From the NCBI RefSeq assembly GCF_024710485.1, contig NZ_JANJUQ010000022.1:1-51576 (forward strand): a stretch of DNA of 51,576 bases. The letters run 5' to 3'. Positions 1 through 51,576 of this stretch are shown here, one piece after another. Position 1 is the first letter of the stretch, and every line of letters starts with the position of its first letter. The translations under genes and the position numbers were made by a program. The notes under the pieces were generated by a model that did not search any database, had not been told where the DNA came from, and saw nothing but the letters and a program-made list of their open reading frames with translations. This stretch comes from Flavobacterium sp. GTDB lineage: Bacteria > Bacteroidota > Bacteroidia > Flavobacteriales > Flavobacteriaceae.

Positions 1-1044
1 TCCTTTACCGTTACCACCGGCTGTCATCAACTGAAGGTAATCGACAATAATCATTTTGATCCCGTGTTGGGAAGACAAACGTCGGGCTTTCGCTCTTAAA
101 TCGAAGATGGAAAGTGACGGCGTGTCATCGATGTATAAAGGAGCTTTTTCTAAGTCTTTTACTTTAGTGGACAATTGTTCCCACTCGTGTTTTTCCAATT
201 TTCCGGTACGCAATTTTTCGGAAGACAAACCGGTTTCAGAGGAAATCAAACGGGTGATTAACTGTACGGAGGACATCTCCAAAGAGAACAATGCTACCGG
301 TGCACCAAAATCAATGGCCATATTTCTGGCCATCGACAATACGAAGGCCGTTTTACCCATACCCGGACGTGCGGCAATAATAATCAAATCGGATGGTTGC
401 CAACCTGAGGTTACTTGATCCAACTTTTCAAAACCGGTTGGAATACCGCTCAGTCCTTCTTTGTTGGCTATTTCTTCAATTCTTTTTTTGGCTTGGATGA
501 CCAAACTTTGTGCTGTTTCCGAGCTTCGCTTGATGTTGCCTTGCGTTACTTCGTAGAGCTTGGATTCGGCTTTATCAAGCAAATCGAATACGTCGGTGGA
601 TTCGTCGTAGGATTCCTCTATAATTTCCGAAGAAATTTTGATCAAACTTCTTTGGATATATTTTTGTAAAATAATTCTAGAATGGAACTCAATATGCGCC
701 GACGAAGATATTTTTTGGGTAAGCTGAATCAGATAGAAATCGCCTCCCGCCAATTCCAATTTGCCGTTCTTTTTGAGCTGAGCGGAAACTGTTAACAAGT
801 CGATAGGTTGCGAATCGGTGAATAACTGAAAAATTGCTTCGAAAATGTGTTTGTGAGCGTCTTTGTAAAAGGCATCGGGCTGAAGGATATCGATGACCTC
901 ATCCACCCCTTTTTTATCGATCATCATAGCGCCCAAAACCGCTTCTTCTAAATCGAGCGCTTGCGGTGGGAGTTTTCCTTTTTCTAAATTGATGATGGTA
1001 GTTTTATCTACTTTAATCGGGTTAATATTTCTAAGATTTTCCAT
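1..1044 (-). CDS. dnaB: Replicative DNA helicase DnaB (3' end outside window)
   Basis: This is the hexameric 5'-3' helicase that unwinds DNA at the replication fork. The 348 codons inside the window cover the N-terminal helical domain (about residues 25-130), the linker, and the first half of the RecA-like ATPase domain. Walker A is visible as RPGMGKT, followed by SLEMS and, near the window edge, the IIVDYLQLM Walker B strand. The remaining roughly 170 residues lie beyond position 1. I chose the ATG at 1044 because it begins the reading frame just downstream of a TAAATTTG -7 element. No intein is visible in the part present. The gene is transcribed alone; accA upstream on the same strand ends in its own terminator. 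Confidence 0.95.
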   Translation of the reverse strand, partial: MENLRNINPIKVDKTTIINLEKGKLPPQALDLEEAVLGAMMIDKKGVDEVIDILQPDAFYKDAHKHIFEAIFQLFTDSQPIDLLTVSAQLKKNGKLELAGGDFYLIQLTQKISSSAHIEFHSRIILQKYIQRSLIKISSEIIEESYDESTDVFDLLDKAESKLYEVTQGNIKRSSETAQSLVIQAKKRIEEIANKEGLSGIPTGFEKLDQVTSGWQPSDLIIIAARPGMGKTAFVLSMARNMAIDFGAPVALFSLEMSSVQLITRLISSETGLSSEKLRTGKLEKHEWEQLSTKVKDLEKAPLYIDDTPSLSIFDLRAKARRLSSQHGIKMIIVDYLQLMTAGGNGKG

Positions 1045-1067
1045 GAAACGAAAGTAACCAATTTGGT

Positions 1068-1075
1068 CAAATTTA
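1068..1075 (-). promoter_or_regulatory. dnaB promoter -7 element (TAAATTTG)
   Basis: This is an exact match to the Bacteroidota -7 consensus TAnnTTTG, 24 nt before the dnaB ATG. A TTG lies about 15 nt further upstream, which is closer than the usual 19-20. Confidence 0.5.
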
Positions 1076-1130
1076 TGAGATTGAGTTATTCAAAAACGAT
1101 GTTTATAAGTTTGTTTTTTTGTTGATAACC

Positions 1131-1164
1131 CAAAAAAAATCCGAAACCATTGGGCTTCGGATTT
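1131..1164 (-). terminator. Terminator after accA
   Basis: On the minus strand AAATCCGAA pairs with TTCGGATTT across a 9-nt loop and is followed by a run of eight T. It lies 20 nt after the accA stop and separates accA from dnaB. Confidence 0.8.
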
Positions 1165-1183
1165 GAGTTAAATTTTGTAAGAA

Positions 1184-2137
1184 TTACTCCTTGAACTCGC
1201 CCATTTTGCTGTATTTATCCATCCTCTGCGACACTAATTCGTCTGTTGATAAATCTTTCAATTCATTAAAGGCTTTCATGATGTATTGCTCTACGGTTTT
1301 AAAAGTAGTTTCCTTGTCGTAATGAGCGCCGCCAAGCGGTTCCGGAATCACATCGTCTACTAACTTCATTTTTTTCATATCTGTAGAGGTTAGTTTTAAT
1401 GCTTCGGCTGCTCTCTCTTTGTACTCCCAACTTTTCCATAAGATAGACGAACAAGATTCAGGAGAAATTACGGAGTACCAAGTGTTCTCCATCATTAATA
1501 CTCTGTCACCTACTCCAATTCCTAATGCACCACCGGAAGCACCTTCACCGATGATTACACAAATGATAGGTACTTTTAAGCGAATCATTTCTAAAATATT
1601 ACGAGCAATGGCTTCACCTTGTCCGCGTTCTTCCGCTTCTAAGCCCGGATAAGCACCCGGAGTATCAATTAAAGTTACTACAGGAATATTGAACTTTTCA
1701 GCCATTTTCATTAAGCGAAGTGCTTTGCGGTAACCTTCCGGACTAGCCATACCAAAGTTGCGCAATTGACGCATTTTGGTATTAATTCCTTTTTGTTGAC
1801 CGATTAACATGAACGATTGACCGTCGATTTTACCCAATCCGCCTACCATGGCTTTGTCATCCTTGAAATTTCTATCGCCAAATAATTCCAAAAAAGTACC
1901 TTTGGTTAAGTTGGTAATGTGTTCTAAAGTGTATGGCCTGTTAGGATGACGAGACAACTGAACGCGTTGCCAAGCGGTTAGGTTTTTATAGATTTTTCTT
2001 TTAGTTTCCTCTAATTTTTTCTCTATTTGTTTGCAAGTGTTGGTCACGTCTACATCAGACTCCTGACCGATTAACTGGCATTTATCTAGTTGATCTTCTA
2101 ATTCCTTGATAGGAAGTTCAAAATCTAAATATTCCAT
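1184..2137 (-). CDS. accA: Acetyl-CoA carboxylase carboxyltransferase subunit alpha
   Basis: AccA is one half of the carboxyltransferase that moves the carboxyl group from biotin on BCCP to acetyl-CoA to make malonyl-CoA, the first committed step of fatty acid synthesis. The 317-residue length is normal for the family. The N-terminal helical segment ([14 protein letters not shown]) is followed by the crotonase-like fold, with [19 protein letters not shown] and the glycine-rich [17 protein letters not shown] oxyanion region, and ends in a helical C-terminus. The ATG at 2137 lies about 30 nt downstream of a TATATTTG promoter element. accD is not in the window, which is usual in this lineage. 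Confidence 0.96.
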
Positions 2138-2165
2138 AGTATGTTAGTTTTGTTTTAACGAATAG

Positions 2166-2173
2166 CAAATATA
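2166..2173 (-). promoter_or_regulatory. accA promoter -7 element (TATATTTG)
   Basis: This is an exact TAnnTTTG match 29 nt before the accA ATG, with a TTG about 23 nt further upstream. It fits the Bacteroidota sigma-A promoter. Confidence 0.55.
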
Positions 2174-2238
2174 AAATTTTAAATTGTGATAAAAAGCAAT
2201 TCCGGCAGATTAGTTTTAAACATAGTTATGCGCTAAAT

Positions 2239-3117
2239 TCACTGTTTTTTTCTGCTTTTGATGATGGCATTTAAGAGCACTGTCAGTAAAATAATGACTG
2301 CACCTACGTAGAAACCAAAGCTCATTTTTTCTTTCTCTTCAAAAATCAGAACGGCTAAAATGATGCCGTAAATCGGTTCCAGATTGATGGTTAACATAAC
2401 GGTATACGGACTCAAAAACTTCATTACGGCCGTTGAGGCGATAAAGGCATAAGCCGTACAAACCGAACTCAATATCAACAGATATACTAGATTTTTCATA
2501 GATAGCTGGAAAAACTCAACTGAAAAACTACCGAAGAACAGTAATAAAAACGAAAAAAAGACTACACCACCACTGAGTTCATAGAAGGAGATTACCGTTG
2601 CATCGTATGATTTTACCAAGCGACTGTTGATAACGGCAAACAAAGCAGATAAAAAGGCTGAAGTCAAAGCCGTTACAATCCCGAGGAAATAATTACCTTC
2701 AACATTGAAGATAATATACAATCCGACCACTACCAATAATCCAAAGAACAACTCGTAAGGTACTATTTTTTTACCGTACAAAATAGGCTCTAAAATAGCA
2801 GCGAATAATGCTCCCGTTGACAAGCAAGCTAAGGTAATAGAGACGTTAGAGATTTTTATTGCATGGAAGAAAGTAAACCAATGCAGGGCGATGATGAAAC
2901 CGGAGAACAAAAACTGTAGCAAGATTTTGGTCGGCACCCGCAACGGTAATTTTTTGTAATAGATGTAAATGGCAATAAAGCCTACAGCAAATAGCATTCT
3001 GAACCAAACCAAAGGCAAAGCATCCAGCGTTATCAGCGCACCCAAGATGGCTGTAAATCCCCAAATGAAAACAATTAAATGGAGATGCAAATAACTTTTC
3101 AGGTTATCGTTTGGCAT
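2239..3117 (-). CDS. EamA/DMT-family transporter
   Basis: This is an inner-membrane protein of 292 residues with about ten hydrophobic helices in two EamA halves (roughly 10-140 and 150-285). This is the layout of drug/metabolite exporters such as RhaT or YdcZ relatives. Typical family features are the early LIVFIWGFTAILG segment, WFRMLFA in helix 2, and the C-terminal EPIYGIILAVLIFEE before the last helix pair. The substrate cannot be read from the sequence. The gene overlaps the preceding permease gene by 14 bases, so the two are translationally linked in a tgt-permease-EamA transcript unit. It ends in a basic SRKKQ tail. Confidence 0.9.
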   Translation of the reverse strand: MPNDNLKSYLHLHLIVFIWGFTAILGALITLDALPLVWFRMLFAVGFIAIYIYYKKLPLRVPTKILLQFLFSGFIIALHWFTFFHAIKISNVSITLACLSTGALFAAILEPILYGKKIVPYELFFGLLVVVGLYIIFNVEGNYFLGIVTALTSAFLSALFAVINSRLVKSYDATVISFYELSGGVVFFSFLLLFFGSFSVEFFQLSMKNLVYLLILSSVCTAYAFIASTAVMKFLSPYTVMLTINLEPIYGIILAVLIFEEKEKMSFGFYVGAVIILLTVLLNAIIKSRKKQ

Positions 3118-4189
3118 TGCGTAATAGGTAAAGGGCTAAAATTCCGAAGACAATATTGGGTGTCCAAACGGCTAACATAGGCGGCGCTGTGGATTTCTCA
3201 GCTAAAACTCCGAAAACTTTATCTAAAAAGACAAACGCAAAGGCTAAAACAATTCCGATAGCCAAGTTCGCCCCCATTCCGCCGCGGCGTTTCATGGCTG
3301 AGACAGCTACCGCTATGATGGTTAAGATGAAAGCTGATACCGGAATACTGTACTTTTTGTAAAGTACCACCAAATACGTATTGATATTGGAGGAACCACG
3401 TGCTTTTTCTTTATCAATAAACTTGTGCAATTCGTTTAAAGGCAATGTTTCAGCTATGTACACTACCGGTGTTAAATCTTCTAAATCAAAATTGAAAATC
3501 GTATCTTTTTTTTCACCGGACTCTATGATGTCGCCCATGGCACCAACTTTGCGTTTGGTGTAATTGTATAGCGTATAATTCTTTTCTTTTTCGTTCCACT
3601 TGATTCTGCTGGCAATTAGTTTGTATTTTAACTGATCGCCTTCAAATTTCTCCATGGAAAAATTAAATGCCATTTTGGAAACCTCTTGAAAATTGCTCAC
3701 AAAAATGTATTCGTCTTTACTAATTTGACGGAATACATCGGAGTTGTCTCTTACCTCATTTTGACCATTACCAACCAGGTATCGGTATCGGAAACTTTTA
3801 AATCCGGCGCTGGCACTCGGCACCAAATACACGCTCATTATCAAAGCGAAAATAGAAACAATAGTTGCCCCGATGATATATGGTCGCATAAAACGAGTAA
3901 AGGAGATGCCGGAGCTTAAAATGGCAATAATTTCAGTATTATTGGCCAGCTTGGATGTAAACCATATGACTGATAGGAACAAGAAAATCGGGAACAATAA
4001 ATTGGCAAAATAGATGGTAAAGTCCATGTAGTAAAGTGCAATTTCTTTGAATGGCACCTTGTTTTCAATCATACGGTTGACTTTCTCCGAAACATCAATC
4101 ACTATACCGATAGGTATGAACATCAGCAGCATTACAGAGAATGTGGCGAGATATCGTTTTAAGATGTATTTGTCTATTATTTTCAGCAT
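3104..4189 (-). CDS. LptF/LptG (YjgP/YjgQ) family permease
   Basis: This is a 361-residue inner-membrane permease of the type that pairs with LptB to extract lipopolysaccharide and pass it to the periplasmic bridge. The N-terminal KIIDKYILKRYLATF motif is diagnostic of LptF/G. Three N-terminal helices follow, then a periplasmic beta-jellyroll region (about residues 120-265) and three C-terminal helices. The frame can open at 4222, but I prefer the ATG at 4189 because family members begin with the coupling-helix motif. It lies 80 nt after tgt and overlaps the EamA gene by 14 bases. A degenerate heptamer array fills the gap before it. I cannot tell whether it is LptF or LptG. Confidence 0.9.
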   Translation of the reverse strand: MLKIIDKYILKRYLATFSVMLLMFIPIGIVIDVSEKVNRMIENKVPFKEIALYYMDFTIYFANLLFPIFLFLSVIWFTSKLANNTEIIAILSSGISFTRFMRPYIIGATIVSIFALIMSVYLVPSASAGFKSFRYRYLVGNGQNEVRDNSDVFRQISKDEYIFVSNFQEVSKMAFNFSMEKFEGDQLKYKLIASRIKWNEKEKNYTLYNYTKRKVGAMGDIIESGEKKDTIFNFDLEDLTPVVYIAETLPLNELHKFIDKEKARGSSNINTYLVVLYKKYSIPVSAFILTIIAVAVSAMKRRGGMGANLAIGIVLAFAFVFLDKVFGVLAEKSTAPPMLAVWTPNIVFGILALYLLRNAKR

Positions 4190-4235
4190 CTTTTGTTGTA
4201 TGTTGTGAGCTGTATGTCTCAAGTTGCTGTTCTTT

Positions 4236-4263
4236 AAAACCTAGAACTTACAACTTGGAACCT
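4236..4263. repeat. Degenerate 7-bp tandem repeat between tgt and the LptF/G gene
   Basis: Four units in register read AAAACCT, AGAACTT, ACAACTT and GGAACCT on the plus strand (consensus RNAACYT), with a weaker fifth unit ACACCTT. The array fills much of the 80-nt gap between two co-directional genes. Confidence 0.65.
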
Positions 4264-4269
4264 ACACCT

Positions 4270-5400
4270 TTATAACCTTTGACTCATTTGTTTCACCATC
4301 ATATCTTTCCAAGTTCTGAAATCACCGGCTATGATGTGTTTTCTGGCTTCTCGTACCAACCACATGTAAAATCCGAGGTTGTGTATAGTAGCGATTTGTT
4401 TGCCTAAAAACTCATTTGCGGCAAATAAATGTCGTAAATACGCTTTGGTGTATTCTGTATCCACAAAAGTATGTCCCATTTCATCAATCGGAGAGAAATC
4501 GGCTTCCCATTTTTTATTTTTGATATTGATGGTACCATTAGCGGTGAACAACATACCGTTTCTGGCATTACGGGTTGGCATCACACAATCGAACATATCA
4601 ATGCCTAAAGCGATATTTTCCAAGATATTAATCGGCGTTCCGACACCCATCAAATACCTTGGTTTGTCTTGCGGTAAAATGGCAGTAACTACTTCAGTCA
4701 TGGCGTACATTTCTTCGGCCGGCTCTCCTACCGATAAGCCACCGATAGCATTTCCTTCGGCACCGGCATTGGCGATGTATTCGGCTGATTGTTGGCGTAA
4801 ATCTTTGTAGGTACTACCTTGAACAATGGGAAAAAAAGTTTGGTCGTAGCCGTATTTGGTTGGCACTTTCTCCAAGTGTTTGATACAGCGATCCAACCAA
4901 CGGTGCGTCATGTGCATAGAGCGTTGGGCATAGCGATAATCACAAGGATAAGGCGTACATTCGTCAAAAGCCATGATGATATCGGCACCAATAGTGCGTT
5001 GGATTTCCATCACATTTTCGGGCGTAAATACGTGGTAAGAACCGTCGATATGCGACTTAAACTTTACGCCTTCTTCTTTAATTTTTCGATTAGCCGAAAG
5101 CGAGTACACTTGGTAGCCGCCGCTATCGGTTAAAATATTTCGGTCCCAATTCATAAACTTATGCAATCCACCTGCTTTTTCCAAAATATCGGTTTGCGGA
5201 CGAAGGTATAAGTGGTAAGTATTTCCGAGAATGATATCGGGATTGATTTCTTCTTTCAATTCGCGTTGGTGTACACCTTTCACAGACGCAACAGTACCAA
5301 CAGGCATAAATATAGGGGTTTCAATTACACCGTGATCAGTGGTAATACTACCGGCACGGGCACTTGAATTAGGATCTTTGGCTAATAAATCAAATTTCAT
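4270..5400 (-). CDS. tgt: tRNA-guanine transglycosylase
   Basis: Tgt exchanges guanine-34 of GUN-anticodon tRNAs (Asp, Asn, His, Tyr) for preQ1 on the way to queuosine. The 376-residue protein has the TIM-barrel landmarks GNTYHLYLRPQ, LTDSGGYQVYSLS and MAFDECTPYPCD, the substrate loop GGLSVGEPAEEM, and the nucleophile region FDCVMPTRNARNG. The C-terminal zinc site of most bacterial enzymes (CxCxxC plus a His) is altered. The aligned stretch EMGHTFVDTEYTKAYLRHL has no cysteine, although the later IHNLGFYMWL histidine is kept. It heads the tgt-permease-EamA unit, with a TATCTTTG promoter next to a heptamer array. Confidence 0.95.
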   Translation of the reverse strand: MKFDLLAKDPNSSARAGSITTDHGVIETPIFMPVGTVASVKGVHQRELKEEINPDIILGNTYHLYLRPQTDILEKAGGLHKFMNWDRNILTDSGGYQVYSLSANRKIKEEGVKFKSHIDGSYHVFTPENVMEIQRTIGADIIMAFDECTPYPCDYRYAQRSMHMTHRWLDRCIKHLEKVPTKYGYDQTFFPIVQGSTYKDLRQQSAEYIANAGAEGNAIGGLSVGEPAEEMYAMTEVVTAILPQDKPRYLMGVGTPINILENIALGIDMFDCVMPTRNARNGMLFTANGTINIKNKKWEADFSPIDEMGHTFVDTEYTKAYLRHLFAANEFLGKQIATIHNLGFYMWLVREARKHIIAGDFRTWKDMMVKQMSQRL

Positions 5401-5419
5401 AAAACGCTTTTACAGTCGG

Positions 5420-5427
5420 CAAAGATA
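5420..5427 (-). promoter_or_regulatory. tgt promoter -7 element (TATCTTTG)
   Basis: This is an exact TAnnTTTG match 20 nt before the tgt ATG. The region where the -33 box and spacer should lie is occupied by the GATTTAG tandem array, and no TTG is seen at the usual distance. Confidence 0.55.
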
Positions 5428-5430
5428 AAA

Positions 5431-5463
5431 GATTTAGGATTTAGGATTTAGGATTTAGGATTT
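5431..5463. repeat. Heptamer tandem repeat (GATTTAG)4 plus a partial unit
   Basis: Four perfect head-to-tail copies of GATTTAG (5431-5458) are followed by a partial fifth unit. The array starts four bases upstream of the tgt -7 element and about 80 nt before the divergent GNAT gene. Perfect short arrays like this can change copy number by slippage. Confidence 0.95.
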
Positions 5464-5543
5464 TATTTAACAGGTATTCCTAACCTTTATGGCGATAGTA
5501 AAAATCTTATTGTTACTTTAGACAACAAAAAAACGAAAAACAA

Positions 5544-6050
5544 ATGACACAGTTGCCACCCTACGATTCTTTTCCGGAGATTCACAATGAGCTTGTTTTG
5601 TTGAGAGACATTTTAACTACGGAAGCGGAAGCCATCATTGACATTTCTTACTACTATGGTAAAAAAGCAACTACTACTGAAGATGTGCTACTGATGCTGG
5701 CTAAAATCCAAAAAGACTATACAGAAGGCAACGCTATCAACTGGGGAATAATCGAAACTACCAGTGGACAAATTGCAGGTTCCTGTGGCTATTACCGCGG
5801 ATTTGAAAATGGTACCGGAGAATTAGGTTGTATTTTACTTGAGGAATTCAGAGGCAAAGGACTGATGACATCCGCCATGCAATTGGCCATCAGATTCGGA
5901 TGGGAACAAATGAAACTCAATCGTATAATATCACTTACCAAAAAAGACAATACTAAAGCTATTCAACTCCTGAAACGTTTGGGTTTTGTTGCCACAGCCC
6001 ACCTGGAAAATAACTATGTAGAATTTGAGCTTAAAAAGCCTAACAGTTAG
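5544..6050 (+). CDS. GNAT-family N-acetyltransferase (RimJ/RimL-like)
   Basis: This 168-residue acetyltransferase has the RimJ/RimL arrangement. A ligand strand (NWGIIETTSGQIAGSCGYY) precedes ELGCILLEEFRGKGLMTSA, in which RGKGLM is the acetyl-CoA pyrophosphate loop. The C-terminal RIISLTKKDNTKAIQLLKRLGF is the usual motif B end. Members acetylate ribosomal proteins, peptidyl amines or small molecules; nothing here fixes the substrate. It is divergent from tgt and separate from the transketolase genes, which have their own promoter. Confidence 0.88.
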   Translation: MTQLPPYDSFPEIHNELVLLRDILTTEAEAIIDISYYYGKKATTTEDVLLMLAKIQKDYTEGNAINWGIIETTSGQIAGSCGYYRGFENGTGELGCILLEEFRGKGLMTSAMQLAIRFGWEQMKLNRIISLTKKDNTKAIQLLKRLGFVATAHLENNYVEFELKKPNS

Positions 6051-6101
6051 ATTTAGCTAAAAGCTTATTGACAATCCTTTGATAACTTGTTTTAAAATCA
6101 T

Positions 6102-6132
6102 TTGCCTTCCTATAAAATTAGAAGTACTTTTG
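6102..6132 (+). promoter_or_regulatory. Promoter of the transketolase operon
   Basis: TTG at 6102-6104 and TACTTTTG at 6125-6132 are separated by 20 nt, a near-ideal Bacteroidota promoter. The ATG of the first subunit follows 26 nt later. Confidence 0.7.
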
Positions 6133-6158
6133 AGGCATAATTATACATCCTATATATA

Positions 6159-7004
6159 ATGTCAAACACACAACATTTACAAGATTTTACAACCCAGGTC
6201 AGAAGAGACATTCTTCGTATGGTTCATGCCGTAAATTCGGGACATCCCGGAGGATCTTTGGGTTGTGCGGAATTTTTCACCGTATTGTACCAACACCAAA
6301 TGCAACGCAAAGCAGGATTTGATATGAACGGTATCGGAGAAGATTTATTTTTCCTTTCAAACGGGCATATTTCACCTGTTTTTTACAGCGTTTTGGCGCG
6401 TAGCGGTTATTTTCCGGTATCGGAGTTGGCTACTTTCCGCAAACTAAACTCTCGTTTACAAGGCCATCCCACTACTCACGAAGGCTTACCAGGCGTTCGC
6501 ATGGCTTCGGGTTCTTTGGGACAAGGTTTATCCGTGGCGATTGGTGCTGCACAAGCCAAAAAATTAAACGGTGACAATCACTTGGTTTACTCACTTCACG
6601 GTGACGGTGAACTACAGGAAGGTCAGAATTGGGAAGCCATCATGTACGCTTCTGCTAAAAAAGTGGACAATTTAATCGCTACGATTGATTACAACGGCCA
6701 ACAAATTGACGGTTCTACGGATGATGTTTTGAGTTTGGGTAATTTAAAAGCCAAGTTTGAAGCTTTTGATTGGGACGTTTTAGAGATTACAGAAGGCAAT
6801 AACATCGAGGCAATCAAGGCCGGTTTAGCTGAAGCGAAAAGCAGAACCGGAAAAGGAAAACCGGTTTGTGTGCTGATGCACACCGTTATGGGGAATGGCG
6901 TTGATTTTATGATGCACACACATGCTTGGCACGGAAAAGCTCCTAACGACGAGCAACTGGCTAATGGATTGGCACAAAATAAAGAAACCTTAGGCGACTA
7001 CTAA
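6159..7004 (+). CDS. Transketolase, N-terminal (thiamine diphosphate-binding) subunit
   Basis: This is the first half of a split transketolase, the pentose phosphate enzyme that moves two-carbon units between sugar phosphates using thiamine diphosphate and Mg2+. The 281 residues contain the substrate/TPP loop [15 protein letters not shown], an [16 protein letters not shown] segment, and the cofactor motif [13 protein letters not shown]...ATIDYNG. The C-terminal HAWHGKAPN motif is also typical. The second subunit starts four bases after this stop, so the two are co-transcribed and probably form the alpha2beta2 complex seen in other split transketolases. Confidence 0.95.
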
Positions 7005-7008
7005 AATT

Positions 7009-7962
7009 ATGAAAAAATATACAAACACAGGAAGTAAAGATACCCGTTCCGGATTTGGGGCAGGAATGACCGAATTGGGACAAAAAAACGAAAACGTTGT
7101 GGCGCTTTGTGCCGATTTGATTGGATCGTTGAAATTTGACGATTTCAAAAAGAATCACCCCGAGCGTTTTTTCCAAGTAGGGATTGCCGAAGCGAATATG
7201 ATTGGTATAGCAGCCGGATTAACCATAGGCGGTAAAATTCCGTTTACGGGAACTTTTGCCAATTTCTCTACCGGAAGAGTTTACGATCAAATTCGCCAAT
7301 CAGTGGCTTACTCTGATAAGAACGTAAAGATTTGTGCCTCACACGCCGGATTAACTTTAGGAGAAGACGGTGCTACGCATCAAATTCTGGAAGACATCGG
7401 ATTGATGAAAATGTTACCGGGAATGACGGTTATCAATACTTGCGATTACAACCAAACTAAAGCGGCTACTATTGCTTTAGCGGAACATCATGGCCCTGCA
7501 TATTTGCGTTTCGGACGCCCTGTAGTGCCAAATTTCACACCGGCCGATGAACCGTTCATCATTGGAAAAGCCATCATGCTCAATGAAGGTACTGATGTAA
7601 CTATCATTGCTACCGGACATTTGGTTTGGGAAGCTTTAATTGCTGCTGAAGCGTTAGAAGCTAAAGGAATTTCTGCAGAAGTTATCAATATTCATACTAT
7701 TAAACCTTTAGATGACGAAGCCATTTTGAAATCGGTAGCTAAAACCGGTTGCGTAGTTACCGCTGAAGAGCACAATATTTTAGGTGGATTAGGCGAAAGC
7801 GTTGCCAGAGTGTTGGCTTTGAATACTCCGGCACCTCAAGAATTTGTTGCGGTTAATGACAGCTTTGGCGAAAGTGGTACACCGGAACAATTAATGGAAA
7901 AATACAAATTAAATCACCAAGCCATAACAGAAGCTGCAGAGCGAGTGATCAAAAGAAAATAA
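7009..7962 (+). CDS. Transketolase, C-terminal subunit
   Basis: This is the pyrimidine-binding and C-terminal half of the split transketolase (317 residues). It begins with [15 protein letters not shown], followed by the pyrimidine-domain catalytic glutamate in [17 protein letters not shown], the [16 protein letters not shown] segment, and a transketolase C-terminal domain starting around residue 185 ([15 protein letters not shown]...[11 protein letters not shown]). It lies four bases after the N-terminal subunit gene and needs it for activity. A strong hairpin terminator follows the stop. A fused 1-deoxyxylulose-5-phosphate synthase is excluded because the two halves are separate and lack DXS-specific inserts. 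Confidence 0.95.
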
Positions 7963-7980
7963 TTGCTCTATAATATAAAA

Positions 7981-8012
7981 AGAAAAGCCGCTAAAATTAG
8001 CGGCTTTTTTTT
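7981..8012. terminator. Bidirectional terminator between transketolase and lipoprotein genes
   Basis: AGCCGCTAA (7986-7994) pairs with TTAGCGGCT (7997-8005), flanked by an A run on the left and eight T on the right. It can serve both convergent transcripts. Confidence 0.85.
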
Positions 8013-9045
8013 ATTGATTATGATTACATAGATTGGAAAGGTGTCTTTTCTTGCCATCGCTACAGAGCGGAATATCAGCAAACGGATAAGGGGCATTGGT
8101 TAGTGGATTTTTAATTTCACTGGAGGTAGTGAAGTAATCACCATCATCGTCGATGTCCAAGAAGTCCGGCGAGCCGTCACCATCAGTATCATCAGGATTA
8201 CTTACACCCTGTCCCAACACTCTAACATAACCATCAGGCACACCATTGATTACTGTTGTAGAACCATCTGCATTAACAATCACTGAGTTAAGGTCTTCTA
8301 AGTAAGAAGGTATACCATCATTATCATTATCTACCCTTTGGATTTCGTATAGTTTAAAACTAAAAATCAATGGAGAGTAAGAAGGAATCGTTCCGGAAGA
8401 ATTGTTGTAATAACCTAATCCGGAAGGAATAAACATAATACCGGCTCCAAAGTTAGCATAAGACAAAGTACCATCAGGATTAGCGCTGTAAGTTCCGGTT
8501 TTGAACTTTGGAAATATTTCCGACCAACCTTTAATTAAAGTAGATAGTGTTAAATAATTTTCAGGTGTTATAGTTTCTTCAAATTCCTTCAAAGAAATTT
8601 TTTCTATCTCCTGCTCATTGATGGTTTCTTTCTTGGTGTAAATGTAGCTACCTCTGTAGGAAGTTAAAACGCGATCTACATTACAAGGTGAATTACTGGT
8701 TGTCCCGGATCCTTGGCGCAATTGAATATAGTAAATTTTATAAGTGATATCGTCTTGGGATACATAATGAGCTTGTAACGGATAATCCGTTTGATTCCAA
8801 ACAGAAGTTTGTGTTCCGCCTTCCGGTATTTCATAAAAAGACACATCTTGGTCTTCTGTATTACCCGGACTGTTGGTTACCTCCATGTAATGCGTTTGCA
8901 AAAACTCTTCAATATTGGCTAAATCAGTAGCAAACTGTTCTGCATAGTCACGTTTTGGAGCAACTGTATTACTATCACTTTTAGAACATGAAGCAGCAAA
9001 AATTACTGTAACAAAAAACAAAGCTACCTTAGAAAAATTATTCAT
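8011..9045 (-). CDS. Lipoprotein with FKBP-type peptidyl-prolyl isomerase domain and Asp-rich C-terminal repeats
   Basis: This 344-residue predicted lipoprotein has a signal peptide ending FAASC, with Cys20 as the lipidation site. Residues about 90-240 match an FKBP fold: a TYKIYYIQL strand, LIKGWSEIFPKFKTG, then the FIPSGLGYYN...GTIPSYSPLIFSFKLYEI ending typical of FKBP isomerases. After this come aspartate-rich calcium-binding-like repeats (DNDNDGIPSYLED, DTDGDGSPDFLDIDDDGD). It is therefore probably a periplasmic or surface-anchored proline isomerase or chaperone stabilised by calcium. Many lipoproteins of this type have lost isomerase activity, which I cannot judge here. Confidence 0.78.
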   Translation of the reverse strand: MNNFSKVALFFVTVIFAASCSKSDSNTVAPKRDYAEQFATDLANIEEFLQTHYMEVTNSPGNTEDQDVSFYEIPEGGTQTSVWNQTDYPLQAHYVSQDDITYKIYYIQLRQGSGTTSNSPCNVDRVLTSYRGSYIYTKKETINEQEIEKISLKEFEETITPENYLTLSTLIKGWSEIFPKFKTGTYSANPDGTLSYANFGAGIMFIPSGLGYYNNSSGTIPSYSPLIFSFKLYEIQRVDNDNDGIPSYLEDLNSVIVNADGSTTVINGVPDGYVRVLGQGVSNPDDTDGDGSPDFLDIDDDGDYFTTSSEIKNPLTNAPYPFADIPLCSDGKKRHLSNLCNHNQ

Positions 9046-9085
9046 TTTTATTCTATTTTTGAGCTCGCAAGATACAATATTGATT

Positions 9086-9093
9086 TATTTTTG
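9086..9093 (+). promoter_or_regulatory. Promoter -7 element of the S4-domain gene (TATTTTTG)
   Basis: This TAnnTTTG match lies 31 nt before the ATG at 9125 and downstream of the alternative ATG at 9059. It supports the shorter start. Confidence 0.5.
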
Positions 9094-9124
9094 TGAACTA
9101 TTTAACGTTGATTTTGTAAAAAAA

Positions 9125-9499
9125 ATGAGAGTAGACAAATATCTTTGGTGTGTGCGTTATTACAAAACCCGAAACATGGTTACTGAAGCTTGTCGAAAAA
9201 ATCAAATCACCGTCAACGGTCAAGTGGCTAAGCCTTCTCGAGAAGTTTTTCCTATGGACAAAATTACTTTCAGAAAAGATCAAATTACCTACGTTATTAC
9301 CGTTTTGGATATTCCTTTGAATCGCGTTGGCGCTAAATTGGTTGACATCTACAGAAAAGATGAAACACCGCCTGAAGCTTTTGCTCACTTGGAGATGCTT
9401 AAACTATCCAAAGAACACTACAGAAAAACTGGAGTCGGAAGGCCTACGAAAAGAGATCGCAGGGATCTTGACAACTTTGACTTGGACAATGATTATTAA
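9125..9499 (+). CDS. S4-domain RNA-binding protein (Hsp15-like)
   Basis: This is a 124-residue basic protein that opens directly with an S4 RNA-binding domain (MRVDKYLWCVRYYKTRN, then ITVNGQVAKPSREV). It resembles Hsp15/HslR, which binds 50S subunits carrying nascent chains and helps rescue stalled ribosomes. The C-terminal tail is rich in charged residues (GRPTKRDRRDLDNFDLDND). The frame is open from an ATG at 9059, but those 22 extra residues do not fit the family. A promoter element lies inside that stretch, so I start at 9125. It stands alone between two minus-strand genes. Confidence 0.88.
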   Translation: MRVDKYLWCVRYYKTRNMVTEACRKNQITVNGQVAKPSREVFPMDKITFRKDQITYVITVLDIPLNRVGAKLVDIYRKDETPPEAFAHLEMLKLSKEHYRKTGVGRPTKRDRRDLDNFDLDNDY

Positions 9500-9555
9500 T
9501 CAAAATTGGTAACTAACGATTTAGTCAACAATCCGATACAGCGCTGAAAAATTGA

Positions 9556-12500
9556 CTATCTAACTACTTTTTTGGTGATTATTTGTCCGCTATCAGACTC
9601 TATCTGAATCAAAAGAACCTCGTTACTCAATCCGCCGTTAACAACCGTTTGATTGGAATCTATTGATTGTAAATCGAATAACAAACGTCCTCTTATATCA
9701 AATACTTTTACCGATTTCATAATAATCTTACCGGTATTAACTACAAAATTTTGTTCAGAATTTTTATAGACCACTACCTGATTAGCTGTGAAATCGGGGT
9801 TTAAAACTCCCAACAATTGCGACTCAAATCTAATCTTAAATCGGTCATCAAAAGTTCCCGAAGGAGTAGTAAATTCATAGTCTCCGGCTTTTAAATCATG
9901 GATAATATTGAATTGAGTATCCTCTAAATAAATATTTTGATTGTTAAATAAACCGTCAAAACTTGATATCCTAATTTTGTATACTCCGGAAATTGTAGAT
10001 TTAAATCCTAATGGAATTACATCTGTTGGGAGAAATGGCAAAGCTTTTCCTTGAATTGACAGCTTTTTACCTTCATGAGGAACGTATAATGCAACAACAT
10101 TACCTACATCAACCATTTCACCATCAAAACCTCTGTCCATTCCGGTATTGGTTGCATTTTCTATATATGCAACTAACGTTTGTTTAAAAGCTCCTTGATT
10201 ATTGTAAACATCTAACCAAAAACGGTGTCGCTCCAAACCAACAGCGTTTTGAGTTGTTTGATTACTCATCCTGAAAAATTGGTCGTTATTACCTGTAATT
10301 CTCATACTGTTCTTGAATAAAATTGTTCCTGAAGACAATCCTTTCACAAAAAATCCTTGTCCGGAGGCAATCTTACCATTAGGCACACTGGTATTTAAAC
10401 CCGGATTAGCAGCTGAAGAACCCGTGCCTACCCCACCAGAGTAGTTATACATTGCATAATCTCCCGCATTATAAACATTGTTAGTTATTGGAGTATTATG
10501 TGTCCATAAATATATGGTTGCATCAATTAACGGAATATTTGCAGGGTCAGACAAAAATGCATCTGCACTCAATGCACTAGGGTAAGGATTTCCAATCAGA
10601 TTAAATTGATTTGCATTACCTATAACCGACAAAGTGATATCTCCGGTATTGGGCACTCCTATAAATGATCCGTTAAAATTATTTGCTGTTGTAACATTAA
10701 AAGGGGAAACATCCGGAGCTCTGACTAAATACCCTTTACCGGGTATCATTGGAACATTAGTTGTTGCATAAGCCCAATTGTTTATCAAAGGATTGTAATA
10801 GAAAAACATTGAGCTTGAAGGCGAGAATGATATTAAGGTTTGCGGAGCAACAGGAGTTGACCAATAAACATAATCAAATCTTTTTATTGGAGTGCTTATT
10901 CTTTTGTAGGTTATATTGCCGGTGTTCGAGAAAGGCAGTCCTAAATTATTGAGAGAGTTTACTTGAACTAAACTAGAATTATTTTCAAAGATTAGGCTAC
11001 CTCCTACTATTTTAACATCGTTTTGAACGTTCAAAGTGTGACCGGAATTAATTACAATATCCCCGGATAACACCTCAACTGAACAAGCTTCTAAATCACC
11101 AGTTGAAGAAAAATTAGAATCTCCACAATCGAACACAACTTTAGTATTAAAATTAGGCAACCCATTACTCCAAGATACGCCATCCCAACGCGTTGTGGGG
11201 TATGCTATTGATACAAAGTTGGAATAAACAACAGGACAAGATCCATTTTGCATAACTGCACGGTAATAACGTGTTCCGGAAAATGTTCCAATACTACTAG
11301 ACGTTAGTACAGCAGTTGTATTAGCAATTGACGTTAAACCTGTGGTAAAAGCAGAATCGCTTGCATATTCCCAACGCACAATACTTCCCCCAGAAAAGCC
11401 TGTCAAAGTTAAATCTGAGGCCTGCCATGTGGCACAAATTAATTGATCACTGGAAAGTACTCCAGCGTTAGGCGTTGGAGTAACTGTGATATTAGTAGTT
11501 GAACTTGCTGAACAACCATTGGATCCAACTACACTTCCTGTATAAATTGTTGACACGTTAGGCTTCGTGTAAACAGTACCTGTTGGTGTACCGGCAATGT
11601 AAGGTATTGATGCCGCTGCATCAAAATAAAGTGCCGTTGGTGGATTCCAAGTTACTTCTACTGCTAAATTTCCGGTAATGCTAACATTGTCAATCGCCCA
11701 TCCAAAGTCCCAAGTAGCATCATACAAAAATCTTATCTTAACATTGGCAAGTCCTACATAAGCATTCATATTGATATTGGCATTACTAAAACTTGAGGGT
11801 GACCCCTGATTAGAAAGATAATTGCCAACAATAATCCAACTCACGCCTCCATCAGTTGACACTTCAACTCTTGCCTTATTTCCGGGTATATATCTTAAAA
11901 AATGAAAAAAGCTCAACGTTGCGCTGGTATAACCGGATAAATTAATAGAGGGAGATTCTAAATAGGTAAGAGTTCTGTTGGTTCCCGGACTTCCCTGTGC
12001 GTCAGAATTTGTCAAATAAAATTGAGAAACGTCGTTACTATTCATTGTGATATTCCAATAGGAACTTGAATAAGCATATGGACTTGGTCTTAAAGTCCAA
12101 GCTGCATTAGCTACAATTCCACCAACTGATGCATTAATTTTAGTCCAATTATTAGTAGGCGCATTGAAGTTTTCGCTAAAAATAACTACCGGTGTAGACA
12201 AATCTAAACTGGCATTTAAAGTTTGTATGGCTCCTTCACACAGAGTTGTAGAGGCAGGAACAATTGCAATTGCCGGAGGATCAGGATTAACTGTTACCGC
12301 ATAAGAAATTACAGTTGAACACAAACCTCCTGAAGATTGAGATGCTGTTAAGATATAATTTGTAGTAACTAATGGACTAAAAGTAAAACCGGAATTAACA
12401 TTTCCTGTTAAACCAACAGTAGTATTCCAAACAAATGTATCATAAGATTCAAACCCTGTCAGAGTTACGAGCCCAACAGATTCTCCCTTACAGATAGTTG

Positions 12501-15411
12501 AAGAAGTAGCACTGAAAGATATTGGCGGTGGTGCAGTAACGGTTGCAGTAACAGGTGTTAATAAAGATCGACAAATATTCGACAACTTCCAATTGTATGC
12601 GTAAAAGAAGAAAGTATTATCATAGTCATTCCCGGTAATATTTGCTATTGATGATGTATAAGGGTATGAAGCATTATCAATGTTTCCAATCAAGCCGGAA
12701 GCAGGCAATGTTTCAAAATACAGAAAGTAATTCCCTACAGCCAAATCTAAACCCAGCGAAATAGTTTGTGGAGTGTTTCCTCCGGCGACATTGGTGGTAT
12801 AATTGTAAGATGCAACTATAACATTTACTGCGTTTCTAATTTCAATTGTTCCATTCTGACCTGCAGTCATCGGATAGATATCAAAAGATTGTAGCGTTGT
12901 GGCAGCTGTTACTGAAAATCCTATCAATGTTTGTACCGCTTGTGTCCCTAATGATCCTCCTTGAATGGATGGTGAAATAGGTCCTAAACTTACCAGTCCA
13001 CCCGGAGCCTTAGATTGTGCATAAAAGACCGTAGTGGTTGATAACGTTGGAGTAACAAAAGTAGTCCCTGTAGATAATAAAGTTGTTCCAGATGAGTCAG
13101 AATACCATTCAATAGTTGATCCGGGAGCTCCAATAGCCTGTAAACTGGTAGAACCACCTCCGCACAATGTTCCGGATGTAACACTCAAAGGAAGCGCAGC
13201 AGCACAATCAGTACTAAAAGTTTGAATAGTACTCCAAATACTCTTATCGGTAGTACCGCAATTTCCTCGTACCCAAACATAGTATAAAGTAGCCGGAGCC
13301 AATCCGGAAACTGTAGCTGTAGTAGTACCAAATCCAACTACTGAACTTGGAATAGTAGAAAAACCAGGGGTTGTATTTGATGTACTAACATAAATTTCAT
13401 AACCTTCTGATGGTTCCGGAACTGAGGCAGACCAAGTAATAACCGCTGAATTACTGGTAACCGTTAGCACAGACAAATCAGTTGGTTCATAACAAGTTGG
13501 AGACACAATGATACTGATATCATCAATCAATATTTTACTCTGATTAGCAAAACTGTACCCTTGAAATCCAATATAGTAAATATTATCGGCTACCGGAGTA
13601 AAATCTACTGTAGCTGTTTGGTATACGGTATTCTGAAAATTTAACAAATCCAATATGGTATTGTTCATGCCACTTTCACTCGCGCCAGTCCCCAAACGAA
13701 CTCTCAAATTCTCAGAATATATTCCTGTACTTTGAGTGTTGTATTTAAACTTTAAACGATAAGTAACACCGGCAGTTAGATTTAATCCCGGAGAAAAAAA
13801 CCAATCATCAGAATCGGCACTGGAACTTGTATCCAAATGTAAAGCATTCGGATTGGATGAAGGTTGTACATTTTGTGTACTCCATGTGTTTAAATCCGAA
13901 TTGTTGTCCGCTACCGTAAAACAACTTGGCAATGAATTTAAGGCAGTAGAATCAAAATTCTGAAAATAAGGTATGTTGTATGCCCCGCAAACAGTGGTAC
14001 AAGTGGCTGTTGCACTATTAACATTACAAGTTAAACCAACAGCTCTAACTCTGAAATAATATGTAGTTAAAGGAAGTAAACCAGAAATCACTAAATTGGT
14101 TGATCCTGATGAGGATGCTCCGCTAAAAGAAGGTAATAATGCTGTAAATGTACTGTTGGTAGATACATCGATAAGGTAGTCTGTTGCTCCAGCAACTGCT
14201 GTCCATGACGCGGTAAAAGAATTACCTTCTACAGTAGAGGCTGTTAAACCTGTCGGTGCTGCAATACAAGTTGTTTTAGAAGCTGTAATCATAGCTCCTA
14301 AGTTATAATATGGCCCTCCTAAACACCCGGCATTGTAAGGAATAACCCAGTAGTAATAGGTTGTGTTTGGCGTCAAAGCTGTTTGTGTAAAAGTAGTGGC
14401 ATTAGTAACACTCAAAACCGTGTAAATGCCAGATATTACATTTGATACAGCCCAATAAGTTCTATTCGGCACATCAGAAACAGTCGGAGGAGTATTGACA
14501 GTACTTCTCAAAATTAAATAATTAGTAGGTGCCGGACTGGCAGCGGTAAAACTATTGCCTGTAAAAGAAGTTGATGTCACACCGGTATTTCCAACAACCA
14601 AAGAAGTTGGTCCGGCAGTAGGTGTTGTGCAAGGTAAGGGCGGTGTGTAGGTATACTTTAAACCACTATTGGGATATTCGGTAATACTAGTCCTAACAGT
14701 GCTGGAATTAGCTGTACCGTTTACTGTCTTTCCAAACCACGAAGCATTGGTATTCACACCGGTTTGCAATCGGTTTTGAACATCTCTTTGGGTAAAATTA
14801 TTTGATGCTCCCCTAATCCCAACTTGTGCATTTAGAACCGTAACATCATCAGGAGCACATACTCCATAAGAGAATTCGATTGTGTTACTAGTTTCATTCA
14901 ATCTAATCTGAAAATTGAAGTTCCCTGTTTTAGACTTCCTTCTGACATTACTCCATTGAACAACGAAAGTTCTGTTTGGGGCAGAACCGATAGTTTGATA
15001 AGCAATATTGTCCGTTGTAGCAATCAAATCAAGACCTAAAGCACTAATCGTTCCTCCATTAGTAAAAACTGTTGCAACACTTAAAGGAAGATAATTATTA
15101 GCGGTTGGTTGAACTCCAAATGATATATAACCATTAGGACTGATGAAGCATTGGGTTTGTGTTATGCCATCATAAACAAAATCAAACCCCAAAGTGGCCT
15201 GAAAAGCTGATCCCGGAGTATGATCATCCCAAGGTGCTGTGTAGGCAACCGAAGGACTAGTTAAAGCATTGTATACAGCATTTGATTCACTAAATGAATA
15301 AGTGGCAACTTGCGCTTTGGTTGTTTGATAAAAGCAAAACAACACTATGACACCAACCAAATCAATCCATCTTTTTTTATACTTAAAACCAAATCCTTTT
15401 CTAAAAAACAT
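9556..15411 (-). CDS. Giant modular secreted protein with T9SS sorting domain
   Basis: This is a 1951-residue protein for export by T9SS. After a long basic N-terminus and signal peptide (cleavage probably after KAQ) there are several parts. First comes an N-terminal beta-sandwich (to about 255), then two fibronectin type III modules (about 257-475). A MAM/choice-of-anchor-like jelly-roll follows (PYFQNFDSTALNSLPSCF), then a third FN3 module, Ig/PKD-like modules with the WYSDSSGTTLLS pattern, and a second jelly-roll near 1075-1250. The region after about 1330 is less recognisable. The last 75 residues are a type A sorting domain ending in ITKKVVR. It is probably an adhesin or cell-surface/matrix protein with no visible catalytic module. 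I prefer the ATG at 15411 over one 33 nt upstream. Confidence 0.85.
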   Translation of the reverse strand: MFFRKGFGFKYKKRWIDLVGVIVLFCFYQTTKAQVATYSFSESNAVYNALTSPSVAYTAPWDDHTPGSAFQATLGFDFVYDGITQTQCFISPNGYISFGVQPTANNYLPLSVATVFTNGGTISALGLDLIATTDNIAYQTIGSAPNRTFVVQWSNVRRKSKTGNFNFQIRLNETSNTIEFSYGVCAPDDVTVLNAQVGIRGASNNFTQRDVQNRLQTGVNTNASWFGKTVNGTANSSTVRTSITEYPNSGLKYTYTPPLPCTTPTAGPTSLVVGNTGVTSTSFTGNSFTAASPAPTNYLILRSTVNTPPTVSDVPNRTYWAVSNVISGIYTVLSVTNATTFTQTALTPNTTYYYWVIPYNAGCLGGPYYNLGAMITASKTTCIAAPTGLTASTVEGNSFTASWTAVAGATDYLIDVSTNSTFTALLPSFSGASSSGSTNLVISGLLPLTTYYFRVRAVGLTCNVNSATATCTTVCGAYNIPYFQNFDSTALNSLPSCFTVADNNSDLNTWSTQNVQPSSNPNALHLDTSSSADSDDWFFSPGLNLTAGVTYRLKFKYNTQSTGIYSENLRVRLGTGASESGMNNTILDLLNFQNTVYQTATVDFTPVADNIYYIGFQGYSFANQSKILIDDISIIVSPTCYEPTDLSVLTVTSNSAVITWSASVPEPSEGYEIYVSTSNTTPGFSTIPSSVVGFGTTTATVSGLAPATLYYVWVRGNCGTTDKSIWSTIQTFSTDCAAALPLSVTSGTLCGGGSTSLQAIGAPGSTIEWYSDSSGTTLLSTGTTFVTPTLSTTTVFYAQSKAPGGLVSLGPISPSIQGGSLGTQAVQTLIGFSVTAATTLQSFDIYPMTAGQNGTIEIRNAVNVIVASYNYTTNVAGGNTPQTISLGLDLAVGNYFLYFETLPASGLIGNIDNASYPYTSSIANITGNDYDNTFFFYAYNWKLSNICRSLLTPVTATVTAPPPISFSATSSTICKGESVGLVTLTGFESYDTFVWNTTVGLTGNVNSGFTFSPLVTTNYILTASQSSGGLCSTVISYAVTVNPDPPAIAIVPASTTLCEGAIQTLNASLDLSTPVVIFSENFNAPTNNWTKINASVGGIVANAAWTLRPSPYAYSSSYWNITMNSNDVSQFYLTNSDAQGSPGTNRTLTYLESPSINLSGYTSATLSFFHFLRYIPGNKARVEVSTDGGVSWIIVGNYLSNQGSPSSFSNANINMNAYVGLANVKIRFLYDATWDFGWAIDNVSITGNLAVEVTWNPPTALYFDAAASIPYIAGTPTGTVYTKPNVSTIYTGSVVGSNGCSASSTTNITVTPTPNAGVLSSDQLICATWQASDLTLTGFSGGSIVRWEYASDSAFTTGLTSIANTTAVLTSSSIGTFSGTRYYRAVMQNGSCPVVYSNFVSIAYPTTRWDGVSWSNGLPNFNTKVVFDCGDSNFSSTGDLEACSVEVLSGDIVINSGHTLNVQNDVKIVGGSLIFENNSSLVQVNSLNNLGLPFSNTGNITYKRISTPIKRFDYVYWSTPVAPQTLISFSPSSSMFFYYNPLINNWAYATTNVPMIPGKGYLVRAPDVSPFNVTTANNFNGSFIGVPNTGDITLSVIGNANQFNLIGNPYPSALSADAFLSDPANIPLIDATIYLWTHNTPITNNVYNAGDYAMYNYSGGVGTGSSAANPGLNTSVPNGKIASGQGFFVKGLSSGTILFKNSMRITGNNDQFFRMSNQTTQNAVGLERHRFWLDVYNNQGAFKQTLVAYIENATNTGMDRGFDGEMVDVGNVVALYVPHEGKKLSIQGKALPFLPTDVIPLGFKSTISGVYKIRISSFDGLFNNQNIYLEDTQFNIIHDLKAGDYEFTTPSGTFDDRFKIRFESQLLGVLNPDFTANQVVVYKNSEQNFVVNTGKIIMKSVKVFDIRGRLLFDLQSIDSNQTVVNGGLSNEVLLIQIESDSGQIITKKVVR

Positions 15412-15756
15412 ACAAATCAATAGGTATAATTCAACGTGAAGCAATAACGAAATTTAAAATCAAAACAAAAAATAATTATCATAAATCAGTAAAAACCAGC
15501 CCAATAGATAATCACTGGTAAATTTAAAGCAAAACTTTAAATTGTTAGGTAATTAAAAAAAATTGTTTTAAATAATCGTCAAAAGACATTAAAAAATCGA
15601 CAAAAAGCACTAAACTGTAGATATAGCAATAAATAACATACATCCATAAAAAACATCTATTACTTTTCGGTAAGTATTTTTAAATACTAAACATCATTTT
15701 AACTAATGGGTTTATAAAAGTAAAAAGAAGCCATTATCTTTGATAAAAAAATTAAG
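15412..15756. other. AT-rich divergent promoter region with a 9-bp inverted repeat
   Basis: This is a 345-nt non-coding gap between the divergent giant T9SS gene and the PyrR-like gene. It holds a perfect inverted repeat, AATTTAAAG (15521-15529) and CTTTAAATT (15535-15543), and a TATCTTTG promoter element near the right end. I see no convincing small reading frame. Confidence 0.6.
15735..15742 (+). promoter_or_regulatory. Promoter -7 element of the PyrR-like gene (TATCTTTG)
   Basis: This TAnnTTTG match lies 14 nt before the ATG, so the transcript would have a very short leader. Confidence 0.5.
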
Positions 15757-16251
15757 ATGACAAATATTATTCTCAATCACCAAGAAATCGAACACAAAAT
15801 CAGAAGAATTGCTTATCAGATTTATGAAACCTTTGCGGAGGAAGATGAAGTTGTATTAGCCGGAATTGCCTCTAATGGTTTCATACTAGCGCAAAAAATT
15901 GGTCAGGTTTTAAATGAAATTTCGGATTGTCAAATTACTTTATGTGAAGTTAAAATCGACAAGACCAATCCTTTTAAACCTATCACTACATCAGTAACTG
16001 AAGAAGCTTATAAAAATAAGTGTATTGTTTTGGTAGATGATGTACTAAACTCAGGCACAACTCTGATTTATGGCGTAAAACACTTTCTGAATGTTCCGGT
16101 GAAAAAATTCAAAACCGTTGTTTTAATCGATCGCAATCACAAGAAATACCCTGTAAAAGCTGATTTCAAAGGTATTTCGCTTTCTACTTCCTTAAAAGAA
16201 CACGTACAAGTAGTGTTTGAAGCGAATAATGATCATGCGTATTTAGTGTAA
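15757..16251 (+). CDS. PyrR-like phosphoribosyltransferase
   Basis: This is a 164-residue type I phosphoribosyltransferase. The PRPP-binding motif reads IVLVDDVLNSGTTL. The following VVLIDRNHKKYPVKADFKGISLST matches the PyrR/uracil phosphoribosyltransferase C-terminal region, where PyrR has VDRGHRELPIRADFVG. PyrR proteins regulate pyrimidine genes by binding mRNA and often also convert uracil plus PRPP to UMP. In this lineage, RNA-binding activity is unproven. The gene is tail-to-tail with aroK and their 3' ends overlap by nine bases. No pyr genes are nearby. Confidence 0.8.
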   Translation: MTNIILNHQEIEHKIRRIAYQIYETFAEEDEVVLAGIASNGFILAQKIGQVLNEISDCQITLCEVKIDKTNPFKPITTSVTEEAYKNKCIVLVDDVLNSGTTLIYGVKHFLNVPVKKFKTVVLIDRNHKKYPVKADFKGISLSTSLKEHVQVVFEANNDHAYLV

Positions 16252-16761
16252 TTTCCGGAGAATTTCTTCCGCAACAGCTTCAGGCATTTTTCCGTCGACA
16301 CTTACAACATTAAGAGCTTGATGATAGAAATAGCTCCGATCAAAAAGATTTTTGGCGATGAACTCCCGTAATTCTTCCTCTGACTTGTTGCACACTAACG
16401 GACGATTTCCCGAATCCATCAACAAGCGTTTGTAAAGTTCAGGTATTGAAGCTTTCAAATAAAACGAAACAACATTCGTAGCCTTTAACAGCAAGTGATT
16501 ATTGGCATAACAAGGCGTACCGCCACCGGTAGCAATGACTACAGATTGTGGTGCCTCTATCCATTTTTTAAATTCGAGATGTTCTTTTTTCCGGAAATAG
16601 ATTTCACCATACTTGGTAAAGATTTCACTAATAGATAAGTTTTCTGCTTTTTCGATGTTTTCATCTAAATCTACAAAGTCAATTTGTAGTTTTTCGGCAA
16701 TAATTTTACCTACCGTCGACTTCCCAACCGCCATATAACCGACCAAAACAATTTTTACCAT
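16243..16761 (-). CDS. aroK: Shikimate kinase
   Basis: AroK phosphorylates shikimate at the 3-hydroxyl with ATP, the fifth step of chorismate synthesis. The 172-residue protein shows Walker A (GYMAVGKSTVGK), the shikimate-binding DLDENIEKAE and FRKKEHLEF segments, VIATGGGTPC, and the lid arginine in SGNRPLV. The start at 16761 is the first ATG before the P-loop strand MVKIVLVGY. A TAAATTTG promoter element lies about 50 nt upstream, next to the divergent tRNA-Lys promoter. Confidence 0.94.
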   Translation of the reverse strand: MVKIVLVGYMAVGKSTVGKIIAEKLQIDFVDLDENIEKAENLSISEIFTKYGEIYFRKKEHLEFKKWIEAPQSVVIATGGGTPCYANNHLLLKATNVVSFYLKASIPELYKRLLMDSGNRPLVCNKSEEELREFIAKNLFDRSYFYHQALNVVSVDGKMPEAVAEEILRKLH

Positions 16762-16812
16762 CGCAATAAAACCTTATAAATTAAGCCCTTACAGACTATC
16801 CCAGAAAAAAGG

Positions 16813-16820
16813 CAAATTTA
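16813..16820 (-). promoter_or_regulatory. aroK promoter -7 element (TAAATTTG)
   Basis: This TAnnTTTG match on the minus strand lies 52 nt before the aroK ATG. I see no clear -33 box. Confidence 0.4.
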
Positions 16821-16832
16821 TAGCAAAATTGC

Positions 16833-16864
16833 TTTGAAATATAAATAATAACGTCTTATATTTG
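16833..16864 (+). promoter_or_regulatory. tRNA-Lys promoter
   Basis: TTTG at 16833-16836 and TATATTTG at 16857-16864 are spaced by 20 nt. The mature tRNA begins 26 nt downstream. Confidence 0.75.
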
Positions 16865-16889
16865 CACCCGCATTCAAGAAATGAATATT

Positions 16890-16962
16890 GACTCGATAGC
16901 TCAGTTGGTAGAGCACAACACTTTTAATGTTGGGGTCCTGGGTTCGAGCCCCAGTCGGGTCA
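16890..16962 (+). tRNA. tRNA-Lys (anticodon UUU)
   Basis: This is a complete 73-nt cloverleaf. The seven-pair acceptor stem is GACTCGA/TCGGGTC. The D arm stem is GCTC/GAGC. The anticodon stem CAACA/TGTTG has the loop CTTTTAA (anticodon 16923-16925), and the T arm is CTGGG-TTCGAGC-CCCAG. The discriminator base is A and CCA is not encoded. Confidence 0.97.
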
Positions 16963-16967
16963 CAAAA

Positions 16968-16997
16968 AGTTGTTCGCCAAGCGGATGACTTTTTTTG
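16968..16997 (+). terminator. Terminator-like hairpin between tRNA-Lys and tRNA-Leu
   Basis: AGTTGTTCGC (16968-16977) pairs with GCGGATGACT (16981-16990) through ten pairs, some of them G-U, around a CAA loop, and is followed by seven T. It lies 13 nt before tRNA-Leu. It could terminate or be a processing hairpin. Confidence 0.6.
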
Positions 16998-17002
16998 TTT
17001 TC

Positions 17003-17084
17003 GGCCACGTGGAGAAATTGGTAGACTCGCCCTCTTGAGGGGGTGGTGTCGCAAGACGTGTCAGTTCGAATCTGATCGTGGTCA
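17003..17084 (+). tRNA. tRNA-Leu (anticodon GAG)
   Basis: This is an 82-nt class II tRNA. The acceptor is GGCCACG/CGTGGTC (one G-U), then a D arm with AAATTGGTAGA, the anticodon loop TTGAGGG, a long variable arm TGTC-GCAA-GACG, and a T arm with TTCGAAT. The anticodon stem CCCTC/GGTGG carries a C29-U41 mismatch. The discriminator is A and CCA is not encoded. No promoter of its own is visible after the upstream hairpin. Confidence 0.9.
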
Positions 17085-17094
17085 CTAAAACGTT

Positions 17095-17123
17095 AAAAGC
17101 ACTCTGTTCAGAGTGTTTTTTTT
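17095..17123 (+). terminator. Terminator after the tRNA pair
   Basis: CACTCTG (17100-17106) pairs with CAGAGTG (17109-17115) and is followed by eight T. Confidence 0.8.
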
Positions 17124-17238
17124 ACCTCAAAATAACTATTTTCTTTCTAAAACACTGCAGGAACACCTTGAATTCCTAATCTATTGCTCTTTTTTTGAAA
17201 GTTTTAGCCCAAAAACATGCTTGGTAAATTAATTTTAC

Positions 17239-17252
17239 TAATTTTGTTTAAC
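17239..17252 (+). promoter_or_regulatory. Promoter and GTTTAAC box of the MerR gene
   Basis: TAATTTTG (17239-17246) fits TAnnTTTG and runs directly into GTTTAAC (17246-17252). The crtI promoter has the matching arrangement TATTTTTG-GTTAAAC, in which the box is the same site read from the other strand. This suggests the regulator binds its own promoter. Confidence 0.55.
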
Positions 17253-17267
17253 TAAATCAAATAAAAG

Positions 17268-18164
17268 ATGAACAATATTAAAAGTGTTTTTAGCATTAAA
17301 GACTTGGAGAACTTATCCGGTATAAAAGCACACACCATCAGAATATGGGAAAAAAGGTATAATGTACTCGAGCCTATGAGAACAGAAACTAATATCCGAA
17401 TGTATGATTTAGAGAATCTTCAAAAGCTGCTCAACATCACCCTTTTACACAATCATGGCTACAAAATATCAAAAATCTCTAAACTTTCAGAGGATAGAAT
17501 CCCGGAGTTGGTAAATGAAATCATTTCTGAAAAAAGCGCCAAACATCACGCCATCAGTTCTTTTAAAATAGCTATGATGAATTTTGATCAGGCGTTGTTT
17601 TTTAACACGTACAGCAAGCTGCTTGTTGAAAAATCTTTCAGAGATGTTTTTTATGAGGTCTTTATTCCGTTAATCCAAGAAATAGGATTGTTATGGCAAA
17701 CTAATACCATCAGTCCGGCACACGAACATTTTATTACCTACCTTATTAAGCAAAAAATACTCACCAATACTGAGGTAGTTCAGTCCCAAGAACCTACCAG
17801 ATCAGATAAGGTTTTTGTACTATACTTGCCTATGAATGAAATTCACGAATTGGGATTGATGTATTTAAACTACGAAATTCTAAACCATGGTTACAAAACT
17901 ATCTATTTAGGTGAGAGTGTACCGACTGACAGTTTGAAAGATTTGAAGAAACATTTTGACAATATTGTTTACTTGTGTTATTCCACAGTAGAACCTACTA
18001 AATCCGAAATAAATCCCTATATAAAAGAACTACAAACTGAAATCATGGACGATTCTTCCCAATTATGGTTGATTGGTCGTATGATAGAACATGTTGACCC
18101 AAGACTTTTATCGGAAAAAACCATTACCTTTAACAGCATTAAAGAATTAGTAGAATTTATCTAG
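17268..18164 (+). CDS. MerR-family regulator with cobalamin-binding domain (CarH-like)
   Basis: This 298-residue protein has three parts. Residues 5-75 are a MerR winged helix (FSIKDLENLSGIKAHTIRIWEKRY). About 90-170 is a helical-bundle cap. About 178-298 is a B12-binding Rossmann domain. The cap keeps W143-x9-E153-H154, which in CarH packs against the adenosyl group of adenosylcobalamin. The Rossmann domain keeps E191-x-H193-x-x-G196, whose histidine is the lower cobalt ligand. Residue 144, after the tryptophan, is Gln; in Thermus CarH I recall a His here that takes part after photolysis. The gene lies directly before crtI. It probably represses carotenoid genes in the dark, possibly as a light sensor. 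Confidence 0.88.
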   Translation: MNNIKSVFSIKDLENLSGIKAHTIRIWEKRYNVLEPMRTETNIRMYDLENLQKLLNITLLHNHGYKISKISKLSEDRIPELVNEIISEKSAKHHAISSFKIAMMNFDQALFFNTYSKLLVEKSFRDVFYEVFIPLIQEIGLLWQTNTISPAHEHFITYLIKQKILTNTEVVQSQEPTRSDKVFVLYLPMNEIHELGLMYLNYEILNHGYKTIYLGESVPTDSLKDLKKHFDNIVYLCYSTVEPTKSEINPYIKELQTEIMDDSSQLWLIGRMIEHVDPRLLSEKTITFNSIKELVEFI

Positions 18165-18180
18165 ACAAATATTTTTTTAT

Positions 18181-18210
18181 TGTTTAACTTTTTTCTATTT
18201 TTGTTAAACA
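18181..18210 (+). promoter_or_regulatory. Probable operator over the crtIBZ promoter (TGTTTAAC-N14-GTTAAACA)
   Basis: A perfect 8-bp inverted repeat (18181-18188 and 18203-18210) has arm centres 22 bp apart, two helical turns. The -7 element TATTTTTG (18196-18203) lies between the arms. The crtI ATG follows at 18213, so the mRNA would be nearly leaderless. No good -33 box is visible. Confidence 0.7.
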
Positions 18211-18212
18211 AT

Positions 18213-19670
18213 ATGAGAAAGAAAATCAAAATAATCGGTTCCGGATTCTCGTCGCTTGCCGCGGCTTGTTATCTTGCCCAACAAGGCAACGAAGTAGTAG
18301 TGTATGAAAAAAACAGTACTATAGGCGGAAGAGCTCGTCAGCTCAAAAAAGAGGGTTTCACTTTTGACATCGGTCCAACATGGTATTGGATGCCGGATGT
18401 TTTTGAACGATTTTTTGCCGACTTCGGTAAAAAGCCTTCAGATTACTACCATCTTATCAAACTCAATCCTGCTTATCAAGTGTACTTTGGCGTCAAAGAC
18501 TTTGTTACAATAGCGGATAATTTGCCGGAAATCGTAACGGTCTTCGAATCCATCGAAAAAGGTAGCGGTGCGAAACTGACCGAATTTATGAAAGAAGCCC
18601 AAAGCAATTATGATATTGCAATTAAAGATTTGGTCTATCGTCCCGGTGTTTCACCTCTGGAATTAGTGACTTTGGAGACTGCCAAAAAAGTGAATCAGTT
18701 TTTCGGAAATATTTCCAAAGACATCCGTCGCCGATTCAAGAATACCAAACTCATCCAAATATTAGAATTTCCGGTTTTATTTTTAGGAGCTAAACCTTCA
18801 GACACACCGTCATTTTACAGTTTTATGAACTTTGCCGATTTTGGCTTAGGTACTTGGCATCCCAAAAACGGAATGTATAGTGTGATAGTAGCTATGGAAA
18901 GCTTGGCTAAAGAATTAGGTGTAACATTTCAACTCAATGCCAATGTTGATAAAATTATTGTCAATGACGGTAAAGCCAGTGCCATAGTAGTAAACGGTGA
19001 AACTATTAACGGAGATGTGATTTTAAGCGGTGCCGATTATCATCACAGTGAAACGTTGTTAGAACCAAAATACCGTGCTTATTCTGAAAAATATTGGGAT
19101 AAGAAAACCTTTGCGCCTTCGTCTCTTCTTTTTTATGTAGGCTTTGACAAAAAAATTGAAAACGTTGAACATCACTCTCTGTTCTTTGATGTCGACTTTG
19201 ATACACACGCAGCCGCCATTTACGACACACCGCAATGGCCTAAAGAACCACTTTTTTACGCCAGCTTTCCTTCAAAAACAGATGACAATGCTGCACCGGA
19301 AGGGAAAGAAGCCGGTATATTTTTAATTCCGTTGGCACCAGGCTTGAAGGATACAGCAGAGTTACGCAATCTTTATTTCGAAAAAATAATTACGCGCTTT
19401 GAAAAATTAACACAACAAACTGTAAAAGAAAACATTATCTTTAGAGAATCTTTTTGTGTCAATGACTTCATCAAAGATTACAATTCGTACAAAGGGAATG
19501 CTTACGGGTTAGCCAACACCCTATTGCAAACCGCTTTTTTAAGACCTAAATTGAAAAGTAAAAAAGTTAAAAATCTATTTTTTACCGGTCAATTAACTGT
19601 CCCAGGTCCCGGAGTGCCACCATCGCTAATTTCGGGGAAATTGGTAGCTGAACTTATTGAAAAAAACTAA
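18213..19670 (+). CDS. crtI: Phytoene desaturase (CrtI)
   Basis: CrtI is an FAD-dependent enzyme that adds double bonds to phytoene to give lycopene. The 485-residue protein begins with the dinucleotide-binding IIGSGFSSLAAACYLAQQG and VYEKNSTIGGRA, and has FDIGPTWYWMPDVFE. It ends with the bacterial phytoene dehydrogenase signature region LFFTGQLTVPGPGVPPSLISGKLVAELI. The frame can be extended to 18180, but that would translate the operator, so I use the ATG at 18213. crtB starts 12 nt after the stop, giving a crtI-crtB-crtZ operon under the repeat-containing promoter. Confidence 0.94.
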   Translation: MRKKIKIIGSGFSSLAAACYLAQQGNEVVVYEKNSTIGGRARQLKKEGFTFDIGPTWYWMPDVFERFFADFGKKPSDYYHLIKLNPAYQVYFGVKDFVTIADNLPEIVTVFESIEKGSGAKLTEFMKEAQSNYDIAIKDLVYRPGVSPLELVTLETAKKVNQFFGNISKDIRRRFKNTKLIQILEFPVLFLGAKPSDTPSFYSFMNFADFGLGTWHPKNGMYSVIVAMESLAKELGVTFQLNANVDKIIVNDGKASAIVVNGETINGDVILSGADYHHSETLLEPKYRAYSEKYWDKKTFAPSSLLFYVGFDKKIENVEHHSLFFDVDFDTHAAAIYDTPQWPKEPLFYASFPSKTDDNAAPEGKEAGIFLIPLAPGLKDTAELRNLYFEKIITRFEKLTQQTVKENIIFRESFCVNDFIKDYNSYKGNAYGLANTLLQTAFLRPKLKSKKVKNLFFTGQLTVPGPGVPPSLISGKLVAELIEKN

Positions 19671-19682
19671 AAATATCATGCT

Positions 19683-20522
19683 ATGAAATCAATCTTTGAC
19701 ACTGTATCTTTTGATTGCAGCAAGAATGTAACCAAGTCTTACAGCACTTCTTTTTCTGCTGCTGTAAAAATGTTGGCGCCAAGCATTCGCCAGGACATTT
19801 ACAACATTTACGGATTTGTTCGCTTTGCCGATGAAATTGTTGATACTTTTCACGATTACAACAAGGAACATCTTTTTGAGAGATTTGAAAAAGATTTGGC
19901 TGATGCTTTAGAAAACAAAATCAGCTTGAATCCTATTTTAAATTCTTTTCAACACACAGTACATAAGTATCAAATTCCGAATACATTGATTGCTGCTTTT
20001 ATGAAAAGTATGAAAATGGATTTGCACAAAAAAGAATACCAAACCTATGACGAATACCATGAGTATATTTATGGCTCTGCCGATGTGGTTGGCTTGATGT
20101 GTTTAAAAGTATTCGTTAATGGCGATGATAAAAAATTTGCTGAATTAGAACATTCTGCAATGCGTTTAGGTTCGGCTTTCCAAAAAGTGAATTTCTTGCG
20201 TGACTTGAAAGCTGATTTCGAAGATTTGAGCAGAACCTATTTCCCGAACACCGATTTATCACGATTGGACGAACAATCCAAAAACGAAATCATCAAGGAA
20301 ATTGAAACTGATTTTCAAGTAGGTTTTGAAGGGATTTTAAAACTACCTTTAGAAGCTAAATTCGGTGTTTACACAGCTTTTGTTTACTACAAAAAGTTGC
20401 TTTCTAAATTGAAGAAAACGCCTTCTATGGAAATCAAAAATACTCGAATCCGAGTACCGGATTACGAGAAAATTGGTTTGTTGGCCAAGTGTTATGTGAA
20501 TTATCGTTTAAATTTAATCTAA
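19683..20522 (+). CDS. crtB: Phytoene synthase (CrtB)
   Basis: CrtB condenses two geranylgeranyl diphosphates head-to-head to make phytoene, the first committed carotenoid step. The 279-residue helical protein has both aspartate-rich motifs of the squalene/phytoene synthase family: DEIVD in FVRFADEIVDTF, and the second in NFLRDLKADFEDLSRTYFP. The early SYSTSF motif and the GSADVVGLMCLKVF segment are also typical. It lies 12 nt after crtI and 4 nt before crtZ. Squalene synthase is a possible alternative from family membership alone, but the operon makes phytoene synthase much more likely. Confidence 0.94.
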   Translation: MKSIFDTVSFDCSKNVTKSYSTSFSAAVKMLAPSIRQDIYNIYGFVRFADEIVDTFHDYNKEHLFERFEKDLADALENKISLNPILNSFQHTVHKYQIPNTLIAAFMKSMKMDLHKKEYQTYDEYHEYIYGSADVVGLMCLKVFVNGDDKKFAELEHSAMRLGSAFQKVNFLRDLKADFEDLSRTYFPNTDLSRLDEQSKNEIIKEIETDFQVGFEGILKLPLEAKFGVYTAFVYYKKLLSKLKKTPSMEIKNTRIRVPDYEKIGLLAKCYVNYRLNLI

Positions 20523-20526
20523 AATC

Positions 20527-20970
20527 ATGTTACTACATATAGTTGTTTTTTTAATTACTTTTTGTGGGATGGAATTTATGGCTTGGTTTAGTCACAAGTA
20601 CATCATGCACGGCTTTTTATGGAACTTACACGCCGATCATCACAAAAAAGACCACGATTCTTGGTTTGAGCGCAATGATGCTTTTTTTATATTTTATGCC
20701 GTTGTTAGTGTGGGATTCTTTTTATTGTGGCAAAATGATATTTTAGAAATCGGATTGGCTATAGGATTGGGCATTTTTGCCTACGGATTAGCTTATTTTA
20801 TGGTGCATGACATTTTTATACACCAACGCTTTAAGTTGTTCCGAAATGCCAATAATCGTTACGCCAGAGCGGTAAGAAGAGCTCACAAAATGCACCACAA
20901 ACACATCGGTAAAGAAGACGGAGAGTGTTTCGGGATGCTGATTGTTCCGCTCAAATATTTCAAAAATTAA
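20527..20970 (+). CDS. crtZ: Beta-carotene hydroxylase (CrtZ)
   Basis: CrtZ is a membrane di-iron hydroxylase that adds hydroxyl groups to C3 and C3' of beta-carotene, giving zeaxanthin. The 147-residue protein has the expected histidine clusters: HKYIMHG, HADHHKKDH, HDIFIHQR and HKMHHKH. About three hydrophobic helices lie between them. It is the last gene of the crtI-crtB-crtZ operon and is followed by a strong terminator. A lycopene cyclase, needed to supply its substrate, is not in this cluster and must be encoded elsewhere. Confidence 0.93.
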   Translation: MLLHIVVFLITFCGMEFMAWFSHKYIMHGFLWNLHADHHKKDHDSWFERNDAFFIFYAVVSVGFFLLWQNDILEIGLAIGLGIFAYGLAYFMVHDIFIHQRFKLFRNANNRYARAVRRAHKMHHKHIGKEDGECFGMLIVPLKYFKN

Positions 20971-20972
20971 AT

Positions 20973-21001
20973 AAAAAATCCCGATTGAATCGGGATTTTT
21001 G
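20973..21001. terminator. Bidirectional terminator after crtZ
   Basis: ATCCCGAT (20978-20985) pairs with ATCGGGAT (20989-20996), flanked by A and T runs. It serves both crtZ and the convergent DUF4252 gene. Confidence 0.85.
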
Positions 21002-21006
21002 GTTGC

Positions 21007-21540
21007 TTATTTTAACAATCCTTGCAAGGGTTTTAATTGCTCCATGTCGATGTTGGCACTTTGCAGTACGCTTATCATATTCATAATATTATTAGGGTTC
21101 ATATCGTTGCCTAATATTCGCACCACGGCAAAACCATTTTCTTGACTTTTAGCAAAAAACACAAATTCATCGATATTATCCTCTTCTCCTACAAAACTGA
21201 CAGAAGCACCATCTTTTCCTGAACCAATTTTTATTAATTCTTGGTAATCCTTCCCTTTTAAAATGGTTCCCACTTTTTGTGTTTCACTTTGGTACTGTGC
21301 TGCATTTTGTTGATTCGATTTGAATACTAAAATGTTCATTTTGTCGAATGAAGCCAAGGCCGATTGTTGTTCAGAGGATAACTTTGCCTTATCTACATCA
21401 ATGATACCGGGTGAAACATCCAACAATACAAAATCTTTGTTTTCCGATTTTTCTACAAAATATTTTTGCAAACTGGGTTCATTCGTACAACTCATTAAAA
21501 ATAAAGAGACTAAAACTGCGGTGAAAAAAGCTAGTTTCAT
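21007..21540 (-). CDS. DUF4252 lipoprotein
   Basis: This is a 177-residue predicted lipoprotein, with a signal peptide ending LMSC and Cys18 as the lipid site. The rest resembles DUF4252, a Bacteroidota family of unknown function with a ferredoxin-like alternation (DKMNILVFKSNQ, then DEFVFFAKSQENGFAVVRILG). It is the last gene of the sigma factor operon and starts six nt after the stop of a second DUF4252 gene. Two paralogues side by side suggest a periplasmic pair whose role is linked to the stress the sigma factor senses. The function is unknown. Confidence 0.8.
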   Translation of the reverse strand: MKLAFFTAVLVSLFLMSCTNEPSLQKYFVEKSENKDFVLLDVSPGIIDVDKAKLSSEQQSALASFDKMNILVFKSNQQNAAQYQSETQKVGTILKGKDYQELIKIGSGKDGASVSFVGEEDNIDEFVFFAKSQENGFAVVRILGNDMNPNNIMNMISVLQSANIDMEQLKPLQGLLK

Positions 21541-21546
21541 GGCTTA

Positions 21547-22089
21547 CTATTTATTGCCTTTAGGACCTTTGTTTCCTTTTGACGCTTTCTTTAAATCATC
21601 GCCACCGGGTAATTTCATTTTATCAGTAAGTACGGAAAGCTCATCTAAATCGAAGTTCCCAATTAACGACATCAGCACGGTTTCTTCATTACCGGCACCG
21701 TCCACAAACATTAATAACTCTCTGATTTGGGAATCGGTAGCTCCAGATTTTACATAAATTTTTACGCTTTTCCCTTTGTCGTTTACTCGCATCAACTCTT
21801 CCATAGCAGCCGTTTTCATATACTTATCAGCAGTAGCTTTCATTTCAGCAGCTTTGGTATCGCTTTGAGTGGCAAAAACTTTGAGACTTTCTAACTTTTT
21901 GATTAAATCAACGTACAATTGGGTTTCTTTGTCTTCAACTTTCATTTTACTCAAAAGGGAAAACATTTTTTTATTTACGATAACCGTTCTGATTTTCTCT
22001 TGATCTTCAAACTTATCGAAGACACTTTGTCCAAAAGAGGTGTGGGACACTATTACTAATAATAGACTTAAAAAAAATTTCTTACTCAT
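21547..22089 (-). CDS. DUF4252 exported protein
   Basis: This 180-residue protein has a cleavable signal peptide (KKFFLSLLLVIVSHTSFGQ) and a DUF4252 body that ends in a lysine-rich low-complexity tail (GGDDLKKASKGNKGPKGNK). The frame opens at 22134, but the signal peptide clearly begins at the ATG at 22089. It differs from the downstream paralogue in lacking a lipobox, so one partner is soluble and one is anchored. It is part of the ECF sigma operon. The molecular function is unknown. Confidence 0.82.
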   Translation of the reverse strand: MSKKFFLSLLLVIVSHTSFGQSVFDKFEDQEKIRTVIVNKKMFSLLSKMKVEDKETQLYVDLIKKLESLKVFATQSDTKAAEMKATADKYMKTAAMEELMRVNDKGKSVKIYVKSGATDSQIRELLMFVDGAGNEETVLMSLIGNFDLDELSVLTDKMKLPGGDDLKKASKGNKGPKGNK

Positions 22090-22150
22090 GGTTAAAAAAT
22101 TGTGGTTTTGGTATTTGTGAATTGTTGATTTCATGATTTCTTGATTGTTT

Positions 22151-22597
22151 TTATTTAAAAATGATGTTTTTTGATTGTTCGTATTCGCTTAAATAGTGCA
22201 TACTCTCGATGCCTTCATTTACACTTAACGAAATCATTTCCAGCGCTTTTTGTGTTTCTCTGAAAGCGACCTCAGGGTCATCATAAGTACCGAAATCTTC
22301 TGTTACCGGTTGGTTATAATGATTGAAAGTAAAAAAGCCAACACCGAGCAAAACTACTACAGACGCCGCTACTGATAGCCAAAGGATGTAATTGTGTTTC
22401 TTAGCCTTCAGCGGAATCGCAGCAGTAAACTGTTCTTGTTTTGCCTGAGCAGTATAACCAAAAATAGCCCTATATTGCTCTAAAGGCGGAGCAACGTTTT
22501 CGGAAGAAAAATAGGCCTTTAATTCTTTTTCTTCTACCAAAGTTGTTTCTGCTTCAAAGTATTTTTCTATTAATTTTTCTATTCTATCCAATGCCAT
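22151..22597 (-). CDS. Single-pass membrane protein, possible anti-sigma factor
   Basis: The protein has 148 residues. An N-terminal cytoplasmic segment of about 70 residues (LDRIEKLIEKYFEAETTLVEEKELKAYF) is followed by one transmembrane helix (about 70-92, YILWLSVAASVVVLLGVGFFTF) and a short periplasmic part. The N-terminal helix resembles the flavobacterial proteins found after ECF sigma genes. It overlaps the sigma factor gene by 14 bases, which argues for equal production of the two. Anti-sigma function is inferred from position and topology. No zinc-binding HxxxCxxC motif is present. Confidence 0.75.
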   Translation of the reverse strand: MALDRIEKLIEKYFEAETTLVEEKELKAYFSSENVAPPLEQYRAIFGYTAQAKQEQFTAAIPLKAKKHNYILWLSVAASVVVLLGVGFFTFNHYNQPVTEDFGTYDDPEVAFRETQKALEMISLSVNEGIESMHYLSEYEQSKNIIFK

Positions 22598-23096
22598 AAT
22601 GATGGGTTTTTGTCATTGTTTCTCTGATGGTTTTTCGGGCTCTGGACAAAGCGGTTCTGATGGCCGACTCGTTCATTCCCAAAATTTCACTGATTTCTTC
22701 AAATTCCATTTCTTCAATGTCGCGCATTTGCACAATTAACTTTTGTTGCTCCGGAAGGTCGTTCATAATTTTCTCCACCCAATCCCAAGTATCTTTATCT
22801 TCTACTTGTTTGTGCAAACCGGCTTCCCGATCGGTAAAATTGTTATGCACTATTCTCATATTCCCGGCGCGTTTCGACTTTAACTGATCCAAACAATAGT
22901 TTTTGGTCATTGTCATCGCTACCGCTTCTATACTTTTATACTCGTTTAAATTGTCATTTTTATGCCATAGTTTCACCAAAACTTCCTGAGTTGCATCTTC
23001 GGCTTCTTCCGTACTGACGAGCAAACGCTTCGCCATTCGGAAGACTTTATCCTTAAAAGGATTCACCAATTGCATAAACTCTTTTTGGTTCATCAA
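22584..23096 (-). CDS. ECF RNA polymerase sigma factor
   Basis: This is a 170-residue sigma-70 family protein of the extracytoplasmic function type. Region 2 has EEAEDATQEVLVKLWHK, the core-binding and -10 recognition part. Region 4 has LPEQQKLIVQMRDIEEMEFEEISEILGMNESAIRTALSRARK, a clear helix-turn-helix. It heads a four-gene operon with the membrane protein and two DUF4252 genes. It lies divergently from an S41 peptidase lipoprotein across about 120 bases. The signal sensed and the promoter recognised are unknown. Confidence 0.93.
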   Translation of the reverse strand: MMNQKEFMQLVNPFKDKVFRMAKRLLVSTEEAEDATQEVLVKLWHKNDNLNEYKSIEAVAMTMTKNYCLDQLKSKRAGNMRIVHNNFTDREAGLHKQVEDKDTWDWVEKIMNDLPEQQKLIVQMRDIEEMEFEEISEILGMNESAIRTALSRARKTIRETMTKTHHYGIG

Positions 23097-23216
23097 AACA
23101 ATATTTGGTTAACGGTTATACAAGCAAGACGAGTCATGATTTTTTTTGTTACATACAAAATAGAAATAATTAATCTAAACTTATTAAATTTACGTTGATT
23201 AAATAAAAAATCTGCT

Positions 23217-24617
23217 ATGAAAAACTTATTTAAATCTGCATTATGGCTGAGTTTACTTGTCTTCACCTTCAGTTGTACGGATAATGATGATAATCCTGTT
23301 CCGGCGAGTTTGGAAGTGAAAGATTTTGTGTGGAAAGGCATGAATTTATACTATTTATGGCAAGCCGATGTCACTGATTTGGCTGATGACCGTTTTGCCA
23401 ATCAAAGTCAGCTGAATAATTTTTTGGAAGGTTTTGACGAACCTACTACGTTGTTCAACGCCTTGAGAGTTGACACGTCTATCGACCGTTTTAGTGTTAT
23501 TTACAGCGATTATTCGTTATTAGAAGGTGCGCTTTCGGGCAATACTCTAAACAACGGAATGGATTTCGCGCTGCGTTACAAACAGGGCAGTACAACTGAT
23601 ATTTATGGTTGGGTTCGTTACATCATACCCAACTCTGATGCCGCCACAAAGTCCATACAACGCGGCGACATTTTTTATGCCATCAATGATACTCCGTTAA
23701 CAGTGGATAATTTTCGAAGTTTATTGGCCAATAACACCTACACTCTTAGTTTAGCGGATTATGACGGCGGAAATATCACCCCAAATGGTGAATCGGTTAC
23801 GCTAACGAAAACAGCTTTAGCAGAAAATCCGATTTTGTTAAGTACTGTCATCAACAGCGGTTCACATAATATTGGCTATCTGATGTACAATGCTTTTTAT
23901 TCGAATTATGACAACCAACTGAATTCGGTCTTCGGTACTTTTCAATCGCAAAACGTGACCGATTTGGTGTTGGATTTACGTTACAATTCGGGTGGTTCTG
24001 TAAGTACAGCCACCAAATTGGCCAGTATGATAACCGGACAATTTACGGGACAACTTTTTGCCAAACAGCAATGGAATGCCAAAGCCCAAAGCTATTTTGA
24101 AAGCAATAATCCATCGAGTATAGAAAACCGATTTGTAGGCAATCTCAACAGTTTGAATTTAAATAAAGTATACATTCTAACTTCCAACGCTACAGCTTCG
24201 GCCAGCGAATTGGTTATCAATTGTTTGAAACCGTACATTACTGTGGTGCAAATCGGAACCACTACAACCGGTAAAAATGTAGGCTCTATAACTTTGTATG
24301 ATTCGCCTACTTTTGCCAAACAGAATGTGAATCCGCGTCACAAATATGCGATGCAACCGATTGTATTGAAAATTGTGGATAAAAACGGTTTCGGCGATTA
24401 TACTTCAGGTATAGTGCCTACTACTCCATTGCCGGAAAGTCTGGATAATTTAGGTGTTTTAGGAAATCCGGACGAACCTTTACTCAATGCTGCCATCAAT
24501 CAAATTACCGGTAGTGGCCGACCGATACCGTCAATGCCAAGAAACATCCAAAAGGACTTTACCGATGCTAAGACAATGGTTCCGCTGAAAACTGAAATGT
24601 ATGTTGAACGCAAGTAA
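23217..24617 (+). CDS. S41 family peptidase lipoprotein
   Basis: This is a 466-residue predicted lipoprotein (LVFTFSC lipobox) of the C-terminal processing peptidase family. An N-terminal helical segment (VKDFVWKGMNLYYLWQADV) is followed by a degenerate PDZ domain (about 120-195) with the IQRGDIFYAIND loop. The peptidase core has DLVLDLRYNSGG, the serine in NATASASELVINCL, and the lysine in GTTTTGKNVGS, forming the Ser-Lys dyad. It would act in the periplasm or at the outer membrane on misfolded or terminal peptides. Its divergent position beside the ECF sigma operon fits an envelope-stress role, by inference. Confidence 0.9.
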   Translation: MKNLFKSALWLSLLVFTFSCTDNDDNPVPASLEVKDFVWKGMNLYYLWQADVTDLADDRFANQSQLNNFLEGFDEPTTLFNALRVDTSIDRFSVIYSDYSLLEGALSGNTLNNGMDFALRYKQGSTTDIYGWVRYIIPNSDAATKSIQRGDIFYAINDTPLTVDNFRSLLANNTYTLSLADYDGGNITPNGESVTLTKTALAENPILLSTVINSGSHNIGYLMYNAFYSNYDNQLNSVFGTFQSQNVTDLVLDLRYNSGGSVSTATKLASMITGQFTGQLFAKQQWNAKAQSYFESNNPSSIENRFVGNLNSLNLNKVYILTSNATASASELVINCLKPYITVVQIGTTTTGKNVGSITLYDSPTFAKQNVNPRHKYAMQPIVLKIVDKNGFGDYTSGIVPTTPLPESLDNLGVLGNPDEPLLNAAINQITGSGRPIPSMPRNIQKDFTDAKTMVPLKTEMYVERK

Positions 24618-24627
24618 AAATCAAAAT

Positions 24628-24664
24628 CAAAAAAGGCTAACTTAAAAGTTAGCCTTTTTTTTTA
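24628..24664. terminator. Bidirectional terminator between S41 peptidase and btuB
   Basis: AAAGGCTAACTT and AAGTTAGCCTTT form a 12-bp stem around a short AA loop, flanked by A and T runs. The flanking genes are convergent. Confidence 0.88.
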
Positions 24665-24689
24665 ACAAAATGTTTTACCGAATTTCGGA

Positions 24690-26642
24690 TTACAACACAA
24701 AGTTCAACCCTATTTTAAAATTCCTTCCTCGGGTGGAATACCCAATATTTTCTACAAAAGTTTCGTTGAAAATATTAGTTGCTGTGGCAAAAACACTCAT
24801 TCGTCCTTTCATTAATTCGTATTTGACTAAGCAATTTACCAACTGATACGAATCTAATACCACATCGGTTACTCCAAAAGTATTGCCATCGAAAAACATA
24901 TCTTTTCGGACGTCAAAATATTGATAGTTTACATTGAACAAGGTTCTGCTGTTGGGCTGATAATCCAAACTTGCATTGGCTTTGTGTTTCGGTATTAATC
25001 GATCTAAAGCCTTATCCACTTGTGTGAACGTATAGTTAGCGTTCAATTTTAATTGAGAAGTCAACTCATAAGACACTTCCGTTTCAATCCCTTTGGCTTT
25101 ATTTGTTCCGTTGATATTTACGTAAAACGATTCAAAAGTATCCGGATTGTAAAAGAAGTCAATGGAATTATTTTGGTCACGGTAAAACGCCACCGTTTCC
25201 CATCTTAACTTATTGGACATCAATTGCGTTTCAAAACCTACTTCAGCAGTGGCATTTTTCTCCGGAGTTAAAGCAGCGTTACCATATTCCGAGTACAATT
25301 GGTACAAACTCGGCGTAATGTAAGCCGTACTGTAAGAGGCTACTAACTTCAAAGGAAAAGCCGTTTTAAAATTGTAGGACGGATTAAAATTGTACACAAA
25401 ATTATTGCCGTAAGCACTGTGGTTATTCAATCGAGCTCCGGCATTGAGGTTCAACCCGAAATCAAAATGATACACCAAAGTGGAATACCCATCGATAATA
25501 TTAAATTTGGTCGATTGGTTCTCGATATTCCCGAAAGGTGTTTTACTCAACATATCGTTGAACTGGTAATTCACTCCCAAAATCACGGCAAAATCTTTGT
25601 TGACATTGTACTTGTTCACTCCGTCAATCACGACATTTCTGGATTCATAAACCGAATAATCCGTTGTACCCGAAAAACTATTGAACTCTTTGTAATCGCG
25701 TACAATTTTGTTGAAACCTGAATTCAGGATAAACTCGCCTTTTCGGTATTGATATTTAGGCGAAAAACCAAAGCGCACTTGTTCAGAGGTAGTCGTGTTG
25801 ATGGCCGTATCGTTAAAACCGGTATTGTCAAAAGTCAAATCGTAACCGTTTTTCAATCGGTCGTAATTTCCGAAAAAGTTTAGGCTTAATTTCTCAGTCG
25901 CTTTGAAGCCGAATTTAGCAATGGCATTCTGACGGGAAAATCGATCGTCTTCATAGGCAACCGATTCGTTAGGAGGCGCTATCTGCGACATATTTCCGGT
26001 TTCCGTACTGTTGATTCCGGCAAAATAATTCACTTTTTTGTAGTTACCGTTTACCGAAATACCTTGGTTAAAATCCTGACCGTTGTATTTTTTATCGTTC
26101 GAAGTATTGTTGGAACCAATATTCAGATAAGCGTTTCCTTCGATTTCTTTTTTCGACCCTTTTTTCAGGGTAATGTTGATTACACCCGTTGCCGCGCCTG
26201 TTCCGTATAAGGTACTGGCAGCGCCTTTCATCACTTCGATGCTTTCCACCTGTTCTACCGGCAGCAAACGCAAATCATATTCTAAACTGATGCCGGAAGC
26301 GTCAGTAACCGGAATACCGTCAATTAAGATTAATACTTGTCGGTTTTTACCACCGCGAATATAGTAGCCGAGGTTTTTACCGTTAGCCGATTGGTTACCG
26401 TTGATTTCCACACCGGTAACTTGCGACAAAACAGTAGCCAGACTTTGACCGGTTTTGTTCGCTAAATCTTTAGCCGAGATAACTTCAATGATTTTTCCCG
26501 ATTTTTCTTTGCTTTGTGCAAATTTGGTATCGGAGATAACCACTTCTTTCAATGAATTCACTTTTACGGAATCCTTTTCTTGCGCCCAAGCACAAGTTAC
26601 TACCAATGCGAAGAATGCACTGATTTTACTGTTTTTTTTCAT
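24690..26642 (-). CDS. btuB: TonB-dependent vitamin B12 receptor (BtuB-like)
   Basis: This 650-residue outer-membrane receptor has a signal peptide (ALVVTCAWAQ) and an N-terminal plug with the TonB-box-like region (VVISDTKFAQSKEKSGKIIEVI). Plug landmarks are GVEINGNQSANGKNLGYYIRGGKNRQVLILIDGIPV and the ESIEVMKGAASTLYGTGAATGVINI motif. A beta-barrel follows and ends in an aromatic strand (RNFKIGLNFVL). The plug sequence and 650-residue length fit cobalamin receptors. The assignment is strengthened by the cobalamin riboswitch in its leader and by the divergent B12-type ABC transporter. Confidence 0.92.
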   Translation of the reverse strand: MKKNSKISAFFALVVTCAWAQEKDSVKVNSLKEVVISDTKFAQSKEKSGKIIEVISAKDLANKTGQSLATVLSQVTGVEINGNQSANGKNLGYYIRGGKNRQVLILIDGIPVTDASGISLEYDLRLLPVEQVESIEVMKGAASTLYGTGAATGVINITLKKGSKKEIEGNAYLNIGSNNTSNDKKYNGQDFNQGISVNGNYKKVNYFAGINSTETGNMSQIAPPNESVAYEDDRFSRQNAIAKFGFKATEKLSLNFFGNYDRLKNGYDLTFDNTGFNDTAINTTTSEQVRFGFSPKYQYRKGEFILNSGFNKIVRDYKEFNSFSGTTDYSVYESRNVVIDGVNKYNVNKDFAVILGVNYQFNDMLSKTPFGNIENQSTKFNIIDGYSTLVYHFDFGLNLNAGARLNNHSAYGNNFVYNFNPSYNFKTAFPLKLVASYSTAYITPSLYQLYSEYGNAALTPEKNATAEVGFETQLMSNKLRWETVAFYRDQNNSIDFFYNPDTFESFYVNINGTNKAKGIETEVSYELTSQLKLNANYTFTQVDKALDRLIPKHKANASLDYQPNSRTLFNVNYQYFDVRKDMFFDGNTFGVTDVVLDSYQLVNCLVKYELMKGRMSVFATATNIFNETFVENIGYSTRGRNFKIGLNFVL

Positions 26643-26810
26643 TTTAAATTAAACACTGTCAATAAAATTAAACTATCATTTGCAGCAAGACTGAAAACTC
26701 AGAAACGCCAGGAAACTAATTTTTTAATTTTACTGAATTACTAATGTTGGGAGAAAAGCATAGAATTTACCCATACCCAAACCTTTTTTCCCGAAAGTTT
26801 GTTACTCAAT

Positions 26811-27024
26811 GAATTAGGCAGGTCTCCTGGCTTGCGTCTTGTTGTTGACCTTCCCGTTTTGAATATTAGCTATTAAATTTTTGATATTTAAAATCTAAAA
26901 TCATGAACAGTGGTGTTGCAGATAACAACAAGCTTGATAGCTTACAGTTGCGGGAACAGCTTTGGATTTTAACCAAATTCCCTTTTAATGCGATTTTGAA
27001 CTTCAAAATGCGCAACCATAATTC
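26811..27024 (-). ncRNA. Cobalamin riboswitch upstream of btuB
   Basis: Read on the minus strand, the element starts with GAATTA, which pairs with TAATTC at its 3' end to form P1. The conserved core is present: GGGAA, then GGTTAAAATCC, then CTGTTCCCGCAACTGTAA, and finally the B12 box AAGCCAGGAGACCTGCCT (26816-26833). This is a class I cobalamin riboswitch. The btuB ATG lies about 170 nt downstream; that leader (26643-26810) shows no strong terminator with a T run, so control may act on translation. B12 binding would switch btuB off. Confidence 0.95.
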
Positions 27025-27029
27025 GGGTG

Positions 27030-27037
27030 CAAAAGTA
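27030..27037 (-). promoter_or_regulatory. Promoter -7 element of the btuB riboswitch transcript (TACTTTTG)
   Basis: This TAnnTTTG match lies six nt before the P1 strand of the riboswitch, so the transcript would start almost exactly at the aptamer. btuB is therefore probably transcribed independently of the microprotein gene upstream. Confidence 0.6.
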
Positions 27038-27074
27038 ATAGAAATAATGCTATTTTAACCCTAACAAGCCGAAT

Positions 27075-27188
27075 TTATTCTTCTTTTTTCTTAGAAAACT
27101 TGACAATCAGCCAAATAAATCCAACTAAAAAATGCAACAGGATAATTCCGCCAACGAGGTACATAAAAGTATTAGAATCGTCTCTCAT
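27075..27188 (-). CDS. 37-residue single-pass membrane microprotein
   Basis: This is a short frame from ATG at 27188 to TAA at 27075. The polar start MRDDSNTF leads into one hydrophobic helix of about 22 residues (from YLVGGIILLHFLVGF to WLIVKF) and a strongly charged end (SKKKEE). That is a well-formed single-pass topology with the positive end inside. It lies between the btuB riboswitch and divergent btuF. No homology is recognised, and no good TAnnTTTG promoter is visible (the nearest is TAACATTTG, one base too long). Function is unknown; a partner of the B12 transporter is only a guess. Confidence 0.6.
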   Translation of the reverse strand: MRDDSNTFMYLVGGIILLHFLVGFIWLIVKFSKKKEE

Positions 27189-27272
27189 GGTTTTTTCTGT
27201 AAAATTAAGCAGATAAAAATCTTGGTTTAGCATCAAATGTTACAAGAGTCAAAATATTCAGCAACAATCTTC

Positions 27273-27280
27273 TATTTTTG
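27273..27280 (+). promoter_or_regulatory. btuF promoter -7 element (TATTTTTG)
   Basis: This TAnnTTTG match lies 15 nt before the btuF ATG. The leader is too short to hold a riboswitch, so btuFCD is not under direct riboswitch control. Confidence 0.6.
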
Positions 27281-27294
27281 CAAAAAATAATTGA

Positions 27295-28431
27295 ATGAAA
27301 ACCTATTATCGTTTGTTGTTCGTTTTGGCACTAAGTGTCGTATTCGCACAATGCAAAAAAGAGACTGTAACTACTGAGCGAATCGATTCCCAAAATACCA
27401 TTCGCCACGCCAAAGGTTTTTCCATTCGAAATTACGAGGGCTACACTGTTGTCACTGTGCGAAATCCTTGGCCTAAAGCGACAAAAACCTATACTTACAT
27501 CTTAAAAGAAAAAAACGGTATAGTTCCGGACAGCCTTTCACAAAACCCAATTATTGCTATTCCGATAAAAAGTATCGTAGTAACCTCAACGACGCACGTT
27601 CCATCTTTAGAAATGTTGAAAAAGGAAAATACCTTAATTGGTTTTCCTAATCTCGATTACATTTCTTCGGAAAAAGTGAGAGCCAGAATAGAAGCCGGAA
27701 AAGTGAAAGAATTGGGCATGAATCAAAATTTAAACACTGAAGTACTGCTCAATTTACAACCCGATGTGATTATCGGTTATGGCATCGACAACAACAATCC
27801 AACCTTAGATAATTTGCAAAAAAGCGGTTTAAAAGTCATGCTTAACGGCGATTGGAACGAAGAAACACCGCTGGGTAAAGCCGAATGGATCAAGTTTTTC
27901 GGCGCTTTGTACGGGCAACAAAAAAAGGCAGAGGAAATCTTCAGCAAAATAGAAAAAGAGTATTTAAAAACCATAAAGATTGCCCAAAGCGCTGGGGAGA
28001 CACCAACTATTTTAGCCGGAGATATGTTCGAAGACCGTTGGTATTTACCCAAAGGGAACAGCTGGGGAAGCTTACTTCTAAAAGAAGCCAAAGGTCATTA
28101 CTTATGGTCTGAAACTACCGGAACCGGCAGTTTGTCGCTTTCTCTTGAAACGGTATTGGAAAAAGCCAAAAATGCCGACATTTGGATTACATCGGGACAA
28201 TTTGCCTCTTTGAAAGAGATGACCGCTGCCAATCCGCATTACCGTCAATTTAAAGCCTTTCAAAATAAAAATGTATATTCGTTCAGCGCTAGAAAAGGAA
28301 AAACCGGTGGTACTTTGTACTATGAATTGGCTCCAAATCGTCCGGATATTATTTTGAAAGACATTGTCAAAATTTTACACCCGGAATTATTGCCGAGTTA
28401 CCAACCTTTCTTTTTCGAGAAATTACAATAA
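27295..28431 (+). CDS. btuF: Cobalamin-type ABC transporter substrate-binding lipoprotein (BtuF-like)
   Basis: This 378-residue lipoprotein (VVFAQC lipobox, Cys20) has a type III periplasmic binding-protein fold. Hallmarks are SIVVTSTTHVPSLEMLKKENTLIGF, LLNLQPDVIIGYG, and later GDMFEDRWYLPKGNSWGSLLLKEAKG and DIWITSGQFASL. It is anchored on the periplasmic side and delivers ligand to the FecCD permease encoded next. Iron-siderophore binding is possible from the family alone. Cobalamin is favoured because the divergent receptor gene carries a B12 riboswitch. The stop codon is two bases from the likely TTG start of the permease gene. Confidence 0.85.
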   Translation: MKTYYRLLFVLALSVVFAQCKKETVTTERIDSQNTIRHAKGFSIRNYEGYTVVTVRNPWPKATKTYTYILKEKNGIVPDSLSQNPIIAIPIKSIVVTSTTHVPSLEMLKKENTLIGFPNLDYISSEKVRARIEAGKVKELGMNQNLNTEVLLNLQPDVIIGYGIDNNNPTLDNLQKSGLKVMLNGDWNEETPLGKAEWIKFFGALYGQQKKAEEIFSKIEKEYLKTIKIAQSAGETPTILAGDMFEDRWYLPKGNSWGSLLLKEAKGHYLWSETTGTGSLSLSLETVLEKAKNADIWITSGQFASLKEMTAANPHYRQFKAFQNKNVYSFSARKGKTGGTLYYELAPNRPDIILKDIVKILHPELLPSYQPFFFEKLQ

Positions 28432-28432
28432 A

Positions 28433-29461
28433 TTGAAAAACCAAAGTCGAAATACACTACTCTTCACGCTTTTGTCGTTAACCTTGTTACTGACATTGCT
28501 CTTGAATATTGCTTTCGGGCAAGTGGCTATTCCGATTAAAGAAGTATTCAAAAGTTTATTGGGCGGTCAAACCGAAAAAGAAACTTGGGAATACATCATT
28601 ATGAATTTCAGATTACCCAAAGCCATTACTGCTATTCTGGTTGGTATGGGATTATCGGTTAGCGGTTTATTGATGCAAACATTTTTCCGAAATCCTATGG
28701 CCGGTCCTTATGTGTTGGGATTGAGTTCGGGTTCCAGTTTAGGCGTGGCTTTTGTGCTGTTGGGGGCCAGTTTTTTGCCTTCAGTGTTTTCACAATTTTT
28801 AGTATCCTCTTATGGAATCATCTTAGCTTCCTGCTTGGGCAGTTTGTTTGTTTTACTAATGATTCTGGTAGTATCGCAAAGATTACGCGACACGATGTCG
28901 ATCCTCATTGTCGGTTTAATGTTCAGTAGTTTTACGGCAGCTATAGTGAGTGTTTTCAGCTATTTCAGTACCGCCGAACAATTACAGAAATACACTTTTT
29001 GGTCGATGGGAAGCATCGGTAATTTGTCGTGGGAAAGCATCCTAATCCTTACCGTCTCAGTGGCGTTGGGTTTGATGTTGAGTTTACTCACCTTAAAACC
29101 TTTGGATGCTTTATTGTTGGGAGAAAACTACGCTAAAAGTATGGGCTTGAATATCAAAAAAGCCCGATTGTTAATTATATTGGCTACCAGTATTTTGGCT
29201 GGAAGTATTACTGCATTTGCCGGACCGATTGCGTTTGTCGGTTTGGCTGTACCGCATTTGTCGAAATTAATTTTCCATACCAGCAATCACCGGATATTAT
29301 TTGTAAGCACATTACTTATTGGCGCCATCATCATGCTGGTTTGTGATGCCGTTTCACAAATGCCGGGCTTTGAGTTCACGCTGCCTATTAATGCGATTAC
29401 TTCTATCATTGGAGCGCCGGTAGTAGTTTGGTTGATTGTCAGAAAAAAAAGCTTGTCTTAA
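28433..29461 (+). CDS. btuC: FecCD-family ABC permease (BtuC-like)
   Basis: This 342-residue inner-membrane permease has about ten helices. FecCD signatures include FRLPKAITAILVGMGLSVSGLLMQTFFRNPMAGPYVLG (split here by reading frame context only) and the cytoplasmic coupling region AGPIAFVGLAVPHLSKLI. The frame is open from an ATG at 28364 inside btuF. That would give a hydrophilic 23-residue extension overlapping btuF by 68 bases, so I prefer the TTG at 28433, which gives the normal length. It forms the translocation channel with the ATPase encoded next, whose ATG begins immediately after this stop. Confidence 0.88.
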   Translation: MKNQSRNTLLFTLLSLTLLLTLLLNIAFGQVAIPIKEVFKSLLGGQTEKETWEYIIMNFRLPKAITAILVGMGLSVSGLLMQTFFRNPMAGPYVLGLSSGSSLGVAFVLLGASFLPSVFSQFLVSSYGIILASCLGSLFVLLMILVVSQRLRDTMSILIVGLMFSSFTAAIVSVFSYFSTAEQLQKYTFWSMGSIGNLSWESILILTVSVALGLMLSLLTLKPLDALLLGENYAKSMGLNIKKARLLIILATSILAGSITAFAGPIAFVGLAVPHLSKLIFHTSNHRILFVSTLLIGAIIMLVCDAVSQMPGFEFTLPINAITSIIGAPVVVWLIVRKKSLS

Positions 29462-30247
29462 ATGAGTATCGAAAACAACATTATAACTACCCAAGAATTG
29501 CACATTGGTTACCAATCCAAAGGTAAAACCAATACCATAGCTGCTAATCTCAATTTGCGATTGGCTTCGGGGCAACTCATTACGTTGGTAGGTGCGAACG
29601 GTGTGGGAAAATCAACTTTACTGCGCACTTTAACCGGCATTCAAAAACCTCTTCATGGCACTGTATTTTTAAACGAGAATAACATACACGAAATCCCGAC
29701 AACCGATTTAGCGCAAGAGCTAAGTTTGGTTTTGACCGAAAAATTGCCTGCCAATAACTTAACGGTATATGAAATTATTGCACTTGGAAGACAACCCTAC
29801 ACCAATTGGTTAGGACAACTTTCCGAGACAGATCATGAGAAGATTAAGCAAGCGATAGCCTTGACTCAAATTGAGCATTTGACCTCAAAAAAACATCATG
29901 AAATTAGTGACGGGCAATTGCAAATTGTACTTATAGCCAGAGCTTTGGCACAAGACACACCGATTATCATTTTGGATGAACCGACTACGCATTTGGATTT
30001 GGTACACAAGGTTTCGGTGTTTAAATTGTTGAAAAGACTGTCTTTAGAAACTAATAAATGTATTTTGTTTTCCACACACGACGTTGACTTGGCCATTCAA
30101 CTCAGTGATCAGATGATAGTGATGACTGAAGACAAAGTTCACCAAGACCAGCCCTGCAACTTAATTACGCAAGGTGTTTTTAATGCTCTTTTCAAAGACG
30201 ATTCCATCACTTTTGACAGTGAAAAAGGAAAGTTTATTATTTCGTAA
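29462..30247 (+). CDS. btuD: ABC transporter ATP-binding protein (BtuD-like)
   Basis: This 261-residue ATPase powers the adjacent FecCD permease. It has Walker A GANGVGKSTLLRTL, a Q-loop region near LSLVLTEK, the signature segment EISDGQLQIVLIARAL (consensus LSGGQ is altered to ISDGQ), Walker B IIILDEPTTHLD, and the H-loop STHD. It starts directly after btuC and its last 11 bases overlap the convergent trmL gene. Siderophore or heme import is the alternative; B12 is preferred from the locus. Confidence 0.88.
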   Translation: MSIENNIITTQELHIGYQSKGKTNTIAANLNLRLASGQLITLVGANGVGKSTLLRTLTGIQKPLHGTVFLNENNIHEIPTTDLAQELSLVLTEKLPANNLTVYEIIALGRQPYTNWLGQLSETDHEKIKQAIALTQIEHLTSKKHHEISDGQLQIVLIARALAQDTPIIILDEPTTHLDLVHKVSVFKLLKRLSLETNKCILFSTHDVDLAIQLSDQMIVMTEDKVHQDQPCNLITQGVFNALFKDDSITFDSEKGKFIIS

Positions 30248-30701
30248 TCTTATTGACGCTGATTTGTCGCTTGGCTTCACCTACCACAAAAGCCACAGAA
30301 TTAGCAATATTATAACTGCGGATTAGTTTCGACATCGGTATGGTTAAATGGTTTTCAAATTGGGCCAAAACTTCCTGACTCAACCCTACGCTTTCTTTCC
30401 CGAAAACCAGCCAATCTTCATCTTGAAATGTTACTTCGTATATCGATTTTGTCGCATGAGAACTCATCAAAAACACTCTGGATTTGTCCGGTATTTGCGC
30501 AATCCATTCCGCTACATTGTTGTATTCCTTCCAATCCAAATGCACCCAATAATCCAAACCGGAACGCTTTAAGTTTTTATCGGTAATTTCAAAACCATAC
30601 GGTTTGATTAAGTGTAAACGACTTTCGGTTCCCACGCACAAACGACCAATATTTCCGGTATTGTTAGGGATTTCGGGTTCGACTAGTACAATATTAAGCA
30701 T
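30237..30701 (-). CDS. trmL: tRNA (cytidine(34)-2'-O)-methyltransferase (TrmL)
   Basis: TrmL methylates the ribose of the wobble nucleotide of two tRNA-Leu isoacceptors using S-adenosylmethionine. The 154-residue protein is a minimal SPOUT methyltransferase with EIPNNTGNIGRLC (motif 1), VFGKESVGLSQEVL (motif 2) and the knot motif IPMSKLIRSYNIANSVAFVVGEA (motif 3). The length fits TrmL, which lacks extra domains. It is convergent with btuD, with an 11-base overlap of the 3' ends. Confidence 0.93.
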   Translation of the reverse strand: MLNIVLVEPEIPNNTGNIGRLCVGTESRLHLIKPYGFEITDKNLKRSGLDYWVHLDWKEYNNVAEWIAQIPDKSRVFLMSSHATKSIYEVTFQDEDWLVFGKESVGLSQEVLAQFENHLTIPMSKLIRSYNIANSVAFVVGEAKRQISVNKITK

Positions 30702-30731
30702 CGATTATCAGGTTATTAAAGGATAAAATTG

Positions 30732-31301
30732 TTAAAGGTTGAAGGCCGCCACCGGCATTACTTCGCCGGCTTTTAGGTTTTGCAAAGTTAGGTTTCCTAC
30801 TCGAATTCGGACCAATCGTAAGGTAGGAAATCCGACAGCTGCCGTCATTTTACGTACTTGACGGAATTTGCCTTCGGTAAGTGTGATGGAAACCCAACTG
30901 GTTGGGCCATGGCGTTCCTCTCGAATTCTTCTACCCTCGCCAATAAATTCAGGTAAGTCAGCAACGATTTTAGCTTGGCATGGTTTTGTGGTATAGCGAA
31001 TCCCTTTAAAACCGATTTCAACGCCGTTTTCCAATTGTGTTACTGCTTCAGGCGTAATGATACCATCTACTTGGGCGTAATATTCTTTTTCGATGGTTTG
31101 ACTTCTCACAATTTCACTCATCATCCCATCGGTAGTCAGCAACAGCAAGCCTTCCGAATCTTCGTCGAGACGACCAATAGCCATTGTCCCATCGGGAAAA
31201 TCGTAAAGCTCACCCAGCAGCTTCTTGTGGCGTTTTATTCCATATACAAACTGACTCAGATAGCTGTGTGGTTTATGCAATAAAAAGTGACGATGTTTCA
31301 T
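30732..31301 (-). CDS. RluE-like 23S rRNA pseudouridine synthase
   Basis: This 189-residue RsuA/RluB/E/F family enzyme converts a specific uridine to pseudouridine in RNA. The catalytic aspartate is in GRLDEDSEGLLLLTTDG, with later motifs KEYYAQVDG and EGKFRQVRKMTAAVGFPTLRLVRIRVG. There is no S4 domain, as in RluE, which acts on U2457 of 23S rRNA in E. coli. The frame opens at 31409, but that extension would run through the terminator of the upstream gene, so I start at the ATG at 31301 (MKHRHFLLHKPHSYLSQFV). The exact target here is inferred. Confidence 0.9.
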   Translation of the reverse strand: MKHRHFLLHKPHSYLSQFVYGIKRHKKLLGELYDFPDGTMAIGRLDEDSEGLLLLTTDGMMSEIVRSQTIEKEYYAQVDGIITPEAVTQLENGVEIGFKGIRYTTKPCQAKIVADLPEFIGEGRRIREERHGPTSWVSITLTEGKFRQVRKMTAAVGFPTLRLVRIRVGNLTLQNLKAGEVMPVAAFNL

Positions 31302-31321
31302 GATAGAATTTGGGCAAAAAT

Positions 31322-31349
31322 AAAAAGACCATCGCAACGGATGGTCTTT
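31322..31349 (-). terminator. Terminator after the DUF4476 gene
   Basis: On the minus strand AAAGACCATC pairs with GATGGTCTTT, followed by a T-rich tract. Confidence 0.8.
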
Positions 31350-31368
31350 ACTGAAATTTATTTTCAAA

Positions 31369-32319
31369 TTATTGTCGACTTTGAACGTAATCAGATAATT
31401 CATCCACATTACTGCTGAATGAAAAGATACCGTTCAATTTGAAATAATTTCTTGGCTCGATGCAATAATCGTAAGCGTATTTGGCAAACTCTAACTTATT
31501 ATCTTCGAAATTAAAAGTATTGGCAATTTGCATGATTTGATCCACATTCAAACAGTTAGCTGTAATTACTTGCTTGGCTGTTTTCAAACGAGTATCTTCA
31601 AAACTTTGCTTTTTAATGGTAGCCAAAGCAGCATTAAAATTCCCAGCAGTCATACAGCTTCTACCGTTACAACCTCTTACCGGCTCAATATGATCAGCTA
31701 CATGACCGCCACCTACGGTTGTTGTGGTTGTAGTAGTTTGTGTAACAGCACCGCCACCCATAGAATCATTAATAGTTATACCCATGTTAACACCTCCAAC
31801 ACTAACACCAACACCCATAGCAGCACCACCGGCTTGTGTAGTGGTAGTAGTGGTAGTTTGTGTTACGCCTACAACCGGTTGTTGTACCGGAACAACTACG
31901 GCAGGTCTTGGTTGTCCGTAGTGAATTACGTGTACATTGGAAGGTGGAATAAAATCAGGTCGAACCGGAATAGAAGAGAAATAGTTCAACTTCATTTTGG
32001 TTTTGTTATTCTTATCTCTTTTAATTTTATAAGTCACATCGGAAAAAATCCCGTCAACATCGGTCAACATTAAGTTGTTTTTGGTAATATCCATCAAAGT
32101 TTTATCCTCAAATCTGATTTTGGCATTGTAATAAGGTTGGTTCAAATCTTCCACTCTTAAATTCGTTTGCGGAACATCGTTAATTACTTCTCCGTTAAGG
32201 ATTAAGGTAAATCTATCGCCGTCTTCCGAAAAAATAGTTAAGTGCCCCACCGGCCCTAACTGGGCAAAAGAAAGTGAGGTAAAAAGCAAAATAGCCGAAA
32301 ATGTAATTTTTTTAATCAT
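31369..32319 (-). CDS. DUF4476 secreted protein with threonine-run linker
   Basis: This 316-residue exported protein has a signal peptide ending SLSFAQ. An N-terminal beta-rich part (GHLTIFSEDGDRFTLILNGEVIND) resembles a domain common before DUF4476. The C-terminal 90 residues (FNAALATIKKQSFEDTRLKTAKQVI...) match DUF4476, a helical domain of unknown function. The linker has two runs of seven threonines, each after a VTQ, flanking a glycine-rich segment (GVGVSVGGVNMGITINDS). This is probably a flexible periplasmic or surface linker. It is followed by its own terminator. Function unknown. Confidence 0.85.
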   Translation of the reverse strand: MIKKITFSAILLFTSLSFAQLGPVGHLTIFSEDGDRFTLILNGEVINDVPQTNLRVEDLNQPYYNAKIRFEDKTLMDITKNNLMLTDVDGIFSDVTYKIKRDKNNKTKMKLNYFSSIPVRPDFIPPSNVHVIHYGQPRPAVVVPVQQPVVGVTQTTTTTTTQAGGAAMGVGVSVGGVNMGITINDSMGGGAVTQTTTTTTTVGGGHVADHIEPVRGCNGRSCMTAGNFNAALATIKKQSFEDTRLKTAKQVITANCLNVDQIMQIANTFNFEDNKLEFAKYAYDYCIEPRNYFKLNGIFSFSSNVDELSDYVQSRQ

Positions 32320-32475
32320 AGCTTACTGTGGTTTTAAAATAGGTTTGTTAATAGTTTATTTTCTCAAAAAAAGCACTTTTCAAAAACGGTGCCAATTTAG
32401 GAAACAATTTTCAAAATACTATAAAATGTAGTGCAAAACTCTGTATATTTAGACTTTATATTTTTACTTATACAC

Positions 32476-33801
32476 ATGAATGATAATTTAATGATAATCA
32501 TCGCCTTTACTATTGCCTTAGCCATTGGGATTTTCTTAGGCAAAACACTATTTGCCGCACAATCCAAATCGGATAGAGCTTCGTTAGAAGAAAAGATTAA
32601 CGGTTTGTTGCAACAAATAGAACAACTCAAAAATCAGATCAGCCAAACCTTACAAGAACGCGAAAATATTCGTGCCGAGAAAGAAGCGTTAGCCATTCAA
32701 TTATCGAAAAAAGAAACCGATTTTGAGAATCTTTGGGAACGCAACAAAGAACAAAAGGAAGAAGTGGAAAAACTTCAGGAAAAATTTACCAAAGAATTTG
32801 AAAACTTAGCCAATAAAATTCTAGAAGAAAAAACAGTGAAGTTTACCGAACAAAACAAGGAAAACCTCAGAAACATCCTTTCACCATTGCAGGATAAAAT
32901 TCAGTTGTTTGAAAAGAAAGTTGAGGACACTCATAAAGAAAGTATAGATTATCACGCCGCCTTGCGCCAACAAATTTTGGGCTTACGCGAGATGAATGAA
33001 CAGATGAGCAAGGAAACATTAAACTTGACCAAAGCGCTCAAAGGCGACAGTAAAATGCAAGGGAATTGGGGCGAGTTGGTTTTGGAACGCGTTTTAGAAA
33101 AATCAGGTTTGGAGAAAGGTAGAGAATATGAAGTGCAACAAAGTTTTGTAACCGAAGAAGGCAATCGCTTATTCCCGGATGTAGTGATTAATTTACCCGA
33201 TGGTAAGAAAATGATAGTTGATTCGAAAGTGACTTTAACCGCTTACGAACGATACATCAATGCGGAAGACGAAACCGAAAAAACGCAATTTTTAAAAGAG
33301 CACCTCATGGCCATCAAACGACATGTGGACCAATTGAGTGAAAAAAATTACCACGATTTGTACCAGATGGAAAGTCCGGATTTTGTATTGCTTTTCATCC
33401 CGATTGAATCTGCCTTTGCCTTAGCTTTAAACGAAGATACCGGCTTATACAATAAGGCATTTGAAAAGAACATTGTTATTGTAACACCTTCCACTTTATT
33501 AGCAACGTTACGCACCATCGACAGTATGTGGACCAATCAAAAACAACAAGAAAATGCTGTAGAAATAGCACGTCAAGCCGGAGCTTTATATGACAAGTTT
33601 GAAGGCTTTGTATCCGATTTGGTAAAAATAGGTAAAAAAATGGATGAAGCTAAAGTTGAATACGGCAATGCCATGAACAAACTTTTCGAAGGTAAAGGAA
33701 ACCTCATCAACAGCGTAGAAAAATTGAAAAAAATGGGCGCCAAAGCCAAAAAAGCACTGCCGGATAATATCTTACAGCGTGCCAATAAAGATCTGGAATA
33801 A
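32476..33801 (+). CDS. rmuC: DNA recombination protein RmuC
   Basis: This 441-residue protein has one N-terminal membrane helix (MIIIAFTIALAIGIFLGKTL), a long coiled coil (about 30-170) and the RmuC nuclease-like domain (about 190-400). Landmarks are KMQGNWGELVLERVLEKSGL, FPDVVINLPDGKKMIVDSKVTL and SPDFVLLFIPIESAFALAL. RmuC limits rearrangements at short inverted repeats and is a predicted PD-(D/E)XK-type nuclease. The frame opens at 32431, but the ATG at 32476 starts directly before the membrane helix as in relatives. It stands alone. Confidence 0.93.
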   Translation: MNDNLMIIIAFTIALAIGIFLGKTLFAAQSKSDRASLEEKINGLLQQIEQLKNQISQTLQERENIRAEKEALAIQLSKKETDFENLWERNKEQKEEVEKLQEKFTKEFENLANKILEEKTVKFTEQNKENLRNILSPLQDKIQLFEKKVEDTHKESIDYHAALRQQILGLREMNEQMSKETLNLTKALKGDSKMQGNWGELVLERVLEKSGLEKGREYEVQQSFVTEEGNRLFPDVVINLPDGKKMIVDSKVTLTAYERYINAEDETEKTQFLKEHLMAIKRHVDQLSEKNYHDLYQMESPDFVLLFIPIESAFALALNEDTGLYNKAFEKNIVIVTPSTLLATLRTIDSMWTNQKQQENAVEIARQAGALYDKFEGFVSDLVKIGKKMDEAKVEYGNAMNKLFEGKGNLINSVEKLKKMGAKAKKALPDNILQRANKDLE

Positions 33802-33907
33802 AATTCATTTTTAGCCGGAAAATAGTATAAAACTTAGGTGTTTCGCAAAAAAACAAAGAGTATCTTGAGGAAATTTGTTAATTTTTAGATTTTTAGCAAA
33901 ATATTAT

Positions 33908-33915
33908 TATATTTG
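33908..33915 (+). promoter_or_regulatory. Promoter -7 element of the diheme lipoprotein gene (TATATTTG)
   Basis: This TAnnTTTG match lies 20 nt before the ATG. No -33 box is seen at the normal spacing. Confidence 0.45.
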
Positions 33916-33934
33916 GTCAGCATTTTAAAAATAT

Positions 33935-35062
33935 ATGAAACACAATTACCTACAAGCATTACTTTTAGCCTTCACTTTTAGCGTTTTTTTTTCATGTTCA
34001 GACAATGACGATGAAGAATACACTCCAATTTCTCCTGTTGTTGTTGATTTAACACAGGTACCTTATCCTAAATTGTCCGATTACAATTTTTTTGAAGGAG
34101 CCTTAAAAAACTTATCGCCTTCTCTTAATGTGATTCCTTATGAACCGGCAAGTGTCCTTTTTAGTGATTATGCTCACAAAAAACGTTTTATTTGGATGCC
34201 CGCAGGCACTAAAGCTACTTATAACGGAGATGATGAAATTTTAAACTTACCGGTTGGAGCTGCAATAATTAAGAATTTTTATTACGATAAAATTCAACCC
34301 TCTGATACCCCGAAAATCATTGAAACTCGTATTATGATTCGTAAGTCTGATGGTTGGATGTTTGCGGATTATGTTTGGAATGACGAGCAAACTGAAGCCT
34401 TTTTAGATTTGAACGGCAGTTACAAACAAATTACTTTCAAAGATGATAACAATGTAGTTCGCAACGTTAATTACAGAATTCCCTCTGAAGCTCAATGCAT
34501 TGTTTGTCACAAGTACAAGCAAACTGTTAATGGAGAAGAGGTAACCACTTTTATTCCTATCGGTATCAAACCACAAAACCTTAATTTCAACTATAACTAC
34601 GGCAACGAAACTAAAAATCAATTGACGAAATGGATTGAGCAAGGATATTTGGAAAACAATTTTACTTTTCCTACTGCTGAAAATACAACTATTAATTATA
34701 GTGACGCCACGCAACCTTTGGAAAAAAGAGTTCGCTCCTATTTAGATATCAACTGCGCACATTGTCACAGAGAAACCGGTCATTGTGATTACAGACCACT
34801 TCGATTGAGCTTTGCGGAAACTAGTGGTGCCAATGGGCGTACCAACATGGGCGTTTGTGTTCCTACTGTCGACATGCAAGATTTTGACCCGGAATTAAGT
34901 AACTTAATTACCCCTAGTAAGCCATCACAATCTATGCTGTTTTTCAGAATTAACACCACTAACGAAAGTTTCATGATGCCTTTACATGGCAGAGCTTTAA
35001 TACATGATGAAGGAGTTGCGCTGATAGAAGAATGGATTAATTCTCTCCAAGACTGTCCTTAA
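33935..35062 (+). CDS. Diheme c-type cytochrome lipoprotein (HNE_0200/SO_2930-like)
   Basis: This 375-residue predicted lipoprotein (VFFSCS lipobox) has two heme c attachment motifs, CIVCH near residue 188 and CAHCH near residue 274. The early part (YPKLSDYNFFEGAL...VIPYEPASVLFSDYAHKKRFIWMPAGT) and the SYLDINCAHCHRETG segment fit the diheme family I know as HNE_0200/SO_2930. Members of that family are often encoded beside secreted repeat proteins or sugar dehydrogenases. It probably carries electrons at the outer membrane. The next gene starts 24 nt later and encodes a T9SS protein, so the two may be co-transcribed. The redox partner is unknown. Confidence 0.8.
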   Translation: MKHNYLQALLLAFTFSVFFSCSDNDDEEYTPISPVVVDLTQVPYPKLSDYNFFEGALKNLSPSLNVIPYEPASVLFSDYAHKKRFIWMPAGTKATYNGDDEILNLPVGAAIIKNFYYDKIQPSDTPKIIETRIMIRKSDGWMFADYVWNDEQTEAFLDLNGSYKQITFKDDNNVVRNVNYRIPSEAQCIVCHKYKQTVNGEEVTTFIPIGIKPQNLNFNYNYGNETKNQLTKWIEQGYLENNFTFPTAENTTINYSDATQPLEKRVRSYLDINCAHCHRETGHCDYRPLRLSFAETSGANGRTNMGVCVPTVDMQDFDPELSNLITPSKPSQSMLFFRINTTNESFMMPLHGRALIHDEGVALIEEWINSLQDCP

Positions 35063-35086
35063 TTTTAAACTAATCAAATCACAAAA

Positions 35087-37537
35087 ATGAAGAAAATTAC
35101 ACTTTTAATTATTATGATTTCGGTAAGCTTATCGTCGTTGGCGCAAGACAATTGTGCTGGTGCTACGCCTATTACAGCAGCCGGAACATTTACCATAAGT
35201 ACTATTAATGGTACAGAATTGCCTACAACCACATGTAGCTTTACCAATACTGGTACAACAGCAGCAGAGTGGTATGCTTATACTCCTTCACAAAATTACA
35301 CCGTAACCGTTTCTTCTGACTTGCCGGAAAATATCTGCAGAGACACTCGCTTAAGAATTTACACCGGTTCATGTACAGCCCTAACCTGTGTGATTGCCGA
35401 TGATGATTCCGGGGTTATCGCATGTAATTCAGGGAATACGAACTCATATCTTTCTAAAGCCACCTTTAATGCCGTAGCCGGTCAAACCTATTACATCGTT
35501 TGGGACAACAGATACCAATCTACCGGTTTCAATTTTCAGGTAACTGAAATCCCTGCCGGGTACAATCCGTGTAATGCAGCGGTAACAGTAACAGCGGGTA
35601 CAACTTCTGTACCTGCTATTGATCAAACCAACATAACAACCAGTTGTTCTACGGCAGCATTATCAAAATGGTATGCTTATACCCCATCTGTAAATGCAAA
35701 TGTTACCATCACTTCTGATTTGATGGCTAACATCTGTAAAGATACTAACCTTAGTGTTTACACCGGTAACTGTTCTAACGGATTAACTTGTTTAGGAAGT
35801 GATGATAATTCTGGTGTTATTGCATGTAACATCGGCAATTCTAATTCTAACTTATCTACTTATTCATTTATGGCTTCAGCCGGCGTTACCTATTACATCG
35901 TTTGGGACAACAAATGGAGTGCCACTGGTTTTGATTTCCAAATTGTTGAAACTCCAATTATCGTTCCTGTAAATTACAACAATCAAAACATTGCAACCAT
36001 TAATAGTTCTTTTAACATTTGTATTGTTGATATGAATGGCGATTACAAAGATGACATCGTTGGGGTAAGTGCTAACAACTTAAGAGTACATTTCCAAGGC
36101 AATACACCGGGATCATTTACCGTAACTGACTTCCCTATAACCGGTACAAGTGATATGCCGTCTTGGAGTATGGCTGCCGGTGATTATAATAAAGACGGAT
36201 ACAATGACTTAATGTTAGGAAGTGGTTCAGGGTTGACTTTTTGGAGATCAGCCAACAACGGTACTTCATACCTTAATATTAATCCTTCTGAATACATTTT
36301 TTGTCAAAGAACCAACTTTGTTGACATCAATAACGATGGTCACTTAGATGCTTTCTCTTGTCACGATATTGACCCAAATGTTTATTATTTGAATGACGGC
36401 AATGCTAACATGACCTATTACCAATCGGGTACGCCGGGAGCTTACATGTTAGGAATTACTCCTAGCGGTGGTAACTATGCTTCGTTGTGGACTGATTTTG
36501 ATAATGATGGTGATTTAGATATGTTCATCTCTAAATGTTCCGGACCTCCTTGTGAATTGCACAGAAATGATGGCAATGGAGTATTTACCGATATTTCAGC
36601 TCAAGCGGGCATCAACGTTACCCCTATTCAAACTTGGTCTTCAGCCATAGCAGATTTTGACAATGACGATGATATGGACGTGATTATCACAGCTAGTGCA
36701 GGTTCACACAAATTCTTTCGAAATAACAGAGATACTTCAACAGTAGCTTTCACCAACATCACAGCCGGTTCAGGTTGGGACACCAATACGTCAACCAACA
36801 TCGACAATATTGCTTACGATTTTGATAATGACGGAAAAGTTGATGTTTTAGGTGGTGGTAATAAAATAATGTTCAACCAAGGCAGTAATGTATTTTCTCC
36901 TGTAAATTATAACGCTATCAGTGTAGGTGCTGTAGGCGATTTGAATAACGATGGCTTTTTAGACATTCAAAACGGAGCTACGATTCGTTACGGTGTTCCA
37001 AATGGCAATAACTGGGTTAAGGTAACATTACAAGGAATCCAAAGTAACAGAAATGGTATAGGAGCTCGTGTTGAAATATATGGGCCTTGGGGAAAACAAA
37101 TCAGAGACATTCGCAGTGGTGAAGGCTTCCGTTATATGAGTACTTTAAATGCTCACTTCGGTATCGGCACTTCTACAGTTGTCAACCAAGTAGTTATTAA
37201 ATGGCCTTCAGGAATTGTTGACATTTATAATAATGTGACACCAAACCAACCTTTACACGTAGTTGAAGGTGCTACTTTAGGTATTGATGCTTTTGAAAGC
37301 ACAGTATTTACAGTATACCCTAATCCGGTTAAAAACACTATCAATATAGCGATTAACACTGCGAACCCGGTTGAGTTTGTAACGGCTCAAGTATATGATT
37401 TAAGCGGTAAAATGGTATATCAAACACCGGTATCCAATCAAACTATTACTGTGAACCAACTTTCAAAAGGCACTTACATCTTGATGCTAAGAGACAGTAA
37501 CGGCAAAGATTACAGTCAGAAATTCATCAAGGAATAA
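35087..37537 (+). CDS. T9SS-secreted FG-GAP/VCBS repeat protein with ASPIC/UnbV domain
   Basis: This 816-residue secreted protein begins with a signal peptide (cleavage after LAQ). Two tandem homologous modules of about 130 residues follow (21-155 and 158-290), each with WYAYTPS, a YTG-C-LTC stretch and TYYIVWDN. Next is a seven-bladed-type set of VCBS/FG-GAP repeats with calcium loops (DYNKDGYNDLML, DFDNDGDLDMF, DFDNDGKVDVLG, DLNNDGFLDI). An ASPIC/UnbV domain follows (NRNGIGARVEIYGPWGKQIRDI...FGIGT), and a type A sorting domain (VYPNPVKNTINIAI...SQKFIKE) ends the protein. It is likely a calcium-stabilised surface binding protein of CRTAC1 type. Role unknown. Confidence 0.88.
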   Translation: MKKITLLIIMISVSLSSLAQDNCAGATPITAAGTFTISTINGTELPTTTCSFTNTGTTAAEWYAYTPSQNYTVTVSSDLPENICRDTRLRIYTGSCTALTCVIADDDSGVIACNSGNTNSYLSKATFNAVAGQTYYIVWDNRYQSTGFNFQVTEIPAGYNPCNAAVTVTAGTTSVPAIDQTNITTSCSTAALSKWYAYTPSVNANVTITSDLMANICKDTNLSVYTGNCSNGLTCLGSDDNSGVIACNIGNSNSNLSTYSFMASAGVTYYIVWDNKWSATGFDFQIVETPIIVPVNYNNQNIATINSSFNICIVDMNGDYKDDIVGVSANNLRVHFQGNTPGSFTVTDFPITGTSDMPSWSMAAGDYNKDGYNDLMLGSGSGLTFWRSANNGTSYLNINPSEYIFCQRTNFVDINNDGHLDAFSCHDIDPNVYYLNDGNANMTYYQSGTPGAYMLGITPSGGNYASLWTDFDNDGDLDMFISKCSGPPCELHRNDGNGVFTDISAQAGINVTPIQTWSSAIADFDNDDDMDVIITASAGSHKFFRNNRDTSTVAFTNITAGSGWDTNTSTNIDNIAYDFDNDGKVDVLGGGNKIMFNQGSNVFSPVNYNAISVGAVGDLNNDGFLDIQNGATIRYGVPNGNNWVKVTLQGIQSNRNGIGARVEIYGPWGKQIRDIRSGEGFRYMSTLNAHFGIGTSTVVNQVVIKWPSGIVDIYNNVTPNQPLHVVEGATLGIDAFESTVFTVYPNPVKNTINIAINTANPVEFVTAQVYDLSGKMVYQTPVSNQTITVNQLSKGTYILMLRDSNGKDYSQKFIKE

Positions 37538-37552
37538 TTAAAATATATGTCA

Positions 37553-37586
37553 TAAAAAAGTCCCGTTTAATTCGGGACTTTTTTTA
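37553..37586. terminator. Bidirectional terminator after the ASPIC/UnbV gene
   Basis: AAAAAGTCCCG pairs with CGGGACTTTTT around a 7-nt loop. It also serves the convergent GNAT gene. Confidence 0.88.
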
Positions 37587-37612
37587 CTTATAGACAAAAT
37601 TAAAATGGGCCT

Positions 37613-38116
37613 TTAGCTTTTGAATGTCTTCTCCATCACATAATCATCCATTATATAACCGTTGCCTATATCGATTACTTCTTCTTTAACAATGACAAAT
37701 CCTGTTTTTTCATAAAAATGAATGGCCGAATTGTACTTATTGACGTTTAAAAACAGTGCCTTATCTCCTTTTGCTTTGGCTTCATTTGCTATAAAGTTGA
37801 CTAAAGCTTTGCCGGTTCCTTTTGTTTGTTGGGAAGACAAAACATAAATCTTGTGAATTTTTGTCTTTTCCGAAGCTTCGACATGGTGTTCATAAGCAGC
37901 AAAACCAACTGTCTCATTTCCTTCTTGAACCAATATAAAATGATGTTTTTTTTGATTGGCTTGCTCTTGCAATGAAGTAATACTATACATTTTATCAAGC
38001 ATGTATTCAATTTGGGCAGCGTTTAAAATATTACCGTAGGTTTTTGGCCAAACTTCAAAAGCAATAGCTCTGACTGCTGTAAATTGGGTATCCGAATTAG
38101 GAATAATTTGCAGCAT
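37613..38116 (-). CDS. GNAT-family N-acetyltransferase
   Basis: This is a 167-residue acetyltransferase with a full GNAT core. A central strand (HHFILVQEGNETVGFAAYE) precedes KIHKIYVLSSQQTKGTGKALVNF, in which QTKGTGK is the acetyl-CoA loop. ALFLNVNKYNSAIHFYEKTGFV is the typical end. The substrate is unknown; the sequence is close to the small stand-alone acetyltransferases that act on amines or protein N-termini. It starts three bases after the DUF1801 gene and is probably co-transcribed with it. Confidence 0.88.
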   Translation of the reverse strand: MLQIIPNSDTQFTAVRAIAFEVWPKTYGNILNAAQIEYMLDKMYSITSLQEQANQKKHHFILVQEGNETVGFAAYEHHVEASEKTKIHKIYVLSSQQTKGTGKALVNFIANEAKAKGDKALFLNVNKYNSAIHFYEKTGFVIVKEEVIDIGNGYIMDDYVMEKTFKS

Positions 38117-38119
38117 GGT

Positions 38120-38575
38120 TTACTTCTTTAAAACCGATTCGTAAGTTTGAATCCAATCGGCAACCGAAATTTTCTGCACTAATTCACCAATCAAATCATA
38201 CGGAATATCTTCTATTTTTTTGAAACGAACACAGCTTTTCCCCATATCGAGCTTGTATTTGCAACGCTTTCCGTATTCAGCCACAAACCAATCGTGCAAA
38301 TTCTTATCGGCATAAATACCCATATGATAAAAAGCTACAAAGTTTTTCTGCGAAGCCAAACCCATAAACGGAAGCGGATCTTTCGGATTGCAGTGATAAC
38401 CGCTAGGATAAATGGAATGTGGTACACAATAGCCCATCATTCCATACCCCATTGATTCTTTAAATCCTATGGGTAAATTATCCAAAATGGTTTTTCGAAG
38501 TTGTTGAAGGGCTTTCTTTCGGTCATCCGGCAAAGTATTGATGTACTCATCGGGTGTTTTGGCAGTAGATTGCAT
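38120..38575 (-). CDS. DUF1801 domain-containing protein
   Basis: This 151-residue cytoplasmic protein of the DUF1801/YdhG-like fold begins with an N-terminal helical part (TPDEYINTLPDDRKKALQQLRKTIL). It continues with GYGMMGYCVPHSIYPSGYHCNPKDPLPFMGLASQK (part), then VRFKKIEDIPYDLIGELV, as in proteins annotated iron-chaperone/frataxin-like. I see no catalytic motif. It is the first gene of a two-gene unit with the GNAT gene and has a TATTTTTG promoter element about 20 nt upstream. Confidence 0.85.
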   Translation of the reverse strand: MQSTAKTPDEYINTLPDDRKKALQQLRKTILDNLPIGFKESMGYGMMGYCVPHSIYPSGYHCNPKDPLPFMGLASQKNFVAFYHMGIYADKNLHDWFVAEYGKRCKYKLDMGKSCVRFKKIEDIPYDLIGELVQKISVADWIQTYESVLKK

Positions 38576-38594
38576 CGTTTTATATTTAGTCTTC

Positions 38595-38602
38595 CAAAAA
38601 TA
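38595..38602 (-). promoter_or_regulatory. Promoter -7 element of the DUF1801-GNAT unit (TATTTTTG)
   Basis: This TAnnTTTG match lies 20 nt before the DUF1801 ATG. Confidence 0.45.
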
Positions 38603-38647
38603 GAAATTATTTTAATAGTTTTACGGATAGAACCGTTGCAAAAAGTT

Positions 38648-39658
38648 ATGTCAAAAAACGAACTCAGAAAAGATAAAACCTGCTTGAACTGTCGACATGT
38701 AGTTGAACATCGATTTTGTCCGAACTGTGGTCAGGAAAATACGGATACCCGGAAGACATTTCATCATTTGTTTGTCCATTTTTTTGAAGATTTAACCCAT
38801 TACGAAAACGCCTTTTGGAAAACCATAAGAAATTTATTCTTCAAACCGGCATCCCTAACCAAAGAGTATCTTTCCGGAAAACGCCTATCCTATTTAGCAC
38901 CGGTACGACTGTATATCTTTATTAGTTTCATAACCTTCTTTTTGATTTCAATTTTCCCTAACGACCCGGAATCGGATGAATCAATTCTAGACCTGAATGA
39001 AATCCAAACCACTACAAATGCTCAATCAAAAGACAGTTTAGCACTCTCTCAAGATGAACGCTATTCGAGTAATGCTAAAATGAATGAGGGTTTTTTGAAT
39101 TTTGGGTTCAATACACTCAGAGAATTGGATTCGGTTCAACGATATGGTCCTAAAGATCGAAAACTATCAGACTGGGAATACAACATCATCAAAAAAACAC
39201 TGCTAATCAAAGCCAAGTACAACCGGAAAGAAATGATGGAAAAATTCGCCGAAGAGTCCAAACGCAATTTCCCCAAAGTGCTTTTTATTTACATGCCGCT
39301 ATTTGCCTTTGTCCTATGGCTATTTCACAGTAAAAAACGTTGGTATTACTTTGATCACGGTATTTTTACTTTACATTATTTTTCGTTTTTGTTGCTCACG
39401 GTATTATTGCTGTTCTTTTTCAGAAAATTGATGGGTTACCTTCCGGATAACGGGTTGATTTTATTCCTGAAAACGGTAATAGAAGGTGCAGGCTATATTT
39501 GGATGTTTTATTATTTCTTTCCGGCTCACCATAGATTTTACGGAGAAACAAGAACCATCTCATTCCTTAAGAGCACTGTTATGTTTTTCATCAATTTGGT
39601 ATTGATGTCTGTTTTATTGCTTATTTTTATTGTTTACACTTTCATCAATATTCACTAA
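38648..39658 (+). CDS. DUF3667 membrane protein with zinc ribbon
   Basis: This 336-residue protein has an N-terminal zinc ribbon (CLNCRHVVEHRFCPNCGQ, two CxxC pairs). The DUF3667 signature region follows (FHHLFVHFFEDLTHYENAFWKTIRNLFFKPASLTKEYLSGKR), then about five membrane helices, one near 90-110 and four in the C-terminal half, with a soluble stretch between. The family is found in Bacteroidota and has no assigned function. The frame is open from 38501 but that overlaps the divergent DUF1801 gene; the zinc ribbon begins right after the ATG at 38648. The M28 peptidase gene follows after 16 nt. Confidence 0.87.
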   Translation: MSKNELRKDKTCLNCRHVVEHRFCPNCGQENTDTRKTFHHLFVHFFEDLTHYENAFWKTIRNLFFKPASLTKEYLSGKRLSYLAPVRLYIFISFITFFLISIFPNDPESDESILDLNEIQTTTNAQSKDSLALSQDERYSSNAKMNEGFLNFGFNTLRELDSVQRYGPKDRKLSDWEYNIIKKTLLIKAKYNRKEMMEKFAEESKRNFPKVLFIYMPLFAFVLWLFHSKKRWYYFDHGIFTLHYFSFLLLTVLLLFFFRKLMGYLPDNGLILFLKTVIEGAGYIWMFYYFFPAHHRFYGETRTISFLKSTVMFFINLVLMSVLLLIFIVYTFINIH

Positions 39659-39674
39659 TCTTCAATAAAATGCT

Positions 39675-40697
39675 ATGAAACTAATTAAAATAACCCTGTT
39701 TGTGCTGGTCTCGTTGGCAGCAAGTTGCGGGACGCCTAAAGAGACCAAAATTAAAAAAGGCATCGACAGCTACTTGAACGATATTTCCATTGAACGATTG
39801 CGTACTAATTTAACGGTAATTGCTTCTGATGAAATGGAAGGTCGAGAAACGGGTAGCGAAGGCCAAAAGAAAGCCGGTCGATACATTATCGAGTTCTATC
39901 AAAAAAACGGCATTGCTTTTCCTAAAGGCGCCACAGATTATTACCAAAAAGTACCAGCCGCATTTTTGAATGCCAAAAGAAACGAAAACCTACCGGATTC
40001 GGAGAACATTTGGGCCTTTATTGAAGGTTCTGAAAAACCGGATGAAATTGTGGTGCTTTCGGCCCATTACGACCACGTAGGGATTAAAAACGGAGAAGTG
40101 TACAATGGTGCCGATGATGACGGTTCGGGAACGGTAGCCTTAATGGAAATGGCGGCCGCTTTTCAAAAGGCGAAGAACGAGGGCAACGGTCCGAAACGCT
40201 CTATCCTGATTTTGCACGTAACCGGAGAAGAACACGGTTTGCACGGTTCTAGATACTATTCGGAAAATCCGTTATTTCCGTTACAAAATACAGTGGCCGA
40301 TGTGAACATTGACATGATAGGAAGACGCGATGATTTTCACAAAGACACCAACAATTATGTTTATGTGATTGGTTCCGATTATTTATCGACCGATTTGCAT
40401 AAGATTTGTGAAAATATCAACAAGGAATACACCCAACTAACCCTTGATTACAAATACAACGACAGAAATGATCCTAACCGATTTTACTATCGTTCCGACC
40501 ATTACAACTTTGCCAAACACAATATTCCGTCGGTATTCCTTTTTAACGGAATTCACGCTGACTATCACAAACCCGGAGATGATGTCAGCAAAATTGAATT
40601 TGATGCTTTAACCAAAAGAACCCAATATGCCTTTGCCATTGCTTGGGAAATTGCTAATAGAGAAAAGCGTTTAGCGGTAGATAGATCAGGTAAATAG
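39675..40697 (+). CDS. M28 family metallopeptidase lipoprotein
   Basis: This is a 340-residue predicted lipoprotein (SLAASC lipobox) of the zinc aminopeptidase family. Metal ligands are visible in order: VVLSAHYDHVG, the bridging aspartate in NGADDDGSGTVALMEMA, the catalytic and metal glutamates in VTGEEHGLHGSRYYS, the aspartate in VNIDMIGR, and a late histidine in FNGIHADYHKPGDD. It probably removes N-terminal residues from peptides in the periplasm or at the cell surface. It may be co-transcribed with the DUF3667 gene. A strong terminator follows. Confidence 0.93.
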   Translation: MKLIKITLFVLVSLAASCGTPKETKIKKGIDSYLNDISIERLRTNLTVIASDEMEGRETGSEGQKKAGRYIIEFYQKNGIAFPKGATDYYQKVPAAFLNAKRNENLPDSENIWAFIEGSEKPDEIVVLSAHYDHVGIKNGEVYNGADDDGSGTVALMEMAAAFQKAKNEGNGPKRSILILHVTGEEHGLHGSRYYSENPLFPLQNTVADVNIDMIGRRDDFHKDTNNYVYVIGSDYLSTDLHKICENINKEYTQLTLDYKYNDRNDPNRFYYRSDHYNFAKHNIPSVFLFNGIHADYHKPGDDVSKIEFDALTKRTQYAFAIAWEIANREKRLAVDRSGK

Positions 40698-40716
40698 GCT
40701 CTAACTTTCAGATACA

Positions 40717-40743
40717 AAAAAAGCCCCGAAATACGGGGCTTTT
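40717..40743. terminator. Bidirectional terminator between M28 peptidase and tRNA-His
   Basis: AAAAGCCCCG pairs with CGGGGCTTTT around a short loop. It serves both convergent transcripts. Confidence 0.88.
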
Positions 40744-40751
40744 GATTTTTG

Positions 40752-40826
<75 letters not shown>

Positions 40827-40866
40827 ATTTGTGGTTGCAAAACAACCTAAGTTGCTTTTGCGAGTG

Positions 40867-40897
40867 CAAATATAGTGCAAAACTTAACTTTTGCAAA
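40867..40897 (-). promoter_or_regulatory. tRNA-His promoter
   Basis: On the minus strand TTTG (40894-40897) and TATATTTG (40867-40874) are spaced by 19 nt, a canonical Bacteroidota promoter. Confidence 0.75.
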
Positions 40898-40912
40898 GGT
40901 TTTTTATATTTT

Positions 40913-41629
40913 TTAAATCAAATCTCCTAAGCTCTTGACTGCCACGTATCTCTCGGTTGTAAAACCTTCGGCATAATCTACTCCTATCAATCGTCCAAAG
41001 TCCTGAGAGCGATAATGAATGCTTTCCAAAAAGTTTTTGGTAGCAATCGGTGTTACGGGTTCATCAGAGTTTTCAGAGTAGAATTGGGAAACATAAGCCA
41101 AAATGGACTCTGTTTTTTTATCTATAAAATCCGAAATGTCGACAACAAAATCTGGCGTGATGTTTTTCCATTGGATGTAATGATACACAACTTTCGGTCG
41201 CCAAGCCAACTGTTCCTCACCTTCGTGAGTTGTTTCAATTTTACGCAAACCCGATAAAAAACAGGCATCGGAAACCAACTTACTGCCTTTTCCATGGTCA
41301 ATATGTCGGTCATCAATTGCATTGCAAATCACAATCTCGGGTTGGTATTTTCGAATTCGCTTGATGATTTCCAACTGATGCGCTTCATCATTGACAAAAA
41401 AACCATCGCGCATGTCCAAGTTCTCTCGCACAGATATCCCTAAAATCTTGGCTGCCAAACTCGACTCCTGATTCCTGATTTCCACCGAACCTCGGGTTCC
41501 GAGTTCGCCACGTGTCAAATCGATTATCCCTACTTTTTTTCCTAACGAAACTTCTTTAGCGATTGTGCCGCTACAACCCAATTCAACATCATCAGGATGA
41601 GCTCCGAAAGCTAATATGTCTAATTTCAT
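40913..41629 (-). CDS. bshB1: Bacillithiol biosynthesis deacetylase BshB1
   Basis: BshB1 removes the acetyl group from GlcNAc-malate to give GlcN-malate, the second step of bacillithiol synthesis. The 238-residue protein is a PIG-L/LmbE zinc deacetylase with the AHPDDVELGCSGTI motif at the N-terminus and the histidine set in DDRHIDHGKGSKL. LTRGELGTRGSVEIRNQE and NLDMRDGFF are characteristic of BshB1 rather than other family members. A TATTTTTG promoter lies about 53 nt upstream. bshA and bshC are not in the window. Confidence 0.93.
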   Translation of the reverse strand: MKLDILAFGAHPDDVELGCSGTIAKEVSLGKKVGIIDLTRGELGTRGSVEIRNQESSLAAKILGISVRENLDMRDGFFVNDEAHQLEIIKRIRKYQPEIVICNAIDDRHIDHGKGSKLVSDACFLSGLRKIETTHEGEEQLAWRPKVVYHYIQWKNITPDFVVDISDFIDKKTESILAYVSQFYSENSDEPVTPIATKNFLESIHYRSQDFGRLIGVDYAEGFTTERYVAVKSLGDLI

Positions 41630-41681
41630 ATAAATTCTTTTAAAATTTCATCATTGCTATTGTTAATGCATTTTGTCGTTG

Positions 41682-41689
41682 CAAAAATA
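41682..41689 (-). promoter_or_regulatory. bshB1 promoter -7 element (TATTTTTG)
   Basis: This TAnnTTTG match lies 53 nt before the bshB1 ATG and directly after the menF stop. It lets bshB1 be expressed separately from menF. Confidence 0.5.
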
Positions 41690-41696
41690 TCACTAT

Positions 41697-42758
41697 TTAC
41701 AAAACCTTTCTCATCGTCATCGATTTGTTTACTGTTTCGATAAATTCTGCCTCCGGCACACTGTCTTTGGTAATGCCGCAACCGATGAATAATTCAACTT
41801 GCTTGTCGTTGATTTTCATGCAACGTAAATTAACAAACAAATCGGATTGCTCAGTTCGGAATGTGGCCAAATCGATATTCAATTCACCCAAAAATCCCGA
41901 ATAATAACTTCTGTCATACGGTTCGTTTCGCAAGATAAAATTCTTTGCCGCCGCTTTCGGCAATCCGCAAACAGCTGATGTCGGATGCAACGCTTTGATA
42001 ATTTCTTCCAAGTTACTGTCGCTACCAATAGCCGCTGTAATATCGGTCTTGATGTGCCACAAATTCCCGGCTTGTACAGAATACGGACTCGAAACAGTGA
42101 GTTCCGACACTTTATCTGCCAAACTTTGGATAATAAAATCGGTCACCAACTGTTGTTCCTCAATTTCCTTTTCTTGCCATACTACATTCGTAACGTCTGT
42201 CACCGCTTGCGTTCCGGCCAAAGCAACGGTTTGTATGCTTTCTTGATTGATTTTTAAAAACTGTTCCGGACTGGCTCCTGCCCACATTCCAATTTTCGGA
42301 TGAAAAAAACAATATTTGAAAGCGGTCGGATAAAAAGCAACCAACTTATTAAAAACCGTTTCCAACTCAAAAGAAGTAACAACAACCATCGTTTTACGAG
42401 ACAAAACCACTTTCTCAAATGCGCCTTGAGCAATAGCTTCGACTCCTGCTGTCACCAAAGCTTCAAAATCCTTTTTAGCGGATTCGTCTACCTCAATGAT
42501 TGGATTAGAAGACAATAAAAAGTCAGTTTCCTTTATCATCTCGACATAAACTTCTGATTCAGCTTGTGGAATATATGGAATCAAATCGCCGTCAAAAGGT
42601 GCAAAAACAAATCCCTTTTCGCCAAAATCTTTTAAAAAATGTAAGCTGTCGTCCGTCTGAAATAAACCAATCATGCGGTCGGCGTTGGGCTTAGCATACA
42701 ACACAAACGGCAATTGTTTTTCCAATTGCGCTTTGACTTTAACAAACAAATCCGTCAT
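41697..42758 (-). CDS. menF: Isochorismate synthase
   Basis: MenF converts chorismate to isochorismate, the first step of menaquinone synthesis. The 353-residue protein has the chorismate-binding fold: EKVVLSRKTM, GMWAGASPEQFLKI, ALAGTQAV, the HPTSAVCGLPKAAA loop, and YSGFLGEL near the C-terminus. It is shorter than E. coli MenF (about 430) because the N-terminal part is reduced, which seems usual in this lineage. A siderophore-type EntC is the alternative, but no siderophore genes are present and the upstream hotdog thioesterase fits the menaquinone pathway. It starts immediately after the thioesterase stop. Confidence 0.9.
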   Translation of the reverse strand: MTDLFVKVKAQLEKQLPFVLYAKPNADRMIGLFQTDDSLHFLKDFGEKGFVFAPFDGDLIPYIPQAESEVYVEMIKETDFLLSSNPIIEVDESAKKDFEALVTAGVEAIAQGAFEKVVLSRKTMVVVTSFELETVFNKLVAFYPTAFKYCFFHPKIGMWAGASPEQFLKINQESIQTVALAGTQAVTDVTNVVWQEKEIEEQQLVTDFIIQSLADKVSELTVSSPYSVQAGNLWHIKTDITAAIGSDSNLEEIIKALHPTSAVCGLPKAAAKNFILRNEPYDRSYYSGFLGELNIDLATFRTEQSDLFVNLRCMKINDKQVELFIGCGITKDSVPEAEFIETVNKSMTMRKVL

Positions 42759-43181
42759 TTATCTTCTGGGTAAAATCATGTTAGTCAACTTACACAACGA
42801 AATCAGTTTGTCGTTTTCATCGGTGATTTTAATTTCCCACAAATGAATACTTCTGCCTTGGTGTATGATTTTTGCGGTACAAAACACTATTCCGTCTCGC
42901 TTGCTTTTTAAATGATTAGCCGAAATCTCAATGCCACGCACTTCTTGCTTTTCTGTATTGATAAACATCAATGAAGCTGCACTACCAACGCTCTCCGCCA
43001 AAGCTACCGTAGCACCGCCGTGTAACAATCCCATCGGTTGATGCACTCTGGAATTCACAGGCATTTTCGCTTTTAAAAAGCCTTCTCCGGCGTCGATATA
43101 TTCTATTTCTAAGGTTTCCATCAAAGTGTTTTTGCTCCATTCGTTGCACAATTGTAACACTTTTTCTCTGTCCAATGCCAT
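42759..43181 (-). CDS. Hotdog-fold acyl-CoA thioesterase (probably DHNA-CoA)
   Basis: This 140-residue PaaI/MenI-type thioesterase has the motif LLHGGATVALAESVGSAASLMF, with the catalytic glutamate in the central helix. MPVNSRVHQPMG precedes it and IEISANHLKSKRDGIV follows. The substrate is inferred: the gene runs directly into isochorismate synthase, so hydrolysis of 1,4-dihydroxy-2-naphthoyl-CoA in menaquinone synthesis is likely. Phenylacetyl-CoA-type thioesterase activity is possible from family alone. It has the size and motif expected of MenI. Confidence 0.85.
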   Translation of the reverse strand: MALDREKVLQLCNEWSKNTLMETLEIEYIDAGEGFLKAKMPVNSRVHQPMGLLHGGATVALAESVGSAASLMFINTEKQEVRGIEISANHLKSKRDGIVFCTAKIIHQGRSIHLWEIKITDENDKLISLCKLTNMILPRR

Positions 43182-43389
43182 AGCTTAAATTTTTCACGAA
43201 ATTACTACTTATTTCCCACAAGGAAAAAAGCCGACACCACGAATATACTATAATGGTTTTTTTACCGTTATTTACCAAGACTATAGTCAAATTTTCAAAT
43301 CGACTTATTTTCAAATTAAACTATAATACCTACATTTACGACCGGAGACTGTTAGGTCGAATTGTACAAAGTAAAAATTCATAATACTG

Positions 43390-44886
43390 ATGCGCTATCT
43401 TATTTTCTTTTTTATAATTGGTTTAACTTTATTCACCAGTTCTTGTCGACAAGATTTTGAATTTGAACCTAGTACAGGCGGTTTGTTTTTCTCAAAAGAC
43501 ACCGTGTATTTAGATACCGTTTTTACCAACATCGGTTCGAGCACCTATACTTTAAAAGTATACAACAGAAGTAACAAAGACATCAAAATCCCAACCATAC
43601 AATTAGGAAAAGGACAAGCTTCCAAATACCGCATGACCGTTGATGGTATGGTAGGCAATAACAACCGAGTGTTTAATGATGTGGAATTGTTGGCCAAAGA
43701 TAGTATGTATATTTTCATTGAAGTTACAGCCGATGTAGCCGAAGCCAATCCAACCGATTTCTTATATACCGATATCATTGAATTCCGACACGCCAATGGA
43801 GAAGTGCAAGATGTAGATTTAGTGACACTAATCCAAGATGCGTATTTTTTATATCCGAAACGATTTGCCGACGGCACTACCGAAACACTCACCATTGAAG
43901 GTATAGAAGAACCGGTGTATGGTTTCTTTTTAGATGAAAATGATCCCGTTAACGGCAATGAATACGTCTGGGGCAGTGATAAACCTTACGTTGTTTATGG
44001 CTATGCTGCTGTTCCCGGAGGAAAAACTTTGAACGTTCAACCCGGCGCTCGGGTACATTTTCATGCCGATTCGGGTTTAATTGTGGGAAATGGCGCTTCT
44101 TTTAAAGCCAATGGAACACTGGAAAACAACATCGTTTTTGAAGGCGATCGCTTAGAACCGGGGTTTTCAGACGTGGCCGGACAATGGCAAACCATTTGGT
44201 TAACCGCCGGAAGTACCGGAAATGAAATCGATAACGTCATCATCAAAAATGCCGCAGTCGGTTTGAATATCGATAGTAATGACGGTGGTTTTACGACTAT
44301 TAAAAACACTCAAATTTACAATTCGTCCTTAATTGGTTTGTACGCAAAAACAGCTAAAATCAAAGGTGAAAATATCGTTATTAATTATGCCGGTATAGCT
44401 TCTTTAGCTTGCACTTTGGGCGGAAGCTACGAATTCAAACATTGTACGTTTAACAACAATTGGTCGAGTTCGCGTCAAGTAGCAGTTTTGCTGAACAATT
44501 ATTATAAAGACGAAAACGAAGTCCAAGTACCTTTCGATTTGGTGCAAGCCGATTTTAAAAACTGTATCATTTATGGCAGCAATACTTATGAACTGGCACT
44601 CGATCCGGGCACATCAGGTCAATTCAATCATTCCTTTACTAAGTGTTTGTTGAAATTCGGCAGCAGTACCAATCCGTTGTACAGTTTCCTTTTCGATAAT
44701 CCGGAAATCAAACGCAATGAAAATCCTAGATTTTTAAATATACAAAACAACCAACTCAATATAGGTGATGATTCAGCCGCCAGAGGATTTGGAGATGATA
44801 TAAACGTAGGTTTTGATATTTTAGGAAATCCGAGAACAACTCCTTTTGATGCCGGCGCTTATAACTGGAACACTTTTGAGGATTAA
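43390..44886 (+). CDS. Lipoprotein with right-handed beta-helix repeats
   Basis: This 498-residue predicted lipoprotein (LFTSSC lipobox, Cys19) begins with a beta-sandwich (residues 25-150, FFSKDTVYLDTVFTNIGSSTYTLKVYNRS) of the kind seen in Ig-like/ASPM-SPD-2-type domains. A parallel beta-helix follows from about 225 to 460 (GARVHFHADSGLIVGNGASFKANGTL (part), then NVIIKNAAVGLNI, TQIYNSSLIGLYA and HCTFNNNWSS). It lacks obvious lyase catalytic residues, so it may bind polysaccharide rather than cut it. It is monocistronic and convergent with the LRR gene. Confidence 0.82.
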   Translation: MRYLIFFFIIGLTLFTSSCRQDFEFEPSTGGLFFSKDTVYLDTVFTNIGSSTYTLKVYNRSNKDIKIPTIQLGKGQASKYRMTVDGMVGNNNRVFNDVELLAKDSMYIFIEVTADVAEANPTDFLYTDIIEFRHANGEVQDVDLVTLIQDAYFLYPKRFADGTTETLTIEGIEEPVYGFFLDENDPVNGNEYVWGSDKPYVVYGYAAVPGGKTLNVQPGARVHFHADSGLIVGNGASFKANGTLENNIVFEGDRLEPGFSDVAGQWQTIWLTAGSTGNEIDNVIIKNAAVGLNIDSNDGGFTTIKNTQIYNSSLIGLYAKTAKIKGENIVINYAGIASLACTLGGSYEFKHCTFNNNWSSSRQVAVLLNNYYKDENEVQVPFDLVQADFKNCIIYGSNTYELALDPGTSGQFNHSFTKCLLKFGSSTNPLYSFLFDNPEIKRNENPRFLNIQNNQLNIGDDSAARGFGDDINVGFDILGNPRTTPFDAGAYNWNTFED

Positions 44887-44904
44887 ATGATTTTTTTCTA
44901 CATA

Positions 44905-44937
44905 CAAAAAAGCTTCCTTTTGGGAAGCTTTTTTTAT
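44905..44937. terminator. Bidirectional terminator between the beta-helix and LRR genes
   Basis: AAAAAAGCTTCC pairs with GGGAAGCTTTTTT around a T-rich loop. It serves both convergent genes. Confidence 0.87.
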
Positions 44938-44950
44938 TATTTCTTATAGA

Positions 44951-47476
44951 CTATTTCTTGATAAACTTAGTAGTAGCTGTCCCTTCATCGGTAACCAATT
45001 TGATAAAGTAACTGCCGTATTTAAGATTTGAAATGTCAATTCTATCAACCTGATTTGCATTTGGGAAAACAAAAACCATTTGACCTAAAAGATTATAAAT
45101 TGCAATCGACTTTAAGGTAATCGTTTCCTTTGCTTTGATATTTAAAAATTCATTCGCCGGATTGGGGAATAAACTAAAATAGTTGGAGAACTCAAAATCT
45201 CGGTTTTCTAGTGCTTCGATAGTCGTTGAAGCAGTATTGGTTACTATAGGATAGTTATAATCGAAATAAATATTAGCATTGTTGGTAAAAGTATCGCCTA
45301 TCACCAAAGTTGGTTTGATTTTAATTTTAAAGGCAATGTAACCGTCATTATTAGCATCATCAAAAGGCAATTGAATATTTTCAAAGATAAACTCTACCTT
45401 ACTTCCCTCAATTCTGGTAATAAAAGAATGGCTACTATTTATTGGAACTAGTGAATTGATATCAAATTTAGAGGAATTAATAATATCTCTTACCACTATA
45501 TTTTCGGCCAAATAGGTTCCGGTATTTTCAAAACGAATCACATAATGGACATATTGACCAATCATTTCCGGTCCGACTATATTACCCTCTAAACAAGTTT
45601 TATCATTTGGGTCAAACGAACCAACAACAATTTGTTTAAGACTTTTTATATTATCAGGTAAAAACTCGTCTCCCGTCAAAGGGTTTATGGTCACAGTAAA
45701 ATCCAATTGATCTCCTATGTTAACCGGAGGTGTTTCCATTGGCGAATTGACATTCATTTTCACTTCGATAACTCTGGTTTCAAAAGGCTGTAAACTAGTA
45801 TAACCCCAAGAAAGCAAGTCGAAACTCTGGCTGTTAGGTACAGGATTTGAAGAAACCAAATCCATTAAACCATCTTCAAACGATAAGGTAATATTTCCCG
45901 ATTGCATCGAAGTCCCTTTATTTTTGTATACTATGATATAGTTGGCATCAAAACCCGGTCGAGCCCCGTCGATTGGGATAATTGTAACTTCCAAATCATT
46001 GTGTAAACCATTAGGTGTGATGCAAAAGCTTTGGCTGTACGGGCTAGCATCTTCAGGAAAACTTACTGAAATATTTGGAGGCGAAACCGAAAAATAAGAG
46101 GGGTTTTCCAAAACGGGAATGATGCTAAATTGCCCTGCTTGGAATGGTATTGTGAAATTCCCTGAATCATCCGCAATATAATTTGCTGAGATAAAACCGT
46201 TAGTATAAGCATAATTAAGATTGGGAAAAACTAAGTCGTCAAAGTTACAACCATTATTATCAGCATCATATTTTTGATTCCCGCTGACTGTGTAAAATAC
46301 ACCGCCAGGAACAAAAGAGCAATAGGTATTAAAATTATACCCATTGTTATACAAATAATAATAACTATTAGAGTCATATTCATCCGTACAAATGAAGTCT
46401 AAATTAGGATTGCTCTGAACATCAACATATTCGTTGCTACCATTTTTTAAATTTAAGTAAACCAGTTGATTATATCCAACATTTAAACTCCATAAACTTC
46501 TACAATCAGTAGTGTCTAAAACAGTTAACTGGTTGTGGGAACAATACAACTGAGATAAACTTTGCTTGTTACTTAAATCGAGTGAAGCAATCTGATTATG
46601 ACTACAAAACAATCCTTGAAGTAATGGATTATTTGACAAGTCTAAGGCAGTCAAATTATTGTTTTCAATATTAAGATATTTTAACTGTGATAAGTTAGAG
46701 AGATTAATTGATGTTAGTAAATTACCACCAAGGTATAATTCCTCTAAGTTTGGATTATTAGAGAAATCAAAAGATGTTGCTGAATTTCCAAAAAAACCAA
46801 AATTTTTGAGCTGAGTCAAACTGCTGATATCGATGGTTGTGAGACCAATTAAACCTGCATCCAAAAAAGTCAGGTTAGGCAACGTACTCAAATTGAGAGA
46901 TGTGGTTAAATTAGGTAAAGATGAGATTTGCAATTTTGTAAGATTGGGAAGATAACCAAAACTTAAATATGTAAATAAGTTCTCACTACAGTTCAATTCG
47001 GTTAAATTAGTTAAAATAGCTGTATCAATACTTGTTAATTGATTATCAGAACAATCCAATTTTGAGATTTGATTGATAGGACTCAAAATCAAAGAGGTCA
47101 AATTATTTTCAGAGCAGTCTAATTCAATTAAATTAACCAAATTAGTTATGTCAAGTGAAGTGATTGTATTGTAGTGGCAGTCCAAACGTACTAAGTTAGT
47201 GAAATAATTAATTCCGTTCAAACTATTTCCAATTGCTGCACTGTAACCGTTTAAATTTAACTCTACCACATTCAAGGCTTCGCTTACTTGGATTTCGCCG
47301 TCGCTATTTGCATCAACCTTAAAATATTCTCCAGCTGAATTTTTAGCAATAGTGTTGTTGGTGTTAGCTTGAGTTAGTCTATATTTAAACATACTGGAAC
47401 CTGAAAAGGAAATTATCTGGGCATCCGCATATAATCCTGAAAGAATTATAAAAACAAAAAGGTAAAATTTCTTCAT
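44951..47476 (-). CDS. Leucine-rich repeat protein with T9SS sorting domain
   Basis: This 841-residue secreted protein has a signal peptide (cleavage after YADAQ). An EF-hand-like loop (DANSDGEIQVSEA) follows, then about 14 leucine-rich repeats (about residues 70-380) of the pattern LDCSxNxLTSLDLSNL, with many copies ending in Asn-asparagine ladder positions. A cysteine-containing beta domain (about 385-490) and a conserved repeat of the DUF11-like class (about 500-740) come next. A type A sorting domain (YFSLFPNPANEFLNIKA...TKFIKK) ends the protein. It probably sits on the cell surface for adhesion or binding. Confidence 0.88.
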   Translation of the reverse strand: MKKFYLFVFIILSGLYADAQIISFSGSSMFKYRLTQANTNNTIAKNSAGEYFKVDANSDGEIQVSEALNVVELNLNGYSAAIGNSLNGINYFTNLVRLDCHYNTITSLDITNLVNLIELDCSENNLTSLILSPINQISKLDCSDNQLTSIDTAILTNLTELNCSENLFTYLSFGYLPNLTKLQISSLPNLTTSLNLSTLPNLTFLDAGLIGLTTIDISSLTQLKNFGFFGNSATSFDFSNNPNLEELYLGGNLLTSINLSNLSQLKYLNIENNNLTALDLSNNPLLQGLFCSHNQIASLDLSNKQSLSQLYCSHNQLTVLDTTDCRSLWSLNVGYNQLVYLNLKNGSNEYVDVQSNPNLDFICTDEYDSNSYYYLYNNGYNFNTYCSFVPGGVFYTVSGNQKYDADNNGCNFDDLVFPNLNYAYTNGFISANYIADDSGNFTIPFQAGQFSIIPVLENPSYFSVSPPNISVSFPEDASPYSQSFCITPNGLHNDLEVTIIPIDGARPGFDANYIIVYKNKGTSMQSGNITLSFEDGLMDLVSSNPVPNSQSFDLLSWGYTSLQPFETRVIEVKMNVNSPMETPPVNIGDQLDFTVTINPLTGDEFLPDNIKSLKQIVVGSFDPNDKTCLEGNIVGPEMIGQYVHYVIRFENTGTYLAENIVVRDIINSSKFDINSLVPINSSHSFITRIEGSKVEFIFENIQLPFDDANNDGYIAFKIKIKPTLVIGDTFTNNANIYFDYNYPIVTNTASTTIEALENRDFEFSNYFSLFPNPANEFLNIKAKETITLKSIAIYNLLGQMVFVFPNANQVDRIDISNLKYGSYFIKLVTDEGTATTKFIKK

Positions 47477-47573
47477 TAGCTAATGTTAATCAATCAAAAA
47501 TATAAAAAAAATTATTACAAAAATTGTATTTTAAACACAATTTAAAATCATTTAAAAAGTATGAAAAACTCTT

Positions 47574-47604
47574 TTTGATACTTCTCTTTTTTACGTTAAA
47601 TTTG
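47574..47604 (+). promoter_or_regulatory. purL promoter
   Basis: TTTG (47574-47577) and TAAATTTG (47597-47604) are spaced by 19 nt, a canonical Bacteroidota promoter. The ATG is 30 nt downstream. Confidence 0.75.
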
Positions 47605-47633
47605 CACCAACAACAACTACTAAATACAACACA

Positions 47634-50600
47634 ATGATTCATTTCTTCGGAAACGAAAGTACTACTGTTTTTGCCGTACAAACGCAAAGCGAACTTTCGG
47701 CAGAAAACATCTCAAAATTAAACTGGCTTTTTGGCAACGCACATAAAATAGAAAAATCCGTCCTGACGGATTTTTTTGTTGGTCCACGTGCCGCTATGGT
47801 GACGCCTTGGAGTACCAATGCCGTAGAAATCACCCAAAATATGGGCATCGAAGGCATTATCCGAATTGAGGAATTCGAAAAAGTCACTGAAAACTTTTCC
47901 GATTTCGACCCGATGCTTTCGCAAAAGTACAACGAGTTAACCCAAGATATTTTCACCATCAACATCCAACCGGAACCGATATTAGAAATCGATGATATCG
48001 CCGCTTACAACCAAAAAGAAGGTTTGGCGTTGAGCGAAGAAGAGGTCGCTTACTTAAATGGCGTTTCCCAAAAAATAGGTCGAAAACTAACCGATTCTGA
48101 AGTGTTTGGATTTTCTCAAGTCAATTCAGAACACTGTCGCCATAAAATTTTCAACGGCACTTTTGTAATTGACGGACAAGAAAAAGAGACTTCCCTATTC
48201 AAACTCATCAAAAAAACATCAGCCGAACATCCAAACGATATCGTTTCGGCTTACAAAGATAACGTAGCTTTTATCAAAGGCCCGAAAGTTACCCAATTCG
48301 CGCCCAAAAGTGCCGACAAACCTGACTTTTACGAAACCAAAGAATTCGATTCGGTGATTTCCTTAAAAGCCGAAACCCATAATTTCCCAACTACTGTAGA
48401 ACCTTTCAACGGAGCAGCAACGGGTTCGGGTGGTGAAATACGCGACCGATTAGCCGGTGGACAAGGCTCATTGCCTTTGGCCGGCACTGCTGTTTATATG
48501 ACGGCCTATTCCCGATTAAAAGATAACCGCGAATGGGAAAACGGTATGACCGAAAGAAAATGGTTGTACCAAACCCCAATGGACATCTTAATCAAAGCCT
48601 CCAACGGCGCTTCCGATTTTGGGAATAAATTCGGGCAACCGCTAATCACAGGTTCCATCCTAACCTTCGAACACGAGGAAGAACCCGAGGCTACGCCGAA
48701 CGGAGCGAAGCTAAACAGAAAACTCGGCTACGACAAAGTCATCATGCAAGCCGGAGGTATTGGCTACGGAAAGCTGGACCAATCCATCAAAAAGAAACCT
48801 AGCGCAGGAGACAAAATCGTTATCCTTGGCGGTGAGAATTACCGAATCGGAATGGGAGGTGCCGCAGTTTCCTCAGCCGATACCGGTGCTTTTGGTTCGG
48901 GAATCGAACTCAACGCCATCCAACGTTCCAATCCTGAAATGCAAAAACGCGCGGCTAATGCCATTCGCGCTTTGGTAGAAAGTGATGACAATCCGATTGT
49001 ATCCATACACGATCACGGCGCCGGCGGTCATTTGAACTGTCTATCCGAATTGGTAGAAGAAACTGGTGGTTTAATCGATTTAGACAAATTGCCGGTGGGC
49101 GATCCAACCTTGTCGGCCAAAGAAGTCATCGGCAACGAATCGCAGGAAAGAATGGGATTGGTAATCGGTCAAAAAGACTTGGATACTTTGCAACGTATCG
49201 CAGAACGAGAGCGTTCGCCGATGTACCAAGTGGGTGACGTAACTGCCAACAAACGCTTTACTTTCGAAGGACAAAAAACAGGTAGCAAACCCATGGATTT
49301 GGCTTTGGAAGACATGTTCGGCAGTTCACCCAAAACCATCATGGCGGATAAAACCATACAAAGAAATTATACTGATTTAGAGTATAGTTCCGATTATATT
49401 CAAGACTACTTAAGAGACGTTTTGAAACTCGAAGCCGTAGCTTGTAAAGACTGGTTGACCAATAAAGTCGATCGTTGCGTAGGCGGAAGAGTCGCCAAAC
49501 AACAATGTGTCGGACCTTTACAATTGCCGCTAAACAATGTGGGCGTAATGGCCTTAGATTTTAACGGAAAAGAAGGTATTGCCACTTCAATTGGCCACGC
49601 TCCTATTTCGGCATTAATCGACCCGAAAGCCGGTAGCCGAAATGCCATAGCCGAAGCTTTATCCAACATCGTTTTTGCCCCTTTAAAAGACAATTTAAAA
49701 AGTGTTTCGTTGTCCGCTAACTGGATGTGGGCTTGTAAAAACGAAGGCGAAGATGCCCGTTTGTACGAAGCGGTTCAGGCTTGCTCTGAATTTGCCATCG
49801 ATTTAGGCATCAACATTCCTACCGGAAAAGATTCGCTTTCCATGAAACAAAAATATCCGAACGACGAAGTGATTGCACCGGGAACGGTAATTATTTCGGC
49901 AGCCGGAAATTGTTCTAATATTACCAAAGTGGTAGAACCGGTTTTACAACGCAACGGTGGTTCCATTTACTATATCAATCTATCCCAAGACGAATTTAAA
50001 TTGGGCGGAAGTTCTTTTGCCCAAACCCTAAATAAAATTGGTGCTGAAACGCCAACCATTAAAGATGCCGCTTTCTTTAAAAAGGCCTTCAATGCTGTAC
50101 AGAATTTAATCAAAGACCGACAAATCGTTGCCGGACATGATATCGGGAGCGGTGGTTTGATTACAACGCTATTGGAAATGTGTTTTGCCGATAACGATTT
50201 AGGAGCGAAAATCGACTTCTCTTCATTGGAAGAAAATGATTTGGTTAAAATCCTATTTGCAGAAAACATCGGATTGGTATTGCAAGCTAAAGACGATGCA
50301 ACCTTTGAAAAAGCCTTAGAAGGAATTGAGTTTTTCAAAATTGGAGAAGTCTCAACAACTCCATCATTGGAATTTGGGATTTGGAATTTAGATATTGCGA
50401 GTTTACGCGATGTTTGGTTTGAAACTTCTTATTTGTTAGACCAAAAGCAATCCAAAAACAACACCGCTCGAGAACGTTTTAACAATTACAGTCACCAACC
50501 TTTACAATACCAATTTCCAAGTCATTTTACAGGTCTGAAGCCTGTCATCTCGAGCGCAGTCGAGAGACCAAAAGCTGCCATCATCCGTGAAAAAGGCAGC

Positions 50601-51320
50601 AATTCCGAACGCGAAATGGCGAATGCCATGTACTTAGCCGGATTTGATGTCAAAGACGTTCACATGACCGATTTAATCTCAGGTAGAGAAACACTGGAAG
50701 ATATTCAATTCATTGGTGCTGTTGGAGGTTTTTCGAATTCCGATGTTTTGGGCTCTGCAAAAGGTTGGGCCGGTGCCTTTTTATACAACGAGAAAGCAAA
50801 CACTGCTTTGAAAAACTTCCTTAAAAGAGAAGACACTTTATCAGTAGGCATCTGCAACGGTTGCCAATTGTTCATGGAATTGGAAGTCATTAACCCGGAA
50901 CATGAGATTCACGGTAAAATGAAACACAACGATTCTCACAAACATGAGAGCATCTTTACCTCGGTTACGGTTCAAGAAAACCATTCCGTAATGCTGAAAA
51001 CCCTCGCCGGAGCAACCTTAGGTGTTTGGGTGTCGCATGGCGAAGGTAAATTCCACTTACCTTATGAAGAAAGTAAGTACAACATCGTAGCCAAATACGC
51101 TTACGAAGGCTATCCTGCCAATCCCAACGGTTCCGACTACAACACCGCAATGTTATGTGATAAAACCGGTCGCCACTTAGTCATGATGCCTCACATTGAG
51201 CGCTCCACTTTCCCATGGAACTGGGCATATTATCCTGACAGAGGACAAAAAGACGAAGTTTCACCTTGGCTTGAAGCTTTTGTCAATGCCAGAAAATGGA
51301 TTGAAAACCAAAATAAATAA
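47634..51320 (+). CDS. purL: Phosphoribosylformylglycinamidine synthase, large single-chain
   Basis: PurL makes formylglycinamidine ribonucleotide from FGAR, glutamine and ATP in purine synthesis. This is the long single-chain type with 1228 residues. An N-terminal PurS-like part (1-145) is followed by two AIR-synthase-like halves containing SQVNSEHCRHKIFNG, KAETHNFPTTVEPF and HDHGAGGHLNCLSEL. A glutaminase domain comes from about residue 985, with catalytic Cys1074 in VGICNGCQLFMELE. Relative to my memory of flavobacterial homologues it has extra residues at about 351-361 and in the linker at about 912-980. Those are encoded by palindromic and heptamer repeats that stay in frame. Confidence 0.93.
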   Translation: MIHFFGNESTTVFAVQTQSELSAENISKLNWLFGNAHKIEKSVLTDFFVGPRAAMVTPWSTNAVEITQNMGIEGIIRIEEFEKVTENFSDFDPMLSQKYNELTQDIFTINIQPEPILEIDDIAAYNQKEGLALSEEEVAYLNGVSQKIGRKLTDSEVFGFSQVNSEHCRHKIFNGTFVIDGQEKETSLFKLIKKTSAEHPNDIVSAYKDNVAFIKGPKVTQFAPKSADKPDFYETKEFDSVISLKAETHNFPTTVEPFNGAATGSGGEIRDRLAGGQGSLPLAGTAVYMTAYSRLKDNREWENGMTERKWLYQTPMDILIKASNGASDFGNKFGQPLITGSILTFEHEEEPEATPNGAKLNRKLGYDKVIMQAGGIGYGKLDQSIKKKPSAGDKIVILGGENYRIGMGGAAVSSADTGAFGSGIELNAIQRSNPEMQKRAANAIRALVESDDNPIVSIHDHGAGGHLNCLSELVEETGGLIDLDKLPVGDPTLSAKEVIGNESQERMGLVIGQKDLDTLQRIAERERSPMYQVGDVTANKRFTFEGQKTGSKPMDLALEDMFGSSPKTIMADKTIQRNYTDLEYSSDYIQDYLRDVLKLEAVACKDWLTNKVDRCVGGRVAKQQCVGPLQLPLNNVGVMALDFNGKEGIATSIGHAPISALIDPKAGSRNAIAEALSNIVFAPLKDNLKSVSLSANWMWACKNEGEDARLYEAVQACSEFAIDLGINIPTGKDSLSMKQKYPNDEVIAPGTVIISAAGNCSNITKVVEPVLQRNGGSIYYINLSQDEFKLGGSSFAQTLNKIGAETPTIKDAAFFKKAFNAVQNLIKDRQIVAGHDIGSGGLITTLLEMCFADNDLGAKIDFSSLEENDLVKILFAENIGLVLQAKDDATFEKALEGIEFFKIGEVSTTPSLEFGIWNLDIASLRDVWFETSYLLDQKQSKNNTARERFNNYSHQPLQYQFPSHFTGLKPVISSAVERPKAAIIREKGSNSEREMANAMYLAGFDVKDVHMTDLISGRETLEDIQFIGAVGGFSNSDVLGSAKGWAGAFLYNEKANTALKNFLKREDTLSVGICNGCQLFMELEVINPEHEIHGKMKHNDSHKHESIFTSVTVQENHSVMLKTLAGATLGVWVSHGEGKFHLPYEESKYNIVAKYAYEGYPANPNGSDYNTAMLCDKTGRHLVMMPHIERSTFPWNWAYYPDRGQKDEVSPWLEAFVNARKWIENQNK
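47752..47778 (+). other. Terminator-like hairpin inside the start of purL
   Basis: AAAAATCCG and CGGATTTTT pair around TCCTGA and are followed by further T, at codons 40-48 of purL. The shape is that of an intrinsic terminator. Whether it acts as one inside translated mRNA is unknown. Confidence 0.6.
48684..48716 (+). repeat. Palindromic insert in purL (first)
   Basis: GCTACGC (48690-48696) and GCGAAGC (48705-48711) form a stem with one A-A mismatch. The stretch encodes about PEATPNGAKLN, a segment that interrupts the conserved HEEE...RKLGYDKVIMQAGG region. Confidence 0.5.
50367..50394 (+). repeat. Heptamer repeat in purL
   Basis: TTGGAAT, TTGGGAT and TTGGAAT are in tandem, followed by the weaker unit TTAGATA. 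They encode LEFGIWNLD in the purL linker. The unit belongs to the same 7-bp class as the array at the tgt promoter. Confidence 0.65.
50529..50565 (+). repeat. Double-hairpin REP-like insert in purL (second)
   Basis: Two adjacent inverted repeats occur: ACAGG...CCTGT (50529-50533 and 50541-50545) and TCTCGA-GCGCAG-TCGAGA (50548-50565). They encode TGLKPVISSAVER in the linker before the glutaminase domain. The second hairpin resembles a dispersed repeat I have seen between genes in this group. Confidence 0.65.
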
Positions 51321-51324
51321 ATTG

Positions 51325-51352
51325 AAACCCGCTCCTTAGAGTGGGTTTTTTA
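51325..51352 (+). terminator. Terminator after purL
   Basis: AAACCCGCTC pairs with GAGTGGGTTT (one G-T) around CTTA and is followed by a T run. Confidence 0.8.
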
Positions 51353-51354
51353 TT

Positions 51355-51467
51355 GGGGCGTGTCCTTTCAGGCCGGGCTATCCGCTGTATCTTTTACTGT
51401 TATAACTTATATCTAAACCAATGCCTTAATCAAAACAGTAAAAGGATGCCGCTCCTATCCCTCACGC
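51355..51467 (+). repeat. Structured dispersed-repeat-like element, about 113 nt
   Basis: GCGTG (51358-51362) pairs with CACGC (51463-51467) to close the element. Inside, CTTTTACTGTT (51391-51401) pairs perfectly over 11 bp with AACAGTAAAAG (51434-51444). The flanks GGGCTATCCGC and GGATGCCGC, then CTATCCCTCACGC, recall a repeat I know from many Flavobacterium genomes. It may be a structured RNA such as Flavo-1, but I cannot confirm this. No coding frame is seen. Confidence 0.6.
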
Positions 51468-51523
51468 GAAGCATTGCCTTTACAACAAACCTTTTTATCT
51501 ATTGGATTTGATATTAAAAGGAG

Positions 51524-51562
51524 GAAGCCCGGTGGGCTTCAGGTAGTTTTGATTTATCAAAA
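51524..51562 (+). other. Two small hairpins at the window end
   Basis: GAAGCCC-GGT-GGGCTTC (51524-51540) is followed by TTTTGAT-TT-ATCAAAA (51547-51562). No gene is visible in 51468-51576; the next gene probably starts beyond the window. Confidence 0.5.
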
Positions 51563-51576
51563 CCATATAAAACAAA

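Follow-up and report, generated by a model that had tools for sequence, protein, structure and literature searches.

A variant CarH-like regulator and a shared palindrome suggest B12-dependent light control of carotenoid, photolyase and proteorhodopsin genes in flavobacteria

We analysed a stretch of 51,576 nucleotides from Flavobacterium sp. (contig NZ_JANJUQ010000022.1; the window), in which a gene for a CarH-like regulator stands directly before carotenoid biosynthesis genes. The relevant features of the window are as follows.

17239..17252, + strand: TAATTTTGTTTAAC, a −7-type element abutting an operator half-site, 5' of carH
17244-17275: two-mismatch palindrome across the carH start, from the genome search
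17268..18164, + strand: carH-like gene, 298 aa (ORF list, Pfam, predicted fold)
Residues 8-73 of its product: MerR DNA-binding domain (Pfam)
Residues 99-163: four-helix cap, B12-binding PF02607 (Pfam)
Residues ~178-298: Rossmann-type domain (predicted model and structure match)
17694..17729, + strand: codons of W143-x9-E153-H154, the Wx9EH motif of CarH (sequence, HMMER, MAFFT)
17697-17699, + strand: codon of Q144, at the position of Thermus CarH (TtCarH) His132
17838..17855, + strand: codons of E191-x-H193-xx-G196, the lower axial His motif (sequence, HMMER, MAFFT)
18075..18080, + strand: codons of G270-R271, the half-kept GG motif (alignments)
18180..18211, strand-neutral: palindrome TTGTTTAAC-N14-GTTAAACAA in the carH-crtI gap, predicted operator
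18196..18203, + strand: −7-type promoter element TATTTTTG inside the crtI palindrome, at offset 16
18213..19670, + strand: crtI-like desaturase, ATG start (NCBIfam NF058655, 731.5 bits, above the cut-off of 640)
19683..20522, + strand: crtB-like phytoene synthase (Pfam, NCBIfam)
20527..20970, + strand: fatty-acid-hydroxylase-family gene, probably crtZ (named from family and place)
24690..26642, − strand: BtuB-like TonB-dependent receptor (top NCBIfam match BtuB, 211 bits, under the cut-off of 599.7)
26800..27035, − strand: cobalamin riboswitch 5' of the BtuB-like gene (91.7 bits, gathering threshold 31.5)

For comparison we used a close set of 80 loci from one genome scan which, with the query, gives 81 sequences. 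A crtI-like gene directly follows carH in the window and in 79 of these 80 loci, the exception being L030. At loci from outside the window's family, carH and crtI are often separated by a gene for an ECF-type sigma factor, which the window and its close relatives do not have. Pfam confirmed three such genes (L119, L123 and L141), and short ORFs like them stand at further non-flavobacterial loci. A MerR gene also heads the crt cluster before crtI in Nonlabens and Sediminicola, and in the available text of those reports it is named without a function, cofactor, operator or regulon (PMC11855829, PMC4732338).

The BtuB-like gene and the cobalamin riboswitch lie within 9 kb of carH. Together with a divergent periplasmic-binding-protein gene on the + strand, they form a B12 uptake locus at 24690-28431. 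The source genome also encodes a PduO-type adenosyltransferase and three PF02310 proteins above cut-off at other loci. AdoCbl is therefore likely to be available in this organism. Near the end of the window, Rfam matches a Flavo-1 RNA (52.7 bits, 51367-51472, − strand).

The carH-like gene is the sole homologue found in the source genome. Its product has the MerR, four-helix cap and Rossmann domain order of CarH (class I LitR), the first two domains being assigned by Pfam and the third from the predicted model, which agrees with the CarH fold. The top matches of a PDB sequence search were TtCarH/LitR structures (3whp, 5c8d; E ~1e-13), and the HMMER alignment to TtCarH spans residues 127-254. 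The CarH equivalog NF052513 is the top NCBIfam match, but it scores 70.2 bits against a cut-off of 400. PF02310 gave no match in the protein at E ≤ 10. Since TtCarH itself falls under the cut-off of this family (24.3 versus 32.1 bits), the missing match tells little, and we rejected it as proof of lost B12 binding.

The seven cofactor-pocket residues named in the original prediction (W143, Q144, E153, H154, E191, H193 and G196) are all present in the translation, and in the alignment with CarH that it proposed both motifs fall on those of TtCarH, by HMMER as well as MAFFT. With the Thermus carH gene from a plasmid record as reference, MAFFT pairs W143, Q144, E153 and H154 with W131, H132, E141 and H142, and E191, H193 and G196 with E175, H177 and G180. 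The protein thus keeps the residues that stack on or coordinate AdoCbl in TtCarH. Of the full lower motif of CarH, ExHxxG-x41-SxT/V-x22-27-GG, ExHxxG is present, SxT/V is not clearly so, and one Gly of the GG pair is left (I269-G270-R271). The two alignments disagree on which Gly this is, so R271 is no more than a possible replacement for the second. We class the protein as a variant of the CarH kind, which has Wx9EH, ExHxxG and the fold and departs from it in SxT/V...GG and the NCBI cut-off.

Residue 144 was singled out in the original prediction because it is Gln where Thermus CarH carries a His that ligates cobalt after illumination. This was borne out: Q144 aligns with His132, which is described as the cobalt ligand of the light state (MAFFT; PMC10442372), and L141 occupies the position of TtCarH Glu129. 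A His after the Trp is reported for many CarH homologues (PMC9304148), not for all. The His132Ala variant of TtCarH is reported to stay mostly tetrameric when exposed to light (PMC10442372), so the absence of an equivalent His could mean that the switch has been lost. The light-state absorbance of TtCarH lies at 359 nm in the wild type, with its bis-His cobalt, and at 352 nm, of aquo/hydroxo type, in H132A.

The seven residues are invariant in 81/81 sequences of the close set and in 120/120 further close homologues; because the relatives in both sets are 64-95% identical, part of this invariance is simple relatedness. Among 120 Algoriphagus-like proteins, at ~38% identity, there is still no variation in W, Q, EH, E and H, and Ser stands in place of G196. 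A Thermus-like set was made up of those homologues, 110 of the 120 matches listed, that reach 250 aa. In it the Trp is followed by His in 91 and by Glu in 14, the other 5 having Ala, Tyr or Gln, so that 19/110 are without the His; the equivalent of position 141 is Glu or Asp in 103/110. Across Bacteroidota, a CarH homologue was found in 63 of 296 genomes (our own included), and 69 of the 71 matches from other genomes were aligned, the other two being a second copy and a sequence interrupted by a stop codon. In the 29 aligned loci from the window's own family, Gln follows the Trp in 28, the sole departure being a 36%-identical copy with Gly (L145), and 28 have the whole of Wx9EH with [ED]xH, L113 having EQ. 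The motifs are complete in 29 of the other 40 loci, where the residue after the Trp is Gln in 10 and Leu, Ile, Val or others in the remainder. None of the 69 aligned loci has His at this position, which makes the missing light-state His a trait of the sampled Bacteroidota and not of one organism. Gln144 is therefore not the peculiarity of a single protein: it is fixed in all 81 orthologues and nearly so in the family, and the His is missing even from some Thermus-like homologues. The lower axial His is lost in 6/40 loci outside the family (L142, L147, L149, L152, L153 and L156), indicating that cofactor motifs can decay; three of these six genomes hold two or three homologues.

The palindrome between carH and crtI ends one base before the crtI ATG at 18213. 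Its consensus is TTGTTTAAY-N14-RTTAAACAA, with half-sites 21 bp (two turns) apart, and by inspection both arms contain a TnnAC core resembling known CarH sites, printed as nAnnTnnACAn (PMC8156234). We counted the elements at carH and crtI in the window and 79 loci (n = 80; L009 was omitted for its disrupted frame, and L030, without downstream crtI, was kept). The pair TTGTTTAAC/TTGTTAAAC occurs 3' of carH, at up to three mismatches, in 48/80 loci (shuffles: mean 0.39, maximum 2), and its spacing is 21 or 22 bp in 45 of the 48. On the 5' side of carH, TAnnTTTGTTnA is found in 79/80 loci (shuffles: mean 1.0, maximum 4) and ends 17 bases 5' of the carH ATG in 69. We take TAnnTTTG to be the flavobacterial −7 element, which means that in TAnnTTTGTTnA a half-site abuts a −7 element. 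The flavobacterial −7 element appears in print as TTGNTANNTTTG (PMC3587595). As a genome-wide signal, a half-site plus −7 element gave 5 matches versus 5 for the reversed pattern, and it was dropped for the full palindrome.

At no more than one mismatch the palindrome occurs six times in the 2.7-Mb source genome (four exact, two with one mismatch), and the reversed pattern is absent. The six sites stand at the following genes.

Site 1: crtI
Site 2: flavin reductase and cryptochrome-DASH
Site 3: SRPBCC-SDR-photolyase operon
Sites 4 and 5: two fasciclin-domain genes
Site 6: divergent proteorhodopsin/blh (retinal-forming dioxygenase) pair

The genome has three photolyase-family genes at two loci, both of which carry the crtI element with the 21-bp spacing. 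Six further palindromes, each with two mismatches, are weaker candidates; they stand at carH, tspO, folE and a TetR-like gene and, as second sites, at one fasciclin gene and at proteorhodopsin/blh. When three mismatches are allowed, the genome shows no excess (40 versus 64 reversed), so genome-wide matches of that grade were left unused. The predicted regulon is thus much wider than pigment, with photolyase, fasciclin and proteorhodopsin genes besides crt. The original prediction had proposed light-controlled pigment from the position of the regulator before crtI. Its first half is strengthened, in that light control is strongly suggested by the same palindrome marking photolyase and proteorhodopsin genes, whereas a restriction to pigment does not fit so broad a set of predicted targets. 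Because the crt palindrome also precedes those genes, the carH-like protein likely uses B12 to turn on a whole light programme and not pigment alone. Fasciclin-domain genes also adjoin carH in other Bacteroidota (L144, L151; L175, L180), two of them confirmed by Pfam.

The palindrome follows the distribution of carH. At the family level, 27 of 28 carH+ genomes contain it at no more than one mismatch (107 sites, reversed 6), and 12 carH− genomes, one from the genus and 11 more distant, hold a single site in one genome. Within the genus, carH was found in 131 of 150 genomes, and we compared 61 carH+ genomes at least 99% complete (of the 131) with all 19 carH− genomes. The carH+ genomes contain 228 palindromes (reversed 12), with at least one in 59/61; this count includes any site at crtI, and 167 remain after subtracting one per genome. 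The carH− genomes contain 19, with at least one in 9/19, and the 12 of them that are at least 99% complete contain four (reversed 4), never two or more per genome. Site counts differ between carH+ and near-complete carH− genomes with Mann-Whitney p ~1e-7, kinship being ignored in this test. The palindrome tracks carH within the genus. One genome in which carH was not found (G438, 90% complete) has seven palindromes, and three carH+ genomes have none (G134 of the 28; G327 and G370 of the 61); the carH copies of G134 and G327 are divergent (36 and 45% identical), that of G370 is not.

We fetched 73 stretches holding 75 of the 108 palindromes from the family-level count. The palindrome lies inside an ORF of at least 60 aa in 0/73, and a gene start lies within 300 bp in 70/73. 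Homologues of the own-genome target set adjoin 48 of the stretches and not the other 25. The neighbours are fasciclin (13), crtI (10), TetR-like (8), SDR (6), SRPBCC (4), flavin reductase (4), proteorhodopsin (3), blh (3), carH (3), cryptochrome-DASH (2) and folE (1). TAnnTTTG offsets in this set (84 promoters) cluster at −5 (18), 15-16 (15) and 36 (5). In five stretches (L240, L263, L268, L272, L282) the palindrome sits between a TetR-like gene and a facing NAD-epimerase-like gene, and in four (L242, L264, L267, L289) a protein starting like MENKKPDNVVY recurs nearby.

A proteorhodopsin-like gene is present in 59 of 249 family genomes, sampled at nearly one per genus. We examined the promoters of the 30 matches with loci (own included, 30 genera); carH presence is established among these for our own genome. 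The palindrome lies upstream of proteorhodopsin in 28/30 when three mismatches are allowed, against a mean of 1.25 and a maximum of 4 in shuffles, in 25/30 at up to two and in 7/30 exactly. The N14 spacer was always best when 13-15 were allowed, and the downstream stretches of the same genes gave 0/30. As at crtI, TAnnTTTG starts at palindrome offset 15 or 16 in 14/30 promoters. Rhodopsin transcripts are reported to be higher in light in a Nonlabens strain (PMC4831467), and the regulation of proteorhodopsin is stated as an open question for Dokdonia (PMC3587595). In PRO95, proteorhodopsin is reported to be expressed constitutively (PMC3587595). A predicted operator before 28/30 proteorhodopsin genes, common to carH and crtI, puts forward a possible regulator together with its cofactor and a precisely defined DNA site.

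Taken together, the sequence data make it probable that this CarH-type regulator is an AdoCbl-bound repressor in the dark, which uses the palindrome to control carotenoid, photolyase, fasciclin and proteorhodopsin genes. This reading draws on the kept AdoCbl-contact residues, the CarH-like model, the sole homologue in the genome, the palindromes at −7 elements and their co-occurrence with carH. Points against it are the half-lost GG pair, the doubtful SxT/V, the undetected PF02310, the low equivalog score, the possible loss of the switch with the His, the three carH+ genomes that have no palindrome and the carH− genomes that have one. At many target genes the palindrome overlaps or adjoins a −7-type element. 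In the dark, an AdoCbl-loaded oligomer would bridge the two half-sites 21 bp apart over this element and so exclude RNA polymerase. Light would break the Co-C bond, the adenosyl group would leave, the oligomer would fall apart, and the target genes, carH included, would be expressed. With His132 replaced by Gln and Glu129 by mostly hydrophobic residues, the light state should not be bis-His; we predict that the upper face of the cobalt is then taken by water/hydroxide or by the invariant His154. We lean, with somewhat less assurance, towards the broader proposal that flavobacterial photoheterotrophy is run by B12: in the dark a Gln-type CarH variant, acting at one palindrome, would keep the genes for proteorhodopsin, retinal synthesis, carotenoids and photolyase silent, and in light it would release them via a cobalt end state other than that of Thermus. 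If so, light-driven energy capture would be tied to B12 supply.

The same regulator might instead sense B12 supply, or act without B12, with light arriving by another route. The half-lost GG pair and the missing light-state His would fit this, as would the riboswitch and B12 uptake genes within 9 kb and the decay of the lower His in six of ~40 non-flavobacterial homologues. The original prediction had cited CarA as a paralogue without a light role; CarA is in fact described as acting in the M. xanthus light response, without needing B12 (PMC9304148, PMC8156234). It resembles our protein in joining a MerR and a B12-type domain at a crt cluster, but according to these reports it lacks the Trp of Wx9EH (PMC9304148, PMC8156234), whereas W143 is present here, Wx9EH is complete, and Trp, EH and lower His are invariant. 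The putative targets, moreover, are photolyase, rhodopsin and carotenoid genes, not B12 genes, and we regard control by B12 supply or in the manner of CarA as unlikely.

Still less probable is that a different transcription factor binds the palindrome and that carH co-occurs as part of a light programme kept or lost together. A TetR-like gene does adjoin 8/73 palindrome stretches, but carH and crtI themselves bear the element in most loci, both arms have the TnnAC core known from CarH sites (PMC8156234), and of the three carH+ genomes in which the palindrome is missing, two carry a divergent carH. We give the least credence, very little indeed, to an effector like the Pseudomonas class II LitR proteins PplR and PmlR, which would have lost B12 binding and respond to light through a separate photoreceptor, for example a LOV protein. 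Class II LitR is reported to control a similar set (phrB, cryB and folE, that is photolyase, cryptochrome-like gene and folE) with a short LOV partner, but to have lost the Rossmann B12 domain and to consist of the four-helix bundle only (PMC9758184); here the Rossmann-type domain is whole in the model, and the lower His is kept.

The CarH dark-repressor reading places the protein closest to TtCarH, with which it shares domain order, predicted fold, Wx9EH, ExHxxG and an RxWE-RY helix; the Thermus plasmid record also has carH beside carotenoid and photolyase genes. It differs in Gln144 for His132, Leu141 for Glu129 and the lost half of GG, in having proteorhodopsin as a predicted target, and in its predicted operator, a palindrome with cores 21 bp apart where three 11-bp direct repeats are described for TtCarH (PMC8156234). 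In our search of the mostly open-access literature, we found no paper on CarH control in flavobacteria or on CarH control of proteorhodopsin. The clade-wide Gln offers a natural test of the need for His132 ligation in the CarH switch.
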